A stretch of DNA of 64,000 nt from NCBI GenBank assembly GCA_019358835.1, contig JAHHIH010000014.1, forward strand, positions 1 through 64,000. Reading direction: 5' to 3'. Both the position numbers and the translations under genes were made by a program. Positions 1 to 64,000 of this stretch are shown here, one piece after another. A model generated the notes under the pieces. The model was not told where the DNA came from and searched no databases. It saw only the letters and a list, made by a program, of their open reading frames with translations. The stretch is from Tildeniella torsiva UHER 1998/13D. GTDB lineage: Bacteria; Cyanobacteriota; Cyanobacteriia; Phormidesmidales; Phormidesmidaceae. Within the stretch, counting starts at the first letter, position 1. Each line of letters starts with the position of its first letter.

Positions 1-190
1 GGGTCTTCTAGCGTTTCAAAGTGCGCTAGCAACGTCCCTGACTCAGACCCAGAGGTACTCATAGGATGTCCTGCCTCAACATCTATCCTGAAGTATCTCT
101 CATCTACGAGTATGCGTTTGCCCTGGGTGTGACCTGAACTCGCTTGACTATGGGCGCAGATCACCAATGGGGAACTGGCGATCGCCCCAT

Positions 191-1144
191 TCAGCCTCTA
201 GCCACAGCGGGTCTTGGGCTGTGGGCAACGCTGGGGCGCTGTTGGGAGCTAGCAAACAGGCGCTGCAGGGCCTGGGTGCGATCGCCCCTGGTTTCGCCCG
301 CTGCCACCGTCCACACCGTGTCGTAGAAGAAAAATGAGACCCCAGCAAAGCCCATGCCTCGGGCCGTCTGCACCTGCTGTTGAATCAGCGCCATGGGCAC
401 CGGTCGATCCTTCAATCCGCTGAGAATGCCAACACCGGTGGGAATATGGCGACGCGCCTGCTGCAGGGCGCGATCGCGCAGGGCGTTGCGAAAGCTGGCC
501 AGATTATCTCGGTACATCTGGACGACTAGCTCTTCGATGTAGCCTTTTTCTCGCCAGCGGGGCCAGTCTTGGAGGTGGTGGGTATAGGCGAAGGTGGCTG
601 AGTTGGGCGAAACCGACAGCACCGCGTTGGGTCGTTGCGCTTTCACCGTCCAAAATACTCGCTCGACAAAGGCGGTAATTTTGTCGGCTCGCCAGCGAGT
701 CCACTCGGCGTCGTAGGGGTTGGCGGGTGGGGCTTGGCCGCGGTGCTCTTGGCGGTACAGGTTGATGGTGTAGGGGTCATAGCCAAACGCCACCGGCAGG
801 CTGAAGTGATCGTCGAGCTGTAGCCCATCGACCTCGTAGTTGGCCATCAGCTCGGCCACCAGGTCGAGGATGAACTGCTGCACCTCCGGGTGAAATGGAT
901 TAAGCCACACCCGAGGGTGTCTGCCCTCCTGCTCTAGGCCCGCTGCGGGCAGGGCTCCCTGCTTCTGAGTCAGCCAGTCAGGATGGCGTTGGGCCAGGGG
1001 CGAGTTGGCCGGGGCCATGAAGCCAAACTCAAACCAAGGAATCACGCTGAGGCCACGTTCTCTAGCGGTTTGCACCACTTCGAGGCGCAACCGTTCCATG
1101 GCGTTTTCCAAATATGCTGGCGAAATTTTTGTACCGATTACCAA
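191..1144 (-). CDS. GHL10-like glycosyl hydrolase, 5'-truncated
   Basis: The protein resembles the C-terminal three quarters of the family 10-like glycosyl hydrolases (GHL10/DUF187) that are common as secreted proteins in cyanobacteria. Visible family blocks are RGLSVIPWFEFGFMAPANS near the N terminus, HPDWLTQKQG, WLNPFHPEVQQFILDLVAEL and VDGLQLDDHFSLP, the last carrying the acidic residues of the barrel. The reading frame opens at a TTG codon with an in-frame TGA about 36 bases upstream. The signal peptide and roughly the first 80-100 residues that relatives carry (the NFNTLYPTVWN-type strand) are absent, and the lipase gene ends only 85 bases upstream, so there is no room for them. It is probably a decaying gene, although the remaining frame is intact. 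Substrate unknown. Confidence 0.7.
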   Translation of the reverse strand: MVIGTKISPAYLENAMERLRLEVVQTARERGLSVIPWFEFGFMAPANSPLAQRHPDWLTQKQGALPAAGLEQEGRHPRVWLNPFHPEVQQFILDLVAELMANYEVDGLQLDDHFSLPVAFGYDPYTINLYRQEHRGQAPPANPYDAEWTRWRADKITAFVERVFWTVKAQRPNAVLSVSPNSATFAYTHHLQDWPRWREKGYIEELVVQMYRDNLASFRNALRDRALQQARRHIPTGVGILSGLKDRPVPMALIQQQVQTARGMGFAGVSFFFYDTVWTVAAGETRGDRTQALQRLFASSQQRPSVAHSPRPAVARG

Positions 1145-1229
1145 TTGCCAGCGTTTCGGCCCGATTTTCTGAGCCCGTCAGCCTGATATTTAACTGGTAC
1201 ACCGGCCTGAGCGAGGCTTGGGAAATTGC

Positions 1230-2417
1230 CTAGGTGATCCCTGCGATCGGAAACTCGCGCGGCTGGTTGCTCTCGGCCTCGGCATTCACCGCGCGGCGAT
1301 AGGTATCGACAATGTGGTTGGGCAAAATGTCGCCCGCCTGGCTTAAAAACGACCACTCTTCGCCCACATGCACAAACTCAGCCCGCAGCCGGGTGGGCGG
1401 CATGGTGGGGATAGGGTCAGCCAGGTTGGTAATGCGAAAGCTATTGGGCAAAATCTGGGCGTAGCTGCGGACAAATTCGCTATTGCCCACCCTGGGGCTG
1501 GCGTAGACATAGACCTGTAGATTGGGCCGCAGTGCGGGCACCGCCAGGGCCATATCCAGCGCCAGCACCGTGGCCAGGGCTGCCCCTAGGCTGTGGCCCG
1601 ACACGTAGCAGGGCTTATTGGGGTTGATCTGCTGCACCGCCTCCACCACCAGGGGGTTGATGATGCTGTTGGCAATGCGGCGAAAGCCGGTGTGAATGTT
1701 GCCCAGGCTCTCGCCTGTGGTGGGGTCGAGGTAGGGCTGCTGCACCGCGTAGATGTTGCCCACCCATTCGGCGGTGCGCTGGGTGCCGCGAAATACCAAA
1801 ATGCTGTCGTCGTCAGACTCCAGCAAAAAGCCGTAGAACACCTCAATGCGCCGCCCCACCTGCACCGCCGCCGTCACCCCGGTACGAATGGCGTCTTGGG
1901 TTTGGGAGAGGGTTTCTTCTAGGGCCGTGGGGTCATCAAGCAGAGTGGGGTCGTCGATGACGGCCTGGGGCACCTGAAGCTCGATGTTGTCGTTGACCTG
2001 GCGCTCTTGGCCGCGAAAGGTGGTCACCAGGCGGTACTTGTCGAGGCTAGGCTCGTAGTCGAGCAGCCGCTGCAGGTTGCCGTCGTAGCTGGGATCGTTG
2101 CGCCCGGTGATGTACTGCTGGGTGGCCAGACGGCTCAGCAAAATCAGCCGCTTCGAGATGGTGCGGTTGTAGGGCACTGGCGGCGGCGGAAAGGCGGCGG
2201 CGGCCTGAATCGCCTGAAACTCTTCCACCATGCGGGTGTCGCCCGTCACCGCTGCCTGAATGATGTCTTCGGGGTCGTAAAACTCGGCGGCGTAGGCGTC
2301 GATCACGGCCTGGCGCTCTTTGGCCCGCTCTCGCCGCGCGTACTCAGTGCCCAGGGTGGCGGCGGTGCCAGCGGCCACACCCCCCAGCAAAAATTGGCGA
2401 CGTTTGAATTGATCCAT
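1230..2417 (-). CDS. Class 3 lipase family protein with Tat-like signal
   Basis: An alpha/beta hydrolase of the lipase class 3 family (Lipase_3, fungal-lipase-like). The nucleophile elbow GHSLG lies near residue 274 in CYVSGHSLGAALA. Candidate acid and base follow as NLADPIPTMPP (about 330) and PNHIVDTY (about 368). The oxyanion-side motif ILVFRGTQ precedes the elbow. The N terminus, KRRQFLLGGVAAGTAATLG, looks like a twin-arginine or lipoprotein-type export signal (RRxFL followed by a small hydrophobic stretch), so the enzyme is probably periplasmic or secreted. The 395 residues fit cyanobacterial members. The natural lipid or ester substrate cannot be read from sequence. It lies upstream of the truncated hydrolase on the same strand. 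Confidence 0.85.
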   Translation of the reverse strand: MDQFKRRQFLLGGVAAGTAATLGTEYARRERAKERQAVIDAYAAEFYDPEDIIQAAVTGDTRMVEEFQAIQAAAAFPPPPVPYNRTISKRLILLSRLATQQYITGRNDPSYDGNLQRLLDYEPSLDKYRLVTTFRGQERQVNDNIELQVPQAVIDDPTLLDDPTALEETLSQTQDAIRTGVTAAVQVGRRIEVFYGFLLESDDDSILVFRGTQRTAEWVGNIYAVQQPYLDPTTGESLGNIHTGFRRIANSIINPLVVEAVQQINPNKPCYVSGHSLGAALATVLALDMALAVPALRPNLQVYVYASPRVGNSEFVRSYAQILPNSFRITNLADPIPTMPPTRLRAEFVHVGEEWSFLSQAGDILPNHIVDTYRRAVNAEAESNQPREFPIAGIT

Positions 2418-2459
2418 ACTCCAGACTCCGGGAAATTTTTTGGGGGGGATTTTGGGGGC

Positions 2460-3305
2460 TTATTGATCACTAGAAGACATGAGGTTGGGGAAGGCTCGCA
2501 TGAGGGCGGTGAAGTCGGGGCGCTTTTGGCTGGTGTAGAACTGGGTCGTAGACTGGCCCGCGACCCAGGTGGCCGTGGCAAAGGCGGCTGCCGGGGCAAA
2601 GGCCCCAGCATAGGGAATCACCACTCCCAGGCCCACCAGGGTGCACCAGGCTAAAAAACCTGCGATGACCGCCGCCATAAAGCCAAACAGGTTGCCCATC
2701 ACCGCCAGCACATCCTGTCCCTGGGGTTTGCCCCAGAAGGTGCGAATATCCCAAATCATTTTGAGAATCAGCAGCAGCACAATCAGGAATTTGATTTCGA
2801 GGATGCCGCCGCCGCGCAGGGGTACCAGGCCCACGATCGCCGCCCCCAGCGCGTAGTCAAAAATCAGTCGCCGCACCTCGCCCTCGCGACCGATCAGCGC
2901 CGCCATCCCCGTCAGGGCCGAGTTCACCAGGGGCGCTGAGGGGCCTGCGCGAAAGGGTTGCCGGGCCAGGGCGGTAGCCAATTCTGGGGAGAGCTGAAAG
3001 GTCTCTCGCAGCTGGGCGAGGAGTGCCACTTCTTGGGGGTCGATGCCTTTGGAGCGGGCGATCGCCACGGCCCCCCGATACACCTGCTGCTGCATCGCCG
3101 CTGTTTGAATCTGCGGTAGCCAGTGCTCCACCGGGGTAGGGTCGTGCAGTAAACCCTCCGGCGTCACCCCTAAGGGCAGCGGCGCAAAGGCATTCAGAGC
3201 CGCTAGAAACGCCTCAAATTCTCGCGGCGTGGGGTCGCCCGTGAGCTTGGCGACGGAGGCGAGGGTTTCGAGACAGGCGAGTTTTTCAGCGTCGGTGGGG
3301 GGCAT
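2460..3305 (-). CDS. Membrane protein with TerB-like N-terminal region and DUF697-like C terminus
   Basis: Unnamed protein. The first part (KLACLETLASVAKLTGDPTP and on) resembles the helical TerB-like fold used in stress-associated proteins. The second part holds two strongly hydrophobic hairpins (IKFLIVLLLILKMIWDI and MAAVIAGFLAWCTLVGLGVV) flanked by a GAAIVGLVPLRGGG segment, like the DUF697/YcjF-type membrane domain. I chose the ATG that begins MPPTDAEKL. The frame continues 28 codons further upstream, but that extension is translated low-complexity DNA (GGTGGGGAG repeats and an AT-rich tract). It ends 42 bases upstream of the lipase start, so co-transcription is likely. Function unknown. 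Confidence 0.7.
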   Translation of the reverse strand: MPPTDAEKLACLETLASVAKLTGDPTPREFEAFLAALNAFAPLPLGVTPEGLLHDPTPVEHWLPQIQTAAMQQQVYRGAVAIARSKGIDPQEVALLAQLRETFQLSPELATALARQPFRAGPSAPLVNSALTGMAALIGREGEVRRLIFDYALGAAIVGLVPLRGGGILEIKFLIVLLLILKMIWDIRTFWGKPQGQDVLAVMGNLFGFMAAVIAGFLAWCTLVGLGVVIPYAGAFAPAAAFATATWVAGQSTTQFYTSQKRPDFTALMRAFPNLMSSSDQ

Positions 3306-3415
3306 GGGGAGGTGGGGGAGGTGGGGAGGTGGGGAGGTGGGAAGTTTTGAGTTTTCAGTGTTTAGTTTTGAATTCAAGGCATAACTCAAAATTCAAAACT
3401 TAAAACTCAAAATTT
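3305..3415. repeat. Low-complexity GGTGGGGA tract plus AT-rich tail
   Basis: Between two minus-strand genes there is a run of near-identical GGTGGGGA units (about 3305-3345). A tract built from AGTTTTGA/ACTCAAAA words follows (about 3345-3415), partly self-complementary. Similar AT-rich words recur in other intergenic gaps of this window (about 25465-25545, 53138-53165, 54855-54880, 57448-57500), suggesting a dispersed intergenic repeat family rather than a coding extension. Confidence 0.6.
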
Positions 3416-5940
3416 TAAGACTGAGCAACTTGTTTTTGTAGGCGTCTAAACCGCCGTCTCGGCAACCGTTCCTGACCGCCAAAGACGTAGATCCATGCCA
3501 TCACCACGGCCCAGTGGATGAGGACGATGGGCCAGAGGGAGCCGCTGATCCAATACACTCCGGTGAGCACCAGGCCGAGCCAGCCTGCCAGGGTGAGGAA
3601 GCGGCGATCGCTCAACGTATTCCAGGCGGCTTTATAGCTAGTTTTGCCCAGCAGCAGGTGGTAGAGCAAAAAGAGAATCAGGCTGAGCATGGCCCACAAA
3701 ATCCACTGGCCGCCGGGGACGCCTTCTTTGGCGTGGGGCAGCAGCATAACGCGAAAGACGATTTCTTCGAGCAGGGCAGGGATGCAGAACACGCGCAGGG
3801 CGCTGAGTGCCATGGGCAGAGGGCTAGTGATGGCGTTCTGGCGTTTGAGAAAGCGGGTTTTGAGACCGTAGGGAATGGCGATCGCCCCGTATAGCCCCAG
3901 GGCCACCAGTCCCAGCAGTCCGTTGAACAGCCCCAGGGGCCTGGTGACGGCATCGGTAAAGCGCTGCACCGCCCGCCCCACCAGGGGAATGCCGCCCATG
4001 AGCGTGGTGGGTGGCACCGGCTCTACCCGGGGGTCGTCGCCGCCCACCATGTTGGTGCGCAAAAACCACAGCTGCGCCCCGTGGGCTAAAAATATTCGCG
4101 CCACCTCGTCGTGGGCCCAGCGGGGCATCATGCTCTGCCAGCTCAGGGCCCCCGCCACCAGGCCGCTGTTGCTGACAAACTCGCCCCGATCCGCCACCCC
4201 CGCCAGCGATTCCGCATTGTTTTGCCAGTCAGGGCGCACCACGCCGTAGGGCACCAGCATCTCCTCCAGGGCCACACCCAGAGATACGAACTGAAGGGCA
4301 CGCACCACCTCATGGCTGTCGGGGTTCTGCTGGAGCCACTGCACAATCTCGGGATTGTTTTCAATCCGCCTGCGGATCTGCTGAATGGCAATAAACAGCG
4401 CCTGGTTAGAGTCCTGCACGCAGGAGGTGCCCGGCGTCACCCCCGCCACCCCGGTCCCATCTCCCGTGCGGTAGCGGGCGGCAATCACCTGGGTCTGCTT
4501 CAGCAGCTCCTCAAACAGCGAAATGTGGGTGTTGCCAAACTGAAACGGCGTGATAAACGAGTCGAGCTTGACGACAATGTCAGAGATCGGGCGAATGCCC
4601 AGCCAGCCCCGCTGCATATCGCCCGCGTAGGCCGCCCAGTCGTGGGTACCGGAGAGCACTGCCGGGGAGCTGTGGGCGTAGATTTGCTGATACTGAATGT
4701 CGAACTGAAGCTCGTTGGCGATGGGTTCGCGCACCACCCGGGCCAGGCCAAAGGCAAAGTGCCCCGTCACCGTTCCCAGGGGAATGAACTCGCTGTTTTC
4801 ACCGCCGATGCCGCCAAACAGGTGAATCACCAGGGCGTAGTCGCCCTCTTGCCACTGGGCGCGGGCCTCGTCAGGGCTGCCGCCGTCGGGGCTGAGCAGC
4901 ACCCGCTGGATGCTGCCCTTGCGGTGGGGGGTGTCGCGCCAGTTTTGGCGATCGATGTACTTGTAGCCCGCTGTGCGCCCCAGCACCACCTGGTCGGGCT
5001 GAAGCTGCAAGAGCGATCGCGGCTTCAGCGCCTGCACCGTAAACAGGCCATTGGCATCCCTGGCTCCATAGATGTACCAGCCTGCTCGCCCCGCCGGGGA
5101 ATTCTCCAAATCCCGCAGGTTTGAGAAAAACCGCTCCCCATTCACCATCGGCTGCTGGGGAATGCGCACGGTGCCGATAGGGCCAGTAAAATCCTGGGCC
5201 GCTGCATCATAGAACTGCACTTGAAAGAATTCCGTCGGGCAGGGGGCTGGGCCGGGGCACTCAGTGGGCCGCGGCGCGTTGACGCTGGGGTCGGGGCCGA
5301 GAATTTTCACCAGACCGTATTCGCGCCCGGTAATTTGAATCGGTTCCAGTCTGGTCTGCACCACGGGTTGCCCGTTCTGCGTGGTCAGCTCCGCCTCCAT
5401 TAGCCGCACCGAGACATCATCCCTGGGGCGCGCCCCGGCCAGCGATTGCAGCGGGCCAACCTGCTGGCGACCGTTGAGCCGCGTCGGCACCACATTGCCG
5501 TTGGCTGCAAACCGCTCAGCCTGGGGGCTAAAGGCAATGTCGGTGGTGACGGTGTCAACATAGGCCTGGGCCAGATTGGTGGGCTGCCAGGTGAGCTTGA
5601 TGGTCTGCCCGACTAAGCTAGGGTCGCCGTGCCACACCTCAAACCAGACCCAGTCGCTGGGGTCGGCGGCGTAGTCTGCCTCGCTGGGCAAGATCAGCCG
5701 CCCCATCCAGTCACCGTTGGGGCGCAGGTTGGGCGAGGTGGGCAAGGGGGCGATGGGGAAAGTCTCGACCTGGTTGAAGGGCTGCGCCTGGGCCAGCTCG
5801 TAGTTGGAGACGGCAGGGGTTTGGCCGTGAGCCAGGGTGCCCACCATGACCAAAACCACGGTTGCTAAGGCCAGGGCCATGCTCCGCCAGATGCGCCTGG
5901 GGCGATTTTGTAAGCAGCGGCGGCGATCGGCCAACACCAT
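3415..5940 (-). CDS. CPBP-family intramembrane protease with large N-terminal domain
   Basis: A long exported or membrane protein. After a signal segment (MALALATVVLVMVGTLAHG) comes a roughly 550-residue extracytoplasmic region of no family I recognise, including a DWVWFEVWHGDP strand-rich part. The C-terminal 200 residues hold several membrane helices and the CPBP/CAAX-protease signature: EEIVFRVMLLPH (EExxxR motif), then YHLLLGKTSYKAAW and IVLIHWAVV supplying the later histidines. Such glutamic proteases process membrane or prenylated substrates and some act in stress or bacteriocin immunity; the target here is unknown. Start uncertain: ATGs at 6027, 5940 and 5880 are all in frame. I took 5940 because it keeps the basic n-region before the hydrophobic core. 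Confidence 0.75.
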   Translation of the reverse strand: MVLADRRRCLQNRPRRIWRSMALALATVVLVMVGTLAHGQTPAVSNYELAQAQPFNQVETFPIAPLPTSPNLRPNGDWMGRLILPSEADYAADPSDWVWFEVWHGDPSLVGQTIKLTWQPTNLAQAYVDTVTTDIAFSPQAERFAANGNVVPTRLNGRQQVGPLQSLAGARPRDDVSVRLMEAELTTQNGQPVVQTRLEPIQITGREYGLVKILGPDPSVNAPRPTECPGPAPCPTEFFQVQFYDAAAQDFTGPIGTVRIPQQPMVNGERFFSNLRDLENSPAGRAGWYIYGARDANGLFTVQALKPRSLLQLQPDQVVLGRTAGYKYIDRQNWRDTPHRKGSIQRVLLSPDGGSPDEARAQWQEGDYALVIHLFGGIGGENSEFIPLGTVTGHFAFGLARVVREPIANELQFDIQYQQIYAHSSPAVLSGTHDWAAYAGDMQRGWLGIRPISDIVVKLDSFITPFQFGNTHISLFEELLKQTQVIAARYRTGDGTGVAGVTPGTSCVQDSNQALFIAIQQIRRRIENNPEIVQWLQQNPDSHEVVRALQFVSLGVALEEMLVPYGVVRPDWQNNAESLAGVADRGEFVSNSGLVAGALSWQSMMPRWAHDEVARIFLAHGAQLWFLRTNMVGGDDPRVEPVPPTTLMGGIPLVGRAVQRFTDAVTRPLGLFNGLLGLVALGLYGAIAIPYGLKTRFLKRQNAITSPLPMALSALRVFCIPALLEEIVFRVMLLPHAKEGVPGGQWILWAMLSLILFLLYHLLLGKTSYKAAWNTLSDRRFLTLAGWLGLVLTGVYWISGSLWPIVLIHWAVVMAWIYVFGGQERLPRRRFRRLQKQVAQS

Positions 5941-6369
5941 CCTCCGACCCTCAATAGAAAGCAATAAAAGCAAGGTTTGAAAGCAAGCCCAGTCCAATTC
6001 CAGAAGTGGAGTTCTGTCGGGGTGCAACTACAGATTCCGATCTGCATTTGGCATAGAACAATGCGCTTGTTTTGAGTACTGTACAGTGAACCTGTAAGGA
6101 ATTTGTAGGCAATCAGCCGCTTCGGAGTCTTATAAAGAGATGTTGTCTAATTTACCCTGCTGAATCTGCCATTGGCGTTGATTGAGGCTGAAAATGAAAA
6201 GAATAACGAAAATTTAGCATTACAGGTTGGGGCATAGGGTAATGCGAGCCCTATGGTCGTTCTTATGAAAAGCAAAGCAGCGTCAACTCAGTAACGTAAG
6301 CCTGTTTTGGCATGAGGATTTTACTCCCTATGGGCCTCTAGTTTAGCCATTGCCTCCCTGCTCACTATC
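5941..6369. other. Intergenic region, divergent leader
   Basis: No credible gene. The stretch is more AT-rich than its neighbours and probably carries the promoter for the minus-strand CPBP gene. A perfect 10-base palindrome, ACTGTACAGT, lies at 6078-6087, about 140 bases upstream of that gene, and could be an operator. It does not match the cyanobacterial LexA box well enough to assign. Confidence 0.4.
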
Positions 6370-6639
6370 GTGGGTAATGGGGCAATACGGCCTCAGCCGG
6401 TGCAGAGTGCCGAAACCATTCGCTTGGCGGTGGGTGGCCTGCTAGTGCTTCCGGTTTCGGTAGATGCCTTAAAGACCTTCGCCGAGCCGGGCGAGATCAC
6501 CGGCGACCTCAAACTGGTCATGCGCTTTCTAGATGCTGAGACTTTGGCCCTTGTTCGTGGCGGCTTGAACCAGCCGCTTCCGCTAAATGCCAGTACCGGG
6601 TCGCACCTGGCCTATTCGCCCCTGGGGCAAGACATTTAG
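6370..6639 (+). pseudogene. Remnant of DUF1400-type alpha/beta hydrolase
   Basis: An 89-codon frame resembles only the N-terminal DUF1400 module that precedes many cyanobacterial alpha/beta hydrolases: SAETIRLAVGGLLVLPVSVDA, then LKTFAEPGEITGDLKLVMRF, and SHLAYSPLGQDI at the end. The frame stops right after the YSPLG motif, where the hydrolase domain should begin, and no GxSxG follows in any frame. The TTAGxCATT-like bases before it do not form a clear ribosome site. I read it as the surviving 5' end of a deleted gene. Confidence 0.6.
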
Positions 6640-6698
6640 ACATTATCCAGTCGCTCTCCCCAGCCCAGATCGAAACGGCCTATGGGTGTAGGTCGCCC

Positions 6699-6896
6699 AT
6701 GCCGGTGGTGCCGCCCTCGGTAGCGGCGGTGCCGCCGCCCCGCAATGAGAGTGTGCTATCTGAGATCGAATGCACCCGAGTGCTCAGGGTAGCCTTGCGC
6801 AAAGATGCACCGCCCTTTGGCTACATCAACCAAGACAGTGCCTGGGCGAGATACTGCGGAAACTTTGCGATCGCCCTCCAGCGTTCACCTGGCTGA
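6699..6896 (+). pseudogene. Remnant of family 3 extracellular solute-binding protein
   Basis: The frame carries VLRVALRKDAPPFGYIN followed by WARYCGNFAIALQ. This is the first beta strand and hinge of amino-acid-type periplasmic binding proteins (SBP family 3), where the pattern is L-x-V-A-hxxDAPPFGF...GYCxDFA. Everything after this point, at least 180 residues in functional members, is missing; the frame ends at SPG and the next 100 bases are non-coding. It is a truncated remnant and probably not functional. Confidence 0.55.
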
Positions 6897-6995
6897 TGCG
6901 CTCAACTTAACCCACAAGCCTTCAGCAGGTTAAGGCCATTCAGCCCTCAGCTTGATCGCTATTTACCTCAGATATCCTCAAATGATTTAACAACG

Positions 6996-7469
6996 TCAGG
7001 TTTTTTGTTTGCGTTCTGCTCTAGCTGCCTTGAGTTCGCTGCTCTTTAATTCGGCGGCTTGATAAGCATTCACGTAGTCTTTTCCCCCTAGCATCACATC
7101 ACCGTAATACTCGTAGGGCGGAGCACCGTAAATCGGCAGCGGAGGATCGTCTGGGTAGTCTTCCTGGGCCTCGTTAATAGAGGCTTTTAATGCCTTGATG
7201 CTGAGGCTTTGGGCGGGAAAGTAGTAGATTTCTTGCCGGGCCTTATTTATATGCGGTAGCGTCGGGTCGATAATATCTTCACCCAGTTCAATCCAGGCGT
7301 GTTCGATAGGTTCATACTGCCCGTTATTCAAAACCACAAACCCTTGGACGTAGGTCGCCCCAGTCAGGGTCAGCACAGCTCGATGGGTGTTGTCAAAGGG
7401 AGCGCCTGCTTTGCTTTTGATTTGTTCAAAAATTTCGAGGGAAAGGGGTTCATTCAGGGTTGGAGGCAT
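6996..7469 (-). CDS. Hypothetical protein with HAW/DPT motif
   Basis: A 157-residue soluble protein of unknown function. The central part, VQGFVVLNN then PIEHAWIELGEDIIDPTL, recalls a loose group of transglutaminase-like phage and bacterial hypotheticals that share a (V)EGW...HAW...DPT pattern; the usual upstream catalytic cysteine is not evident here. The C terminus is charged (ELKSSELKAARAERKQKT). The start is an ATG with no strong ribosome site. It sits alone between gene remnants. The frame is intact and its composition is consistent with a real gene. Confidence 0.6.
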   Translation of the reverse strand: MPPTLNEPLSLEIFEQIKSKAGAPFDNTHRAVLTLTGATYVQGFVVLNNGQYEPIEHAWIELGEDIIDPTLPHINKARQEIYYFPAQSLSIKALKASINEAQEDYPDDPPLPIYGAPPYEYYGDVMLGGKDYVNAYQAAELKSSELKAARAERKQKT

Positions 7470-7826
7470 TGGGCACGAATTTTAGAGTCGCTACTGCCGA
7501 TCGTAAGCATCTGCACTGCGTATGTCTATTGCCGCTAGGCCGATGTCCAGGTCGTTTAGGGAGTGCTAGCGCCAAAAGGCTTAGCCGTAGCGGGTTGGGG
7601 GTGCGATCGCACTTGGGATGCTAGGTAAGCCTGCTCAAGCAATGCAGCCTTGGTTTTGTCGCTGGCTCGGTGTAGACAGAACCTCTATGGGCAACCAACG
7701 CAGGGGACGCTATTTTACGCCTCTAACCCGGCACAAGGGGTTCCCAAGCTGCGCTAGGCCGTTCTAGTGGTGCTGCGCATATGTTCTTGGGCCTGCTTGC
7801 CGGTTACCCAGCTAAACTTACCTTCC
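7470..7826. other. Gene-free spacer in degenerate region
   Basis: No frame with recognisable protein similarity, no tRNA and no clear hairpin terminator. One HIP1-like GCGATCGC lies near 7604. The stretch is probably decayed sequence between the remnants on both sides. Confidence 0.4.
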
Positions 7827-8135
7827 CTAGGAATGATCCGTTAACCGAGCACGTAAATACCCAATCTCCTTGAGGATAGAAGAACGGTTGTGGGCCAGTT
7901 TCATCCACCGGGGCAGCCGAACGGCTATGCCATGATGATTGCCTTTACGCCCCTGCTGTTCCCGAATGATAGCCTGCACGTAAGCCTCTAGAAACTCCAA
8001 GTGAGGTCCGTTATAGGCCCATAAGATATGGCCACAGCAGGGCACCTGTAGCCAAAGCGGCAAGCCAAAAACCGGATCCACCGCGCCTCCATGCTTTCGA
8101 TGCGCGGCCCACCAGCCGTCAGTCCACCAGGGCAT
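7827..8135 (-). CDS. Small hypothetical protein, possibly a fragment
   Basis: A 102-residue frame rich in Trp, His and Arg. It contains LQVPCCGHILWAYNGPHLEFL and LPRWMKLAHNRSSILKEIGYLR. The PCCGxxLWAYNxxHLxxLExxV pattern resembles a family of short proteins with a zinc-ribbon-like knuckle (CPCCG) that I have seen only as hypothetical. An in-frame TAA lies just upstream of the ATG, so it cannot be longer at the 5' end, and the N terminus may have been lost. The region is full of gene fragments, so expression is doubtful. Confidence 0.4.
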   Translation of the reverse strand: MPWWTDGWWAAHRKHGGAVDPVFGLPLWLQVPCCGHILWAYNGPHLEFLEAYVQAIIREQQGRKGNHHGIAVRLPRWMKLAHNRSSILKEIGYLRARLTDHS

Positions 8136-8168
8136 CGATTTTTACTTGGCGCTTCGAGATGCCGTTAA

Positions 8169-8528
8169 TTGAGGACAGCCTCGCTCAACCACACTGTGAG
8201 GCTGCCGCGCTGCTTCAGACCAGCGTTATACTCAGACCAGTTACGGACTTTTGGGTGGTACTTAAACCTTAATGCCATCACCCCGTCCGTAACGCCCCAT
8301 TTATGCAACAACGCCGTGCGGTTGATTCAGTTTCTTTCTGAACAGCAAGAGACCGAAATCAACCTGCCAACCCAGTTGGGAGAGCGCATCATTCGCCTGC
8401 TGCACTACCTGCGCGAACATCGCTGCCTGGTGGTGCTCGACAACCTGGAGTCGATCTTGCCGGCAAAACAGCGGGCCATTACCGAGACGGCTACGAAGGC
8501 TATGGGATTTCCGGTGAGGGCACAATAA
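8169..8528 (+). pseudogene. NB-ARC ATPase remnant with frameshift
   Basis: The frame contains LLHYLREHRCLVVLDNLESIL, the Walker B region of NB-ARC/AP-ATPase signalling proteins (typically fused to WD40 or TPR repeats in cyanobacteria). Immediately after, the expected continuation GHYRDGYEGYG is present but in the +1 frame (about 8475-8510), so a one-base slip near 8465-8475 separates the two halves. The P-loop, the sensor regions and any repeat domain are missing. It is a broken fragment, overlapped at its 3' end by the XRE gene on the other strand. Confidence 0.65.
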
Positions 8529-8994
8529 AATTGGCCTGCTTGGCTATCAGCTCTAAAAATTTGGCGGTGCTGCGATCGGGGTCATAGACGCCGTTTTCCC
8601 ATTCGCTGACGGTTTGGCGGCGTACGCCCATCTGCTCAGCAAACTCCATTTGGGTCAGGCTCATATGTTTGCGCAGGGCGCGGATGGCATCTTGTTGCCA
8701 AACGATTTTGCCGTCTTTTTGCTCGATGTTGTACTGAGCCTCAAATTTTCGAAAGATGACGGTTTTGCTGTCGATATCAATGGCATAGACATGGTAGCCT
8801 GCCCCTACCCAGGCCCCGGCCTGAAGAGCGGCAGGGGTATCGCGGTTACTCCACCAGTTTTTTCGCTCAACGGCGGAATGGGGCAGCGGGCTGCCCAGCA
8901 GGGTCTCAATCTCGCCAAAGGTCAGCAAAACCTCGGCCTTGCCGGAGGTCTGCAGATGATTAAACAGAGGGTAGTATTTGCTGCCAGGTTTCAT
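8500..8994 (-). CDS. XRE-type HTH protein with DUF7662-like N terminus
   Basis: A 164-residue protein in two parts. The N terminus (KYYPLFNHLQTSGKAEV, then TFGEIETLLGSPLPHSA and WWSNRD) matches the DUF7662-like module found in bacterial hypotheticals. The C terminus is a helix-turn-helix of the Cro/XRE type: IRALRKHMSLTQMEFAEQMG then RRQTVSEWENG, with a typical Q-x-x-x-A-x-x-x-G spacing. It probably binds DNA as a small regulator or antitoxin-like protein, but no partner toxin gene is next to it. Its 3' end overlaps the NB-ARC remnant on the opposite strand. Confidence 0.8.
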   Translation of the reverse strand: MKPGSKYYPLFNHLQTSGKAEVLLTFGEIETLLGSPLPHSAVERKNWWSNRDTPAALQAGAWVGAGYHVYAIDIDSKTVIFRKFEAQYNIEQKDGKIVWQQDAIRALRKHMSLTQMEFAEQMGVRRQTVSEWENGVYDPDRSTAKFLELIAKQANFIVPSPEIP

Positions 8995-9282
8995 AGGGGG
9001 CGCGATCGCGACTCAGTCTCAGCGGTAAGCCATATGACTCTCTATGATGACGCAAAAACCTGACTTAATGACCGCAAAATTAGCAAGCAATTGAGAATTA
9101 CTGAGCTGAATGGTTCTACCCATCCCTTGCAGTCAACTGTCTTGAAGGGGAAGCGCGATCGCTATTTACGGTCACATCGTTGATGCTGCCCCTGCGCCAA
9201 ATATCCCCTCTATTGCGCTGGCATCCATAGATTCGTTACGGTAGCAGAGCTGACTCTGCTCGATATCGCCTCCTGATTGCCT

Positions 9283-9534
9283 ATGGCCCGCCCTGAGCTC
9301 GACCCACCCACTATTGACCGCGTCATCGAAATGGCCTGGGAAGATCGCACACCCTTTGAGGCCATTGAGATTCAGTTCGGGCTAGCCGAGAAACAGGTGA
9401 TTGCCATCATGCGTTGCCACATGCAGCCCTCTAGCTTTCGCCTATGGCGCAAGCGGGTGACGGGGCGCAATACCAAGCATCAGCACAAGCGAGACTTTGC
9501 CCTGGGCCGGTTTAAGTCGGCTAACCAAAAATAG
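9283..9534 (+). CDS. TIGR03643/DUF2805 family protein
   Basis: A short basic protein matching the TIGR03643 (DUF2805) family. Diagnostic segments are IDRVIEMAWEDRTPFEAIE, IQFGLAEKQVIAIMR, SSFRLWRKRVTGR and the terminal HKRDFALGRFK. The fold looks like a small helix-turn-helix, but no function is established. I chose the ATG at 9283; a TTG two codons upstream is also possible. The next gene starts within five bases of its stop codon, so the pair is probably translated together. Confidence 0.85.
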   Translation: MARPELDPPTIDRVIEMAWEDRTPFEAIEIQFGLAEKQVIAIMRCHMQPSSFRLWRKRVTGRNTKHQHKRDFALGRFKSANQK

Positions 9535-9538
9535 AAGC

Positions 9539-9727
9539 GTGGCATCTCATCTGCGGGCCAGACCCTGCGACCTGTGCCAGGCTCCAGCAACCGTGCGGTA
9601 CCGGATTCAATGCGCCCCTGGGGCAACCTGGGTGTTGGCCTGCCCCCGCTGCCAAAAAACTCAGCGCGAGCAGAACCCCCACTATCGCTATGGCGGCACC
9701 TGGAAAGCTCGCCTCAAAAAGGGGTAG
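9539..9727 (+). CDS. Small zinc-ribbon-like hypothetical protein
   Basis: A 62-residue protein with two CxxC pairs: RPCDLCQAP near the N terminus and LACPRCQKT in the middle, spaced as in a zinc ribbon. A conserved-looking tail, HYRYGGTWKARLKKG, follows. The GTG at 9539 lies four bases after the stop of the DUF2805 gene; a TTG start at 9497 would overlap that gene. Arrangement and composition suggest a two-gene operon. Function unknown, perhaps nucleic-acid binding. Confidence 0.65.
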   Translation: MASHLRARPCDLCQAPATVRYRIQCAPGATWVLACPRCQKTQREQNPHYRYGGTWKARLKKG

Positions 9728-9907
9728 CCCTCAGCTAATTTCTATTAACCGTAGTCGCCTTTCTTTAACACGTAAAAGCTCTGTAAAATTACGTAGGCTT
9801 GTTTCAAGCTTATTGGAAATCTTGGCGATTCTTTACAGACTCAGATTAAACCGGGTTATGTTGAGGGAACTATAGGTGTAACCGTTAATCGCCTAATGCA
9901 CATAGCC

Positions 9908-10699
9908 ATGAAAACTTCCACAGTTCTGGTGCATTCAACCCTTGCCCAAGCGCCCGCCGCCAGTCGGCCCCAGCTTGATAACCCTTGGATGCTCTCGTCT
10001 GGGGGGTTGCTGGTGCTATTGCTAGGGTTGGGTGTCTACTCTCACCTGCAAACTCGCCGCCTGGTAAAACAGCTCAAATTTGAATCCTACAAAAATCAAG
10101 AGCTGCAAAAAAAGGTCAAACTAGCGCTTAAAACCATCAGCAAGATGGAGCAAAATCCTGACCTAATTCACTCGCGCGAATTTAACCTCGACTACCTGCG
10201 CATGCGCATGGATGAAGATCATTTCCATACGTCGATTGTGAACCAGCTCAAGGTCAAAGTTAAGCAAAAAATTAGCATTGCTCTGCGTCCCCGCCAAGCC
10301 GAAGAAGGCCTGATTGGTATTGCCAGCAAGCCTCGCGTGGTGGATGAGATATTTGATGTCGAGTATGCCCCTCAAGACAACCCCCTAGCGAAAAAGCGGG
10401 TGCTGTTTCGCATTCAAATTCGGCTAGCTAAGTTGCCAACCCAGGCCACCTCTTCAACCATCGGTCAGCTGGTCGAATGCATCGAAAACTTTATGAGCCC
10501 CGATGCCGAAGAGACCCACTGGCAGCCCACCATCCAGGGCCGCATTGCCAACATGCATTGGGATCAAAAAGCCAAGCCCACTCCCCTGCTGGTGATTGAA
10601 CAATCTAGCGAAGGGGCGAATGTGACGCTGCGCAGCCGCAATGAGCTGCCCACCAGCATGAGCAGCACCAGCAGGACACCCAAAAAGAAACCGGCCTAA
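9908..10699 (+). CDS. Membrane-anchored conserved cyanobacterial protein
   Basis: A protein of about 260 residues with one N-terminal membrane segment (MLSSGGLLVLLLGLGVYS) and then a basic, partly coiled stretch (TRRLVKQLKFESYKNQELQ). The soluble C-terminal domain contains DYLRMRMDEDHFHTSIVNQ and KVLFRIQIRLAKLP-like strands. No recognised catalytic motif. It resembles hypothetical proteins conserved in cyanobacteria. ATGs at 9896 and 9908 are both possible; I prefer the second, which leaves a short n-region. Function unknown. Confidence 0.7.
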   Translation: MKTSTVLVHSTLAQAPAASRPQLDNPWMLSSGGLLVLLLGLGVYSHLQTRRLVKQLKFESYKNQELQKKVKLALKTISKMEQNPDLIHSREFNLDYLRMRMDEDHFHTSIVNQLKVKVKQKISIALRPRQAEEGLIGIASKPRVVDEIFDVEYAPQDNPLAKKRVLFRIQIRLAKLPTQATSSTIGQLVECIENFMSPDAEETHWQPTIQGRIANMHWDQKAKPTPLLVIEQSSEGANVTLRSRNELPTSMSSTSRTPKKKPA

Positions 10700-10746
10700 G
10701 TTAGTAGCTTCCAGTGGGTTACCAATAGTTGATTACCGGCAATTGA

Positions 10747-12006
10747 TTAATAGACGGCGGATGCCATGGCAGTGGTATCCGCCACTGGTGCTGGGGCCGA
10801 TCGCGCCTGGGCCATATCCGAGAGAATGGCGTCGAGCAGCTGCTCGCGCAGGTCAGGGATAACCGCCAGGGCGCGGGTCCAGTCAGGAATTTGCGTGCCG
10901 GTGGGATCGTCAAGGTACTGATTGCCCGCTTCTAAAATCACCTGTTCAAAGGTTTCGATGGTGATTTCTTCTTGGTGTCGATCGTACTCTAGGCCGTTGA
11001 AGCGGGCATCGACGAAATATTGACGGGCGAGGTTTTGGGCCTCACGGCGGTACTTGATTCGCAGGGCGCGAATGTGATCGTGGCCAATCACCACCTGCTC
11101 AGTTTCGGTCAGGGTTCTAAACACTGATTGCAGAATGTCGCGGCACATTTTTTGCAGCCCTGAGTTAGTTGAGCTGCCCAGGGTCTGGTGCTTGTGCTCA
11201 AAGATGCCCAGATCAATCTGGGCAATGCGCTTGAGGGACACGTTGCGGTAGACCTCGGCCAGCAGGCCCACTTCTAGCCCCCAGTTGCCGGGGATGCGGG
11301 TCGTCAGTGCCAGGTCGGCGGAGAGGGCAAACTCGCCGGAGAGGGGGTAGCGGTAGGCATTGAGGTAACGCAGGTAGTCGCGGTAGCCAAACAGCTCCAT
11401 CAGCGAGGTGATGAGGGGGGTGACAAAAAGCCGTGTAACCCGACCGTGCATACTGCGGGGATCACCGCCGACGCGGGCGTAGTAGGCTTTGCTGAAGGCG
11501 ATGCCAAAGTCTTGCTCCAGCAGGGGATAGAGCAGCTTGAGGGGGTAGGCGCGATCGTAGGTGACAATGTCGGCATCGTGGAGGGCGATCGCCGCTGCGT
11601 GCAGCGCAGCCACCCCCAGCCCCAGCCACACGGCTCGACCCTTGCCCTTAAACCGCAGCAGGTCTAGCCCTTTGTCTTTGAGGGTTTGCAGAATGCCGGT
11701 AATACGCGGGCCGTTTTCCCACAAGACAAAGGTGGGCTGGGGCAGCGGCTCGAAGAACTGCACCGCGTGGCGATACTGCTCAAAGGTGTCGGCGTAGAGG
11801 CAGACAATGACGTTATTGACAAACGGGGAGTGGCTGAGGTGGTCGCGAATGGTCGCTAGAGCTGGGCGCTCCAGCTCTTCGTAGAGCGACGGAATGAGTA
11901 CAGCGGTAGGGTTGGTTTGGCTAAGCTCGGTGAGACGCTGCTCTAAACGCTCGAAATCGTAGCCCAGGTCGTGGATGGTAGTGATTAGCTCTTGCTTATA
12001 GTCCAT
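10747..12006 (-). CDS. gpgS: Glucosyl-3-phosphoglycerate synthase-like glycosyltransferase
   Basis: A GT-A fold glycosyltransferase of the GT81 type, expected to transfer glucose from a nucleotide sugar to 3-phosphoglycerate, the first step of glucosylglycerate synthesis. Visible marks: TAVLIPSLYEELERPAL at the N terminus, GKGRAVWLGLGVAALHA, the metal/nucleotide motif HDADIVTYDR, YPLSGEFALSADLA and the acceptor-side GNWGLEVGLLAEVYR. The length of 419 residues is normal. It lies downstream of the GH57 gene on the same strand with only 111 bases between them, so the two may be co-transcribed. Glucosylglycerate is a compatible solute under salt or nitrogen limitation; that role here is inferred from the family. 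Confidence 0.85.
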   Translation of the reverse strand: MDYKQELITTIHDLGYDFERLEQRLTELSQTNPTAVLIPSLYEELERPALATIRDHLSHSPFVNNVIVCLYADTFEQYRHAVQFFEPLPQPTFVLWENGPRITGILQTLKDKGLDLLRFKGKGRAVWLGLGVAALHAAAIALHDADIVTYDRAYPLKLLYPLLEQDFGIAFSKAYYARVGGDPRSMHGRVTRLFVTPLITSLMELFGYRDYLRYLNAYRYPLSGEFALSADLALTTRIPGNWGLEVGLLAEVYRNVSLKRIAQIDLGIFEHKHQTLGSSTNSGLQKMCRDILQSVFRTLTETEQVVIGHDHIRALRIKYRREAQNLARQYFVDARFNGLEYDRHQEEITIETFEQVILEAGNQYLDDPTGTQIPDWTRALAVIPDLREQLLDAILSDMAQARSAPAPVADTTAMASAVY

Positions 12007-12117
12007 ACCCTGATGTCCCTAAATGCTAGGTCTCATCATAGGGACAAGTGGCGATCGCAAGATGTCTGAATCACTACCCGATGCCCGGTAGCTGCTGGGC
12101 ATCGTTCGTAGACGGCC

Positions 12118-13611
12118 CTAGGCAAAGTCGTGGGCCAAAATTGCCTGGCCGCGCCGGTAGAGTTCTTCGGCATAGCTCGTCCAGGTGCCCTGGCCCCAGT
12201 AGCGAAAGCAGCTGGTTTGCAGCAGCAGGCTGTGGATGAGGGCGTTGCGGTAGCGGTGCTGGCGCTCTAGGGCATCGCCCCGCTCGCTCTGGCGGGCCAT
12301 AGTTTGGTGAAACTGCGCCGACAGACGCTGCATGGGGTCGAGCACGTTGTCATAGCCCACAACCCAGCTGCGATCGCCCGTCCAAGAACCGCCTTCCATC
12401 GAAAAATTGCTGTCTTCGGTGCGGAGGGATGCGATCGCCCCCGCCATGGCCTCAGGGCCGCTGGCATCCCCCATCGCCTGCCACAGCCGCGCTTGCCCCA
12501 CCGCCTGACAGGTTGGGAACGTTTCCGGGCCGCACCCCGCCGCCGCCAACAGTTCCAGGTATTCGGTGCCGTTGAAGCCCACCACGCCCCGGCGACCGCC
12601 GCCGTTGTCGCGCATTTCGTACCACGATCGCATAAAGGCGCTGGGGAACTCGTTCATCATCACGCCGCCGTTTTCGCCGTCGCTGATCTGGCTGACCAGC
12701 TGGGGCACCGTGGCGTTTCCGAGGGCGACTTTGCCGAGGGTCTTGGCCTCCCAGTAGGGCTGCATCTGGCCCACCAGCTTGGTGTCAGACCCCTGGGTTT
12801 TGATCAGTACCACAATATCTTCGACCTCGCCTTGGCTATTGCGGGCTACCAAACGGTGGGGCAGGTGGGGCTGCGACAGGCCGTGGCCTTCAAGGGCTTC
12901 TACCGTGTGCTCTTGCACCAGCATCCAGCGGTAGCCGCAGTCTTTGAGGGTTTTGACAAAGGCATAGAGCACGTCGGGATGGTTGGGCAGGTGCATCTCC
13001 GGCGGCGAGAAGCCCCGCACCCGAGCCAGGGCTTCGGCCCCAAACAGCGCGGCAAAGTGGTGTTGCCAGGCGCGAATGTGCAGCTTGAGGTCGGGCACGG
13101 GGGTGGAGGGCACCACCGCGTGGCCCCAGCAGGTGCCCAGCCACTCGACGTAGGGCTGGTAGGCAGGGTCGCAGGCCAGGCGGCGCAGCTTAGCCAGAAT
13201 ATCTTGCCGATCCATCTGTTGCAGACCCCACAGCAGGGTGCCCGAGTAGTCGAGCATGACGCGGGGGTTGCAGCCCTGGCTCACCAGTTCTGGAATGAAG
13301 TCGCCCAGACGGGCGTAGCAGTAGGCGAAGGTGCCCGCGTTGTGGTTATCCCCGTCGTAGGGATGCTCAAACATGTACTGGAGGTGGTTGATCAGCTCGC
13401 CCGTGGCCCCAGCGGGAATGGTGGGCTGGTGCATGTGCAGGGCGATCGCAAAGCCTGCCGAGATATCCGACAGGGCCAGGTTAGTGCGGGATAAAAACAC
13501 CGGCTCTGGGCTAGCCATAATACCGGCGATATCGGCCTCTCGACCCGACAGGGGGGGCAGCCCGTCTTCAAGGGCGGGCCAGTCTATAGGGGAGAGCATA
13601 GCGCTGGTCAT
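12118..13611 (-). CDS. Glycoside hydrolase family 57 protein
   Basis: A GH57-type (beta/alpha)7 barrel enzyme, the family of alpha-amylases, 4-alpha-glucanotransferases and branching enzymes. The N-terminal strand FAIALHMHQPTIPAG carries the family histidines (HxHQP). RVMLDYSGTLLWGL, LGTCWGHAVVPSTP and RGFSPPEMHLPNH hold the region where the catalytic glutamate normally lies. SDGENGGVMMNEFPS resembles the conserved motif 4 with its aspartate. The 497 residues fit. The exact substrate (glycogen, maltooligosaccharide or a glucosylglycerate polymer) is not determinable. Immediately upstream of gpgS, it may function in the same glucan or compatible-solute pathway. Confidence 0.8.
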   Translation of the reverse strand: MTSAMLSPIDWPALEDGLPPLSGREADIAGIMASPEPVFLSRTNLALSDISAGFAIALHMHQPTIPAGATGELINHLQYMFEHPYDGDNHNAGTFAYCYARLGDFIPELVSQGCNPRVMLDYSGTLLWGLQQMDRQDILAKLRRLACDPAYQPYVEWLGTCWGHAVVPSTPVPDLKLHIRAWQHHFAALFGAEALARVRGFSPPEMHLPNHPDVLYAFVKTLKDCGYRWMLVQEHTVEALEGHGLSQPHLPHRLVARNSQGEVEDIVVLIKTQGSDTKLVGQMQPYWEAKTLGKVALGNATVPQLVSQISDGENGGVMMNEFPSAFMRSWYEMRDNGGGRRGVVGFNGTEYLELLAAAGCGPETFPTCQAVGQARLWQAMGDASGPEAMAGAIASLRTEDSNFSMEGGSWTGDRSWVVGYDNVLDPMQRLSAQFHQTMARQSERGDALERQHRYRNALIHSLLLQTSCFRYWGQGTWTSYAEELYRRGQAILAHDFA

Positions 13612-13981
13612 CCAGAAACCTCCGAGAATTGGCCTCTCGTACTTCGGGAAGGCCTATGGTCACTATTTAGTGTTGCACTGTGGGGAGCGGTTACACCACA
13701 GCCAGTAACATTTCGTGGCGTAGCCAATTACCTAGCAACAAAGGCGGTCAGCCATCGGCCTGGATTCCTATCAAAGATATATCGCAGGGTCGATAAAGCG
13801 ATCGCAGGAAATGCTGTAAGGCCAGCTCTAGCTGCTTTAGCTAAGCCGATCGCAACGGCGATGATAAAAAACGCTAAGTCCCCTCAATACAGAGGGTCAG
13901 GATAGGTATGCTAACCCTCATCCCGGCTGGGCGACAGGGCAAGATTTGAGCCGGGCTGCAATCAAATCTCAACCCTACAAA
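13612..13981. other. Intergenic region with several GCGATCGC-like sites
   Basis: This divergent gap separates the GH57 gene (leftwards) from an unknown gene (rightwards). It is AT-richer than coding DNA and includes GATCGCAGGAA and GATCGCAACGG words, but no recognisable RNA gene. It probably holds both promoters; I could not assign boxes. Confidence 0.4.
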
Positions 13982-14659
13982 ATGCCTGAACCACTGACAC
14001 GGCAGCTCATCCCCTTAGCAGAAGACTTCTTTTGCGACGGCCACTACTACCTGCTCACCTCTGGGAGCTTGGGAGGCAGCGAGTTCACCGCAGAGAAGTT
14101 ATCTAATGCTTTGGGGCAAGCAGATGAGCAAGTTGTCAAAAATCTTCTGATGCGCGGAATTTGCATACCTCTGTTTTTCGACGGAGATTGTGCGCTGGAT
14201 GGCCATACGGTCGTCGTTTTGGGCGACCTAAGCGAGCAGGAAGAGCATGTTTGGATTGCGAAACTCTCCTGGAAACTAGCGATTCCCTGCGGCAAATTCG
14301 TCATTCACTGTGGCGGGGGCGATGCCGACGAGTTAGCCTATGCGATCGCAGGAAATCCACCAGAGCCAAATTATCGAATTTTTCAGATAATTGATGTCCC
14401 CCCAGGCGAATATTCGGTAGAGATCTACGCTTATCTCTCCAGCATGACGGTACAGCTATCGCTTGAGGAATACGACAACCACTGGAATTTAAAGGAGAAT
14501 ACTGTTCTAAAAGAATGGTATCAGCTCCACCGCCCTGGATTGGTCGGCATCGGCTACATCATCCAATTGACTCCCCTCAAAACTGAGCCACCGTTTCCTG
14601 AGTTTGTGCCTGAAATTGGCTGGCTTGGAAAATTTGAGTTTCGCCAAGCCGAGCTTTAA
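13982..14659 (+). CDS. Hypothetical protein
   Basis: A soluble acidic protein of 225 residues that I do not recognise. It has a beta-rich look: CIPLFFDGDCALDGHTVVVL, KFVIHCGGGDADELAYAI and IDVPPGEYSVEIYAYL. The last two segments resemble a small DUF in which a PPGxYxVExYAY strand recurs in SMI1/immunity-like proteins, but this is only suggestive. The ATG at 13982 is preferred over an upstream TTG (13946). It is followed by a strong hairpin (14721-14753), so it is likely a single-gene unit. Confidence 0.55.
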   Translation: MPEPLTRQLIPLAEDFFCDGHYYLLTSGSLGGSEFTAEKLSNALGQADEQVVKNLLMRGICIPLFFDGDCALDGHTVVVLGDLSEQEEHVWIAKLSWKLAIPCGKFVIHCGGGDADELAYAIAGNPPEPNYRIFQIIDVPPGEYSVEIYAYLSSMTVQLSLEEYDNHWNLKENTVLKEWYQLHRPGLVGIGYIIQLTPLKTEPPFPEFVPEIGWLGKFEFRQAEL

Positions 14660-14720
14660 TCAAAGCAGTGCTGGCCATTTGCCATCCGCCACAAACAACT
14701 CTAAATAACTCATAAAACAA

Positions 14721-14753
14721 AAGGATTCAGCCAGTTCAGCAGGCTGAATCCTT
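14721..14753 (+). terminator. Hairpin terminator
   Basis: A perfect 12-bp stem (AAGGATTCAGCC with GGCTGAATCCTT) closes a 9-base loop 60 bases after the hypothetical gene ending at 14659. No long T tract follows on the plus strand, but a run of A bases precedes the stem, so it could also end transcription from the opposite side. Likely an insulator between this gene and amt. Confidence 0.5.
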
Positions 14754-14837
14754 AGGGATGTCTAATTGTGCTGAGCTATCAACTGAGTCTTTAAACTTCA
14801 CTTGACGGCATGTTCTAAGGATTGCCCTTTGGTTGTT

Positions 14838-14875
14838 GTTTGAATCGTAACAGGCTGTCCCAAAAAAGATATATT
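14838..14875 (+). promoter_or_regulatory. Candidate NtcA site and -10 box for amt
   Basis: GTTTGAATCGTAAC has the GT-N10-AC core of the nitrogen regulator NtcA. A TATATT (TAN3T-type -10) begins 18 bases after it, slightly closer than the usual 20-24. The site lies about 175 bases upstream of the amt start. The position and gene function fit nitrogen control, but the match lacks the full GTA-N8-TAC palindrome. Confidence 0.35.
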
Positions 14876-15022
14876 ACACAAGCGTTTAGCTTCATCTATA
14901 ACAGACGTTTAAATAGCCTAAACTGCAAAAATAGCTACACTTTCCTGTTTCTTGCTGTATGTAGTTTGAATGGGTTATGAGTATGACTTGACAGTGTTTT
15001 GAGTTCCGGAGAGTAATCAGAC

Positions 15023-16444
15023 GTGGGTATTCGGATTCTGGCAACGTTGGCGATCGCCCTTTGTTTAACCCTAGGGCTATTTCCAGGAGAGGCATGGGCA
15101 CAGGCACCTGATCCGCTAGAGGCGGCAGCTACAGCCCAAAGTGCGGCAGATACAGCGTTTATGTTGATCTGTTCAGCTTTAGTACTTTTAATGACGCCGG
15201 GCCTGGCATTTTTCTATGGCGGCTTTGTACGATCGCTAAACGTTCTTAATACGTTGATGATGAGCTTTGTGCTCATGCTGCTCGTCGGTGTCACCTGGAT
15301 TCTCTGGGGGTACAGTCTGGCATTTGCCCCTGGAACACCCTTCATCGGTGGCTTGCAGTGGCTCTTTCTAAATGGGGTTGGGCTAGAGACCACAGATTAC
15401 TTGCTAGGTTCTGAGCCAGAGGCCGTCGTATCCTATGCCGCGACGATTCCCCACCAGGCATTCATGATGTATCAAGGCATGTTTGCCATCATTACTCCTG
15501 CCCTGATTTCGGGAGCTTTGGTAGGGCGGCTAAAGTTTAAGACCTATTTTTGGTTTGTTTTGCTGTGGTCCATATTTATCTACTGCCCTTTAGCCCATAT
15601 GGTTTGGGCCAAGGGCGGTTTTATGGGTCTGTACGGCGGGTTTGGTGCCCTTGATTTTGCTGGCGGCACCGTTGTTCACATTAGTTCTGGCGTTTCTGCC
15701 TTGGTGGCAGCTCTGGTTTTGGGGAATCGCAGGAGCTATCCCAGCGGGTTGACGGCTCCCCATAATGTGCCTTTCATTATGCTTGGGGCAGGTCTACTGT
15801 GGTTTGGCTGGTTTGGCTTTAATGCAGGCAGCGCCTTGTCTTCGGGTGGCTTAGCCACAGTTGCTTTTGTTGCTACCAACTGTGGTGCGGCGGCGGCAGG
15901 TCTGGTCTGGATCTTGATGGAGTGGGTGTTGACAGGTAAGCCGACGGCGGTAGGTCTTGCCACAGGTCTGGTAGCCGGTCTGGTGGGCGTTACCCCGGCG
16001 GCTGGCTTTGTGAGTCCGGTATCAGCACTGCTGATTGGGGGAATTACGGCGTTTTGCTGCTACTATGCCATTCGCATCAAAAACAAAATGGGTATTGACG
16101 ATGCCCTAGATACCTTCCCGGTGCATGGGGTTGGCGGAACGGTAGGGGCAATTCTGACTGGAGTCTTTGCCAGTACCGATGTTAATGAGTTTGGTGCCAA
16201 TGGCCTGCTCTACGGGAATCCGGGACAACTCTTGAAGCAGATAGCGGCAATCGCGATCGCCTATGTGATCGCCGGGGTGGGCACCTATGTCTTGCTCAAA
16301 ATTCTGCACGCAATTATGGGTCTCCGGGTTTCACCTGAGGTGGAAACCCAAGGTTTGGATCCTTCAGAGCATAGCGAAGTTGGGTATGGTGAGCAGCTAA
16401 CGTCTGATTTTAGTGCGACCAGTACCAGTAGCCCAAGCCATTAG
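15023..16444 (+). CDS. amt: Ammonium transporter (Amt family)
   Basis: An 11-TM Amt/MEP/Rh ammonium channel in the cytoplasmic membrane with an N-terminal signal (LALCLTLGLFPGEAWAQA-like). Pore residues are present: the twin histidines in GGTVVHISSGVSAL and DTFPVHGVGGTVG, the MTPGLAFFYGG signature and the FGFNAGSALSSGG loop. The length of 473 fits. The GTG start is supported by a GGAGAG ribosome site nine bases upstream. The C-terminal cytoplasmic tail (LDPSEHSEVGYGEQL) matches the segment that contacts PII (GlnK/GlnB) in this family. It is followed by a terminator and then a histidine kinase/response regulator pair. A second Amt is encoded at 57.5-58.9 kb. Confidence 0.95.
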   Translation: MGIRILATLAIALCLTLGLFPGEAWAQAPDPLEAAATAQSAADTAFMLICSALVLLMTPGLAFFYGGFVRSLNVLNTLMMSFVLMLLVGVTWILWGYSLAFAPGTPFIGGLQWLFLNGVGLETTDYLLGSEPEAVVSYAATIPHQAFMMYQGMFAIITPALISGALVGRLKFKTYFWFVLLWSIFIYCPLAHMVWAKGGFMGLYGGFGALDFAGGTVVHISSGVSALVAALVLGNRRSYPSGLTAPHNVPFIMLGAGLLWFGWFGFNAGSALSSGGLATVAFVATNCGAAAAGLVWILMEWVLTGKPTAVGLATGLVAGLVGVTPAAGFVSPVSALLIGGITAFCCYYAIRIKNKMGIDDALDTFPVHGVGGTVGAILTGVFASTDVNEFGANGLLYGNPGQLLKQIAAIAIAYVIAGVGTYVLLKILHAIMGLRVSPEVETQGLDPSEHSEVGYGEQLTSDFSATSTSSPSH

Positions 16445-16480
16445 AGGCTGACACCGTAAACGGTGCCTTTTCAAACAGCA

Positions 16481-16526
16481 GGAGCTAGAGTACTAGAAGG
16501 CTTAGTATTCTAGCTTCTGTCATTTT
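16481..16526 (+). terminator. Terminator after amt
   Basis: A 15-bp stem (16481-16495 with 16503-16517, two G-T pairs, 7-base loop) is followed by TGTCATTTTT. A smaller CACCG/CGGTG hairpin lies just upstream at 16452-16465. Together they probably end amt transcription before the kinase gene. Confidence 0.65.
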
Positions 16527-16552
16527 TAAGGCTAGCGCCCTCGGGTAGTTCT

Positions 16553-17650
16553 ATGGTTGACCGACCAACTCATCAAGGATCCCATGAATTACGCCCAGTT
16601 TCTCAATTAGGTATTCTTTGGATCACAGGCGGGTTGTTTGCAATCATTATCTTGCTGGAGCTAGTTTCATCGGCAGATTATGTTTTCAGCTATCTGTACA
16701 TTGGCCCTATTCTGCTGGCCACCCTGCGGTTAAATTCACGTTTTGCCTTTCGTTTGACGCTGCTGGCATCATTTTTAACTCTCTTCAATCTGTGGATTCC
16801 TGGCAGCCATATTATTACTCCCTATACAATTGCCAATCGCATCATTGCCGTCGCTGCGATAGTGGTGGCGGGGGTGCTAAGCCATCGCAATCGCTATTAT
16901 GAGGAAGCCATTGCCCAGCAGCAAACAAAACTACAGCTCCAAGAGCAACTGGCTAACTTTCGAGAAAATTTTGTTTCCACATTAACCCATGACCTAAAAA
17001 CGCCGCTGCTAGGCGCTATAGAAACCCTGGATGTTTTTCAGCAAGAGCGTTTTGGTCGGGTTACGGAGGCCCAACAGCAGGTGCTGGCAACGATGATGCG
17101 AAGCCAGCAAACTAGCCTACAGCTGGTTGAAACCGTACTAGATATCTACCGCAATGACGCAGAAGGCGTTAAGCTAACGCGATCGCCCGTCAATTTAGTT
17201 GAACTGGTAGAACAGGTTATTTATACCCTGAATGATTTGGCGTCGAGCTACCGAGTTTCGATCGTCCTCAGCACGACGGCTTTCATAACAGAAACCTGCC
17301 TAGTTGATGGAGATTACTTGCAGCTCCACCGGGTAGTATCAAATCTGTTAATCAATGCCATCTATCACTCTCGCATAGATGGCAGAGTTGACGTCATTTT
17401 AGAAACTTGGCAAGATTTTGAATCTCCTCAGCAGGTGGTTAAGGTATTAGACGAAGGGTTAGGTATTCGCCCTGAAGAGCTGCCCCAGCTCTTTGAACGG
17501 TTCTACCAGGGGTGTAGCGATCGCCAGGCAAAGGGCTCGGGTTTGGGTCTATACTTATCTCGACAGATTGTTGAGGCCCACGGTGGCACAATCTGGGCTG
17601 AGAACCGTGCTCCTAGCGGGGCGGTATTTGGCTTCCGTCTACCGGCATAA
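16553..17650 (+). CDS. Membrane sensor histidine kinase
   Basis: A hybrid-free HisKA sensor kinase. The first 115 residues hold about four short membrane helices (WITGGLFAIIILLELVSS, YLYIGPILLATLRL, FLTLFNLWIPG, RIIAVAAIVVAGVL) without a large periplasmic loop, as in small-signal or membrane-state sensors. A short coiled linker follows, then the H-box NFVSTLTHDLKTPLLGAIE (phospho-accepting His near 146). The HATPase_c boxes follow: NLLINAIYHS (N), DEGLGIRPEELPQLFERF (G1/F) and KGSGLGLYLSRQIVEAHGG (G2). The response regulator follows within 32 bases, so the pair is an operon. The signal is unknown. Confidence 0.9.
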   Translation: MVDRPTHQGSHELRPVSQLGILWITGGLFAIIILLELVSSADYVFSYLYIGPILLATLRLNSRFAFRLTLLASFLTLFNLWIPGSHIITPYTIANRIIAVAAIVVAGVLSHRNRYYEEAIAQQQTKLQLQEQLANFRENFVSTLTHDLKTPLLGAIETLDVFQQERFGRVTEAQQQVLATMMRSQQTSLQLVETVLDIYRNDAEGVKLTRSPVNLVELVEQVIYTLNDLASSYRVSIVLSTTAFITETCLVDGDYLQLHRVVSNLLINAIYHSRIDGRVDVILETWQDFESPQQVVKVLDEGLGIRPEELPQLFERFYQGCSDRQAKGSGLGLYLSRQIVEAHGGTIWAENRAPSGAVFGFRLPA

Positions 17651-17681
17651 TTCTGTTTAACTCCCTCTACGAAAATTGACC

Positions 17682-18335
17682 ATGGATGCTCCCCGGCTGC
17701 GAGTTCTATTGGTGGAAGATGATGAACTTTTTCGTTTAGGGTTGCGGATGAAATTGCAGCAGGAAGCCGACATTGACGCCGTTACAGAGGCTGGGGACGG
17801 CGAAACGGCAATTCATCTGGTGGAGCAGCATGAGTTTGACGTGGTTTTGCTCGATATTGGACTGCCTAGAATTGGTGGTCTTGAGGTCTGCCGTCAGATT
17901 AAGCAAAAATATCCTCAGCTGCCGATTTTGGTGCTCACCTCTCGGGCCGAGCGCACCCTAATTAATCAGCTGATTGAGATGGGAGTGCGGGGATATTTCT
18001 TGAAAGGCGGTGCGCCAGAAACCCTAGTGTTGGCCCTGCGATCGGTCATCGCCGGGGCCTCTTGGTGGGATCATACGGCAACCCTTGAAATTCAGGATAT
18101 TGCCCAATCAAAACGAGCGCCTGAGTTTCTGTTGACGCCCCGAGAAAAACAAATTTTGCAGCTGATCACGGCGGGCAAAACAACCCAAGAAATTGCCGAG
18201 GCCTTCTACATTACCCCAGGCACCGTTAGGGTTCATATTCACGCTATTTTACAAAAGCTAGATGTGCGCGATCGCACCCAAGCCGCCCTCCTGGCTCTGC
18301 AAAAAGGTCTGATTACCTCACCTTCCAATGCCTAA
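17682..18335 (+). CDS. NarL/LuxR-family response regulator
   Basis: Receiver plus LuxR-type DNA-binding domain. In the receiver, VEDDELFRLG supplies the acidic pocket, Asp58 in VVLLDIGLPRIGGLEVC is the phospho-acceptor, and the Thr/Lys pair is present (LVLTSRA and GYFLKGG). The C-terminal HTH is LTPREKQILQLITAGKTTQE, then YITPGTVRVHIHAILQKL. The ATG at 17682 follows the kinase stop after 31 bases; a TTG two codons upstream is less likely. It is presumably phosphorylated by the adjacent kinase. The last 18 bases overlap the convergent permease gene. Confidence 0.92.
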   Translation: MDAPRLRVLLVEDDELFRLGLRMKLQQEADIDAVTEAGDGETAIHLVEQHEFDVVLLDIGLPRIGGLEVCRQIKQKYPQLPILVLTSRAERTLINQLIEMGVRGYFLKGGAPETLVLALRSVIAGASWWDHTATLEIQDIAQSKRAPEFLLTPREKQILQLITAGKTTQEIAEAFYITPGTVRVHIHAILQKLDVRDRTQAALLALQKGLITSPSNA

Positions 18336-19541
18336 CACCACCCAAACATAGGTCAGCGCCAGGGTGAGCAGCGTGAGCGGCAGGCCAAAGCGCAGGTGCT
18401 GCCAGAAGGTGACGGGATAGCCCGCCGCGGCGGCGGCTTCCACCGTGATCAGGTTTGCCACCGAGCCAAACAGGGTGAGATTGCCCGCCAGGGTAGAGCC
18501 CGCCGCCAGCAGCAGCCAGCTCTGGGTATCCTCCGGGGTAATCAGGCCTTGAATCAGCAGTACCGCAGGCACATTGGAGATCAGGTTAGACAGCCCGGCC
18601 GTTACCAGCAGCAGCCCAGCGGGGTGGGCCACCCACGGGGCGACGGCGTCAAGCACCTGGAGCGATCGCACCGCCTCAGTGAGAATAAACAACCCCGAAA
18701 ACATCACCAGCAGTGACCAATCGACCGCCCCTAGCACCCGCTCGGGCTTAATGCGGCGGGTAATCAGCAGGGCAGCAGCGGCCAAAAAGGCCGATTCGGC
18801 CAGGGGCAAACCGACAATAAACGCGGTCAACAGCAGGGCAGACACCAGGGTAGTTTTAACCAGCAGTGGCCGATGCAGGCGCAGGCGGGGCAGCACGGGC
18901 GGTGGGCAGGGTGCCAGCGATCGCACCTCCGGATATATCAACCACAGCAGGCCGATCTGCAAAGCCAGCCCCACCACCGCGATCGGCAGCAGCGCCTGGG
19001 CAAAGGCCAGGTAGCCAATGTCTGAAAACGACCCCACCAAAATATTTTGCGGGTTACCGCTGAGGGTGGCGAGGGAGCCTGTGTTGGTCGCCCCGGCGAT
19101 CGCCAGCAGGTAGGGTACCGGGTTGAGCTTGAGCGCACGGGTGAGTTGTAGGGTCAGCGGCGTACTCACCAGGGCCAGGGTGTCGTTGAGAAACACTGCC
19201 GACAGCGCCCCCGTGCCCAGGGTCAGCAGCACCAGCAGGCCTAGGGGGCTGCGGGTCAAGCGCAGCAGCTGCACCAGGGCCAGAGCAAAAAAACCGGCGT
19301 AGGAGAGGTAGGCGTTGACCACCATCATGCTGAGCAAAAACACGATGGTATTGGCATCGATGGCGGCCCAGGCCGCTTCTAGAGACAGGGTGCCCAGCGC
19401 CACCAGTAACGCCGCACTAACTAACGCAATGGTGGCCCGGTTCATGCGCAGACCCGGCACGTAGCCCAACGCCAGACCCAGGTAGCTGAGCGCCAGCACG
19501 AACCCCTGCCCCAGAGTCAGCCAGTTTGAGGTCAATGTCAT
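18318..19541 (-). CDS. SLC13/CitMHS-type anion permease
   Basis: A 407-residue polytopic membrane protein of the ion-transporter superfamily (CitMHS/ArsB/DASS type). It has about 11 hydrophobic segments. The conserved re-entrant hairpin motifs are NDTLALVSTPLTLQL near 120, ATNTGSLATLSGNPQNILVG near 150 (the SNT-like substrate site with a GNP signature), and TAGLSNLISNVPAVLLIQ with a second NVP motif in the C-terminal half. Such carriers move dicarboxylates, sulfate, arsenite or sodium/protons; the substrate cannot be assigned. It overlaps the response-regulator gene tail to tail. Confidence 0.8.
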   Translation of the reverse strand: MTLTSNWLTLGQGFVLALSYLGLALGYVPGLRMNRATIALVSAALLVALGTLSLEAAWAAIDANTIVFLLSMMVVNAYLSYAGFFALALVQLLRLTRSPLGLLVLLTLGTGALSAVFLNDTLALVSTPLTLQLTRALKLNPVPYLLAIAGATNTGSLATLSGNPQNILVGSFSDIGYLAFAQALLPIAVVGLALQIGLLWLIYPEVRSLAPCPPPVLPRLRLHRPLLVKTTLVSALLLTAFIVGLPLAESAFLAAAALLITRRIKPERVLGAVDWSLLVMFSGLFILTEAVRSLQVLDAVAPWVAHPAGLLLVTAGLSNLISNVPAVLLIQGLITPEDTQSWLLLAAGSTLAGNLTLFGSVANLITVEAAAAAGYPVTFWQHLRFGLPLTLLTLALTYVWVVLGIGR

Positions 19542-19761
19542 ACCGGAGATTAGAGAGATAGCATAAGAATGAAAAATGCCAGCATGGCTTAAATCCTGGC
19601 CTTTTGGGCTGTCCTAGCCTGGATGTCACCTACTGTGGCAACTCAATATCAGCAGCCGTTAAAATCCTGACTTTACCCTAGGTTCTTCTCCACCTCGGCT
19701 CTGCTCAGCCTCCGTTGGACTGAACCTGATCCGCTGGCGATGCCCTCTTCTGCTGACTGGG

Positions 19762-20778
19762 CTAAACCACCAGCTGGGGGCGAGCCGACTGGGGCGGGTT
19801 GAGCTCAATGGTGGCTACCACTTGCCCGTGGTCAGACTGCCAGGGCTCGATGCTGTCTTCTAGCAGGGTTTGGTCAAACAGGTGGTCGTTAAACACTGAG
19901 ACGTAGGTGACGCGGCCAATGCGATCGCGGTTTTGGGCCGAAAATTCTTCGCTCACCATGATGTGGTCGAGGCTGTCGTAGTGGCCGTTGTGAATGTGGG
20001 TGTAGTAGTGGTCGCCGTAGCCCAACCGGGCCTGGATGTCTTTGACCTGATAGAGCAGCACGTCCCACACCGGGGCTTTTTTGCGGTAGGGCCAGCGTTC
20101 CCAGGGGGGTTGCCCGGCCACAATCTGGGTAGTGACGGCGGTGTGGTTGTCGTTGACATCGCCCATGACGATTACCGGGTAGCGGCGATCGCGCAGCCCC
20201 TCCATCAGCAAAAACCGCAGGGCAGCGGCCTCGGCGGTGCGGCGAATCAGCGATCGGGCATGGCCCTTGGCAATTTCGACCGGGTCGCTGCGATCGACCC
20301 CGTTGGCCATCATCGGTCGCTTTGACTTGAGGTGCACCACAAACACGGTGCAGTGAATCGTCTCGGTGAGGGCCAGATCGACCGCCAGCACCGGGTGCGA
20401 AAACCGCCGAATTGGGATCTCAGCCCCCTCCAGATCCAGCACGCTCTCGGGGGGAAACTCGTCGTAGACTCGCTGCCCCAGCACCGGAAACCGCGTCGTC
20501 AGGGCCAGCCCCGGCCCCCGCCCAAACCCCTCGGCCATGACGATCTCGTGCTGCTGGTGGTACTCACTGCGGTGTAGGGCTTCTTTGAGCGCCCCCCGGT
20601 GAAACACTTCCTGGAAGCCGCAGATATCGACCTTCATGCGATCGAGCTGGGCCCCAATCCAGGTGAGCTTTTTTAGGTAGTTGACCTGGGAATGCACTTC
20701 GCCAGGGTAAAACTCGCGATCGGGCAGCATCAGGTTGTTGAGGTTAAAGGTGCCGACGCGAAACTGATTGCGTTCCAT
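19762..20778 (-). CDS. Endonuclease/exonuclease/phosphatase family protein
   Basis: EEP-fold metal-dependent phosphoesterase. Motifs in order: RVGTFNLNNL (N), DICGFQEVF (catalytic Glu), HLKSKRPM, VIVMGDVNDN (GDxN), SLDHIMVS, and QSDHGQVVATIEL with the terminal SDH. No signal peptide, so cytoplasmic. Members hydrolyse nucleic acids, phosphoinositides or nucleotides; the substrate is unclear. It lies 54 bases downstream of the MscS gene on the same strand, and an operon is possible. Confidence 0.85.
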   Translation of the reverse strand: MERNQFRVGTFNLNNLMLPDREFYPGEVHSQVNYLKKLTWIGAQLDRMKVDICGFQEVFHRGALKEALHRSEYHQQHEIVMAEGFGRGPGLALTTRFPVLGQRVYDEFPPESVLDLEGAEIPIRRFSHPVLAVDLALTETIHCTVFVVHLKSKRPMMANGVDRSDPVEIAKGHARSLIRRTAEAAALRFLLMEGLRDRRYPVIVMGDVNDNHTAVTTQIVAGQPPWERWPYRKKAPVWDVLLYQVKDIQARLGYGDHYYTHIHNGHYDSLDHIMVSEEFSAQNRDRIGRVTYVSVFNDHLFDQTLLEDSIEPWQSDHGQVVATIELNPPQSARPQLVV

Positions 20779-20831
20779 AGCGATCGCTGAGGGAGGGTGC
20801 GTTTAAGAATAGCGCTGTTCTTTTGCCATAC

Positions 20832-22172
20832 CTACTCGCCTCTGTCGATGCCCAACTGACTGACGTCGGAGTCGGCAGGGGCCGGTTGATCGGGGATGGG
20901 TTCTACGGCCATATCTTCAGGCTCGTTGGTTTCGGCGAATCGGGCGGCTTGCAGCGTTAGTTTAATGGCGGCTAAGACTTGCGAGGTGACCTGCAAAAAC
21001 GACTGTTTGCGCGAGTTCACCCAAAACTGCGCCTCCAGATTCACGGTGCTGGGGGTCAATTCTCGCACCAGCACGATGGGTTCGGGGTCTAGTTCAACCC
21101 CCTCGATCTGCTGCATCTGCTGCTGAATGCGGGCAAATAGGTCAGGCAAATCGGCGGTGTGATCAATGCCCACGGTTACACTGCTGAGGCGCACGGGCGA
21201 GGCGGTGTTGTTGGTAATGCTGCTCTGAAATACCTCCTGGTTGGGGATGTAGACCAGGCGACCGTCGTAGGTTTGCATGGTGGTCGCCCGCAGCTGAATT
21301 TGGGTGACGGTGCCCTCGTAATTGTTGATCACGATCTGGTCACCAATGCGAAAGGGCCGGGTGGCTAGCAAAATCACCCCAGAGATATAGTTGCTTAGCA
21401 CGTCGCGCAGGCTAAAACCGATCGCGACACTGGTTAGCCCCAGGGTGCCGAGCAGGGCGGCAAAGTTGAGCCCCATCACGCCCAGGGCCACTACGGCTCC
21501 CAGCGTCCACACGGCCCCGTAGCTGAGGCGGCTGATTAGCTCTTCGGTGGTGCGATCGCCCTCGGTTTTTGAGGCCCACACCAGCACGGCGTGGCGCACC
21601 GTCGCCGCCAGCAGCCAGGTCAGCACCAGCACCACTAGCGCCCCCAGCAGGGCCGGCAGATTGTCTAGGGTGTTTCTCACCAACTGCTGGGCGGTGCCGC
21701 GAATGCGGTACGACACCGCCGCCGCCAGGTTAGTGCGCGCCATCGCCTGGTTGAGCAGGACGGCCCAGCGCTGGCCCAGGGAAGCCAACTCGGTGTTAAA
21801 GTCCAGCTCGTCTTGCTGGGTTACGGTCATGATCACCTGCTGGTTTACTTGCAGAGTGGCCAGGTCGCGATCGCTATCGACGTTGACAGTAATGGGGTCT
21901 GGGTTATCGGTCTGGTTGAGCAGAGCGGCAATGCGCCGGTTGATTTGCCCCGCCCGATCGGCTGCGCTAATATCGGACAATCCCCCCACCTGAAACACCG
22001 GCTGCCCCCGCACCAGCACGTCGGCAAAAAACTGTTCCGCTGGGTCTACCGTGGTCTGGGCCACGGCGGGCAAGCTCAAACGAGGCGTTGGCCACCCCAG
22101 GCAGAGGGCCAATCCTAGGCCCAGCGCTACCAGCCAGAGCCACCGCCGATGGTACTGTCTTCCCCAAGCCAT
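20832..22172 (-). CDS. MscS-family mechanosensitive ion channel
   Basis: Small-conductance mechanosensitive channel. The order is a signal-like helix (WLWLVALGLGLALCLGWP), a periplasmic region of about 110 residues, three membrane helices (ALLGALVVLVLTWLLA and VWTLGAVVALGVMGLNFA among them), the pore-lining TM3 GFSLRDVLSNYISGVILLA, then the beta domain RPFRIGDQIVINNYEGTV with IPNQEVFQSSITN. The cytoplasmic vestibule completes the protein. The N-terminal periplasmic extension is larger than in E. coli MscS. ATG choices are 22217, 22199 and 22172; I chose 22172, which follows AGGGGAG. It is divergent from the RmlD-like gene with little spacing. Confidence 0.9.
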   Translation of the reverse strand: MAWGRQYHRRWLWLVALGLGLALCLGWPTPRLSLPAVAQTTVDPAEQFFADVLVRGQPVFQVGGLSDISAADRAGQINRRIAALLNQTDNPDPITVNVDSDRDLATLQVNQQVIMTVTQQDELDFNTELASLGQRWAVLLNQAMARTNLAAAVSYRIRGTAQQLVRNTLDNLPALLGALVVLVLTWLLAATVRHAVLVWASKTEGDRTTEELISRLSYGAVWTLGAVVALGVMGLNFAALLGTLGLTSVAIGFSLRDVLSNYISGVILLATRPFRIGDQIVINNYEGTVTQIQLRATTMQTYDGRLVYIPNQEVFQSSITNNTASPVRLSSVTVGIDHTADLPDLFARIQQQMQQIEGVELDPEPIVLVRELTPSTVNLEAQFWVNSRKQSFLQVTSQVLAAIKLTLQAARFAETNEPEDMAVEPIPDQPAPADSDVSQLGIDRGE

Positions 22173-22237
22173 ACGGTTGTCTAACTCCCCTAGGTGCATC
22201 GCTCGACAAACCTTCATTCAATCCCATCTCGGGCGCT

Positions 22238-23155
22238 ATGGCACCACCAACCTTGGCCTCAACCCACCGCCGTCTGCTGATTACCGGGGCTAGCGGCTTT
22301 TTGGGCTGGCACCTGGCCCGTGCGGCCCAGGCGACCTGGCAGGTCGAGGGTACCTATCACCGCCACGCTCCCCCGCTGCCGGGGGTGCAGCTGCACTGTA
22401 TTGATCTGACCGATGCGATCGCCCTCAAAGACTGGCTCGCCCAGATCGCTCCCGACGCCGTGATCCACACCGCCGCCCTGTCGCAGCCCAACCGCTGTGA
22501 GCAGGAGCCTGACCTCTCCTACGCCATGAATGTCGAAGCGACGCGGGTACTGGCTCAGTTTTGCGGTGAGCGCCAAATTCCCTTTGCGTTTACCTCTACC
22601 GACCAGGTGTTTGACGGCCAGGCGGCCCCCTACGACGAAACCTCGCCCCCCAGCCCGATCAGCGTTTATGGCCGCCATAAGGTCAAAGCTGAAGCCATCA
22701 TTCAGGCCGCCCATCCCACCGCCGCCATCTGCCGCATGCCGCTGCTGTACGGCCCCCCGAGCCCGACAGCAGAATGCTTTTTGCAAGGGTTTCTACGCAC
22801 GCTGGGAGCAGGACAGCCCTTAAACCTGTTTATCGACGAGTTTCGCACGCCGGTCTACGTCGAAGATGCCGCCGCTGGCCTGCTGCTCGCCTTAGACAAA
22901 GCTGCTGGCCTGCTGCACCTCGGCGGCCCCAATCGCATCAGCCGCTACGACTTTGGCCTGCACCTGGCGGAGGTGTTTGGCTTCGACAAGAGCCTACTGG
23001 TGCCAAGCAAACAGGCCGATGTCGTTATGCCCGCCCCCCGCCCAGCGGATGTGTCGTCTCGCAGCCGCAGGGCGGTGGAGCTAGGGTATCGCCCTCGCGG
23101 CGTCGTGGCGGGATTGACAGCTATGAAAGAATGGGGGTTAGCCCGCGACCAGTGA
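22238..23155 (+). CDS. RmlD-like NAD(P)-dependent sugar-nucleotide reductase
   Basis: Extended short-chain dehydrogenase, RmlD/dTDP-4-dehydrorhamnose reductase type. The Rossmann glycine motif is LLITGASGFLGWHLARAA at the N terminus. IHTAALSQPNRCEQEPDLS, FTSTDQVFDG and the catalytic SVYGRHKVKAE (YxxxK) follow. The specific sugar substrate cannot be told; many cyanobacterial members of this type are not in rml clusters. I chose the ATG at 22238 because the upstream frame is antisense to the MscS gene and lacks homology. Cytoplasmic. Confidence 0.85.
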   Translation: MAPPTLASTHRRLLITGASGFLGWHLARAAQATWQVEGTYHRHAPPLPGVQLHCIDLTDAIALKDWLAQIAPDAVIHTAALSQPNRCEQEPDLSYAMNVEATRVLAQFCGERQIPFAFTSTDQVFDGQAAPYDETSPPSPISVYGRHKVKAEAIIQAAHPTAAICRMPLLYGPPSPTAECFLQGFLRTLGAGQPLNLFIDEFRTPVYVEDAAAGLLLALDKAAGLLHLGGPNRISRYDFGLHLAEVFGFDKSLLVPSKQADVVMPAPRPADVSSRSRRAVELGYRPRGVVAGLTAMKEWGLARDQ

Positions 23156-23197
23156 CCTTTGGGGCCTTAAAGCCCTGCATTCTCACCCTTTGCCGCC

Positions 23198-24043
23198 ATG
23201 GATGACGACAAACCCACTCCGGTTTGGCCAAAGCTTCGGATGCTCAGCGCTTTTGCTGCCCTGTTTGTAGTCCCCCTCGCCATTGGCATCGCGTGGCAGG
23301 GCAGGCAGCGGTCTACCCCAAGCCCCGCACCTAGCCCTCCCGACTCACCCGCCGGGGAACCGCTGAGCACCTTCGATAGGGCGATCGCGCCCCAAACTAA
23401 TCCACTCCGGGCCGGAGAGCCAGTCAAAGAGCCTTGGAAGGCTACCTTAAACCCTGAGACAGGGTTCCAGAAACAGTCGGCCCCCGTCACCAGCGATGCG
23501 GCTCAAGGACGGCAACTAGCAGCAGCCCCGCCACCGCCCCACGAAAAAGCGGGGGTCAATCTGGTTGTTAAGTTCGAAGGCAGTGGCCCACCCAAAGACG
23601 GCAAGCTGCATCCCTACATAGACGGCATGGGGGTAGAAATCATTGGCTACGGGCACGCGATTACGGTCGAAGAGCAGCAGACGGGTCTCATTTCTATCGC
23701 GGGTGAGCCTGTGCCCTACGCCCAAGGCATTACTGAAGCGCAGGCAGCAGCACTGCTGCAGCAAGATCTAAAACCGATTCGTCACGACATTGAAACGCTG
23801 GTCACGGTCAAACTCACGAAAAACCAGCTAGAGGCTCTGACTTCATTCACCTATAACGTGGGTCTTGGCACCTTCAAAGACAGCACGCTGCTGAAAAAGC
23901 TCAATGCTGGGCAGCACAACGAAGTTCCTACAGAAATGCGGCGATTTACGATCGCTGACAGCCAGCAGCAGCCCGGCTTAGTCACCCGGCGCGAAGCTGA
24001 AATTGAGCTGTGGCATAAACCCGATGCCCTGGCCCAACAGTAG
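23198..24043 (+). CDS. GH24 (phage-type) lysozyme, membrane-anchored
   Basis: The N terminus has one signal-anchor helix (FAALFVVPLAIGIAWQG). A Pro-rich linker of about 85 residues follows, then a GH24 muramidase domain. Its catalytic Glu is in NLVVKFEGSGPP, with the expected G-x-x-T/Y region EIIGYGHAIT and the C-terminal KLTKNQLEALTSFTYNVGLG and LVTRREAEIELW motifs. Lysozymes of this type cleave peptidoglycan, usually from phages; here it is a chromosomal, exported enzyme probably working in wall remodelling. Gene order suggests its own transcript, 43 bases after the reductase. Confidence 0.85.
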   Translation: MDDDKPTPVWPKLRMLSAFAALFVVPLAIGIAWQGRQRSTPSPAPSPPDSPAGEPLSTFDRAIAPQTNPLRAGEPVKEPWKATLNPETGFQKQSAPVTSDAAQGRQLAAAPPPPHEKAGVNLVVKFEGSGPPKDGKLHPYIDGMGVEIIGYGHAITVEEQQTGLISIAGEPVPYAQGITEAQAAALLQQDLKPIRHDIETLVTVKLTKNQLEALTSFTYNVGLGTFKDSTLLKKLNAGQHNEVPTEMRRFTIADSQQQPGLVTRREAEIELWHKPDALAQQ

Positions 24044-24192
24044 AGGCTCAGGCGCAACTCCGTCGATCGCCAAACATTGCTTTAATTGCTTGCTTTAGCG
24101 GGACTAACAGCGGTTGACATCTGTTGAAAGATAGACGCAAGGATCAAAAACTGTAAAGTAAAGTAAACCCAGCAGCTTAGGGAATTCAAGGC

Positions 24193-25464
24193 ATGGTTGT
24201 TCAACGGTTTCGATCGGCCAGGGGTGTCCTTGGTCGCTCAGCAGGGCTTTTGATTATGACGGGCATTGCGATCGCAACGGTAGCCTGTGGCAAACCCATT
24301 GAGCCCGCTGCCCAGGCCCAGCCCGAGCAGCAAGCAGGCCCCACCGTCGTCGATACTGCTGTAGCTGCCGCCGGCGAAGATTCGAGCCGCGTTTATACCG
24401 GCACCACTAGTCCGGCGCGCGAGGTCTCGCTGCGATCGCAGGCCGAAGGGCGACTGCTCTCCCTCACCCGCGATGTGGGTGACACAGTGCAGCAGGGCCA
24501 GGTGATTGCCACCATTGACAATGTGCTGCTGCAAACCGCCGTGGGCGAGGCCCAGGCCGAACTTGCCGCCCGCCAGTTTGAAGTCGCCCAGGCCGAAGCC
24601 GAACTGGCCGACATTCGCACCTCCATCGAAGACGCGCGGGTGCGGCTTCAGCAGGCCAGCAACGACGCCCAACGCCTAGCAACCCTCGCTTCCGAGGGCG
24701 CGATCTCGGCCCAGGCCGCCGAGCAAGCCCAGACAACCCTGCGCACCTCTGAACAGGCTCTGGCCTCGTCTCAAGAGCAGGTGCGCACCCGGCAGCAGGC
24801 CGTAGCGGCAGCCCAGCAGCGCGTTGAAGCCCAGCGATCGATCTTACGCGAGACCCAGCAGCGTCTCTCCTTTGCCAACCTAACCGCCTCCCTGTCAGGG
24901 GTCGTGCTCGAACGCGTCGCCGAACCCGGCGATTTAATCTTGCCGGGAGAAGCCGTTTTGACCCTGGGCGACCTGTCAGAAATCCTGGTGGTCATTCAGG
25001 TGGCCGACAGCAACCTCAGCGAATTTAGCGTTGGGCAGTCGGTGGAACTCTCCATTGACGCCTTCCCCGACGACACCTTCACCGGTCAGGTGACGCGCAT
25101 TTCGCCGGTAGCCGACAGTACCTCACGCCTGCTGCCCATTGAGATTACCGTAGCCAATCCCGGCAGCCGCATCAGCAGCGGGCTGCTGGCCCGAGTCACC
25201 AGCACCGGCAATCAGTCCGAAGCCGTTGTAGTGCCCGAAAGCGCCCTGGAAACCGCAGAAAATAGCGACAACCAAATCTTCGTCGTCACTGAAGCCGACG
25301 GCGACCCGGTGGTTGAGTCGCGATCGGTGCAGGTGGGCGATCGCGCCGATGGCCAGGTCACCATTCTCTCTGGCCTCACCCCTGGCGAACAGTATGTCGT
25401 CCGCAGCAGCCAGCCCCTAGAAGCAGGGCAAGCCGTAAAACTCAGTTTGACCTCCGAGGGATGA
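24193..25464 (+). CDS. RND efflux periplasmic adaptor lipoprotein
   Basis: Membrane-fusion protein of the HlyD/AcrA type. A lipobox ATVAC (Cys near 32) ends a signal helix, so the protein is a periplasm-facing lipoprotein. The biotinyl-lipoyl-like half [17 protein letters not shown] plus [14 protein letters not shown], a long alpha-helical hairpin rich in Ala/Gln/Glu (about 95-215), and beta-barrel strands ([17 protein letters not shown]) follow in order. It is the first gene of a two-gene unit with the RND permease 118 bases downstream. Substrates unknown (multidrug, metal or lipid). Confidence 0.9.
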
Positions 25465-25545
25465 GGAAAGTTTTGAATGGTGAATTTTAAGTTTTGAATT
25501 AATCGATTCCTGGAGAACTCAAAACTAAGCACTCAAAACCACCTC
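25465..25545. repeat. AT-rich intergenic repeat between adaptor and permease
   Basis: Short words AGTTTTGAATGGTGAATTTT and AACTCAAAACTAAGCACTCAAAA form loose inverted copies. They resemble the AT-rich spacer words near 3350-3415. Location inside an operon suggests insertion of a dispersed element. Confidence 0.4.
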
Positions 25546-25582
25546 CACCATCCCACCGCCACGCCCCCTCACTCCTCCAGCT

Positions 25583-28500
25583 ATGACTACCCCCTCCTCC
25601 TTTCCCAAGAGCAGCTTTAGCATCAGCGGGCTGGCGATTCGGCAACACATCGGCACCCTGATGCTGACGCTGACCGTTTTTGTGATGGGCTTTTTCATTA
25701 CTACGCAGCTGCCGGTAGACCTGCTGCCTGCTATCACCTATCCGCGCATTGGCCTCCGAGGCGATGCGCCAGGGCTGTCACCGGAGGTGGCGGTGGATGA
25801 GATCACTCGGCCCTTAGAGGAAGCCCTGGCGACCACCGAAGGCGTGGTGCAAGTGTTTTCTCAAACCCGGGAAGGGCAGGTCAGCATCGATTTGTATTTT
25901 GAACCGGGCGGCAATATCGATCAGGCTCTTAACGACGCCACGGCTACCCTCAACCGCGCCCGCGGCACCCTGCCCGAAACCTTTGAAACACCGCGACTGT
26001 TTAAGGTTGACCCCTCCCAGCTGCCGGTGTACGAAATGGCGCTGACCTCCGACAGCCTCAGTGCCCAGGAGCTGCGCATCTTTGCTGAAGAAGAGCTAGC
26101 CCGAGAGATTCAGCAGGTGCCCGGTGTCGCTAGCGCCGATGTATCAGGCGGGGTAAACGAGCAGGTGCAGGTGAATGTGGATTTGCGCCGCTTGCAGGCG
26201 GTGGGCATCGGGGTCGCCGACATCATTGATGCACTCAGCGATCGCAACCAAGATATCTCCGGCGGTCGCCTGCGCGGTGGTGACGAAGAAACCCTCACCC
26301 GCCTGGTGGGCCGCTTTGAATCGGCAGAGGAGCTGCAAAACTTGCCCATCACCGTGCCCGGCACTGACCCTCCCCAGCAGGTGCTGCTTCAAGATGTGGC
26401 CACTGTCATCGATGGCACCGAAGAGCAACGGGTTTTTGTCTCCCTGAACGGCGAGCCCGCAGTCAAAGTCAGCATTCAGAAGCAACCAGCGGCTAACACC
26501 ATTGATGTGGTAGACGGGGTCAAGGCTAAGCTCGACCAGATGCGCCAGGCAGGCCAAATTCCTGAAGGGATGGAGACCGTTGCAACCCTCGACGAGTCGC
26601 GGTTTATTCGCAGCTCGATCAAAAACGTGACGGGTTCAGGTCTATCTGGAGCCGCTCTGGCTGGCCTGGCCGTGCTGCTATTTTTAGGGTCTCTGCGGCA
26701 GACGTTCATTATTTTGATCGCCATTCCCCTAGCTAGCCTGGTTGCCCTGGTGCTCATGGGGTTGTTTGGTCTGACGCTGAATGTATTTAGCCTGGGTGGG
26801 CTGGCCCTGGGCGTGGGCATTGTAGTCGACAACTCCATCGTGATGCTCGAGAACATGGCCAACCGGGCCGAAGAAATGGAGCGATCGCGCCAGACCGGCG
26901 GAGTTTACAGCCGCAGCGAAGCCATCTTTCAGGCCGAAGCCAGCAGCCAAGAGCTAGAAGGAACCCTGGTGGCAGGTACCACCACCAACCTGGTGTCGGT
27001 GCTGCCCTTTTTGCTGATTGGCGGCTTTATCTCACTGATCTTCAACGAACTGATTTTGACCGTTACCTTTTCTGTGGCGGCCTCCCTTGTGGTGGCCTTG
27101 ACGGTGGTGCCCACTCTAGCTGCCCGCATGGTGATGGGGCGCAGCACCCAATCGCTTCAAAGCTGGGGGCCGTTTCGCTGGTTCAACACCCGTCTCGAAG
27201 GCGTTACCCTGGCCTACGGGCGTTGGCTTAGCCGTGCTCTGCGGCATCGCATTCTAATTATTGCTCTGGCCCTGCTGGTGTTTGGCGGCAGCAGCATTTT
27301 TATGCTGGGCCAAATTCCCCAAGAAATTTTACCCCGCATTAGCACCGGGCAGGCCCGCGTTTCCGTCCGCTTCCCACCGGGTACGACGGCAGAGGCCAAC
27401 CGGCGGGTTATGCAGGCTGTAGAAGAGTTCCTGCTGACTCAGCCCGAAACCGACTATGTGTTTACTACCGCTGGCGGCTCTCTCTTTGGCACCAGCACCA
27501 GCGAAAACACCCTGCGTGGCAGCAGCACAATTACGCTCAAGTCTGGCACCGACACGGTGAGCTACGTCGATCGCGTCAATGCCGAACTCATCAAGCTACC
27601 CTTAGTCGACACCCGCATCAACGTCACTCCCGAGTCGGTGCGAGGGCTGTTTTTGAGTAATTCTCCGGTGCGCGCCGATCTTGATGTGGGTCTGCAAAGC
27701 GAAGATACCAAAGTCTTGCTGCAGGCTGGCCGCCAAGTTGTTGAAGCCCTGGGCCAACAGGCCACCCTAGCCCGCTATCGACCCGATGGGGAAGAACCTC
27801 AGGCAGAGGTGCAGATTCGCCCTGACTGGGCCAGAGCTGAAGACCTGGGCCTCACAGCTGCCGACATTGGTACCACCATCCAGACGGCGCTAACGGGGTC
27901 AATTCCGACCCAGCTTCAGCGGGGCAACCGCCTGGTAGACATCAAGGTGCAGCTTGAACCCGGTACCGTGCAGCGTTCCTCTCAACTGCTGGATATTCCG
28001 CTATTTACCGACGATGGCCAGCTGGTGCAGCTGGGCGATATTGCCCAGGTAGGTTTAGGGGAAGCCCCTGGCCAAATTCAGCGCATCAACCGTCGGCAGG
28101 TGTTCTTGATCTCTGGCGACCTGGCGGAGGGGGCCAGCCTGAGCGAAGCCCTAAGCGAAGCTCAAGCCGTGATCGCTGGACTTGAACTCCCTGAAGGAGT
28201 AACCCTGCTGCCCAGTTCGGCGGCGGCCACCAATGCTGAGCTACAGCAGGCTCTGGCCGGATTGGGGGCGCTATCTGCCTTTCTGGTCTTTACGGTCATG
28301 GCGGTGCAGTACAACTCGCTGATCGACCCGCTGGTGATTATGCTGACAGTGCCCCTAGCGCTGGCGGGCGGGATCTTAGGCTTGTATGTGACCCAAACCG
28401 CGATCGGCGCGACGGTGGTTGTAGGGGCTGTGCTGCTGGTGGGCATTGTGGTCAACAACGCCATCATTATGGTGGAGTTGGCCAACCAGATCTATAAAGC

Positions 28501-28813
28501 TACCGGCTGCTCTCGCCAGGAAGCCGTTCTGCGCGCTGCCCCCCGTCGCCTGCGCCCCATTCTAATGACCACTATCACCGCGGTGCTGGGTCTGTTTCCC
28601 CTGGCCCTGGGTATTGGTGAAGGGTCTGAATTCTTACAGCCTTTGGGCATCGTGGTGTTTTTCGGGCAATCTCTGGCCACAGTACTGACGCTGTTTATCA
28701 TTCCCTGCTTCTACACCCTGCTCCATGGTGGGTTTGGTTCAGGTGGCAAAGGCACGATCGTCGAAGACGACTTGATTGAACCGGTAGATTCGTCTGAAGT
28801 TTTTCAGTCCTAG
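25583..28813 (+). CDS. RND efflux pump permease (AcrB/MexB-type)
   Basis: A 1076-residue, 12-TM resistance-nodulation-division transporter: TM1, large periplasmic loop, TM2-6, TM7, second loop, TM8-12. TM1 contains the typical TLTVFVMGFFITTQLPVDLL. The proton-relay region in TM4 is seen at LGGLALGVGIVVDNSIVMLE (Asp in VVDNSIV) and the TM10-11 region has VLLVGIVVNNAIIMVELA. The length fits. It operates as a trimer with the upstream adaptor; an outer-membrane TolC partner is not in the window. Substrate unknown. The gene ends before a strong hairpin. Confidence 0.92.
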   Translation: MTTPSSFPKSSFSISGLAIRQHIGTLMLTLTVFVMGFFITTQLPVDLLPAITYPRIGLRGDAPGLSPEVAVDEITRPLEEALATTEGVVQVFSQTREGQVSIDLYFEPGGNIDQALNDATATLNRARGTLPETFETPRLFKVDPSQLPVYEMALTSDSLSAQELRIFAEEELAREIQQVPGVASADVSGGVNEQVQVNVDLRRLQAVGIGVADIIDALSDRNQDISGGRLRGGDEETLTRLVGRFESAEELQNLPITVPGTDPPQQVLLQDVATVIDGTEEQRVFVSLNGEPAVKVSIQKQPAANTIDVVDGVKAKLDQMRQAGQIPEGMETVATLDESRFIRSSIKNVTGSGLSGAALAGLAVLLFLGSLRQTFIILIAIPLASLVALVLMGLFGLTLNVFSLGGLALGVGIVVDNSIVMLENMANRAEEMERSRQTGGVYSRSEAIFQAEASSQELEGTLVAGTTTNLVSVLPFLLIGGFISLIFNELILTVTFSVAASLVVALTVVPTLAARMVMGRSTQSLQSWGPFRWFNTRLEGVTLAYGRWLSRALRHRILIIALALLVFGGSSIFMLGQIPQEILPRISTGQARVSVRFPPGTTAEANRRVMQAVEEFLLTQPETDYVFTTAGGSLFGTSTSENTLRGSSTITLKSGTDTVSYVDRVNAELIKLPLVDTRINVTPESVRGLFLSNSPVRADLDVGLQSEDTKVLLQAGRQVVEALGQQATLARYRPDGEEPQAEVQIRPDWARAEDLGLTAADIGTTIQTALTGSIPTQLQRGNRLVDIKVQLEPGTVQRSSQLLDIPLFTDDGQLVQLGDIAQVGLGEAPGQIQRINRRQVFLISGDLAEGASLSEALSEAQAVIAGLELPEGVTLLPSSAAATNAELQQALAGLGALSAFLVFTVMAVQYNSLIDPLVIMLTVPLALAGGILGLYVTQTAIGATVVVGAVLLVGIVVNNAIIMVELANQIYKATGCSRQEAVLRAAPRRLRPILMTTITAVLGLFPLALGIGEGSEFLQPLGIVVFFGQSLATVLTLFIIPCFYTLLHGGFGSGGKGTIVEDDLIEPVDSSEVFQS

Positions 28814-28833
28814 AGGACAAAATTCTAAGCCGT

Positions 28834-28880
28834 TAACTACAGAACCCCACCTGGATTCATTAGGTGGGATTCTGTAGTTA
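28834..28880. terminator. Strong bidirectional hairpin after RND operon
   Basis: A 19-nt stem (28834-28852 with 28862-28880, one mismatch) around a 9-base loop. It lies 21 bases after the permease stop and 64 bases from the end of the convergent DHH gene, so it can terminate both. A TATTTT follows on the plus strand. Confidence 0.8.
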
Positions 28881-28943
28881 GCCGTCTATTTTGGGTCAGG
28901 ATGTCGCCGCTGAGTGAACCCTGCTCAGCAGAGGGCTCCAGTT

Positions 28944-30149
28944 TCAGTCGGTGTTGATCATGCCCTCTTCGGGGTTGATGAGCCGCCAGAGCTTCTGCTT
29001 GATCTGGGTGTCAAAGACTTCCCACTTGAGGCGGTTGAACTCCGAGTTTTCGTAGAATCCCGACAAAAAGCCCACCGGAATTTCAAAGCCGCCAGCCATC
29101 GATCGCCCACCGCCAAAGAAGCGGCCCTCGCTGTCTTGGCCAAAGGCCTCTTTGATAAATTCGTCGGGGTCGAGGGTGATTTTGCTGGTGCGCAGGGAGC
29201 CAATCACCACCTCGCGCTCTTCATCCTCGTCGTGGACGATGCCGTAGACGACGGCGGTGTGCACGTTTTCTTCGGTGACTAGGAAGTCGGCTGCCTGGGG
29301 AATGGCGTCGCGATCGTCGTAGCGCAGGTAGCCGACCCCGGCGATAGAGACGTTGTTTTGCACCTTGCGATTGCGCAGCGATCGCTCGATCACATCCATC
29401 ACCCGCTTGGAGCGCGAGGCTTGCAGCACCGCACTCAGCAGCTGACCGTCGTAAAACTGGCTTAGGTAGGCCGCCGCCATAAAGTCGCTGGCCCCGGCGT
29501 GCATCAGCTGGTTAGTGTCGGCCCGCAACCCGTGCATGAGGGCAGTGGCGCACTTTGTGTGCTTGCTGTTGTTGCGATCGAGGTTCAGCAGCCCCTGCTG
29601 CAAATACTGGGTGAGAATGGTGGCCGTAGCCCGAATGTGGGGGCGCAGGTCAATGTATTCGGCGTCGAGCTTAGACTGCGGGGCGTGGTGGTCAATTACC
29701 AGCACCAGGGGCAGCCCCGCCTCCCTCAGGTGTTCGTAGAGCTGGCTGGTAGTGCCCTGGTTATCGACCAGCACTAGCCCTTGGTAGTCGGCCAGGCTGG
29801 CTCCATCGGCGGCGGTCAGCCAGCGGCGGGCGGGCAGCCCCGTGAGCCGGACGAGGGCAATGTTTTCTTGGTGGCTAAGGGTGCCCGCGTAGACGATGTC
29901 GCACTCGATTTTGTAGTTGCTGGCAATTAGCTTGTAAGCCCAGGCCGACGACAGCGCGTCGGGGTCAGGAAAGTCTTGCAGCAGCACCAGGTGGCGATCG
30001 CCGCGATGGCCTTCCAGCAGCCGACGCACCGCCTGCACCGGATCTTCGGAGTCGCTGTCGTTTTCGGGGCGCGGCACCACAGAAATCATCCCGCTACCGT
30101 TGCCAAGGGTGGCTTCGGAGGACTCAGAATCTATATTAAATGTCATCAT
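28944..30149 (-). CDS. DHH-family phosphoesterase (NrnA-like)
   Basis: DHH/DHHA1 family, which includes RecJ, nanoRNase/pAp phosphatase NrnA and c-di-AMP hydrolases. Motif order: LLQDFPDPDALSSAWAY near 65 (in place of the usual DHD), VLVDNQGT, VIDHHAPQ (DHH), ALMHGLRADT, and the DHHA1-type glycine motif RFFGGGRSMAGGFEI near the C terminus. It probably hydrolyses short oligonucleotides or 3'-phosphoadenosine phosphate; a c-di-AMP role is possible but unproven. The ATG pair MM just after TTGCCC fixes the start at 30149 or 30146. The acidic N-terminal 35 residues are unusual. Confidence 0.85.
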   Translation of the reverse strand: MMTFNIDSESSEATLGNGSGMISVVPRPENDSDSEDPVQAVRRLLEGHRGDRHLVLLQDFPDPDALSSAWAYKLIASNYKIECDIVYAGTLSHQENIALVRLTGLPARRWLTAADGASLADYQGLVLVDNQGTTSQLYEHLREAGLPLVLVIDHHAPQSKLDAEYIDLRPHIRATATILTQYLQQGLLNLDRNNSKHTKCATALMHGLRADTNQLMHAGASDFMAAAYLSQFYDGQLLSAVLQASRSKRVMDVIERSLRNRKVQNNVSIAGVGYLRYDDRDAIPQAADFLVTEENVHTAVVYGIVHDEDEEREVVIGSLRTSKITLDPDEFIKEAFGQDSEGRFFGGGRSMAGGFEIPVGFLSGFYENSEFNRLKWEVFDTQIKQKLWRLINPEEGMINTD

Positions 30150-30155
30150 GGGCAA

Positions 30156-30478
30156 TTCCTTCTGCGACAGCGCGCTCAGTGGTAGGTAGACATAGCCCCT
30201 CAGTGCAAAGACAAGGGATCGCCCTCAACGGCGTTAGAGGTGCTAACGTCAACCCGCTTGGCTCAGCCATCGTCTCAGTTTCAAGGCGCTATCAGCAGCG
30301 CCGTGGCCCTGCTTTTATTATTGCAAATTGCAGTGGAAGCGCTAGCATCACCCGATAGAGTCTGGGGGCCAACGGTCATCAGGTCATGGGATACCCGTCG
30401 TTCACGTCACGGCACCCTTAGAGATGAGGCTAGCCCATGGGTTCAACGCCGTGCGGCCACTGGCTAGTTTTGGACCAA
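30156..30478. other. Gene-free spacer
   Basis: No convincing gene. The stretch holds the upstream region of the minus-strand DHH gene and the 3' end of the HNH gene. I see no tRNA or strong hairpin. Confidence 0.4.
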
Positions 30479-30979
30479 TTACGAGATGCCAATCACGTAC
30501 TTCTTCCACTCCTGGTGGACTCCGCTGTGAATTTGTCGGGTGACCTCAAAGTAGAGGCTGCTGTGGGGCTTGCGGGGCTGACTAAACAGCGGCATGTTGG
30601 CCTCGCGCGGGGTACGGTTGCCCTTTTTGACGTTGCAGCGCACGCAAGCGGCCACCATGTTTTCCCAGGTGTCACTGCCACCGCGCGATCGCGGCAGCAC
30701 GTGGTCGAGGGTGAGCCCGTCACCGCTGTAGGCACAGTACTGGCAGGTGTGGTTGTCGCGCTGGAGCAGGTTGCGCCGGGTGAGGGGAATATCTTTGTAG
30801 GGCACGCGTACGTAGTGGCGTAGCCGAATCACCGTCGGCAGCGGAAAATCGGCATAGACAAACTTGCCGTTGTGCTCAACCCGCTCCGCCTTACCCTTGA
30901 TAATCAGGACAACAGCCCGACGCCAGCTCGTAATGTTGAGCGGTTCATAGGAGGCATTGAGCACCAGAACCTTACCCAT
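30479..30979 (-). CDS. HNH endonuclease
   Basis: A 166-residue HNH nuclease of the type widely conserved in cyanobacteria and actinobacteria. The N terminus MGKVLVLNASYEPLNI is diagnostic, and CQYCAYSGDGLTLDHVLPR holds the first CxxC and the HxxP-type His/Asp. The second CxxC is in AACVRCNVKKGNRTP. It binds zinc through the four cysteines and nicks DNA by metal-dependent catalysis; biological role unknown. It reads leftwards with a gap of 329 bases before the DHH gene, so an independent unit is likely. Confidence 0.9.
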   Translation of the reverse strand: MGKVLVLNASYEPLNITSWRRAVVLIIKGKAERVEHNGKFVYADFPLPTVIRLRHYVRVPYKDIPLTRRNLLQRDNHTCQYCAYSGDGLTLDHVLPRSRGGSDTWENMVAACVRCNVKKGNRTPREANMPLFSQPRKPHSSLYFEVTRQIHSGVHQEWKKYVIGIS

Positions 30980-31160
30980 TCGAATGCGTGGATAATTGGC
31001 TAAAGAATATTAGACCGATGGTAGCACAGAAGCTAAATAGAGGCTTTTGCCCCCTGGTACAGTGTCATGCAGCGGGTGTTTCGGCCGGTGGAGACCCGAG
31101 CTGGGGCTCAGATCGGTTGCTATGATGGGTCGCTAGCCCCGGTGGTGAAGGAGGAACACA

Positions 31161-32369
31161 ATGCTGAGTTGGGATCAAACTCCAAGCCTGGCCCCGAGCC
31201 TGGAACCCATGCGCTGCTGCCGTGCGTGGGTCGAAATCAACCTGGCGGCGCTGCGACACAATGTGCGCCAGTTTAGGGGGCTACTCCCCACCACCACCCA
31301 GCTGATGGCGGTGGTTAAGGCCGATGCCTACGGCCACGGGGCGGTCACCGTCGCCCAAACGGCGCTGCAAGCCGGGGCCGCCTGGCTCGGTGTGGCCACG
31401 GTACCCGAGGGAATTGAGCTACGGGCCGCAGGCGTTCAGGCCCCAATTTTGGTCATGGGGGCGGTCAACAGTACCGAAGAGATGCAGGCGATCGCCCACT
31501 GGCGACTCCAGCCCACCCTGGTGAACCCCAAACAGGCCCTGGTTTTTTCCGACACGCTCTCTGGGCTAGCCGCCGCCCGCCCGGTGGGGGTACATCTCAA
31601 GATCGACACCGGTATGACCCGCCTGGGGTTTCCCTGGGCCGAGGCCGTAGACTTTGCTCGGTTTGTGCGACAGCTGCCCCACCTCAAAATCGACAGCCTT
31701 TACTCTCACCTGGCCACCGCCGACAGCCCCGACCCCGCCATTATGCAGCAGCAGCAGCAGCGCTTCAGGGCGGCGCTGGGGCACCTGCAACAGCAGCAGT
31801 TGCTGCCCCCCCGGCTGCACCTGGCCAACACGGCGGCTACTCTAGCTGACCCCGCCCTGCATTACGACTTGGTGCGAGTGGGGCTGGGGCTCTACGGCCT
31901 CTACCCGGCTCCCCATTTGCGATCGCGGCTCGACCTCCAGCCGGTGATGCAGGTCAAAGCCCGCATCACCCACCTCAAGGATGTGCCCGCTGGTACCGGC
32001 ATTAGCTACGGCCATCAGTACGTCTGCGATCGCCCCTTGAGGCTGGCCGTGGTAGGCGTTGGCTACGCCGACGGAGTCCCCCGAGTGCTCTCCAACCGGC
32101 TTCAAGTCATGGTCAAAGGTCGCCTAGTTCAGCAGATCGGTGCCATCACCATGGATCAGCTCATGCTCGATGTCAGCGCCATTCCCGATCTGCAAGAGGG
32201 CGATGTCGTCACCTTGCTCGGTCGTGACGGGAGCCACGCCATCGGCCCCGACGACTGGGCAGCCATGGCCAACACCATTAGCTGGGAGATTCTCTGCGGC
32301 TTCAAGCACCGCCTCCCCCGCATCGCCGTCGAGCAACCCCTATCGACCCCGACCGCCCTCCAGAACTAG
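31161..32369 (+). CDS. alr: Alanine racemase
   Basis: PLP-dependent fold-type III alanine racemase supplying D-alanine for peptidoglycan. The PLP lysine is in LMAVVKADAYGHGAV. The phosphate/tyrosine region is VGLGLYGLYP and the catalytic Tyr base lies in GISYGHQYVC-like sequence. A DQLMLDVSAIPDLQEGD C-terminal beta domain follows, and 402 residues is normal. The ATG at 31161 follows GAAGGAGGA by about six bases, a strong ribosome site. No nearby partner genes point elsewhere; cytoplasmic. Confidence 0.95.
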   Translation: MLSWDQTPSLAPSLEPMRCCRAWVEINLAALRHNVRQFRGLLPTTTQLMAVVKADAYGHGAVTVAQTALQAGAAWLGVATVPEGIELRAAGVQAPILVMGAVNSTEEMQAIAHWRLQPTLVNPKQALVFSDTLSGLAAARPVGVHLKIDTGMTRLGFPWAEAVDFARFVRQLPHLKIDSLYSHLATADSPDPAIMQQQQQRFRAALGHLQQQQLLPPRLHLANTAATLADPALHYDLVRVGLGLYGLYPAPHLRSRLDLQPVMQVKARITHLKDVPAGTGISYGHQYVCDRPLRLAVVGVGYADGVPRVLSNRLQVMVKGRLVQQIGAITMDQLMLDVSAIPDLQEGDVVTLLGRDGSHAIGPDDWAAMANTISWEILCGFKHRLPRIAVEQPLSTPTALQN

Positions 32370-32371
32370 GC

Positions 32372-32917
32372 TTATAGCTTATTGAGAGTGGCCAACAGCG
32401 TCTCTGGCCGTGGAGCCGGGTGCAGCAGCGAAAACAGGTGGCAGTAGCGCAGTCGCCCCTGGGCGTCTAGCACAAACTGAGCCGGCAACGGTGCCCCCAG
32501 AGCCTGCCCGGTATGGTAAGCCCGAAAGATCGTTCCCGTCGGGTCGCACAGCATGGGTAACGTCAGGCCCAGGTCATCTACTACGGCCTGAGTCTGACGC
32601 CGGGGCTGATTGCCGATGGCCAGCACTTCAGCCCCGGCGTTGCGAAACTGCTCGTAGACTTGATTTAACGCCACCAGCGAGGCGTATCGCTGAGGGCTGT
32701 AGGCAACCTCGGGCAAAAGGCGGCAAAAGGCCAAAACCACCGGCTGCTTGCCTCGCCAGTTAGCCAACCGCACGGTGCGCTGGTAGGTCACATCCCACAG
32801 GGCAAAGTCGGGGGATATCTGGCCCAGGGGTAGACCTAGGCGAGGGGGCAACGGCAGCCAATAGCGCCAGGGAGCCGCCTGGTCTGGGAGGGTTGCGATC
32901 GGGCTCATCAGACTCAA
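32372..32917 (-). CDS. Thioredoxin-fold peroxiredoxin-like protein lacking the usual peroxidatic Cys
   Basis: AhpC/TSA-like domain: GLPLGQISPDFALWDVTY, then RGKQPVVLAFCRLLPEVAYS, NQVYEQFRNAGAEVLAIGNQ and LGAPLPAQFVLDAQGRLRY. The family normally has P-x-x-x-T-x-x-C for the peroxidatic cysteine; here the segment is LLPEVAYSPQRY, so that cysteine is missing. The Cys in AFCR sits earlier, and one more lies in PMLCDPTG. It may be a redox-sensing or inactive relative. It stops two bases from the alr stop, tail to tail, and reads 45 bases downstream of the 2-Cys peroxiredoxin on the same strand. Confidence 0.7.
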   Translation of the reverse strand: MSLMSPIATLPDQAAPWRYWLPLPPRLGLPLGQISPDFALWDVTYQRTVRLANWRGKQPVVLAFCRLLPEVAYSPQRYASLVALNQVYEQFRNAGAEVLAIGNQPRRQTQAVVDDLGLTLPMLCDPTGTIFRAYHTGQALGAPLPAQFVLDAQGRLRYCHLFSLLHPAPRPETLLATLNKL

Positions 32918-32962
32918 AAATGATTACACGACAGCAGAGCAGGGGCGATCGCAGCAGATTCG

Positions 32963-33568
32963 CTAGACCTCAGCAAAGAATTCTCTCGCTTTTACCGGAT
33001 CGGGAATCATAGTTTTGTCCCCAGGCTGCCAATCGACCGGGCAAACCTCATCGGGGTTAGCCTGCACATGCTGAATAGCCTGCAAGACCCGCAGGGTTTC
33101 ATCAACCTTGCGGCCAAAGGCCAGGTTATTGATGGTGGCATGCTGAAGTACCCCATCTCGGTCGATGATAAATAGCCCCCGCAGCGCCACCCCGCTGTCA
33201 GGGTCAAGCACGTTGTAACCAGCGCTAATGTCTTTTTTGATATCAGACACCAGGGGATAGTTTAGGTCACCCACGCCACCTAGCTTACGCTCAGTTTGGA
33301 TCCAGGCTAGGTGGGCAAATTCGCTGTCCACAGAGATCCCTAAAATCTCGGTGTTGAGAGCTTTAAACTCACCGTAGCGATCGCTAAAGGCTGCAATCTC
33401 GGTAGGGCAAACAAAGGTAAAGTCAAGGGGATAAAAAAATAGGACCACATATCGGCCTCGGTAGTCCGATAGCTTAACAATCTTGAAATTCTGATCAACT
33501 ACGGCGGTAGCGCTGAAGTCGGGTGCCATCTGGCCCACCCGCAAACAGTCATCTCTCATCTCAGGCAT
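32963..33568 (-). CDS. 2-Cys peroxiredoxin
   Basis: Typical 2-Cys Prx that reduces hydrogen peroxide and organic peroxides with thioredoxin as donor. The peroxidatic cysteine is in [14 protein letters not shown] (about residue 55) and the resolving cysteine in [13 protein letters not shown] (about 177). The YF-type flexible C terminus ends [11 protein letters not shown]. The ATG is placed 8-9 bases after GAGGGA. In cyanobacteria this is the major chloroplast-like Prx; the related cysteine-less gene follows on the same strand. Confidence 0.92.
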
Positions 33569-33724
33569 GGACTCATTCCCTCAAGGTCTTACCAACCGTT
33601 GCGCAGTACCATCATAGTGCCTGGGCCAGAGAAAACCGCCCCCGGTATGCGTGTCAGCCCTCGGCTTTGCTATGCATATCCAGAAAAAGCAAGACCAAAC
33701 GCTCGTTGCACAAACCGTTAAAAA

Positions 33725-33796
33725 TGGCTCAGGCGGGATTTGAACCTGCGACCAAGGGCTTATGAGTCCCCTGCTCTACCACTGAGCTACTGAGCC
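33725..33796 (-). tRNA. tRNA-Met (CAU anticodon)
   Basis: A 72-nt cloverleaf read on the minus strand. The acceptor arm GGCTCAG pairs with CTGAGCC, the D arm is GCTCAGTGGTAGAGC, the anticodon loop CTCATAA has CAT as anticodon, and the T arm has GGTTCAAATCC. CCA is not encoded. CAU can read Met or, if lysidine-modified, Ile AUA; the overall sequence looks like elongator Met, but that subclass is not proved. Confidence 0.9.
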
Positions 33797-33996
33797 GTAG
33801 CATCGATTTTTATCGGCCAGGGCATTGCCCTATCAGTCAACCAACAGTTAATGAATCTATCACAGAATGAACCAACATACCAAGCTGTATCCAGCAATTT
33901 TTCTGTCAGCATCGAGCTCTGTTTCCCTGGAGATAGCCAACAAAAAGCAGGCCGACAACAACGCCAGCCCGCTTGACTAAATCATGGCTAAATCAA

Positions 33997-36186
33997 TCAG
34001 CGATCGGGAAGATAGGCCATTGGGTTGACGGTACCACTGCTGGGCAAATGCACCTCAAAGTGGAGGTGAGGCCCAGTGCTGTAACCGGTGCTGCCCATCT
34101 CAGAGATCTGCTGCCCCTGGCGCACCTGCTCACCCTCTCGCACCAGCAAACGGCTGTTGTGGGCGTAGCGGGTCATGCTGCCATCAGAGTGACGGATATC
34201 CACCAGATTGCCGTAGCCGCCGGAGTTCCAACCCGACTTCACGACAACGCCCGGTGCCGCTGCCACAACAGGGGTTCCCACAGGGCCAGCAATGTCAACA
34301 CCGCGGTGCATGCGACCCCAGCGCCAGCCATAGCCAGACGTTAGAGTGCCTCGGGTGGGCCAAATGTAGCCGTTAGACAGGCGAGGTGCCTCAGGCAAGA
34401 ACTCGTTGGCACCCGGCATCATCGGCATGCTGGGAGACACGGTCTGACCGACCGGCACACTCGGCGCCACCCGATAGGCATCAGCACCCAGGGGAGCAGC
34501 CGCCAGCAGCTGGCTGGGAGGAGCGGCGGCATCTAGCTGTTCAGGCTCGTCAGCTACGGTTGCAGCGACCGGGCTCAGAGCTGCGATCGGCTGCACCTGG
34601 TCGGCTGCGGCATCGGTAACCGTCCACTCAGAGGAAGCTGCGGGAGCGGCTAGAGTCTGGGCACCTTCCCTGACGGCCAGAGCCGTCTCGTTAGCGGGCT
34701 CTGGGCCACCCACGGCAGTAGAGGCGATCGCAACCGGCTCAGGCGCAACTGCTTCAGGGCTGTGGTACTCCAGAGAAACAGCTTCCGGAGACGAGCCGAC
34801 GGCGCGAGTTCGTTCAAGCTCTTGGCGAGCCTCACGAATACGCGCATTCAGGGCATTGCGATCCACCTGGGTGCTGTTGGATTCACGAATGCGGGCTAAG
34901 TGGTCGCGAATAGCCTGCTCACGGGTTCTAGGAGCGGCAGCTAAGCCACTGGAGGGCAAGCCAACCGGTTCTTCCGTAGCCGAAGCTAGAGGAATACTCA
35001 GACTGTCGCCGACTGAAAGAGCCTCGGGCTGATTGACATTGTTGTTGTGGCTGAGAAGCTCATCCAGGGTAATGCCGTTGCGAGACGCGATCGACCACAG
35101 GGTATCGCCTGGCTTGACCTGATAAGACCGGACGGTACCAACCTCTCCCGTAGCAGCGGTCGTCGCCGCCGCCCTTGGGGAAAGTGCCGCCATGGTGAAA
35201 TCTTTCTTGGCCACTACCGTTGAAGTAGTGCTAGCTGCTACAGATGGCGACGGTTGGGTAGCCGCAGCAGGCAGCTCACCTGCCTCGTAGAGAGGCAAAC
35301 TAGCAAATGACTCAACTGGCTCGGACGCATTAGCCTCTTCCTGAGGGGCTACCTGATCGACTCGGGCCACCTGCTGGCTGGAGGAAGGGGTTGCCTCGAC
35401 AGCAGCAGTCTGTAAAGCAGGCTGCTGCACAACTTCTTGCTCAAGAGTGGGGAGCGCAGCCAAAGGTAGGGAGGAAGGGCTGCTCTCACCAGTTGCAAGC
35501 TCTGAGGAAATCCCCGCAAGGTCGGCGTCAGAAAGTTCTTCTTCGGACAGTTCAGCGTTAGCGAGGTCTTCTTCAGACAGCTCATCTTCACCTTCGAGGG
35601 ATAGAGCACCCTCTAGCTGCCACGTTTTCTCCAGCTCATCGACGGAGGGAACATCCTGGGAGGGTAGGAGGCCGCTAGCAGCGGCCAAATCGCCGCCAAC
35701 ACCCCCAGCGACGCCAGATTTAAGAGCGAGGCGAGAGACGTCACCACTGGCGGTTAGATTGGTCATTCCTACGGCAGGAACGCGAATAACCTGCCCAACC
35801 CGCAGTACATCGTCACCAGCAATACCGTTGGCCACTTTAATGGCTTGGACATCGGCCTCGTGTTGAGCGGCAATCTTCCAGAGGCTTTCACCGGCTTCAA
35901 CGGTGTGATACGCCGAGGAGGGGGCTGTCTCAGCGGACAGTAGCTTGGGCACTTGAGAATTATCTCGATTGACCGCAGGCAAGACGGTTAGGTTAGGGCC
36001 ATCGGCAGCCAAAGCCAGTTCTGGCTCTGTAAGCAGTGAAGCAGATGCTCCGAATGATAGGGCTATACCCAACATGGCTGCCGAGGTTTGCACTCGACGA
36101 TAACCTCCTGAAGTCTCCGATTGAGCGCTGCTCAAACTAGAGGGCAGGCAATCAACTTCAGACTCTTGGGGAACTACGCGTTTCAA
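33997..36186 (-). CDS. LysM-M23 peptidoglycan endopeptidase
   Basis: Exported cell-wall hydrolase. An N-terminal signal or anchor (LGIALSFGASASLL) is followed by LysM 1 (AYHTVEAGESLWKIAAQHEA near 95), an acidic linker with ELSEEDLANAELSEEELSD, and LysM 2 (SYQVKPGDTLWSIASRNG near 350). A long disordered segment leads to a C-terminal M23 lysostaphin-type domain. Its zinc ligands are in GRMHRGVDIAGPVGTP (H..D) and TGPHLHFEVHL (HxH). It cleaves peptide cross-links and likely acts at the septum or in growth. 729 residues is long for the family. There is an unusually long upstream leader (36187-36480). Confidence 0.88.
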   Translation of the reverse strand: MKRVVPQESEVDCLPSSLSSAQSETSGGYRRVQTSAAMLGIALSFGASASLLTEPELALAADGPNLTVLPAVNRDNSQVPKLLSAETAPSSAYHTVEAGESLWKIAAQHEADVQAIKVANGIAGDDVLRVGQVIRVPAVGMTNLTASGDVSRLALKSGVAGGVGGDLAAASGLLPSQDVPSVDELEKTWQLEGALSLEGEDELSEEDLANAELSEEELSDADLAGISSELATGESSPSSLPLAALPTLEQEVVQQPALQTAAVEATPSSSQQVARVDQVAPQEEANASEPVESFASLPLYEAGELPAAATQPSPSVAASTTSTVVAKKDFTMAALSPRAAATTAATGEVGTVRSYQVKPGDTLWSIASRNGITLDELLSHNNNVNQPEALSVGDSLSIPLASATEEPVGLPSSGLAAAPRTREQAIRDHLARIRESNSTQVDRNALNARIREARQELERTRAVGSSPEAVSLEYHSPEAVAPEPVAIASTAVGGPEPANETALAVREGAQTLAAPAASSEWTVTDAAADQVQPIAALSPVAATVADEPEQLDAAAPPSQLLAAAPLGADAYRVAPSVPVGQTVSPSMPMMPGANEFLPEAPRLSNGYIWPTRGTLTSGYGWRWGRMHRGVDIAGPVGTPVVAAAPGVVVKSGWNSGGYGNLVDIRHSDGSMTRYAHNSRLLVREGEQVRQGQQISEMGSTGYSTGPHLHFEVHLPSSGTVNPMAYLPDR

Positions 36187-36998
36187 GGAACGACCTCCTG
36201 TAAACCAGCGCTTAACAACCTATGGAAATCCTCAAAACTCAATCAACGGAGGTAGCGCCAGGGGGCAGAGACTCAACCGAGGAAAGAGTGACGAGGCAGG
36301 CAGTTAGCAGAAGAACAACAACGGATCGACAGATTAACGCCTTAGCTAGGTAACAATACCCTGCTTTCGGCAACCTAGGCAAGTTTACATGACTTAACAC
36401 GAAAATCAATACCTAGGGGTTCTACGTCACTTCCCTGAACGATAGGCTCGTGACCGGGATAATGAGCACAACATAAACGTTTAACCCCAAAAAAAAGTAT
36501 TTGGCAAGCGTATTGTTTGGGGCTTGACCGAGCCGATCGACTGTAGTGCCTGTCTGGGTTTTCGAGCCCTAAACTGCTGTGGCTAAGGCCGCTAACCCTT
36601 GACCTATAGGCCTGATCAGAGCCTTAGCAAAGCCTAGGATTAGGCCTCTACTACCTACGACAGATGCCGGGGTCAAAGCCATGAAAGTAGGCTATATAAA
36701 TTTCTTATCTTCACCGCCCTGATTTTGTATCCCTGGAAACCGCTTATTTTTGTTGCTGGCTTTTTGGTTCCATTTTGCCCTGGGGGTGGCCTGTGCTAGG
36801 GGTTTCGCGCTTTCGAATTCAGCGATTTGGGCTCGGTTCTAAGCCGTGTGAGCAAGCGCGAGATGTAGCCTCAGGCATTACTTCATGGTCATTAATCATG
36901 ATCGTTTCAGCCGTGGGCGACTTGAGACACTCTTTCTCAGGCCTAGATCGGCTGGAAGAGTCTTGACGTTTAGAGCCTAGTTTGCCTTAGGCACCGGC
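36187..36998. other. Long intergenic region and leader of LysM-M23 gene
   Basis: Gene-free for about 800 bases. The part next to the LysM gene (36187-36480, minus-strand reading) is GT-rich with the words CCTAGGTTG and CTAGCTAAGG and could fold. I compared it with the ydaO (c-di-AMP) riboswitch often found before such genes and saw no credible core match. A ribosome site AGGAGGTCG lies just before the start. The rest (36500-36998) shows nothing I can name. Confidence 0.4.
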
Positions 36999-37478
36999 CT
37001 AATCAGAGGCAGGGCGAGGGTGGAAGAGTTGGAGCTGTCGCAGCGTCTCGTAGAGAGCGATGGCGGCGCTCACCGACAGGTTAAGGCTGCGCACAACGCT
37101 GCGATCCATCGGGATGTAGGCGGTTTCATCGCAGGTAGCCAGCACTGTTTTAGAAAGTCCTTCGGTTTCGCTGCCAAACAAAAGCCAGTCGTTGGGGCGA
37201 TAGGTCAGTTCTGTATAGCTACATCGCCCCGAGGTACTAAAGCCGATGGTTCGCCCTCCCCGCTGGCGCTGCTGGGCGGAGAAGGTGTCCCAATCGGAGT
37301 GTAGGGTGAGGTCAACCTGGGGCCAGTAGTCGAGACCGGCCCGCTTGAGGGCGCGATCGCTGAGGTCAAACCCCAAGGGGCCAACTAGGTGCAGAGGGGT
37401 GGTCGTAGCGGCGCAGGTACGGGCGATATTCCCAGTATTGGGGGGGATTTGGGGCGTAACTAAGACAATGGCGGGCAT
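36999..37478 (-). CDS. trmL: tRNA (cytidine/uridine-34 2'-O)-methyltransferase TrmL
   Basis: A SPOUT (SpoU) methyltransferase of the small TrmL type, modifying the wobble base of tRNA-Leu. Motifs: PQIPPNTGNIARTCAATTTP at the N terminus, LFGSETEGLSKTVL (motif 2), and PMDRSVVRSLNLSVSAAIAL (motif 3, knot and SAM binding). About 160 residues is normal. The ATG giving MPAIVLVTPQ is preferred over a TTG five codons upstream. Cytoplasmic, dimeric by family. Confidence 0.92.
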   Translation of the reverse strand: MPAIVLVTPQIPPNTGNIARTCAATTTPLHLVGPLGFDLSDRALKRAGLDYWPQVDLTLHSDWDTFSAQQRQRGGRTIGFSTSGRCSYTELTYRPNDWLLFGSETEGLSKTVLATCDETAYIPMDRSVVRSLNLSVSAAIALYETLRQLQLFHPRPASD

Positions 37479-37697
37479 GGACGGGAGAACCAAAACAACG
37501 GGCTAGACCAGAGGACGAGAAGACCATTTAGGACAATGGTGGAAATGTCTAGGGGATATAGATTTTATTAATACTTCCCTCAGTAGTTTTGCCCTGTTCG
37601 AAAATTGACCCCAAAAGGGGGGATCGGGTTCTACTGAAGAAAGCTTTCCTTATGGCGCCTATAAGTAAATGTTTGCCTGAGGAGGGTGCGATCGCCC

Positions 37698-38873
37698 CTA
37701 GGCGGCGCAGGGTTCGCACAGATCGCGAGCCAAGCTGCCCTCGCTGGCCGCTACCTCAGCGATCGCATTTTGTATCACCTGCTGCACTGACTGCCCGGCT
37801 TCGTGCTGGCGCAACCAGCGCTGGGCCTCGTTGCCTTCCCGCAGAATTTTCTTCACCGGGCTGAGGAAGCAGCTGAGGCCGTTGGCTTTGGCGGTCGGCC
37901 ACACCTCTTCGTAGAGCTGCTGGATCCAATCGCTGGCGAGAATCGGGCGACCGTTCTGCCAGTGACGCAGTTCAGCACTTAGGCTCTGGCTAGCGGCGGC
38001 CATTTCGTTGGCGTCGGTGAGGGTGACCAGGTCGTCGTTGCGGCTGGCTTCCGGTAGCTCACTTAAGATCAGCGGGTCTAGTTCTGGGTTTTGGATCAGC
38101 TGAATCAGCCGGGCTTCGAGCAGGGCCGCCACCGCCAGCAGCGCCACGGGGTCGCTGATCAGGTCGCAGATGCGCAGCTCTAGGCGGTTGAGGTTGTAGG
38201 GGCGGCGATCGCCGTTGGGCCGCACCGACGACCACAGATGGCGCACGTTTTGCATGGTGCCTGCGGCGAGCTGGGCTTCCATCCACTGAATGTGGTGGGC
38301 GTGGCTGGTGAACAGGGGCACGTGGGCCGGAGTTTTGGGAAACACCTGCCAGCGGCTGGAGTGGGAACCGGTGGCTTTGCCGCCCAAAAACGGCGACGAA
38401 GCGGTCAGAGCCAAGTACAGAGGGGCTTCGACCCGCACCAGGCGACAGGCCCGCATCAAAATTTCTGGATCTGAAATACCAATGTTGATATGGACGCTGG
38501 CGGTGACCACGGTGGTGCCGTAGGTCTGCTCAATATAGGCGTGGTAGGGGTTGCTGGGGTCAGAGCGGTAGAAGCGATCGGTATCCCCCAGGGCTAGGGT
38601 GCTGCCGGGCACAAGGGTATAGTTGCCCAGCCCCCTGAGGTACTGACGCAGCTCGTGGCGGGGGCGCACCAGTTCGCACAGCAGCTTTTCGTACTGGCAC
38701 AGGGGCGGGGTGGTGTACTCGACATTGCGGCTGTCGGGCTCGCGCACGAAACCATTGAGATCCGCCACAATGCGATCGGAAAGACCGACCACATCCCCTG
38801 CCGGGGTGCCGGTATACATCTCAATTTCAAACCCTTTAGACAGCAGCACGGCATTCCTCGCTAGAGACGGCAC
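37698..38873 (-). CDS. gshA: Glutamate-cysteine ligase, cyanobacterial type
   Basis: First enzyme of glutathione synthesis: L-glutamate + L-cysteine + ATP to gamma-glutamylcysteine. It matches the cyanobacterial subfamily through LLSKGFEIEMYTGTPAGDVVG at the N terminus, RNVEYTTPPLCQYEKLL, VVTASVHINIGISDPE and RRPYNLNRLELRICDLI. The 391 residues are typical. Alternative starts exist (GTG at VLLSKGF). The C terminus ends in LCEPCAA, with a Cys pair that might be redox sensitive (inference). Next to rnhA in the same orientation. Confidence 0.92.
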   Translation of the reverse strand: MPSLARNAVLLSKGFEIEMYTGTPAGDVVGLSDRIVADLNGFVREPDSRNVEYTTPPLCQYEKLLCELVRPRHELRQYLRGLGNYTLVPGSTLALGDTDRFYRSDPSNPYHAYIEQTYGTTVVTASVHINIGISDPEILMRACRLVRVEAPLYLALTASSPFLGGKATGSHSSRWQVFPKTPAHVPLFTSHAHHIQWMEAQLAAGTMQNVRHLWSSVRPNGDRRPYNLNRLELRICDLISDPVALLAVAALLEARLIQLIQNPELDPLILSELPEASRNDDLVTLTDANEMAAASQSLSAELRHWQNGRPILASDWIQQLYEEVWPTAKANGLSCFLSPVKKILREGNEAQRWLRQHEAGQSVQQVIQNAIAEVAASEGSLARDLCEPCAA

Positions 38874-38965
38874 TCTATATATATTTAGTCAGTTGATCGC
38901 TGTTCTCATACTATCGGCAACCCCGTCCCCCGTTCAGGTGCCGGGGGAGGAGGGTTGTAGAACTC

Positions 38966-39460
38966 CTAGGGGAGGGCTGCCGTGGTCAGGGCGATCGCGC
39001 GTTTGGCGGCATAGGCGCGGGCAATGGTATCGCAGCGCTCGTTGCCGGGGTCGCCCGAGTGGCCGCGCACGTAGATCCACTGCAAGGGGCGATCGAGGGT
39101 CTGGTTGACCTCGGTGGTGACGCTGTCTAGGGCCTCCCACAGATCGCGGTTGAGCACGGGCTTTTTGGCTGAGTTGACCCAGCCCCGCCGCTTCCAGCCT
39201 GCGATCCACTGGGTGATGCCCTTGAGCACGTATTCACTGTCGGTGTGAATGGTGACGGGTTCGGTTTGGCCGCTGTCGCGCAGCAGGGCCAGCCCGGCGA
39301 TCGCCGCCTGCATTTCCATGCGGTTGTTGGTGGTGGGCGACTCGCCGCCGCCAATCTCGTGAACCCCGCCATCGACCAGATACAGCACCGTACCCCAGCC
39401 GCCGGGGCCAGGATTACCGGAGCAGGCACCGTCGGTGTAAATTCGCTGAATGATTGCCAT
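38966..39460 (-). CDS. rnhA: Ribonuclease HI
   Basis: Cleaves the RNA strand of RNA:DNA hybrids. The catalytic DEDD set is visible: IQRIYTDGACSGNPGPGGWG (first Asp), NRMEMQAAIAGL (Glu), TIHTDSEYVLKGI (Asp) and HSGDPGNERCDTIA (last His/Asp). The basic handle is WIAGWKRRGW. Length and order are normal for bacterial RNase HI. Cytoplasmic. Confidence 0.95.
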   Translation of the reverse strand: MAIIQRIYTDGACSGNPGPGGWGTVLYLVDGGVHEIGGGESPTTNNRMEMQAAIAGLALLRDSGQTEPVTIHTDSEYVLKGITQWIAGWKRRGWVNSAKKPVLNRDLWEALDSVTTEVNQTLDRPLQWIYVRGHSGDPGNERCDTIARAYAAKRAIALTTAALP

Positions 39461-39729
39461 GGTTTCGATCCCGTCCTTAAAAAATCGTTAATTCAGCCGT
39501 GGAGGCTTTACCTGACCGGGGGGCATTCTAAAGCTAAGAGTATTCCATCTCCATAAACGTCCCCTTTGAGGTCGCAACCTCGGCCCGTTGGGCCTATTGC
39601 CGAAAACTCTGGATAAGTATCTAGCTGGAACACTCTAAGACCGGATGTCCTCCCCGGACAACCTCCATTCAGGTCATGGGCAGGGTGCACCTACTATCGT
39701 CACGGTTATCCCAACGGTGAAGTAACCCC

Positions 39730-40161
39730 ATGATGCTACGAGAACTAAAAGCTTTTGAGGCTTGCTGGCTAGATCTTAAGGATGTTTATCCCACCAGCGG
39801 CCAAGACAATATGGAAATTGCCCACGCCATGGGTCAGCTAGTAGATTGCCTAGCGAAGCCCAACCAGGTCGAGCAAGACCTGCCGAGTCATTTGCAGGGG
39901 CTGTTTCGGCGACTGGCGCTGGCCTATTTTCAGGGCTACTCTGCGGCTGAAGGGCCGGTGGCGGCAACCGTAGTCACCCTGCCGGTTCCCCAGCCCTGCC
40001 CCCACAGCGATCGCCAGCAGCGGCAGGATATTTCCGCCGCCGTCGAACGGGTTAAGGCACTAGCCCAGAAAACCCAGGCTCGCATGTGCACGGCCCGAGG
40101 GCAGGCCCTCCAGTGCGCTACCTCCGAGATGGAGACCCTGATCATTCATTTCTCAGACTAA
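39730..40161 (+). CDS. Hypothetical cyanobacterial protein
   Basis: 143-residue helical protein without recognisable family. Segments: LKAFEACWLDLKDVYPTSGQ, LQGLFRRLALAYFQGYSAAE and VERVKALAQKTQARM. Start ATG-ATG at 39730. It ends 83 bases before dnaX in the same direction, so the two may share a transcript. Confidence 0.6.
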   Translation: MMLRELKAFEACWLDLKDVYPTSGQDNMEIAHAMGQLVDCLAKPNQVEQDLPSHLQGLFRRLALAYFQGYSAAEGPVAATVVTLPVPQPCPHSDRQQRQDISAAVERVKALAQKTQARMCTARGQALQCATSEMETLIIHFSD

Positions 40162-40244
40162 TCCGTTCTGTTCCTTACCTACCGTGGACTGGCGGAGTCG
40201 GGCTGACTACTCAGAGATGGGAGCGGGCGCGGTATCTTAGTGCT

Positions 40245-43200
40245 ATGGCCTACGAACCGCTGCACCACAAGTATCGCCCCCAGACCTTTGGCGCTCTGGT
40301 GGGTCAAGATGCGATCGCGACTACCCTCACCAGCGCCCTCAACCAGCGGCGCATTGCCCCGGCCTACCTGTTTTGTGGCCCTCGAGGCACGGGCAAAACC
40401 TCCAGCGCCCGCATTTTGGCCAAGTCGCTCAACTGTATTGCCCAAGATCACCCCACTCCAAACCCTTGCGGCACCTGCGAAACCTGTCGCTCGATCACTA
40501 ACGGCTCGGCCCTCGACTTCATTGAAATCGACGCCGCCAGCAACACCGGGGTCGATAACATCCGTGAGCTGATCGAGCGTGCCCAGTTTGCCCCGGTACA
40601 GTGTCGGTACAAGGTGTATGTGATCGACGAGTGCCTGACTGGCGACTCCTTAGTTCTCACCCAAGACGGCCTAGTCAGGATCGACGACCCTGCGATCGAA
40701 GGTAAGCAGGTGCTCAGCTATGACGACCAAATAGGCACATGGGAGTTTAAGCGTGTTCTGCGCTGGCTTGACCAAGGCACCCGAGACATCTTGGAAATTC
40801 AGACTACCCATCGTAAGATCAGGTGTACTGGCAATCATTTAATTAGAACTGATCAGGGATGGGTAGCCGCAAGGGAGATCAAATCGGGGAGCAAGATCTT
40901 GTCCCCTGCGCCTGTGGCTGCGGCACCCTCATCAACAGAGTTGGCTCTGATCGACGACTCCGGCGTTTCGTACGAGGGCACCAGTTTAGGGGCAATACCT
41001 ACGGCCAAAGACCTTACAGCCTTGAGCTTATCCTTGAGCAAGCTGAGTCCCTGCGGCCAAGTTGCAAATGTGGCTGTGGCGAAAAACTTGGTATCCCAGA
41101 ATTCTTGCAGCAAAAAGGGAAAGGACTCAAAAGCATTCAAAGTCATTGGAAAAAACACCCTTATAGAAAGGGGCATGGGCTTTGGGATCTCAGAACCGAG
41201 CACCTTAACGAGCAGCTCAAACCACTTTCTGCCGAAACCCTTGGGCTTATCTACGGCACTCTGCTGGGGGATGGATCCATCATTTATCCCAATAAATACA
41301 GCAGATTCCCCCGCCTGGCCTGGACTCATGGGGAACAGCAACGGGCATGGATGGAATACAAAGCATCCCGACTCTCCAACTTACGGCCCAGCCTATACAG
41401 CACAGCCAACGCCGGTTACGGTGCAACCTCTATCTGTTGTCGAACCGTCTGTCATCCTGAACTTGTCCAAGTCTTTGACCTCGTCAGAAGTGACGGTGGA
41501 CGAAAAGTCGTTTCCCATGGCTGGTTATCCCAAATTTCTCCAGAAGGACTGGCCTGGTGGTACATGGATGATGGCTCCCTCAGCCTCAGCCCCCAAGGCA
41601 GCCCCCAAATTCAGTTCCATACCGAAGGCTATTCCAGCGCAGAAAACCAGCTCATTGCTGGATGGCTCACCGACTTGGGTTACTCAGCAAAAGTTAGATC
41701 CTACACAAGAACCCTCAGTGGCAGATACGACTACGTCGCAATGGGTGCAAAGGCAGCTCGAAGCTGGCTGGTCGAGCTTCAACGGTTTTCCATTCCTGAA
41801 ATGGACTACAAGTTTGGAAACGGTCGTATCTGTGACCCCCGCTGGGGCTGAGCCGGTTTACGACATAGAGGTGGAGGATAACCACAACTTTGTCGCCAAT
41901 GGGTTGTTGGTTCACAATTGCCACATGCTCAGCACCGCGGCATTCAATGCCTTGCTCAAAACCTTAGAGGAACCGCCCAGCAATGTGGTGTTTATCCTCG
42001 CCACCACTGACCCTCAGCGGGTGCTGCCGACGATTATTTCGCGCTGTCAGCGGTTCGACTATCGGCGTATTCCCCTAGAGCCGATGATTGCTCACCTGCG
42101 AAAAATTGCCGACCAGGAAACCATCGTTATCAACGACGAGGCCCTGCGGCTGGTGGCTCAGGTTTCCCAGGGGGGGCTGCGCGATGCCCAGAGTCTGCTC
42201 GACCAGCTCAGTCTGCTAGAACCTCCCGTGGAAGCCGATGCGGTGTGGGATCTGGTGGGAGCCGTGCCCGAGCGCGATTTGCTGGCTCTGGTTCAGGCCA
42301 TCCTCAGCGACGACGGCACCGCCGTGCTCGACGGTGCCCGCAAGCTGATGGATCGGGGCCGGGAGCCACTGATTGTGCTGCAAAACCTGGCCGGGTTCTA
42401 CCGAGATCTGTTGATTGCCAAGACGGCGGGCGATCGCCACGACCTGGTCGCCATCACTCCCCCCACCTGGGCCGACATGCAAACCCTGGTGCAACAATTG
42501 GATCCAATGGTGCTGCTGCTGGGGCAACAGCACCTGCGCAGCGCCGAGGTGCAGATTAAAAACACCACCCAGCCCCGGCTGTGGCTAGAGGTGACGCTGC
42601 TAGGGCTGCTGCCATCGACGCTGGCCGGGCAGGCCAGTGGTGCCATGAGCGCTGGGCGGGCAGGGGGTGCGATCGCCCCTCCGATCACCCCAACGATCGC
42701 ACCCAGCCCCCCGCCTCAGCCAGCACCGCCAATCGTCAGTCCACCATCATCAGTGCCGCCGCCCGCACCGCCAGACCTAATGGTGCCGCCGGAAACTGCC
42801 AATGGGGCAGCGTCAAAGCCAGCCCCCGTGCCTGCCGTCGCATCAAATTCTCCCCCCAACAATAGCCAGGATGTGCCGCCCGCTGAAGCCACCCCATCCC
42901 CTAACCTGGTGCAGCTATGGCTTCAGGTGATAGCGGTGTTAGAGCCCCTGGGCACCCGCGCACTGATGCAACAGCAGGGCAGCCTGCTGTTTTTCGATGG
43001 GGTGGTGGCCCGAGTCGGCATTAGCTCTAGGCCACTGTTTAAGATGGCCCAGGGCCGAGTCGAGAATGTGGAAGCGGCCTTTCAGCAGGTGCTCAACCAC
43101 AAAGTGCAGGTTTCCCTGGAGGTGCTGCCCGACCCAAAGCCTGAGGCCCCAGCCCCCAACATTTCCCAGGCGCCGGGGCAGCAAAATACCACCCCACCAA

Positions 43201-43511
43201 CTCCAGTAGTGCTCAGTCCTCCGCCCCCGCCTGTCGTCTCAGCGCCCCCGGCAGAATCGCCAGCAGAACCAGCGGCAACTCCTGAACCTGCTCTTGCGGC
43301 AGACGCTAGCCCCGCTGCGCCTGTGCCACCGTCTTTACCTGCGATCGCCAGCGACTTTGACCGAGCCGTGAAAAACTTTGCCCATTTCTTTAACGGCCAG
43401 GTGGTTGATTTAGACGATGACCTAAGCCCTGGGCTCGACACAACCCTACTGAAACCCTCAGAGGCGGCTGCTAAGCAGCCCTCCCACGCTGACAAGGACG
43501 TGCCGTTTTAG
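40245..43511 (+). CDS. dnaX: DNA polymerase III tau/gamma subunit (DnaX) with intein
   Basis: Clamp-loader ATPase. Residues 1-129 form the N-extein: MAYEPLHHKYRPQTFGALVG, the P-loop GPRGTGKT (45-52), a Cys4 zinc knuckle around PCGTCETC, then Walker B (YKVYVIDE). The intein occupies 130-558. The C-extein resumes with CHMLSTAAFNALLKTLEEPP, then ILATTDPQRVLPTI (sensor 1) and GLRDAQSLLDQLSLLE (sensor 2). A very Pro-rich linker and a C-terminal tau region follow, ending ADKDVPF, similar to the SSB acidic tip. The spliced protein is 659 residues. A frameshift signal of the E. coli dnaX type (A-AAA-AAG) was not seen. The ATG at 40245 starts the conserved region; the upstream frame is non-conserved. 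Confidence 0.95.
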   Translation: MAYEPLHHKYRPQTFGALVGQDAIATTLTSALNQRRIAPAYLFCGPRGTGKTSSARILAKSLNCIAQDHPTPNPCGTCETCRSITNGSALDFIEIDAASNTGVDNIRELIERAQFAPVQCRYKVYVIDECLTGDSLVLTQDGLVRIDDPAIEGKQVLSYDDQIGTWEFKRVLRWLDQGTRDILEIQTTHRKIRCTGNHLIRTDQGWVAAREIKSGSKILSPAPVAAAPSSTELALIDDSGVSYEGTSLGAIPTAKDLTALSLSLSKLSPCGQVANVAVAKNLVSQNSCSKKGKDSKAFKVIGKNTLIERGMGFGISEPSTLTSSSNHFLPKPLGLSTALCWGMDPSFIPINTADSPAWPGLMGNSNGHGWNTKHPDSPTYGPAYTAQPTPVTVQPLSVVEPSVILNLSKSLTSSEVTVDEKSFPMAGYPKFLQKDWPGGTWMMAPSASAPKAAPKFSSIPKAIPAQKTSSLLDGSPTWVTQQKLDPTQEPSVADTTTSQWVQRQLEAGWSSFNGFPFLKWTTSLETVVSVTPAGAEPVYDIEVEDNHNFVANGLLVHNCHMLSTAAFNALLKTLEEPPSNVVFILATTDPQRVLPTIISRCQRFDYRRIPLEPMIAHLRKIADQETIVINDEALRLVAQVSQGGLRDAQSLLDQLSLLEPPVEADAVWDLVGAVPERDLLALVQAILSDDGTAVLDGARKLMDRGREPLIVLQNLAGFYRDLLIAKTAGDRHDLVAITPPTWADMQTLVQQLDPMVLLLGQQHLRSAEVQIKNTTQPRLWLEVTLLGLLPSTLAGQASGAMSAGRAGGAIAPPITPTIAPSPPPQPAPPIVSPPSSVPPPAPPDLMVPPETANGAASKPAPVPAVASNSPPNNSQDVPPAEATPSPNLVQLWLQVIAVLEPLGTRALMQQQGSLLFFDGVVARVGISSRPLFKMAQGRVENVEAAFQQVLNHKVQVSLEVLPDPKPEAPAPNISQAPGQQNTTPPTPVVLSPPPPPVVSAPPAESPAEPAATPEPALAADASPAAPVPPSLPAIASDFDRAVKNFAHFFNGQVVDLDDDLSPGLDTTLLKPSEAAAKQPSHADKDVPF
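40632..41918 (+). mobile_element. DnaX intein (429 residues)
   Basis: Inserted in the Walker B helix (DE|CHMLS), so dnaX cannot work until splicing joins the exteins. Block A is CLTGDSLVLTQDG with Cys1. Block B is IRCTGNHLIRTDQGW with TxxH at 66-69. Blocks F/G at the C terminus are EPVYDIEVEDNHNFVAN and NGLLVHN, ending His-Asn before Cys+1. These give all splicing residues. The roughly 330-residue middle is not an in-frame endonuclease: it is Ser/Pro/Thr-rich and featureless in the dnaX frame, because a nested LAGLIDADG gene is encoded there in the -1 frame. The size agrees, from memory, with the approximately 430-residue DnaX intein known from Synechocystis. Confidence 0.95.
40859..41851 (+). 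CDS. Nested out-of-frame LAGLIDADG homing endonuclease
   Basis: A 330-codon ATG-to-TGA frame lies wholly inside the intein, shifted -1 relative to dnaX. It has two LAGLIDADG motifs, TLGLIYGTLLGDGS (catalytic Asp 138) and PEGLAWWYMDDGSL (Asp 237/238), spaced for a monomeric enzyme, and a C-terminal FSIPEMDYKF, as in the PF03161 endonuclease family usual in group I introns. Two N-terminal Cys knuckles (PCACGCG at 16-22 and SCKCGCG at 68-74), each ending in (R/K)GH, look like zinc sites. An in-frame TGA at 40850-40852 precludes any longer start. The SD is weak (CAGGG immediately upstream). It probably cuts intein-less dnaX alleles. Translation by internal initiation is inferred. Confidence 0.85.
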   Translation: MGSRKGDQIGEQDLVPCACGCGTLINRVGSDRRLRRFVRGHQFRGNTYGQRPYSLELILEQAESLRPSCKCGCGEKLGIPEFLQQKGKGLKSIQSHWKKHPYRKGHGLWDLRTEHLNEQLKPLSAETLGLIYGTLLGDGSIIYPNKYSRFPRLAWTHGEQQRAWMEYKASRLSNLRPSLYSTANAGYGATSICCRTVCHPELVQVFDLVRSDGGRKVVSHGWLSQISPEGLAWWYMDDGSLSLSPQGSPQIQFHTEGYSSAENQLIAGWLTDLGYSAKVRSYTRTLSGRYDYVAMGAKAARSWLVELQRFSIPEMDYKFGNGRICDPRWG

Positions 43512-43583
43512 AGAGGGCGATCGCTACTTGCGAAAGCTCAACTTAGAGTGAAACAAGTAGAATCCGGCATCAGCCGTTTTTGT

Positions 43584-43937
43584 TCAGCCAAAGGTGCCTC
43601 CGTTCCAGCCCCACATGGCACCGGGGGCATCCGCAAACTCGATATAGGTGCGATTTTTGGGCACGCCCAGAGCGGTCTCTAGCTGAGTACAAAACTCCTG
43701 GCTCATGGCGCGGGTTTTGGCCCCGCCCATCGTGCCCACACTTTTGATCTCGACGTAGCACACGGGGTCTGTAGTGCCACCAAAGGTCATGGGTACGTTG
43801 GCCTCAAAAGCTGTCATCACGTAGGATTCTGGCTTGCCTAGGTGGCTAGCCAAACTGGCAGACAGCTCCTTGAGTAGCCCCTCGACCTGGGCTTTGGCAG
43901 GGGAAGTAATGGAGGTCTGCACTTTGATAAGAGGCAT
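43584..43937 (-). CDS. MIF/phenylpyruvate tautomerase-like protein
   Basis: A 117-residue member of the macrophage migration inhibitory factor/tautomerase superfamily, catalysing keto-enol tautomerisation. The catalytic proline is Pro2 after Met removal (MPLIKVQTSI). Conserved strands include KPESYVMTAFEANVPM, CYVEIKSVGTMGG and RTYIEFADAPGAMWGWNGG. Trimer in the family. Substrate unknown in bacteria. It reads leftwards, 45 bases downstream of the unknown membrane protein gene. Confidence 0.9.
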   Translation of the reverse strand: MPLIKVQTSITSPAKAQVEGLLKELSASLASHLGKPESYVMTAFEANVPMTFGGTTDPVCYVEIKSVGTMGGAKTRAMSQEFCTQLETALGVPKNRTYIEFADAPGAMWGWNGGTFG

Positions 43938-43965
43938 GGTGGTTAAAAAACAGAAACTGTTAATC

Positions 43966-44847
43966 TTATTCTAAAGTCCAATTTTTAAGAGTTGGCTCGT
44001 AATACGTTCTATCACTTTCAACATCAGTCACGATAGTAAGCCTTCTTCCTCCCGCTGTAGAAAGAATAAATCGACATTCATAAATATCTCCGTAGTCGTC
44101 CCATGCACAGTCTTCAAAGTGCGCAAACTCTTCCAGAAAACCCTGGGAGTTCTCAGGCAACTCATCCTGCCTGTGCATTGGATTTGATATGTATGTTTGC
44201 CATCCTTCCGAGATCAAAAGCTGCTCTACTTTTCTGTATTGAAGACCGGGCTTTAGTTGATCGATAACACCGAGAGTAGCCTCTGAAGGTTCAATATAGA
44301 AGCTACTATCAAGGAAAAGTAAACTATAGTCGTCAGAAAGCTGGCCTGCAACAGTTACTTGAAGAGAACGGCCATCTTCTAATTGAAATTTTCCAGAACA
44401 CAAACCCAGCCCCGTACCTTGGCAAGAAATTTCCGAAAAACCTTCCCCTATTGACATAGTTGCCTGGGAGTCCACGAACACATGATCTGCCGACTCTGCG
44501 CCTGAAAAATTATCATCAACTGGCATCCACCCAGAACTAAGAAGTTTATTTCTCGCTTCTGCGTAATCCATACCCTGCCGAAGGCTTAAGACTGCGTCAA
44601 CGGGCGATATCCTGGTTTCACCTGCAATAGCAGTAAGGCTGGAAGGAGGCGAGCTATCTTGGGTACTAGGCGGAACAACCTGATCCTGTCCTAAAGAACT
44701 AGATTGTGCTGACAGGGTAATGAAGTAGTGCTTGACCAAGTCAGGGAAGAAGTTTGGAAAGCCAACGGCTGTTATAACCGCAGCACATGCGGTTATAACA
44801 GCCGCCCATCCAGCGAGGTTAATCTTTCCATCCTTTTCATCAGTCAT
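43966..44847 (-). CDS. Hypothetical single-pass membrane protein with repeated G-hx-x-L-x-x-x-GW motif
   Basis: A 293-residue protein with one N-terminal TM segment (LAGWAAVITACAAVITAVGF). Two similar soluble units follow: LRQGMDYAEARNKLLSSGW and LKPGLQYRKVEQLLISEGW. Each holds the L-x-x-x-x-GW pattern and then a beta-rich part with cysteines (LGLCSGKF, FEDCAWDDYGDIYECRF). The repeats recall small BamE/PASTA-like binding modules without a clear match. ATG choices are 44904 and 44847; the second, MTDEKDGKIN, is preferred. A perfect 15-bp inverted repeat lies in the TM-coding DNA (44767-44803). Base composition is more AT-rich than its neighbours. Confidence 0.6.
   Translation of the reverse strand: MTDEKDGKINLAGWAAVITACAAVITAVGFPNFFPDLVKHYFITLSAQSSSLGQDQVVPPSTQDSSPPSSLTAIAGETRISPVDAVLSLRQGMDYAEARNKLLSSGWMPVDDNFSGAESADHVFVDSQATMSIGEGFSEISCQGTGLGLCSGKFQLEDGRSLQVTVAGQLSDDYSLLFLDSSFYIEPSEATLGVIDQLKPGLQYRKVEQLLISEGWQTYISNPMHRQDELPENSQGFLEEFAHFEDCAWDDYGDIYECRFILSTAGGRRLTIVTDVESDRTYYEPTLKNWTLE
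44767..44803. repeat. Perfect 15-bp inverted repeat inside coding sequence
   Basis: GGCTGTTATAACCGC (44767-44781) and its exact reverse complement at 44789-44803 are separated by AGCACAT. The repeat encodes AAVITACAAVITA of the membrane segment in the minus-strand gene. Such a long perfect palindrome is unlikely by chance and could form a stable hairpin in mRNA. Confidence 0.9.
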
Positions 44848-44934
44848 CGCACGTCCACCCAGAAGCAGTACAAAGCTACTGGCTATTCTAGCGGACATTC
44901 TCATGTACTCAAGCGACTGACTTCAACTTAGTTT

Positions 44935-45417
44935 CTACCCACCATAGTTCCAGCCGGTGCTCTCCAACAGCAGGGGATCGCCTTCGCGGTGGATAGCGGC
45001 ACCGACTACTTCGCCAACAAACACGGTGTGGTCGCCGTGCTCGACAGCGCCCACCACTCGACATTCCACATAGCCTAGGGTGTCTTTGATGATGGGGCAG
45101 CCGGTTTCAGGGCCGGGGTAAAACTCGATGTCTTCAAACTTGTTGCCCGTGCGGCGCAGGGGCTTAAAGAAGTTTTGGGCCAAGTCTTTTTGCCCGGCTT
45201 CTAGAAAGCTGAGGGCAAACACGCCGCTAGATTTCACCATGGCGTGGGAGGTGGAGTCGTTTTTGACACAGTTCACCACCAGAGGGGGCTGAAAGGAAGC
45301 CTGCATCACCCAGCTCGCCGTGAAGCCGTTGAGGTCATCCCCATCTTTAACGCCACAGATGTAAAGCCCATGGGGGATTTTGCGCAAAAGGGTTTTCTTA
45401 GCTTGCTCGTCTAGCAC
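44935..45417 (-). CDS. Flavin reductase domain protein
   Basis: A 160-residue FMN-binding split-barrel flavin reductase. KIPHGLYICGVKDGDDLNGF, FTASWVMQASFQPPLVVNC (substrate/FMN site) and SSGVFALSFL match the family, as do GCPIIKDTLGYVECRVVGAV and HTVFVGEVVGA. It resembles the C-terminal domain of cyanobacterial diiron flavoproteins but stands alone. The GTG before LDEQAKK (45417) is preferred over an upstream ATG, because the first 29 residues of the longer frame lack similarity. Probably reduces FMN or FAD with NAD(P)H. Confidence 0.8.
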   Translation of the reverse strand: MLDEQAKKTLLRKIPHGLYICGVKDGDDLNGFTASWVMQASFQPPLVVNCVKNDSTSHAMVKSSGVFALSFLEAGQKDLAQNFFKPLRRTGNKFEDIEFYPGPETGCPIIKDTLGYVECRVVGAVEHGDHTVFVGEVVGAAIHREGDPLLLESTGWNYGG

Positions 45418-45540
45418 AGGATACCTACAGAATGCAGCGTTAGGGGCAGTGTAATACAGCCGCTGCCCCTCGACTCTACCCAATTGGTCATAAAAAAGGC
45501 GCACCGCAGCGCGCCTAGTGTAATGTGTGATGCTCTGGCC

Positions 45541-46176
45541 CTATTTGTTGGGCTGGGGAGTCATACGCAGGTAGGGCTTAATTTCGGTTACGCCCTTGGG
45601 GAAGCGCTGCTTAGCTTCTTCGGTGGGAATGGTGGGAACCACTACCACGTCGTCGCCGTCTTTCCAGTCTACGGGGGTGGCAACGCTGTAGTTGTCGGTG
45701 AGCTGTAGCGAGTCAATCACCCGCAGAATCTCGGCAAAGTTGCGTCCGGTGCTCGGCGGATAGGTAATGGTCAGCCGCAGCTTTTTGCTGGGGTCAATGA
45801 CAAATACGCTGCGCACGGTCACCTTAGCGTTGGCGTTGGGGTGAATCATGCCGTAGAGGTCAGCGACCTTTTTGTCGTCGTCGGCAATGATGGGGTAGTT
45901 AACGGTCACGCCCTGGGTTTCGTTAATGTCACCAATCCAGCCCTGGTGAGACTCAGCGCTGTCTATGCTGAGGGCAATGACTTTAGCGTTGCGCTTGTCA
46001 AACTCGGGCTTGAGCCTGGCCACGCTACCCAGCTCAGTAGTGCACACGGGGGTGTAGTCGGCGGGGTGCGAAAACAGCACCACCCAGCTATCGCCAGCCC
46101 AGCTATAAAAGTCAATCTCACCCTCGCTGGTCTGCTGGGTGAAGTTAGGTACCTGATCGCCAAGTTGAAGCGCCAT
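45541..46176 (-). CDS. 1-Cys peroxiredoxin (Prx6 type)
   Basis: Prx6-type thiol peroxidase with a single catalytic Cys in HPADYTPVCTTELGS (about residue 47) and long C-terminal domain (PVDWKDGDDVVVVPTIPTEE). A resolving cysteine is absent, as expected. The ATG beginning MALQLGDQ is chosen since ACGGAGATTTGAG precedes it; the upstream extension has no homology. It likely reduces peroxides including lipid hydroperoxides. It lies just upstream of the flavin reductase gene in the same direction. Confidence 0.92.
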   Translation of the reverse strand: MALQLGDQVPNFTQQTSEGEIDFYSWAGDSWVVLFSHPADYTPVCTTELGSVARLKPEFDKRNAKVIALSIDSAESHQGWIGDINETQGVTVNYPIIADDDKKVADLYGMIHPNANAKVTVRSVFVIDPSKKLRLTITYPPSTGRNFAEILRVIDSLQLTDNYSVATPVDWKDGDDVVVVPTIPTEEAKQRFPKGVTEIKPYLRMTPQPNK

Positions 46177-46355
46177 CTCAAATCTCCGTTTAATCTCGAC
46201 AGGGTGCAAATAAAGTTGCTTAGCGTTCACGATCGCTATTCTCCCACAAACCCCGGTATTCCGGTCGGGGATTAGAGGATTATCTTAAGGATTGTATCGC
46301 GGGCGTTGGGCTAGGCGCGATCGCCTCACTACCCTACCCTCGCTCACAAACGAAA

Positions 46356-46378
46356 CACCTAGGGACATGCCCTAGGTG
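46356..46378 (-). terminator. Terminator after DUF6464 gene
   Basis: A perfect 9-bp stem CACCTAGGG/CCCTAGGTG with a 5-base loop, followed on the minus strand by TTTCGTTTG. It sits 37 bases downstream of the DUF6464 stop codon. Confidence 0.65.
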
Positions 46379-46415
46379 CCTCATGATTTGCCGTTTGCCC
46401 TGGGGCCTGGCGGCC

Positions 46416-46730
46416 CTAAACCTGACGGTCAAAGACTTTGGGAGCATAGGCACTGCATCCATCGCAGGGCCCCATAGGATTAGTCGCGCAGCGCAGATAG
46501 GGCGATCGCGCGTTCAAGTCGCATGTAATATCGCCAATCATGTAGCCCATACCCTCGATATAGTGCATGTCGGCATTGCCATCGAGCAGCTTGAGCATGC
46601 TCTGGCCCAGGGCCGTGGGCGTCGCTGAAGCGCTGCTGCACTTTTCATCTCGGTCAGCCCGCACGGTGAGGTACGCCGACACCAGGGCTGGGGTAAGACC
46701 GACAATAAAAATCAGAACAATGACGAGCAT
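46416..46730 (-). CDS. DUF6464 family protein
   Basis: A 104-residue cyanobacterial protein with an N-terminal membrane helix (MLVIVLIFIVGLTPALVSAY) and the diagnostic block GMGYMIGDITCDLNARSPYL plus CATNPMGPCDGC. The four Cys around CATNP..PCDGC suggest a metal or disulfide cluster. Function unknown, restricted to cyanobacteria to my knowledge. Followed by a clear terminator. Confidence 0.85.
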   Translation of the reverse strand: MLVIVLIFIVGLTPALVSAYLTVRADRDEKCSSASATPTALGQSMLKLLDGNADMHYIEGMGYMIGDITCDLNARSPYLRCATNPMGPCDGCSAYAPKVFDRQV

Positions 46731-47436
46731 GAACCTGTCAATCCAAAACTAGCAACGTCATCCTAACCCGATGAATTGGCAGACCCGCCCAACGCCGCTG
46801 AGGATTGGTACGTACCGTTGCGTTACTTAGCCTTTCGCAATATTGCCGACAGACGCCTCTACTTCCCCTTAGGCTGAATCAATAGCGAAAATCGGCTCAA
46901 AAGCTCCGCAGCGCAGCATAGACGTCCCTATGCCCAGAAAGTTCCCGACTATAGGTGCTGTTTCAATGATTTATGGCTAGACTCTTAAGAAAGAACGGTT
47001 TTAGTCCCAGTTCTTGCCCAAAATCGCCTTGTTTCCCCATCACCTGAACAAGATCCTGAACTTTTCAGAACTTTCATGTATTGGCGAATTCTGGTCTATG
47101 AACGATTATCAAAACATCCTGTAGACTCGCGTGTGCTCCAAAGCTAAGACCGGGTAGGGCCACAGGACATTGTGGAGTGTTCGCTCCTCAGTGATAGCGC
47201 CTTACCCGGCTTTTTATTCTTTAAAGTCCAGCCATCCTAGAGTTGTCGTTAGCGCTAGCTTCCTTCCATGGGACTCTGCCCCGTAGGCAGTTGGGCACGG
47301 CGGCTTTCACCTGGTAAGTCGGCAAGTCGTTGGTTAAGGTTCCTAGGGGCTGAGGATCTGGCGATCGCAGTAGTCTTTCTTAACCTCGGGCATTGGGCGA
47401 TCGCCAGGCCGCTCAACCCCATAGCCATGGCTTTAA
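46731..47436. other. Long intergenic region
   Basis: About 700 bases without a convincing protein gene. The only strong structure is the candidate small RNA with terminator at 47141-47215. The rest contains AT-rich sequence and HIP1-like words near 47360 and 47398. Confidence 0.45.
47141..47215 (+). ncRNA. Candidate small RNA with intrinsic terminator
   Basis: An outer 11-bp stem (47150-47160 with 47199-47209, one G-T pair) encloses two small hairpins, CACA/TGTG and GGAG/CTCC, giving a three-way junction. TTTTT follows at 47211-47215. A TAGACT at 47122 could be a -10 box. Not preceded by a plus-strand gene, so it is not an ordinary gene terminator. Family not recognised. Confidence 0.5.
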
Positions 47437-47970
47437 TTAATCAGCTATACCGGCAGCTTCAGCCATGGCGTAGAGTTGCAGCCATTCTTCCACCACGTAG
47501 GGAGCCGCAACCAGTCGAGCGGTGCCACCCCCTCGCAGCGGCACCCGCAGCGTCAGCGGAATCGGGCGCTGAAGGTCTGCCAGCACGGCATCTATCTGGT
47601 ATTGAGCCACCCCATCGGGCAGCGCCTGGGTTTGAGGATCGAGCTGGTGCGGGGCTTGCCACTGGGCACTGGTGCCGGTTTCAATCGCCAAGTCACAGTT
47701 AGCATCGGTGACGCCCTGCCCCGGAAACCCGACTAACCGCAGATAGGTGCCCTGAAACATTCCCCCGGTGTAACGCTTAAACACCGTGGCCTGCCAGGCC
47801 ATATCGGTCTGGTCACGCAGGCTTTGACGCGAACGGTAGGTAGTTTGCCCCGGCTGCTCGTGGTAGGTGTGAATAGACGCTAGGGCGGGCTCAGCCAGGG
47901 CCAGCAGCAGCAAACAGCCCAAAATTAAGGCCAGAATGGTCAGCCGCAGGGCACGCCAGAGGTGATGCAT
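47437..47970 (-). CDS. DUF3122 family exported protein
   Basis: A 177-residue protein with signal peptide (LTILALILGCLLLLALAEPALA). The DUF3122 signature follows: IHTYHEQPGQTTYRSRQSLR, DMAWQATVFKRY and YLRLVGFPGQ. A YVVEEWLQL end follows. Cyanobacteria-specific, no known function; probably lumenal or periplasmic. ATG at 47970. Confidence 0.85.
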   Translation of the reverse strand: MHHLWRALRLTILALILGCLLLLALAEPALASIHTYHEQPGQTTYRSRQSLRDQTDMAWQATVFKRYTGGMFQGTYLRLVGFPGQGVTDANCDLAIETGTSAQWQAPHQLDPQTQALPDGVAQYQIDAVLADLQRPIPLTLRVPLRGGGTARLVAAPYVVEEWLQLYAMAEAAGIAD

Positions 47971-48092
47971 GGGAGATGAGGGAGGTTAGGAAGAGGGAGA
48001 GGAGAACGGCAGCTACTTTTGCAGCGGCTGTGCCCATTATCTCCCCCATCCTCCTAACCTTCCTTATCTACTCACCTTCATCCCCTGACCCG

Positions 48093-49580
48093 CTACAGCT
48101 GGCTCATCTGATTCAGCGTCTGCCGATAGCCAGCAGCTTCGCCCTGCTGCAAGAAGAGCTGGGCGGCTTGCTCAAAGTCGCGGCGGGCACCGGCATCGTC
48201 ACCCAAACGGGCGCGCACCACCCCACGGTTGTAAAACAGCCTGGGATCAGCGCTATTGGGGGCGCTCACAATCGCCTGGGTGAGGTCTTGATAGGCGTCT
48301 TGGGGCTGGTTCACTCGGAGGTAAGCCGAGCCGCGAGCCGAGTAGGCCTCTAGGTAGCCAGGCTGCGCTGCGAGGGCTTGGCTATAGTCGTCGATCGCCC
48401 CAAAGACATCCCCCGTAGACAGGCGGGCATCGCCCCTGGCTTTGAAGGCGGCGGCGTAGGCCGGGTCGAGGAATAGCGCCTCGGTGTAGTCTGCGATCGC
48501 CGCCGTCGGATCCCCCGCTTGCAGCAGGGCGTCGCCCTTTTGCTTGTAGGCCATCGCCGAGTCGGGGTTGAGCTGAAGCACTCGGGCAAAGTCTTGCTGG
48601 GCCCCGCGCAGATCGCCCTGATTGGCGCGAATGGTGCCCCGGCTCATATAGGCTTCGGCCAGCTCGGGGCTGAGCTCAATGGCGCGGTCTAAATCTTCTA
48701 AAGCCCGGCTGGGCCGACCCTGGCGGAAGTAGACGTGGCTGCGGTTGAGGTAGGCCCGCGCCAGTTCGGGGTCGCGGCTGACGGCCTCGTTGAGATCGCT
48801 AAGAGCGGCGTCAAACAACCCCAGCTGGTAGTACGACACCCCGCGACCCATATAGGCCCGTGGCAGATCGCCGTTCAGCTCAATGGCCTTGCTAAAGTCA
48901 GCCACGGCTGCGGTGTAGTTGCTCTCCTGCTCTAGGGCAAAGCCCCGCAGCACGTAGGCGGTTGGGTTGTCGGGGTTAAGCTCGATGGCGGTGGAGAAAT
49001 CTTCGATGGCGAGGTCGTGGCGACCCTGCTCGCTGTCGATCAGACCACGATAAAGGTAAGCCCCTACGGAGTCGGGGTTGAGCTCTAGGGCCGCGTTGAA
49101 GTCGGCCTGGGCCTGGCTAGACTCTCCCTGGCGGTAGTAAACGCTGCCTCGGGCAAAGAGGGCGTTGGCGTTGCTGGGGTCAAGGCTGAGGGTCTGGTTG
49201 AGGTCGATGAGGGCGCGATCGTAGTCGCCCTGCTCTGAGTAGATTAGACCTCGGTACAGGTAGGCGTTGGCCAGGGTAGGATCCTTTGCGATCGCCGTAT
49301 CAAAGGCTTCGAGGGCAGCGGTATAGTCACCGCTGTTGTAGCGTTCAACCCCCAAATTGTAGGCCCCAATGGCCGATAGGCCGGGCTCAGCCGCCTCAGT
49401 CTCAGGCATTTCCGGCTCGGCAGGGGCGGGCTCAAGACCTTCGAGTTCCATCCCCTCAGGGGCAGCCACCTCGGGCTCCATAACCTCAGGTTCAGCGGGA
49501 GTTTGGGCATAGCCTCTCCCAGGGGTGGCCCCGATCATCAGGCCCAGACCCAACAGCACAATGGTGTAACGCAGTTTCAT
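48093..49580 (-). CDS. Exported TPR-repeat protein
   Basis: About 12 tetratricopeptide repeats built on A-Y-L/hxRGxxYxxxGxxxxAxxDfxxAlxLxP, for example AIAKDPTLANAYLYRGLIYS and AIELNPDNPTAYVLRGFALE. An N-terminal signal (YTIVLLGLGLMIGATPGRGYA) and an acidic Pro/Glu-rich linker come first. Such repeats mediate protein interaction; partners unknown. The ATG at 49580 is preferred because GGTGGAGGGGAAGTG precedes it directly. Confidence 0.88.
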   Translation of the reverse strand: MKLRYTIVLLGLGLMIGATPGRGYAQTPAEPEVMEPEVAAPEGMELEGLEPAPAEPEMPETEAAEPGLSAIGAYNLGVERYNSGDYTAALEAFDTAIAKDPTLANAYLYRGLIYSEQGDYDRALIDLNQTLSLDPSNANALFARGSVYYRQGESSQAQADFNAALELNPDSVGAYLYRGLIDSEQGRHDLAIEDFSTAIELNPDNPTAYVLRGFALEQESNYTAAVADFSKAIELNGDLPRAYMGRGVSYYQLGLFDAALSDLNEAVSRDPELARAYLNRSHVYFRQGRPSRALEDLDRAIELSPELAEAYMSRGTIRANQGDLRGAQQDFARVLQLNPDSAMAYKQKGDALLQAGDPTAAIADYTEALFLDPAYAAAFKARGDARLSTGDVFGAIDDYSQALAAQPGYLEAYSARGSAYLRVNQPQDAYQDLTQAIVSAPNSADPRLFYNRGVVRARLGDDAGARRDFEQAAQLFLQQGEAAGYRQTLNQMSQL

Positions 49581-49950
49581 CACTTCCCCTCCACCGACGG
49601 TGTTTGCAGATTCAGTAGGCTGGTGCGGCCCCAATGAGCTCGTTTTGTCAGCATACCCACCCACGCCCCTGGCGCTAATGATAGGTCAGCTTTTGTGGGT
49701 TGCAATCCCGATTTCTGAAGTTTTTCGGCAGTGCCCAGCCCGTTAGGAATCTTTCGCTGCACCCCTGCTGCCCGCCGTTATGAGGTGGACAGAGGGAACG
49801 GCCTGCGAGCTTTGTAAAAGGTTTGGGTAATTTAGGTACGACGACCTTGGCACCAGCTGTGTAACTACCGCTAAGAACCACTGCCCCTGGGGAAGATGGG
49901 CCACCTTGGGCCGATTCCTGGGCAACGGGCAGGCGGGTTGAGGATTTGGC

Positions 49951-52900
49951 ATGGGTTTTTGGCCAGCACTGATTCGCACCATAATGAACGCCTCAAGGAC
50001 GGCTGCGATCGCAGCCGTCTGTTTACTTCTGCCTGGAGTGAGTGACCTTGGAGCTTCTGGGGGAGAGAGTCAACGGCGATCGCCGGTCAGCACGGCAGCT
50101 GAGATCGCCGCCTTACCCCTTCATCCCGGCTGGCTGGGGCTAGGCGCTCTGGGGCTGGGGGCGATTGTAGTGCTAAGCCGACATCCCCGTCTCAGAGGGC
50201 AATGCTCCAGCGCTGTAGATAACCGCCTCACCCGCTGGGACATTGACCTGGACAGTGTGGCCCTGTCGCAGCTGCTGGTCTTCTGCGATCGCCGCTGGCA
50301 ATACAGCTATTTTTCGGCAGGGCATCACCAGGTCTACGGCTTTTCAGACAGCGATTTTTTAGCCGACCCCACCCTCTGGTGCAGCCGAGTCCACCCAGAC
50401 GATTTAGAGTCGGTCATCCAGCCCCTAATGGAGGAGGTGATCTTCCCGGCGCAGACGGCCAGCGTTGAGATTCGCTTCCAACACCCAGACGGCTCGTGGC
50501 GGTACATTTCTCAGCACTACTCATCGCGCCGCGATCATGCCAACGACGGCTGGATTGTCGTCGTCGTTAGCCAAGACATCACCGAAGCCAAGCAGACCGA
50601 GCTAGAACTCCGCGCCAGCGAAGCCCGGTTCAGGAGTTTGGCCGCCAATTTGCCGGGGGTGATCTACCGCTACGAACAAAACGCCGCCACTGGACACCAG
50701 GCCTTTACCTACATGAGCCCCGGTACCCGCACGCTCTACGAGCTAGAACCCGAGGCCATTCTCAACGATGTCACCCAGGCGTGGCGGGTAATCTACCCAG
50801 ACGATGTCCCAGCGCTAACGGAGGCGATCGCCCAGTCGGCCAAAACCCTGAGCCCCTTTCACTGGCAGGGGCGGTTTATCCTCCCCAGCGGCACCACGAA
50901 ATGGATTCAGGCCATTGCCAACCCCGAGCAGCAGCCCGACGGTACTACGGTGTGGGACGGGCTGCTGTTTGATATCAGCGCCGCCGCCCAGCTAGAGGCT
51001 GAGCGCAAGTCCGCCAATCTGGCCCTCAGAACCGAGCGCGACCTGCTCAACAGCGTCATGAGCACGAGTGTCGCCGCCATTACCGTACTGGCCCCCGACG
51101 GGCGCATTTTGTTCGCCAACAGCCGCGCCGAAACCGTCTTGGGCCTCACCCTCAACAACTTGACCCAGCGCACCTACAACTCCCCCGACTGGCGCGCCAC
51201 AAACCTCGACGGCAGCCCCTGGCGCAATGACCAGCAGCCCTTCAACATCGTGATGGCCACGGGTGAACCGGTGTACGACATTCGCCATGCGATCGAATGG
51301 CCCAACACCCAGCGGCGCGTGCTCTCCATTAACGGTGCCCCCGTCAAAGACGCTGACGGCCAAATCGTCAGCCTCGTCTTTACCGTCAACGACATTACCG
51401 ACCAAATTCAGTCAGAGATGGCGCTGCGAGAAAGCGAAGGCCAGCTGCGGCTGATTACCGAAAACATGAGCGACCTCGTCTGCCTGCACGAGCCCGACGG
51501 CACACTGATCTACGTCAGCCCCTCATGCCAGGCAATTTTGGGCTATACCCCCGACGACATGCTGGGTCAAAGCCCCTATCGCTTCTTTCACCCAGACGAT
51601 GCCGACCAAATTCGTCAAGGTGCCCACCAGGATGGCTTAGGGGGTACGGTATTGCCCGCTGCCTACCGCATGCAAAAACAATCGGGAGACTACATCTGGT
51701 TAGAAACCCTCACCAAACCCATTTTTAACGACGCCGGTCAGGTGATCGGCATTCAAACCACCTCCCGCAACGTCACCGACAAAGTCGAAATTCAGGCCCA
51801 GCTCGAATACGACGCCGGGCACGATGCCCTCACCGGGTTACCTAACCGCACCCTACTGCTCCAGCGACTCGATGCGGCCATTGGCCTCCAGCAGCGGCAG
51901 CCCTCGGCGGTGTTGTTCATCGACCTCGATCGCTTCAAGTTGATCAACGACAGCCTTGGGCACCATATCGGCGACGAACTACTGATGGCTATTGCCCAAA
52001 AGCTGGTTGCGGCGACCCGTCCAGAAGATCTGGCGGCCCGACTGAGTGGCGACGAGTTTGTGGTGCTGCTCAACGGCATCGCTAGCATCGAGCAGGTGAT
52101 TCAGGTGGCCGAGCGACTGCTGGCCGAGATCCGCCAGCCCTTCGCGCTCAAAGACCGCGACGTCTTTGTCAGCGCCAGCATCGGCATTGCCCTCTGCACC
52201 GCTCGCCACCAAACCGGTGTAGATCTGCTGCGCGACGCCGACATTGCCATGTACCGCGCCAAGGCTAGCGGCAAGGGGCGCTATGCCCTGTTTGACCCCC
52301 AAATGCACCTGCAAGTCTTGCGCGAAATGCATTTGGAAGAAGCCCTGCGCCGCGCCATTGAGCACCAAGAGCTGATGCTGCACTATCAGCCCATTGTCAA
52401 CCTCAGCAATGGCCAAATCAAAGGGTTTGAGGTGCTAGCCCGCTGGCCCCACAGTCAGTACGGCATGATTTCTCCGGCAGAGTTTATCCCCATTGCCGAA
52501 GAGACTGGATTAATTATTCCCCTAGGGCGGTGGGTGCTGAGGGCGGCCTGCCGCCAGTTTAGCCAGTGGCGGCAGCAGTTTCCGGCGGTGCGGGCCATGG
52601 GCCTGAGCGTCAATCTCTCAGCCATCCAACTGCGCGATGCCGCCGTGGTGGACGACATCACCACCCTGTTAGCCGATCTGGAGCTACCTAGCGACTGCCT
52701 CACCTTAGAAATTACCGAAAGCCTGCTGATTGAGAACGTTGACCCCAACCTGGCCATCCTCGAACAGATTAGAGGCTATGGCATCAGGCTAAGCATTGAC
52801 GACTTCGGCACCGGTTTTTCATCTCTCAGCTATCTCCAGCGGTTTCCCTTCAGCGAGCTCAAGGTCGATCGCAGCTTTGTGACCCACCTGGGCACCGAAG

Positions 52901-53124
52901 CTGAGAACCCGGTCTTGGTAAAGTCGATTTTGGCCCTGGCCGACAGTCTCAAGCTCGATCCCATTGCCGAAGGCATTGAAACCGAAAAACAGCTGGAATT
53001 TTTGCAGGCCAACGGCTGCCGCTACGGCCAAGGGTTTTTCTTCTATCGGCCTATGCCTGCCCACCGGGTCGAGGCGCTGCTGACCGAGGGCACCTCTTCT
53101 AAACCAAGCTGTTTGGCCGGGTGA
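49951..53124 (+). CDS. PAS-GGDEF-EAL signalling protein
   Basis: Likely c-di-GMP enzyme. Hydrophobic N terminus (AAIAAVCLLLPGVSDLG and HPGWLGLGALGLGAIVVL), then at least four PAS domains (VYGFSDSDFLADP, YRYEQNAATG, VLAPDGRILFANSRA, MSDLVCLHEPDG). A GGDEF domain follows (HDALTGLPNRTLLLQRLD with the active site SGDEFVVLL), then EAL (LHYQPIVNLSNGQIKGFEVLARW; later DDFGTGFSSLSYL and KVDRSFV). SGDEF in place of GGDEF and EVL for EAL are tolerated variants. The dominant activity, synthase or phosphodiesterase, cannot be told. ATG 49951 or 49984. Confidence 0.92.
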   Translation: MGFWPALIRTIMNASRTAAIAAVCLLLPGVSDLGASGGESQRRSPVSTAAEIAALPLHPGWLGLGALGLGAIVVLSRHPRLRGQCSSAVDNRLTRWDIDLDSVALSQLLVFCDRRWQYSYFSAGHHQVYGFSDSDFLADPTLWCSRVHPDDLESVIQPLMEEVIFPAQTASVEIRFQHPDGSWRYISQHYSSRRDHANDGWIVVVVSQDITEAKQTELELRASEARFRSLAANLPGVIYRYEQNAATGHQAFTYMSPGTRTLYELEPEAILNDVTQAWRVIYPDDVPALTEAIAQSAKTLSPFHWQGRFILPSGTTKWIQAIANPEQQPDGTTVWDGLLFDISAAAQLEAERKSANLALRTERDLLNSVMSTSVAAITVLAPDGRILFANSRAETVLGLTLNNLTQRTYNSPDWRATNLDGSPWRNDQQPFNIVMATGEPVYDIRHAIEWPNTQRRVLSINGAPVKDADGQIVSLVFTVNDITDQIQSEMALRESEGQLRLITENMSDLVCLHEPDGTLIYVSPSCQAILGYTPDDMLGQSPYRFFHPDDADQIRQGAHQDGLGGTVLPAAYRMQKQSGDYIWLETLTKPIFNDAGQVIGIQTTSRNVTDKVEIQAQLEYDAGHDALTGLPNRTLLLQRLDAAIGLQQRQPSAVLFIDLDRFKLINDSLGHHIGDELLMAIAQKLVAATRPEDLAARLSGDEFVVLLNGIASIEQVIQVAERLLAEIRQPFALKDRDVFVSASIGIALCTARHQTGVDLLRDADIAMYRAKASGKGRYALFDPQMHLQVLREMHLEEALRRAIEHQELMLHYQPIVNLSNGQIKGFEVLARWPHSQYGMISPAEFIPIAEETGLIIPLGRWVLRAACRQFSQWRQQFPAVRAMGLSVNLSAIQLRDAAVVDDITTLLADLELPSDCLTLEITESLLIENVDPNLAILEQIRGYGIRLSIDDFGTGFSSLSYLQRFPFSELKVDRSFVTHLGTEAENPVLVKSILALADSLKLDPIAEGIETEKQLEFLQANGCRYGQGFFFYRPMPAHRVEALLTEGTSSKPSCLAG

Positions 53125-53298
53125 GGGGGTGAGGAATATTTTTGAATTCGACGTTTGAATTCCTTCCTTTCCTCATCTCACCGCCGCTCGCCTTCCTTGA
53201 ATCTCCTCCATTTTCCTCATCCCCTCTACCCCGCCTTCCGTGTAAGATGAGAGCATGAGTTACATCCCTTCACACGCGCCTCTACACGCGATCGCCCT

Positions 53299-53529
53299 AT
53301 GTCGTTTTTTCGGTCTTACATTGCGCCCCTGCTGATTGTGCTGATTTTTGCGGTGGCGATGCTGGCGGTGAGCGCTCGCATCTTTTTGCCCAGCGATATG
53401 ATGGCCCCCGCCCCGATTGAAGAGCCAATATCCGCGATGGGGGTGATGCCTACGGCCCAGGTCGATTTAGTGATGCCAGAACTGTCAGAACTCATCCACG
53501 GACCCCAGGGCATGCAGGTTGAGGGATAG
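53299..53529 (+). CDS. Small single-TM protein
   Basis: 76 residues: one helix (IAPLLIVLIFAVAMLAVSA) and an acidic, Pro/Met-rich tail (DMMAPAPIEEPISAMGVM). No family known to me. It precedes a perfect hairpin terminator. Composition fits a genuine gene. Short, so confidence is moderate. Confidence 0.6.
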   Translation: MSFFRSYIAPLLIVLIFAVAMLAVSARIFLPSDMMAPAPIEEPISAMGVMPTAQVDLVMPELSELIHGPQGMQVEG

Positions 53530-53795
53530 ACTCGACTTTAGACCGTCTAACTAAAGCAGACCAACAATAGTGGGAAGCCCCCGACAGATAAACTGTCGGG
53601 GGCTTCTAAACTTAAACCTTATAGCCTGTAACTAGACACAATGGACTGGATTATTTTCCTCCAGACAGGATGTCGTTGAAGCAATTCTAAGCAATTCGGA
53701 GACAGCAGCACTTTGACTGATTAACTTGAGAGTTTTCCTCAAGAAAGTTCCGATTAAATAGAGATGTTTAAATGCCGTCGTAAAGAAACCATCGC
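53530..53795. other. Spacer after small TM gene
   Basis: Holds the hairpin at 53574-53606 and AT-rich DNA; a small CTTGAG/CTCAAG hairpin lies near 53723. No further gene recognised. Confidence 0.4.
53574..53606 (+). terminator. Hairpin terminator
   Basis: GAAGCCCCCGACAG and CTGTCGGGGGCTTC form a perfect 14-bp stem with a 5-base loop 44 bases after the small TM gene. The T run after the stem is short. Confidence 0.75.
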
Positions 53796-54224
53796 GTGGG
53801 GTTTATAGCGTCTCTGGGCATTTCTCAACAGAGCTCTCTATCAGTTACAGAGAGGAAATATCAACAACCGAGTAAAGTGCTGCTGGTACTTGACGAGATA
53901 GATTCAGACGTTAAATCGATAACGTACCTCCTATTTAACAGGACTAAACTATTCGATCTGTCGGGGAAGAAATCGTTTTTTGTGTCAGGCGATTCACTTC
54001 CTTATCTATTAAGATACTCCTCTGATTTGCGGATGCCTAGGGATGATACTAAAGTTTATGGTTGGGTTAACCGTTACTGTCATCCTGTTAAAAAGCTAGG
54101 GCTCAGCCCTGAACTTAGATCGACGGGAACGCCCTTAAGACAGGAGCCTCGGGGTTCTTGCAGAGGCGCCCAGACGTTACTATTGATAGGCGGCTGTCTC
54201 TACGGGGGTAGCCTGCTGATTTAA
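53796..54224 (+). CDS. Unrecognised AT-rich ORF
   Basis: 142-codon frame starting GTG, more AT-rich than its neighbours. It includes KVLLVLDEIDSDVKSITYLL and GDSLPYLLRYSSDLRMP, and a Cys-containing C terminus (GAQTLLLIGGCLYGGSLL). No domain recognised and no good ribosome site. It may be a horizontally acquired or spurious frame; it lies just upstream of leuD. Confidence 0.3.
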   Translation: MGFIASLGISQQSSLSVTERKYQQPSKVLLVLDEIDSDVKSITYLLFNRTKLFDLSGKKSFFVSGDSLPYLLRYSSDLRMPRDDTKVYGWVNRYCHPVKKLGLSPELRSTGTPLRQEPRGSCRGAQTLLLIGGCLYGGSLLI

Positions 54225-54255
54225 GCCAGAGGCGCAAGGGTAAGGAGCGATCGCA

Positions 54256-54843
54256 GTGACGCAGATAGAACAGATCACCGGCACCGGTATTCCCCTCACG
54301 GGTAATGACATCGACACCGATCGCATTATTCCGGCTCGCTTTCTCAAGTGCGTGACCTTTGACGGATTGGGTGAGCAGGTATTTGCCGACGATCGCGCCG
54401 CCCTAGAGGGCCGTCATCCCTTTGACCAGCCCCAGTACCAGGGGGCCACAATTTTGGTGGTCAACCGCAACTTTGGCTGTGGTTCATCGCGGGAGCACGC
54501 CCCCCAGGCGATCGCCCGCTGGGGCATCCAAGCCGTTCTGGGCGAGAGCTTTGCGGAAATTTTCTTTGGCAACTGTGTGGCGATCGGCATTCCTTGCCTG
54601 ACGGCCACGGCTGAGGTGGTGGGCCAGGTGCAGGCGGCGCTAGAGGCCGATCCGACAACTGTTGTAACGCTCGATTTGGCGACCCAAACCGTGACCTTTG
54701 GGGCCGAGGCTGGAGCGGTGGCAATGCCCGAGGGGGTGCGCCAGGCGTTCTTGGCGGGCACCTGGGATGCCTGTGGCCAGCTCGTCGCCAACGCCGAGGC
54801 CATTCGAGCCACGGCGGCCCAGCTGCCCTACGTGACCTGGTAA
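54256..54843 (+). CDS. leuD: 3-isopropylmalate dehydratase small subunit
   Basis: Small (swivel) subunit of isopropylmalate isomerase in leucine synthesis, partner of LeuC, which is not in the window. Seen: [20 protein letters not shown] at the N terminus, the strand [20 protein letters not shown] and [19 protein letters not shown]. The 195 residues are right. The GTG start has GTAAGGAGCGATCGCA before it (AAGGAG). Cytoplasmic, works as a heterodimer by family. Confidence 0.93.
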
Positions 54844-54963
54844 GCTACAGTCGCAAAGCCAAAATCTAAAATCCAAAACTGCACGTTCTCACCCATAGAT
54901 TTGCAACGCCCTGTGGCTTTTGCCGCAGAAATAGGCACTCTCTAGGGAGATCCCTCACCCCCC

Positions 54964-56586
54964 ATGTGGGCTGTTGCTATGGTTTCCTCCGCTGTGCGAT
55001 CGCTGACCCCCTGGTTGCAGGCCGATCCGGCCCCACTACAAGGCTCTACCGCCGCAACCCTGGGCAATACGGTGTGCCGCATGGTGCCTTTAGCCATCGA
55101 GCGCCCGCTCTTGGGGCAAGTGCCTGCGATCGCGGCGGCGGTGAAGCAGTTGGTAGCCCAAAGCCTGAGGCTGCGATCGCCCCTGGGCGGCTGGCCCACC
55201 AACCTGGCCCAAACCCCCGAGAGCCTGGCCCCCTACCTAGCTGAAGAAACCGGGGAACTGCTGGATCTATTAATTCCATCAGCGACGCCAGCACCGTCTG
55301 CTGCCAGCACCCTGATACCGATCCCCACCCTAGTCCCCCACCTGCTGTGGATGCTTGCCAGCAGCGGCTACGAAGTGATGCGTCTGATCGAAGGCGTACA
55401 GGCCCGCATCTTTAGCCCTCATTCTCAAGGGGGAATACATGTCGTGCGCCTGGTGCCGGTACTCACCCTCACCGTCGAAGAGAGCAGCTACGCCCTTGAC
55501 CTGGTAACCCAAACCGACCCACTGCCGCCGCTATATTTGGCAGAGGCCACCGAAATTCAGCTACTCGATAATGACCTAGCCAGCCAGACCTTGCTCTGTG
55601 GCGATCTGCTGGCCCAGACGGCTGAGCAGATCGGCTTTACCCAGCCCGGACTCAGCAGCCTCCTGGGCGACGGCTGCAAGGTTGACGCCCTGCGCCCCTT
55701 TCAGCCCTGGCAGACGGGCACCCTGCACCTGCACCTGCACCTGGCAAAAATGGAGGCCCAGGGGCCGCCTCAGCCCAACGGTAGCCCTAGCGAGGCGATG
55801 CCCGATGCGCTGTATCTGCCGCCGGGGGGTAAGCCGAGCGCTGGGTCAATTGCCCCAGGCTTCACCCTCGACGACTTTGCCAGCACCCTGGTCGATGGCC
55901 CAGACAGTGCCACCGCTGGCGTGCTGGGTGACTGGCTCACCTTTACAGATGAACGCTGGATTCAAACCTTCTTGAGCACCTATGCAGAACAAGTGGTGGC
56001 ACAGCACCTACCCCGGATGCTGCCAAGCCCCCAGGGTGACCAGGAAGCCCTTTGCAACCGCCTCACCTACGCCGCCACCAACCTGGTTCAGGGAACCAGC
56101 GGTCTATTTAAGCACACCTTTGTCCATGAGCCGTTGCTCGTGGCCGACGTGTGGCCCCGGCTGCGCTGGCACCTGGCCCAAAGTTCAGAACGGGTGATGC
56201 AGCTCATGGGGGGGGTATCGGCCCAGGTGCTACCGCCGGGGCTGAGCTGGCAGCAGGGCAGTCTCTACCTGCGACCGCTGATGCAGCTCGCCACCTCGAA
56301 CCGCAGCTGGATTGTGGATCTCAGCCGGGGAAGACTCCTACCCACCACTCCCCAGGCGCTGCCCGCCGAGGCGGCGGTGGATGTGGCTGATGACCCCTGG
56401 GGGCCACCGCTCACCGTGGCCGATCTAACCGCGCTGGTGGATTGCGATCTGAGCACGCATACGCCTGCGATCGCCGCTCTGAGCCAGGGCACCCCAATTA
56501 ACCTGCACCGGCTCGATGCCGAAGCCGGTTGCCAGGCCGGGCTCCTGACCCTCAACTGGTGCTTTACTCTGCAAACCACGCTATAG
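54964..56586 (+). CDS. Hypothetical protein with internal duplication
   Basis: A 540-residue protein of unknown function. Two regions repeat each other: PHLLWMLASSGYEVMRLIEG with VQARIFSPHSQGG (about 120-145), and PRLRWHLAQSSERVMQLMGG with VSAQVLPPGLSWQ (about 400-425). Each is followed by a similar strand (ALDL/IVDL). Helical stretches flank both, so it looks like a tandem duplication of a roughly 200-residue unit. No signal peptide or TM is evident. It lies 151 bases upstream of the GvpL/F gene in the same direction. Confidence 0.65.
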   Translation: MWAVAMVSSAVRSLTPWLQADPAPLQGSTAATLGNTVCRMVPLAIERPLLGQVPAIAAAVKQLVAQSLRLRSPLGGWPTNLAQTPESLAPYLAEETGELLDLLIPSATPAPSAASTLIPIPTLVPHLLWMLASSGYEVMRLIEGVQARIFSPHSQGGIHVVRLVPVLTLTVEESSYALDLVTQTDPLPPLYLAEATEIQLLDNDLASQTLLCGDLLAQTAEQIGFTQPGLSSLLGDGCKVDALRPFQPWQTGTLHLHLHLAKMEAQGPPQPNGSPSEAMPDALYLPPGGKPSAGSIAPGFTLDDFASTLVDGPDSATAGVLGDWLTFTDERWIQTFLSTYAEQVVAQHLPRMLPSPQGDQEALCNRLTYAATNLVQGTSGLFKHTFVHEPLLVADVWPRLRWHLAQSSERVMQLMGGVSAQVLPPGLSWQQGSLYLRPLMQLATSNRSWIVDLSRGRLLPTTPQALPAEAAVDVADDPWGPPLTVADLTALVDCDLSTHTPAIAALSQGTPINLHRLDAEAGCQAGLLTLNWCFTLQTTL

Positions 56587-56737
56587 CAACAGATTCTCAG
56601 GACGGTTTGACCTCTGTCTTCACCGTGTCAAAGGCCGTAAACTTTATGGTGCGTTTGTCACCAAGGCACCCCGAGCCAGGGGGTAAATCGCCTAGAGTGA
56701 GATCGAACTGTGGCGCATCCCAAAGGCCTTAGATATC

Positions 56738-57445
56738 GTGTCTCCAGAGCTGACCCCAGGGCTAATCCAAGAGCCCATCTACCTCTACAGTATTTGCCCT
56801 CGCCCCCTACAACCTCTGCCCCTACCCCTAGGGCTCGCCGCACCCACCCAGCTGATTACCGTAGATAATGTCGCCGCCCTAGTTGAAACCGGCGTCGATC
56901 TCCAAACCCTGCAAACCGACGAACCCCGGCTGCTCAATGCGGTACTCAGCCACGATCGCGTCATCTGTGAGCTGTTTCAGCACACGCCCCTGCTGCCGCT
57001 GCGGTTTGGCACCCAGATTGCCTCTATTGAGCATCTCAAGGCCCACTTGGCCAGTCAGGGAGCCGACTATGCCGCTAAGCTCGCCATCCTAGGCCACCAA
57101 GTTGAGTACCAGCTCAAGCTAATTGCCCAAGCCGTCGAGCTGCCTCCCCTGGCCCCAGGGCTGACCGGGCGCGACTACTTTTTGGCGAAAAAGCAGCGCC
57201 TTCAAGATCAAACCATCGCCCAAGAGCAGCAGCGTCTAGAACTCGATCAGGTGCTCGATCACCTCCATACCCTCTACGAAAACTACATTGAGGCCGAGAG
57301 CCCCGCCGGAGAAGCACGGGTGTACCTGCTAATCGATCGCGCCGCTGCTGAAGGATTAGAGGAGTGGGTAGAGGAATGGCGATCGCAGATCATCCACTGG
57401 AGCATCATGCTGAGCGAAGCCCTTCCCCCGTACCACTTTGTCTAG
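56738..57445 (+). CDS. Orphan GvpL/GvpF-family protein
   Basis: A 235-residue member of the gas-vesicle accessory family GvpF/GvpL: IYLYSICPRP at the N terminus, DRVICELFQHTPLLPLRFGT, IASIEHLKAHL, QVEYQLKLIAQ, and RVYLLIDRAAAEGLEEWVEE near the end. No gvpA or other gas-vesicle gene is in the window, so a gas vesicle role is unproven. The GTG start follows a poor ribosome site. The upstream duplicated protein may be its functional neighbour. Confidence 0.85.
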   Translation: MSPELTPGLIQEPIYLYSICPRPLQPLPLPLGLAAPTQLITVDNVAALVETGVDLQTLQTDEPRLLNAVLSHDRVICELFQHTPLLPLRFGTQIASIEHLKAHLASQGADYAAKLAILGHQVEYQLKLIAQAVELPPLAPGLTGRDYFLAKKQRLQDQTIAQEQQRLELDQVLDHLHTLYENYIEAESPAGEARVYLLIDRAAAEGLEEWVEEWRSQIIHWSIMLSEALPPYHFV

Positions 57446-57499
57446 CGATTTTGGATTTTAGATTTTGGTTTTTTGTTAGCTCACCCCAATCCAAAATCG

Positions 57500-58945
57500 T
57501 CACGGCCCCACCTGAAACTCTGGATAGGCCTCCATGGCATGTTCGCCCAGGTCAAGGCCCTGAATTTCTTCGGCCTCAGACACGCGAATGCCCACCGTGG
57601 CCCGCAGCGCCAGCCAGCACACCAGGCTAAAGGCCACGGTAAACGCCCCCACGACCGCAATGCCCATGAGCTGAACAAGCAGCTGCTGAATGCCGCCTCC
57701 CATAAACAACCCAGCCAGGGGGCCAGATGTTCCGTCGTACCAAGAATAGACGCCCGGAGTAGCGCTAAACAGTCCTAAGGCCAGAGTGCCCCAGACGCCA
57801 CACACCAGGTGCACCGAAACAGCCCCCACCGGGTCATCAATTTTGAGCGCGTCGAGCAGAGTAACGGAAAAAACTACGATTACCCCGCCGACCAGGCCAA
57901 TGAGCGCAGCGCTGCCTAGGTTAACGTAGGCACAGGAAGCCGTCACCGATACCAATCCTGCTAGTACCCCATTGATAATCATTGACAGGTCGGGCTTGCT
58001 CAGGTAAATCCAAGACGTTACCGTGGCGGCCAGCCCGCCGAGGGCAGCGGCAATGTTGGTGGTCACCACAATATGACTAATGGCAAAGGGGTCAGCGGCC
58101 ATCACTGAGCCGGGGTTAAACCCAAACCAGCCCAGCCACAAAATTAGGCAACCCAACGCTGAAATGCTCAGATTATGCCCCGGCATAGCCACCGGACGCG
58201 CCTGAAAACGCCCCCGCCGTGGCCCCAGCACAATCGCCCCAATCAACGCTGACCACCCCCCGACGGAATGCACCACGGTAGATCCAGCAAAGTCGTAGAA
58301 GCCCAGGTTAGACAGCATGCCGCCGCCCCATACCCAGTGACCCGTGATCGGGTACAACAGCCCCACTAGCAGCAGGCTAAAGATAAAAAAGGCCAAGAAT
58401 TTAATGCGCTCGGCCACCGCCCCAGAGACAATGGTGGCCGCCGTCCCGGCAAAGGCCAGCTGAAAGAAAAATTTGGCATTTAACGGTACCCCGGCCCAGG
58501 CCAAGGCACTGTAGGTGCCTCGGTAGGCATCGTCAACAGCGGGGCTGTTGTCGGCCCCTTGCAGCAAAAAACCAGACGCGCCAAACAGGGGGTTGCCGTC
58601 ACCAAACATGAGGCCAAAGCCTACCACCCAAAAGGCCAGGGTCGAGAGACCAAATACAATCAGGTTTTTAGCCAGTAGGTTGACGGCGTTTTTGCTGCGG
58701 CAAAACCCGGTTTCGAGCATGCAAAACCCAGCATTCATGAAGAACACCAGAAACCCGGCCACCAGCACCCACACGGTATCCAAAGCCACCTGAAGATCGG
58801 CGGTGCTAGCGCTTTGGGCTAGGGCAGCGGGGCAGAAGATAGCTAAACTACCCAGGGTTACCCAGGGCACATAGCGCCATCGCCCCCCCGGCTTTCCTAA
58901 AGGATGCACAGATTGCTTCGAGGCTCTGTCTGATTGCTGCAACAT
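57500..58945 (-). CDS. amt: Ammonium transporter (second Amt)
   Basis: Amt/MEP channel with signal-like N terminus ([16 protein letters not shown]). Key motifs are [20 protein letters not shown], the twin histidines in [16 protein letters not shown] and [15 protein letters not shown], and the [12 protein letters not shown] loop. The C-terminal tail [15 protein letters not shown] fits the PII-contact region. It is less similar to the 15-kb paralogue, so probably a different subgroup (the MNAGFxMLETG type). ATG at 58945 or 58954. Cytoplasmic membrane. I could not find an NtcA site with confidence. Confidence 0.95.
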
Positions 58946-59065
58946 AACGACCACGTGTCTCCCAATCGGCTCTCTCTAATAAGCCCATAGGTTGCCATGA
59001 ATTACGGTTCATGGTGCAAGTTTTTATACCACTGCCAGCTTGGCTCGCAGAAACGTAAGCCTGAC

Positions 59066-59638
59066 TCAAAGAGCTGTGCCTTTTGGCGATAGCACCTTGG
59101 CTGTGGTTAAGTTCAACCCTAGAAACTGAGGCGATCGCAACACTGCCTCCCCCTCCAATACTTGGGCTTCGTAAAGTCCATCTACTAGAGTGAGCACGGT
59201 TACCGTCGCTTTCGCTGGGTCAACAATCCAATATTCTGGAATGCCCCGTGCCGCATACTCCGATCGCTTGTAGCGGTAGTCGCGGTCTTCGTTGGCTTTG
59301 CCGGGCGAAACCACTTCTACCACCAACAGCGGGGCGGGCATATCTTCGGTAATCGTGCTGCGGCCAGTATCTTCTAACAGTGCCGCCAAATCTTCGCCCA
59401 ACACCAGCAAATCTGGAATTCGCACTCGTCCAGATACCACGATTTCGGTATCCATTCGGCGCAACCAGTGCAAGGGCAGGATTTGCAAGAATTGTTGCAA
59501 TAGAAATAATGAGACCAAAACGTTGCGCGGACTCTCTGGCGGCATCTCTATCACTTCCCCATCCACAAATTCGCAGCGGGCCTCTGAGCCTGTATCCAGG
59601 CTCAAAAAATCGGCCAGAGAGAGCTTAGTGGCAACCAT
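59066..59638 (-). CDS. Uma2-family endonuclease-like protein
   Basis: DUF820/Uma2 restriction-endonuclease-like fold: ADFLSLDTGSEARCEFVDGE, RIPDLLVLG, LLVVEVVSPGKANEDRDYRY (the PD-(D/E)xK-like acidic residues and K) and YAARGIPEYWIVDPAKATVT. It is a very abundant paralogous family in cyanobacteria of uncertain function, sometimes transposon-associated. The 190 residues are typical. A GGTGGGCA palindrome lies just upstream. Confidence 0.9.
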   Translation of the reverse strand: MVATKLSLADFLSLDTGSEARCEFVDGEVIEMPPESPRNVLVSLFLLQQFLQILPLHWLRRMDTEIVVSGRVRIPDLLVLGEDLAALLEDTGRSTITEDMPAPLLVVEVVSPGKANEDRDYRYKRSEYAARGIPEYWIVDPAKATVTVLTLVDGLYEAQVLEGEAVLRSPQFLGLNLTTAKVLSPKGTAL

Positions 59639-59663
59639 CCATAACCCCAGGCAACCGTAGTAG

Positions 59664-59680
59664 GGTGGGCACTGCCCACC
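59664..59680. repeat. GGTGGGCA-C-TGCCCACC palindrome
   Basis: A 17-base palindrome between Uma2 and aspS. Comparable GGTGGGCANTGCCCACC elements are common dispersed intergenic palindromes in cyanobacteria (established from memory, not verified here). Confidence 0.6.
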
Positions 59681-59716
59681 AGAAAATCAACCTATAGCCA
59701 ATCTTCTAGACCAATT

Positions 59717-61510
59717 CTACTCATCTGCGTCTGGCTCGTAGGTGGAGGCGACGTACAACTCCTTGAGCTGGGCCTCGTCTACACCCGAGGGGGCCTGGGT
59801 GAGCAGACAGCGGGCCTGCTGGGTTTTAGGGAAGGCGATCGCATCCCGAATAGATTCCTCCCCCGCCAGCAGCATCACAATGCGATCGAGCCCATAGGCG
59901 ATGCCGCCGTGGGGCGGGGTGCCGTACTCAAAGGCTTCGAGCAAAAAGCCAAACTTGTCGCGGGCTTCTGACTCAGATAGGCCAATGGTTTCAAACACCT
60001 GGCTCTGCACCTCGGGCTGGTAGATGCGCAGGCTGCCGCCGCCGATTTCGTAGCCGTTGAGCACGATGTCGTAGGCGATCGCCCGAGCAGTCTTGAGGTC
60101 GTCAATATCCTCAGGGTTGGGCGCGGTGAAGGGGTGGTGCAGGGCTTCGAGGCGCTGCTGGTCGGCGTTCCACTCAAACATGGGGAAGTCGGTGACCCAC
60201 AGCAGGTTGTAGGTGCATTCGGGGATCAGGTTCATTTCACGGGCAATCGCCTGCCGCACCCGATCCAGCGTCGCATTGACAATATCCGTCGGCCCCGCCC
60301 CAAACAGCAGCAGCGTGCCCTCGGTGGCCCCGGTGCGGCGCAGCAGTTCCGCCATTTGCTCGGCATTTAGGTTGTCTTTAATCGCGCCGATGGTATCCAC
60401 TTCGCCATTAGCCCGCACCCGCACGTAGGCCAGCCCCTTAGCCCCGGCATCCGCTGCAATTTTGAACACATCGCCGCCCGGCTTAATCCGCACGTTCGAG
60501 ATCTGGTCGTTGCCGTTGGGAATGGGCAGCACCTTGACAATGCCACCGTCGGCGATCGCGCCCGAAAACACCTTAAAGCCGCAGCCCTTCACCAGGCCAG
60601 ACACATCCACTAGCTCCAGGCCGTAGCGGGTATCGGGCTTGTCGCAGCCGTAGCGATCCATCGCCTCGGCGTAGGTCAGCCGAGGAAAGGGTAGGGGAAT
60701 GTCAACGCCTTTGACTTCCTTAAAAATGTGGGCCACCAGGGCTTCATTCAGCGCCAGGATCTCGTCCTGGGTCATGAAGCTCATTTCCATGTCGAGCTGG
60801 GTGAACTCGGGCTGGCGATCGGCCCGCAGATCTTCGTCACGGAAGCAGCGGGCGATCTGGTAGTAGCGATCGACCCCCGACACCATTAGCAGCTGCTTAA
60901 AGAGCTGGGGCGACTGGGGCAGGGCGTAAAATTCGCCGGGGTTGACCCGCGAAGGCACCAGATAGTCCCTAGCACCCTCAGGCGTGGAGCGAGTGAGGAT
61001 TGGGGTTTCGACTTCGTAAAAGCCCTCCTGGTCTTCAAGAAATCGACGGATAGCTTTGGTGACTTCGTGGCGAATGCGCAGGTTCTGGGCCATGCGATCG
61101 CGCCGCAGATCCAAATACCGATACTTCAGCCGCAGGTCTTCGCGCACCGTCTCAGAATCGGCAGTGGAAACCTGGAAGGGCAGCGGTTTGCGCACCGCGT
61201 TTAGCAACACAATGGTGTCGGCGAAGATCTCGACCTCCCCGGTGGGCAGCTTGGGGTTGATCGAACCCTCCTGGCGCTGGCTGACCCGGCCCTGAATTTT
61301 GACCACATACTCGTTGCGCAGCGGGTCGGCCTGGGGATAGGAGGCCGGGGTGCGCTCGGGGTCGCTGACGATCTGCACGACTCCGGTGCGATCGCGCAAA
61401 TCAATAAAAATAACGCCCCCATGGTCGCGACGGCGATCGACCCAGCCGAACAGGGTAACGGTGCTGCCAATGTCGCTGGCCCGCAGGGTGCCGCAGTAGT
61501 GGGTGCGCAT
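59717..61510 (-). CDS. aspS: Aspartate--tRNA ligase
   Basis: Class II aminoacyl-tRNA synthetase. OB-fold anticodon domain ([20 protein letters not shown]), then the class II catalytic core: motif 2 ([20 protein letters not shown]), QLDMEMSFM, the bacterial GAD insertion (roughly 300-410) and motif 3 ([18 protein letters not shown]). The length of 597 is that of bacterial type AspRS. It attaches Asp to tRNA-Asp, perhaps also to tRNA-Asn if no AsnRS exists. Cytoplasmic. Confidence 0.97.
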
Positions 61511-61613
61511 AGTGAACTGCTTATAGTTGAAATTTCAAAACCTTCCCATTATCTAGGATAGTGGGTGAGCTTGAAAGCTATTTTTTTCGGCGAATTTCTA
61601 ACGGAACTCTGCG

Positions 61614-62396
61614 ATGTCAGTGCTTGAGGATGAAGGAATGGTTGGGGTGCAGTGCGGGCCGCAGCAGATCGCTAACGTGGAGGCGATCGTATTCGATAAA
61701 GATGGCACCCTGGCCAACTCCCACCATCTGTTGCAGCGCACGGCTCTGGCCCGGGCAGCGGCCTGTGCAGCGGCAGCGGGGGCAGGGGATGACCTGGTTC
61801 AAGCCCTTTTAGACTGTTTTGGCGTGTCAGCCCACGGTATTGACCCCGACGGGCTAATGGCGGCGGGCACCCGCGAGGCCAATAAGCAGGGGGCGGTAAC
61901 GGTGCTGGTGAAGGCGAGGCATTCCCTAGAGCAGGCTACGGAGTGGGTGGCAGACTGCTTTGCGGCGGTGAATGCAGCCCGCAACGGCAAGGCGGCCTAT
62001 ACCCCACCCTTTGAAGGTACGGCGGCCATGCTGGAGCGGCTGCACCAAAGTCCCCTCAAAATTGGCGTGCTGTCGTCCGATAGCCCAGCTTTCGTCGAAG
62101 AATTTTTGACCTATTACGAGCTGCTGCCCTGGGTAGATGAGTGGCAGGGGACAGGGCCAGAGGATCCGCCGAAACCGGATCCGACACTGTTGGGGGTATT
62201 GTGCGATCGCCTTCAAGTTTCAGTAGCGCACACCCTAGTTGTCGGCGATAGCTGGGCCGATCTAGCCTTAGCAGAGCAGGCTAAAGCAGCAGGGTTTGTG
62301 TCGGTATCTGAGCCCTGGGGGCGATCGCCCGTGCCCGGTGCCACCCTAATCTTGAGCCAGTGGGATGATTTAGCTGTCGAGACTGAGTTTAGTTGA
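61614..62396 (+). CDS. HAD-superfamily hydrolase
   Basis: Haloacid dehalogenase-like phosphatase. Motif I is AIVFDKDGTLANS (two Asp), motif II IGVLSSDSPAF (Ser), motif III PKPDPTLLGVLC (Lys) and motif IV VVGDSWADLALAEQAKAAGF (Asp). A helical cap lies between I and II. The typical substrate is a phospho-sugar or nucleotide; not specified. Its last base pairs overlap the start of the DUF1802 frame, so translation is coupled or the DUF1802 start is slightly downstream. Confidence 0.9.
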   Translation: MSVLEDEGMVGVQCGPQQIANVEAIVFDKDGTLANSHHLLQRTALARAAACAAAAGAGDDLVQALLDCFGVSAHGIDPDGLMAAGTREANKQGAVTVLVKARHSLEQATEWVADCFAAVNAARNGKAAYTPPFEGTAAMLERLHQSPLKIGVLSSDSPAFVEEFLTYYELLPWVDEWQGTGPEDPPKPDPTLLGVLCDRLQVSVAHTLVVGDSWADLALAEQAKAAGFVSVSEPWGRSPVPGATLILSQWDDLAVETEFS

Positions 62397-62422
62397 CCCG
62401 ACAACGATGGAGAGCAAACGCT

Positions 62423-62998
62423 ATGGTGTCGTGGGTTTTAAAGGAATGGCAGGTTGCGGTTACGGCCCTATTGCGGGGCGAAACCATTCTGCTGCTGCGC
62501 AAGGGCGGCATTGGCGAAGCCAAGGGGCAGTTTTCGCTGGCAGCACGGCAGGTGCTGCTGCTGCCCACCACAGAACATCAAAAAGCGACCCTGCTGAAGG
62601 ATGCTTTTCGACCCCTGATGGCGGAGGAATTTGCCCACGACGACCAGGTGCGATTTGACGGGTGGGCGACCATTACCCACGCCCTGCCTCTCAGCAAAGA
62701 GGCAGAGGTGGCGGCTCTGTTTCCCTACCTGGTGTGGAATGAGCAATTTGTGACAGAACGGCTCAACTGGCAACCCGATCGCCCCCTGTACGCTCTCCTG
62801 CTGAGGGCCTATCGATTGCAGAATCCTCTAATGGTGCCTCGCCACAAAGGATACAGCGGCTGCCGATCGTGGGTGGAAATCGGTCAGGAGGTGGGAGTGG
62901 AGAATAGCACCCCAGCCCTAGCGGAGGAAGATTATCGGCAACAGGTCGCGGCTATTTTGGCGCATCTGCCTGCGGTGACGCCGAGCCCGGCAGATTAG
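62423..62998 (+). CDS. DUF1802 family protein
   Basis: The family signature is VLKEWQVAVTALLRGETILL, LLRKGGIGEAKGQFSL and the terminal HKGYSGCRSWVEIGQEV. A PTTEHQKATLLKD segment recalls NUDIX-like DUF1802 members from cyanobacteria. The ATG at 62423 is preferred over a TTG at 62393 that overlaps the HAD gene. Function unknown. The 3' end overlaps the convergent acyltransferase gene by 47 bases. Confidence 0.85.
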   Translation: MVSWVLKEWQVAVTALLRGETILLLRKGGIGEAKGQFSLAARQVLLLPTTEHQKATLLKDAFRPLMAEEFAHDDQVRFDGWATITHALPLSKEAEVAALFPYLVWNEQFVTERLNWQPDRPLYALLLRAYRLQNPLMVPRHKGYSGCRSWVEIGQEVGVENSTPALAEEDYRQQVAAILAHLPAVTPSPAD

Positions 62999-64000
62999 GG
63001 GTAATCATGGCTTCTAACGAAGCTTGCAGGTCAGCGGTGAGCTGGGCGACAGCCTGTTTGCGGCTGGCTTTGTAGTCGGGCCAGCGATCGCTCACTGAGA
63101 GCGGCTCCCCCACCGTGAGCACCGCCCGCTGTGGCCCCAGCTTGGGTCGGGGGAAAGGGTTTTTGCCCTGAATTAAGCACACCGTGTCGCGCAAAATCAT
63201 CACCGTTTCGGCAAAGCGCTCGGCGGAGGGCCGCTGGCGCACGTACTGGCCGGTGACGGCGACAAAGCTCTCCACCAGGCGCATGTGCCACATGCGGAGG
63301 GCGGCTTCTTCGGCCTCGCGATCGGCCAACCCCAGCTCCACCGCTGACAACGGTGGGTCGCCTACCAGGTCTTGGCGATAGATGCGCTCCCACCCAGCTT
63401 GCTCAATGCGGCGACAGCGGTCGATCAAGCTGCCCCGAGGCGGCAGCTTGAAGTAGGTTTCAACGACCTCAAGGGCGGCATTCATGAGAGCTTCGAGGCG
63501 ATTTCGAAAGGGATACTCGTTCCGAGCCGAATCCTGACCGCCGCGCGAATCGTCTAAGGGCTTAGGGGCATCACCAGGACTGGAGAGTGGCAGCGCCGAG
63601 CCGTAAACCCGGTTGTAGTAGCCTTCCATGAGGGTGAGTAGGTGTTCGCCCAAGGTATAAAGTCGGCGATAGCGTTGCTCTGTGGCCTCTGCGGCGGTAT
63701 CGCCTGGGGCATAGCGAGTCTGGGGAGCTGCTAGGCCATTTTCGTATTCCAGGCGGTCTAGCCAGCGATCGAGTTCTTTCCACGGCGGGGTCAGGTAGCG
63801 GTAGGAAATACCTAGGGGCAAAATGATGACCCGCTCTGCCCGGCCCTGGCTGAGCATATCTTCGGCGCACCAGAAGCCCATTTGGGCAATGCCCGGTTCT
63901 AGGGGGCTAACGATTTCGGTATGGCCGTTATTGCCTCCCTCGGGGGCTGCCGCCAGGGGCAGGGTGCCATTGGCCAAGAGGTTACGGGCTGAGCGCAGCC
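62952..64000 (-). CDS. PlsC-like 1-acylglycerol-3-phosphate acyltransferase (partial, 5' beyond window)
   Basis: Glycerophosphate acyltransferase domain. The acceptor motif PLAAAPEGGNNGHTEIVS corresponds to the FPEG block of PlsC, and VIILPLGISYRYLTPP is the motif IV region. The HxxxxD block should lie upstream, outside the window. The reading frame (LRSARNLLANGT and on) continues past base 64000 with no stop, so the start is missing; the TTG near 63977 is internal. A basic C terminus follows. It probably acylates lysophosphatidic acid; membrane-associated. Confidence 0.85.
   Translation of the reverse strand, partial: LRSARNLLANGTLPLAAAPEGGNNGHTEIVSPLEPGIAQMGFWCAEDMLSQGRAERVIILPLGISYRYLTPPWKELDRWLDRLEYENGLAAPQTRYAPGDTAAEATEQRYRRLYTLGEHLLTLMEGYYNRVYGSALPLSSPGDAPKPLDDSRGGQDSARNEYPFRNRLEALMNAALEVVETYFKLPPRGSLIDRCRRIEQAGWERIYRQDLVGDPPLSAVELGLADREAEEAALRMWHMRLVESFVAVTGQYVRQRPSAERFAETVMILRDTVCLIQGKNPFPRPKLGPQRAVLTVGEPLSVSDRWPDYKASRKQAVAQLTADLQASLEAMITPNLPGSASPQADAPK

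What the first reader, a model, noticed from the sequence alone, without database searches (positions are those of the whole stretch)
40859..41851. Complete LAGLIDADG endonuclease nested in the -1 frame inside the DnaX intein
Inteins normally carry the homing endonuclease in frame between splicing blocks B and F. Here the dnaX frame between those blocks is featureless, and a separate 330-codon ATG-TGA gene in the -1 frame encodes both LAGLIDADG motifs, a PF03161-like ending and zinc-knuckle repeats. It begins within the block B coding sequence and its TGA overlaps the codon for Glu407, just before block F. The element thus combines a splicing protein and a group-I-intron-type endonuclease on the same DNA. 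I cannot exclude that related DnaX inteins are already known to have this arrangement.
Basis: partly seen in the sequence, partly recalled or inferred. Interest (0 to 1): 0.95.

Follow-up and report, generated by a model that had tools for sequence, protein, structure and literature searches.

The report
Endonuclease gene hidden inside an intein
A self-splicing insert in a cyanobacterial DNA-replication gene carries, on the same DNA but in another reading frame, a complete DNA-cutting enzyme that probably spreads the insert, and the same two-in-one design recurs in other cyanobacteria and some phages.

Summary
A 429-aa DnaX intein (40632-41918) contains, in its -1 frame, a 330-aa PF03161 LAGLIDADG endonuclease (40859-41851; E 5.8e-21; predicted fold closest to I-SceI). 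It is not chance or an artefact: all 40 distinct full-length cyanobacterial DnaX inteins that I collected have this layout. The dnaX frame is open in 52 of 52 distinct inteins, including those whose endonuclease is broken or deleted. The most variable codon position switches from the dnaX frame to the endonuclease frame and back at the nest's edges. In the dnaX frame 291 middle residues are predicted unstructured, while the ends form a splicing domain. Related inteins sit at DE|C in phage helicases, again with a -1 nested PF03161 endonuclease; one (Xanthomonas phage FoX3) is absent from five phages with near-identical helicase genes. In two phages that I examined such a nest sits in a helicase broken into two genes, a putative split intein. 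Terminase-like inteins nest the endonuclease in the +1 frame. Best reading: a mini-intein plus a separately translated homing endonuclease. Splicing, expression and homing of this copy are inferred. A 1998 paper that I could not read may already describe overlapping frames in inteins.

The parts
40248..43511 (+). dnaX (DNA polymerase III gamma/tau) with intein; N-extein 40248-40631 (128 aa), C-extein 41919-43508
   Evidence: NCBIfam NF011510 E 8.5e-239, TIGR02397; in this genome the junction query matches only these two halves and a 34% paralogue
40632..41918 (+). DnaX intein, 429 aa, DE|C...HN|C, inserted in the Walker-B motif VIDE|CHML
   Evidence: PF14890 E 1.1e-14; TIGR01443, TIGR01445; AF2 model aligned to Mtu RecA, DnaB and Spirulina DnaX mini-inteins, Z 21-23, rmsd 1.3-2.7 over about 135 residues
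40632..40919 (+). N-terminal part of the splicing (Hint) domain, intein residues 1-96
   Evidence: pLDDT above 90 for residues 1-90; dnaX-frame pN/pS 0.24 over codons 1-74
40920..41792 (+). dnaX-frame read-through of the nested gene, intein residues 97-387, predicted unstructured
   Evidence: pLDDT under 50 throughout, blocks of 22-28 for most of it; dnaX-frame core pN/pS 1.13; partly or wholly deleted in 12 shorter inteins
41793..41918 (+). C-terminal part of the Hint domain (blocks F, G), intein residues 388-429
   Evidence: pLDDT above 90 from residue 391 on; dnaX-frame pN/pS 0.07 downstream of the nest
40859..41851 (+). nested LAGLIDADG homing endonuclease gene, -1 frame, 330 aa, ATG...TGA
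   Evidence: PF03161 E 5.8e-21; AF2 mean pLDDT 82.3; Foldseek best I-SceI 5a0m E 1.1e-11, TM 0.73 by target length
40907..40981 (+). first C-x-C-x-C...H knuckle-like repeat (endonuclease residues 17-41)
   Evidence: near-invariant in 33 aligned relatives; zinc binding is inferred
41063..41176 (+). second C-x-C-x-C...H knuckle-like repeat (residues 69-106)
   Evidence: C69, C71, C73, H106 invariant in 33 of 33; zinc binding is inferred
41231..41275 (+). LAGLIDADG motif 1 (TLGLIYGTLLGDG; G137, D138 invariant)
   Evidence: helix 125-136
41540..41578 (+). LAGLIDADG motif 2 (GLAWWYMDDGS; D237, D238, G239 invariant)
   Evidence: helix 228-238
40859..40897 (+). 5' zone where both frames look constrained
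   Evidence: pN/pS 0.70 (endonuclease frame) and 0.62 (dnaX frame), with low pS in both
41789..41851 (+). 3' zone where both frames look constrained (endonuclease MDYKFGxGRICxPRW over a conserved Hint strand)
   Evidence: pN/pS 0.33 and 0.79; conserved in both alignments

Best explanation
This is a mobile 'double-decker' intein. In the dnaX frame the DNA encodes a mini-intein whose two Hint parts are joined by a long, sequence-indifferent linker; protein splicing would remove all of it and restore the Walker-B motif of DnaX. In the -1 frame the linker DNA encodes a separate protein, an I-SceI-like LAGLIDADG homing endonuclease with two N-terminal C-x-CGC repeats, probably translated from its own ATG inside the dnaX mRNA. 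The endonuclease would cut intein-less dnaX at the DE|CH codons, and repair from the intein-bearing copy would insert the whole nested element. Shown by sequence: both reading frames, their different selective constraints, fold predictions, avoidance of stops in both frames, patchy distribution, one-sided decay, and a precise presence/absence difference of a homologous nested intein between near-identical phage genes. Inferred: splicing of this copy, translation of the endonuclease, its cleavage site and homing.
For: PF03161 hit and intein hits in different frames. Same frame relation in 40 of 40 distinct full-length inteins; dnaX frame open in 52 of 52; endonuclease frame without a stop before offset 1200 in 34 of 40; third frame 10-27 stops. 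The most variable codon position switches frame at the nest edges; endonuclease core pN/pS 0.33 with pN<pS in 253 of 253 pairs, dnaX frame over the same DNA 1.13, third frame 1.35. G137, D138, D237, D238 invariant in 33 of 33. Endonuclease frame folds (pLDDT 82; I-SceI best match); dnaX frame folds only at its ends. ATG at the nest start in 40 of 40; the Gly codon that makes it is GGA in 39 of 39 full-length elements with Gly there, and the one Ala codon (GCA) keeps the ATG; two control Gly codons of the same inteins are GGA in 24 of 40 and 7 of 38. Endonuclease loss leaves the splicing frame intact: 10 strongly deleted and 5 early-stop copies, 0 dnaX-frame stops. Patchy: 8 of 57 genomes (own included) carry the element or a remnant, 42 of the 57 show an uninterrupted site. 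FoX3 phage helicase intein (942 nt, -1 nested, PF03161 E 8.9e-22) is absent from five phages 96.9-99.5% identical over the matched helicase DNA; exact empty site read in four. Splicing of an engineered Ssp DnaX mini-intein in E. coli is published (+++; PMC3620165, passages seen).
Against: No direct evidence of translation: no sigma-70-like promoter was found in 40500-41000, and I saw no clear Shine-Dalgarno sequence at the usual spacing (by eye). No cleavage or homing data. In cyanobacteria inheritance looks partly vertical: intein and extein nucleotide identity correlate (r 0.78 over 597 pairs). Six of 40 full-length copies have at least one endonuclease-frame stop before offset 1200. GGA before the Trp codon is also kept in 11 of 12 shorter inteins, so part of the ATG conservation may be descent. 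In the endonuclease tree the broken-helicase phages (L093, L094) do not join the DnaX group, and the DnaX/phage-helicase group has support 93/86, below the usual mark.
Confidence: 0.88

Rival explanations
1. Nested relic: the endonuclease was functional in an ancestor but is now dead; the open -1 frame is residual and the DNA persists only as an intein linker.
For: 5 of 40 full-length copies have early stops and 10 of 12 shorter copies have lost much of the endonuclease; partly vertical distribution.
Against: Purifying selection in the endonuclease frame among 23 elements without early stops (pN<pS in 253 of 253 pairs); catalytic aspartates invariant in 33 of 33 aligned; no early stop in the window copy and in 34 of 40.
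Confidence: 0.1
2. The endonuclease is made by programmed -1 ribosomal frameshifting from the dnaX frame, giving a Hint-N/endonuclease fusion rather than an independent protein.
For: The frame relation is -1, and E. coli dnaX is a classic -1 frameshift gene (recalled). Three of 40 elements have an in-phase X XXY YYZ heptamer just after the ATG.
Against: 37 of 40 have none between the last upstream stop and about endonuclease codon 21; the last endonuclease-frame stop lies only 6-60 nt before the ATG; ATG in 40 of 40. Terminase-like phage cases are in the +1 frame.
Confidence: 0.05
3. The dnaX-frame middle segment itself has a selected protein function (for example a regulatory linker), and the endonuclease frame is incidental.
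For: It is open in 52 of 52.
Against: pN/pS 1.13 and 43% mean identity against 67% in the endonuclease frame; pLDDT under 50; removed wholly or partly in 12 shorter inteins. Openness is explained by the need to make DnaX.
Confidence: 0.02
4. Assembly or sequencing artefact: indels on each side put an ordinary in-frame intein endonuclease out of frame.
For: None found.
Against: Same frame in 40 of 40 distinct inteins from many assemblies, 35 of them exactly 1290 nt long.
Confidence: 0.001

Closest known systems
Bifunctional inteins with an in-frame LAGLIDADG domain (e.g. PI-SceI, PI-PfuI; here KLEP7, Bobby, Miltoncostaea RNA-ligase, K44 DNA-polymerase and L098 terminase-like inteins)
   Same: A Hint splicing domain with a LAGLIDADG endonuclease coded between blocks B and F; all five of these hold a PF03161 domain in frame (frames).
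   Different: Here the endonuclease is in another frame, has its own ATG and stop, and cannot be part of the spliced-out intein protein; the in-frame stretch is predicted unstructured.
Synechocystis PCC 6803 (Ssp) DnaX intein and Spirulina DnaX mini-intein (7cfv)
   Same: Same host gene; the Spirulina mini-intein aligns with the window's Hint model at 55% identity.
   Different: [quoted passage not shown] in the passages seen there is no word of another frame. The Ssp sequence itself was not available to me. Spirulina's is a 136-aa mini-intein (PMC3103413 passages).
[quoted passage not shown] abstract, introduction, three other sections and passages read)
   Same: A homing-type endonuclease hidden out of frame in an insertion that leaves the host frame open.
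   Different: The authors found support for neither intein nor intron; the endonuclease is HNH. Here the insert has a complete splicing domain and the endonuclease is LAGLIDADG.
I-SceI (group I intron homing endonuclease)
   Same: Closest solved fold (Foldseek E 1.1e-11, TM 0.73-0.76 by target length).
   Different: 16-17% identity over the aligned part. Recalled, not tested: encoded in an RNA intron, without the C-x-CGC repeats.
Fractured genes with split inteins (Dassa et al. 2009, recalled, not read)
   Same: Pectobacterium phage Amona and Escherichia phage AN_ECEAS helicases are in two genes with intein N and C parts and an endonuclease gene between.
   Different: Here a PF03161 endonuclease gene overlaps the first helicase gene's end and, in Amona, the second gene's annotated start, in the same -1 relation as the unbroken nests; the nuclease family of the 2009 cases is another one as I recall.
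Gorbalenya 1998, Non-canonical inteins (not held; not read)
   Same: PMC11855218 cites it, with another paper, for overlapping reading frames in actinobacteriophages (reference list), so it may describe an overlapping case in an intein.
   Different: Unknown; this is the main risk to novelty.

Membership tests
LAGLIDADG_2 homing endonucleases (PF03161) | Profile match above the curated cut-off | tested here: met
   75.6 bits against cut-off 25, E 5.8e-21
LAGLIDADG_2 homing endonucleases (PF03161) | Two LAGLIDADG helices with acidic active-site residues and two alpha-beta-beta-alpha-beta-beta-alpha repeats | tested here: met
   Helices 125-136 and 228-238 with strands in the expected order (predicted); D138, D238 invariant; I-SceI top fold match
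LAGLIDADG_2 homing endonucleases (PF03161) | Site-specific double-strand cleavage of the empty site | not testable with these tools
   Needs a cleavage assay
Intein (Hint, class 1) | C1, TxxH block B, HN|C at the C-terminus, Hint fold | tested here: met
   C1, T66, H69, H428, N429 invariant in 24 of 24 aligned; PF14890; Z 21-23 to solved inteins
Intein (Hint, class 1) | Protein splicing of this copy | not testable with these tools
   An Ssp DnaX mini-intein splices in E. coli (PMC3620165 passages)
Bifunctional intein with in-frame endonuclease | Endonuclease domain in the host reading frame between blocks B and F | tested here: not met
   Pfam and NCBIfam show no endonuclease domain in the dnaX frame of the intein at E up to 1 (protein 3); the segment is predicted unstructured
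Mini-intein | Short splicing domain without endonuclease coding | tested here: not met
   Mini in predicted protein fold, but 330 endonuclease codons on the same DNA
Group I intron with endonuclease ORF | Conserved intron RNA core around the ORF | tested here: inconclusive
   No Rfam match at gathering score in the 3990-bp L001; none of three matches at E up to 10 in 40200-42300 is an intron. The dnaX frame stays open and encodes splicing blocks, which speaks against an intron
Out-of-frame endonuclease insertion (ShiLan type) | Endonuclease out of frame in an insertion without splicing domain | tested here: not met
   A complete Hint domain is present; the out-of-frame feature itself is shared

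The most novel reading that the evidence does not exclude
A distinct class of mobile element: inteins in which splicing and homing are two separate proteins on overlapping frames of one DNA stretch, inserted at the DE|C Walker-B codons of AAA+ ATPases and helicases. Hint domains of the DnaX and phage-helicase nests are related, and so are the endonucleases of DnaX, L082 and L084, so the nested pair appears to have moved as one unit between different host genes. When the host frame is no longer kept open, it breaks into a split intein with the endonuclease gene bridging the halves, as in the Pectobacterium and Escherichia phage helicases, which gives a concrete route for the origin of natural split inteins. 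Terminase-like inteins nest a PF03161 endonuclease in the other (+1) frame, so nesting arose more than once.
Probability: 0.6. Interest if true: 0.92.

Novelty: new variant of a known kind. Interest (0 to 1): 0.83.

Why it matters
Inteins are usually described as one polypeptide doing both splicing and homing. Here the two functions share DNA but not protein: a same-strand gene overlap of about 990 nt, with selection acting on the endonuclease frame and on the openness of the other, kept in dozens of cyanobacterial genomes. It hides likely functional endonucleases from frame-based annotation, and it explains why the middle of the DnaX intein looks featureless in the host frame. The phage cases with an unbroken and a broken host frame suggest how split inteins could arise. 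It is also a ready experimental system: recoding can remove one product without changing the other.

Tried and rejected
Group I intron at this locus: Rfam at gathering score on L001 and at E up to 10 on 40200-42300 gave no intron match. Programmed frameshifting: in-phase slippery heptamers in only 3 of 40. Promoter inside the intein: none found (weak test). Phage or plasmid as carrier of the DnaX version itself: no close copy (best listed phage match 34.5% identity, only plasmid match 28.8%; viral contigs best 36%). Genus of G068: 1 of 5 genomes has it; I could not tell whether Synechocystis PCC 6803 is among them. The endonuclease tree is weak (14 of 38 inner branches open, five long end branches): DnaX and two phage-helicase nests group at 93/86, FoX3 and the in-frame KLEP7 come next (84/87), while L093/L094 fall elsewhere on a long branch (52/63); I draw no firm branching from it. 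Ungapped extein/intein comparisons are lowered by any indel: rows with L052 (and L063) are shifted by 3 nt, and low extein values for L059 and L071 may have the same cause. BLASTP E-values refer to a database of only 16 short sequences.

Rows left out before counts: of 81 loci then held, 61 gave an intein with both ends, 9 of them exact duplicates, leaving 52. Of the other 20, 16 have no DnaX motif (L024-L027, L031, L032, L072-L081), L006 and L046 run off contig ends, and L017 and L060 were missed by my start motif (checked later: same layout); these four are not in the 40. For codon positions and pN/pS I used 28 elements of exactly 1290 nt under 95% identity, and for pN/pS left out 5 with early endonuclease stops, giving 23; pairs are not independent. 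Alignment A1 holds 33 endonucleases without early stops, A2 24 of the inteins.
Full report
What is there. In the window a dnaX gene (40248-43511) is interrupted after VIDE by a 429-aa intein (40632-41918) that ends in HN and is followed by CHML. In the dnaX frame Pfam and NCBIfam find splicing blocks (PF14890 E 1.1e-14; TIGR01443, TIGR01445) and no endonuclease. In the -1 frame an ATG-TGA gene of 330 codons (40859-41851) matches PF03161 LAGLIDADG_2 at E 5.8e-21. In the own genome a query across the splice junction matches only the two halves around this intein and a 34% paralogue, so the intein probably must splice if the cell is to make DnaX (inference).

More than chance. Holding either protein fixed, random recoding with window codon usage never kept the other frame open (0 of 20000 each; means 11.2 and 13.7 stops); permuting the endonuclease's own synonymous codons kept the dnaX frame open in 7 of 20000. 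The third sense frame has 16 stops over the overlap.

Relatives. A scan of genome contigs gave 48 loci: 38 cyanobacterial loci in DnaX (L034-L071) and 10 Bacillaceae loci of 25-43% identity in which my DnaX intein motifs were not found. Of 57 genomes (own and relatives) 8 match, the own included; two of them (G014, G023) hold only remnants. Of 386 genomes drawn from the phylum 20 match, the own included: 10 near full length, 6 remnants in DnaX, and 4 distant genes elsewhere. After removing 9 duplicates I had 52 distinct DnaX inteins, 40 of at least 1280 nt and 12 shorter. The dnaX frame has no stop in 52 of 52. In the 40 long ones the endonuclease is always in the -1 frame; 34 have no endonuclease-frame stop before offset 1200 (the six with one are L003, L018, L044, L051, L055, L061), and the third frame has 10-27 stops. 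Two further loci that my start motif missed (L017, L060) have the same layout.

Selection. Among 28 non-redundant 1290-nt elements the most variable codon position is position 3 of dnaX in codons 0-80 and 400-430, and position 3 of the endonuclease (position 2 of dnaX) in between. Among 23 of these without early endonuclease stops, mean pN/pS is 0.24 in Hint-N, 0.33 for the endonuclease frame of the core (pN<pS in 253 of 253 pairs), 1.13 for the dnaX frame of the same core (42 of 253), 1.35 for the third frame (1 of 253), and 0.07 in Hint-C. Short zones at both ends look constrained in both frames. Pairs are not independent and such ratios in overlapping genes are only a guide; the switch of position is the robust result.

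Fold. The nested protein is predicted at mean pLDDT 82.3 with two LAGLIDADG repeats; I-SceI is the best solved match (E 1.1e-11). By sequence alone the PDB gave only one weak match, an intron-encoded endonuclease (6x1j, I-WcaI) at E 0.23. The dnaX-frame intein is confident at its ends and under pLDDT 50 for residues 97-387; aligned to solved inteins, Mtu RecA, Ssp DnaB and Spirulina DnaX give Z 21-23. So one frame is predicted to fold as an endonuclease, the other as a splicing domain with a long loose linker.

Start of the nested gene. ATG is present at the nest start in 40 of 40 long inteins (in L052 and L063 shifted by an upstream 3-nt insertion). The dnaX codon before Trp that creates it is GGA in all 39 cases with Gly, and in the one with Ala (GCA) the ATG is kept; two control Gly codons are GGA in 24 of 40 and 7 of 38. 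Among 12 shorter inteins 11 also keep GGA and one has GGG. In-phase slippery heptamers occur in only 3 of 40. I infer direct internal initiation. No promoter-like site was found and I could not identify a ribosome-binding site with confidence, so expression remains the weakest link.

Decay is one-sided. Ten of the 12 shorter inteins have lost much of the endonuclease (L067 and L068 lack mainly the first C-x-CGC repeat and keep a 276-aa frame), and five long ones have early stops (L003, L044, L051, L055, L061), all with an open dnaX frame. This is expected if splicing is essential and homing optional.

Mobility. The element is patchy: 8 of 57 genomes have it or a remnant, 42 show an uninterrupted match across the site at 80-100% identity, and 7 are fragmentary or without a clear match (my count from the rows). 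Intein and extein identities correlate (r 0.78), and the intein is the more similar in 396 of 597 pairs. Some pairs within the genus conflict with the host: L001/L004 exteins 82.8% but Hint part 74.3%, L001/L008 81.0% but 86.8%. So both inheritance and transfer seem to act.

Phage relatives. Viral contigs L082 and L084 and Xanthomonas phage FoX3 (L088) have ResIII-type helicases with an intein at DE|C above the PF14890 cut-off and a PF03161 endonuclease in the -1 frame (E 1.6e-16, 8.1e-14, 8.9e-22). Their Hint parts match the window's at 40-44% identity. Ten phage records match the FoX3 helicase gene: two are FoX3 itself, eight (FoX1, FoX2, FoX5 twice each, Murka, M29) cover 60% of it at 96.9-99.5% identity. 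In the four that I read (Murka, FoX5, FoX2, M29) the 942-nt intein is exactly absent, and the 60 bases around the junction differ from FoX3 by one or two bases, all within three bases of the junction, compatible with a recent homing event and short co-conversion. FoX3's endonuclease lacks the C-x-CGC repeats.

Broken host frame. In Pectobacterium phage Amona and Escherichia phage AN_ECEAS the helicase is in two genes: the first ends with intein N blocks, the second begins with intein C blocks, and a PF03161 endonuclease frame (E 5.6e-8 and 1.1e-6) lies between and overlaps in the same -1 relation. PF14890 reaches each Amona part only below its cut-off, as expected for halves. The helicase frame has 13 and 10 stops in between while the endonuclease frame is open. 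I read this as a split intein that arose when the nest's host frame was no longer kept open; trans-splicing is untested, and the endonuclease tree does not place these two with the DnaX group. Listings show four more Pectobacterium phages and at least one more Escherichia phage with similar matches, which I did not open.

Another frame. Terminase-like genes in viral contigs L085 (with its near copy L086) and L087 carry a PF03161 endonuclease (E 9.1e-22, 1.8e-24) in the +1 frame between intein blocks. PF14890 reaches L087 below its cut-off and is not listed for L085, whose intein I call from its blocks; the terminase profile is above its cut-off only in L087. In-frame PF03161 domains occur in inteins of L090, L091, L092, L095 and L098. 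None of those five has the C-x-CGC repeats; all 38 DnaX nests longer than 250 aa have at least one, as do L082, L084, L093, L094 and L083, a PF03161 gene without visible host frame. Six other such genes (L097, L099, L101-L104) and the +1 nests lack them. This favours, without proving it, a free endonuclease gene landing out of frame in a mini-intein as the origin of the DnaX/helicase group.

Literature. Ten keyword searches of the held library listed no paper that by title or abstract describes a nested endonuclease in DnaX inteins (one search listed 25 of 33). PMC3620165 (passages) counts Ssp DnaX among inteins with putative endonuclease domain sequences and shows that its mini-intein splices. 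PMC11855218 (abstract, introduction, sections 4.1, 4.3 and Conclusions, and passages; [quoted passage not shown] From memory only, that paper deals with unusual Synechocystis inteins and may mention overlapping frames for DnaX; I put this at roughly even odds. I therefore call this a new variant of a known kind and lower the interest slightly.

Noticed in passing
L072-L080 (Bacillaceae), e.g. L072:5991-8790, L073:1114-9390: In 8 of the 10 Bacillaceae loci (not L075, L081) the endonuclease gene lies near group I introns on the opposite strand (five in L072), and L073 and L076 also have c-di-GMP-I riboswitches there.
   Followed up: no
L085:4763-6016, L087:4709-6619: Terminase-like inteins of viral contigs with the PF03161 endonuclease nested in the +1 rather than the -1 frame.
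   Followed up: partly
L093:1680-4895, L094:1728-3400: Helicases broken into two genes with intein N and C parts and an overlapping endonuclease gene: putative natural split inteins in Pectobacterium and Escherichia phages.
   Followed up: partly
L024, L025, L026, L027, L032: A separate cyanobacterial family of distant LAGLIDADG-like genes (25-29% identity to the query) in which the first motif's acidic residue is altered in some (LLGTG, LLGKG) and the second motif in some (WFMDKGS, WFMDNGS), so possibly domesticated.
   Followed up: no
genomes G002 (C236), G015 (C2), G032 (C2): Second, uninterrupted DnaX-like gene at 60-64% identity over the junction query.
   Followed up: no
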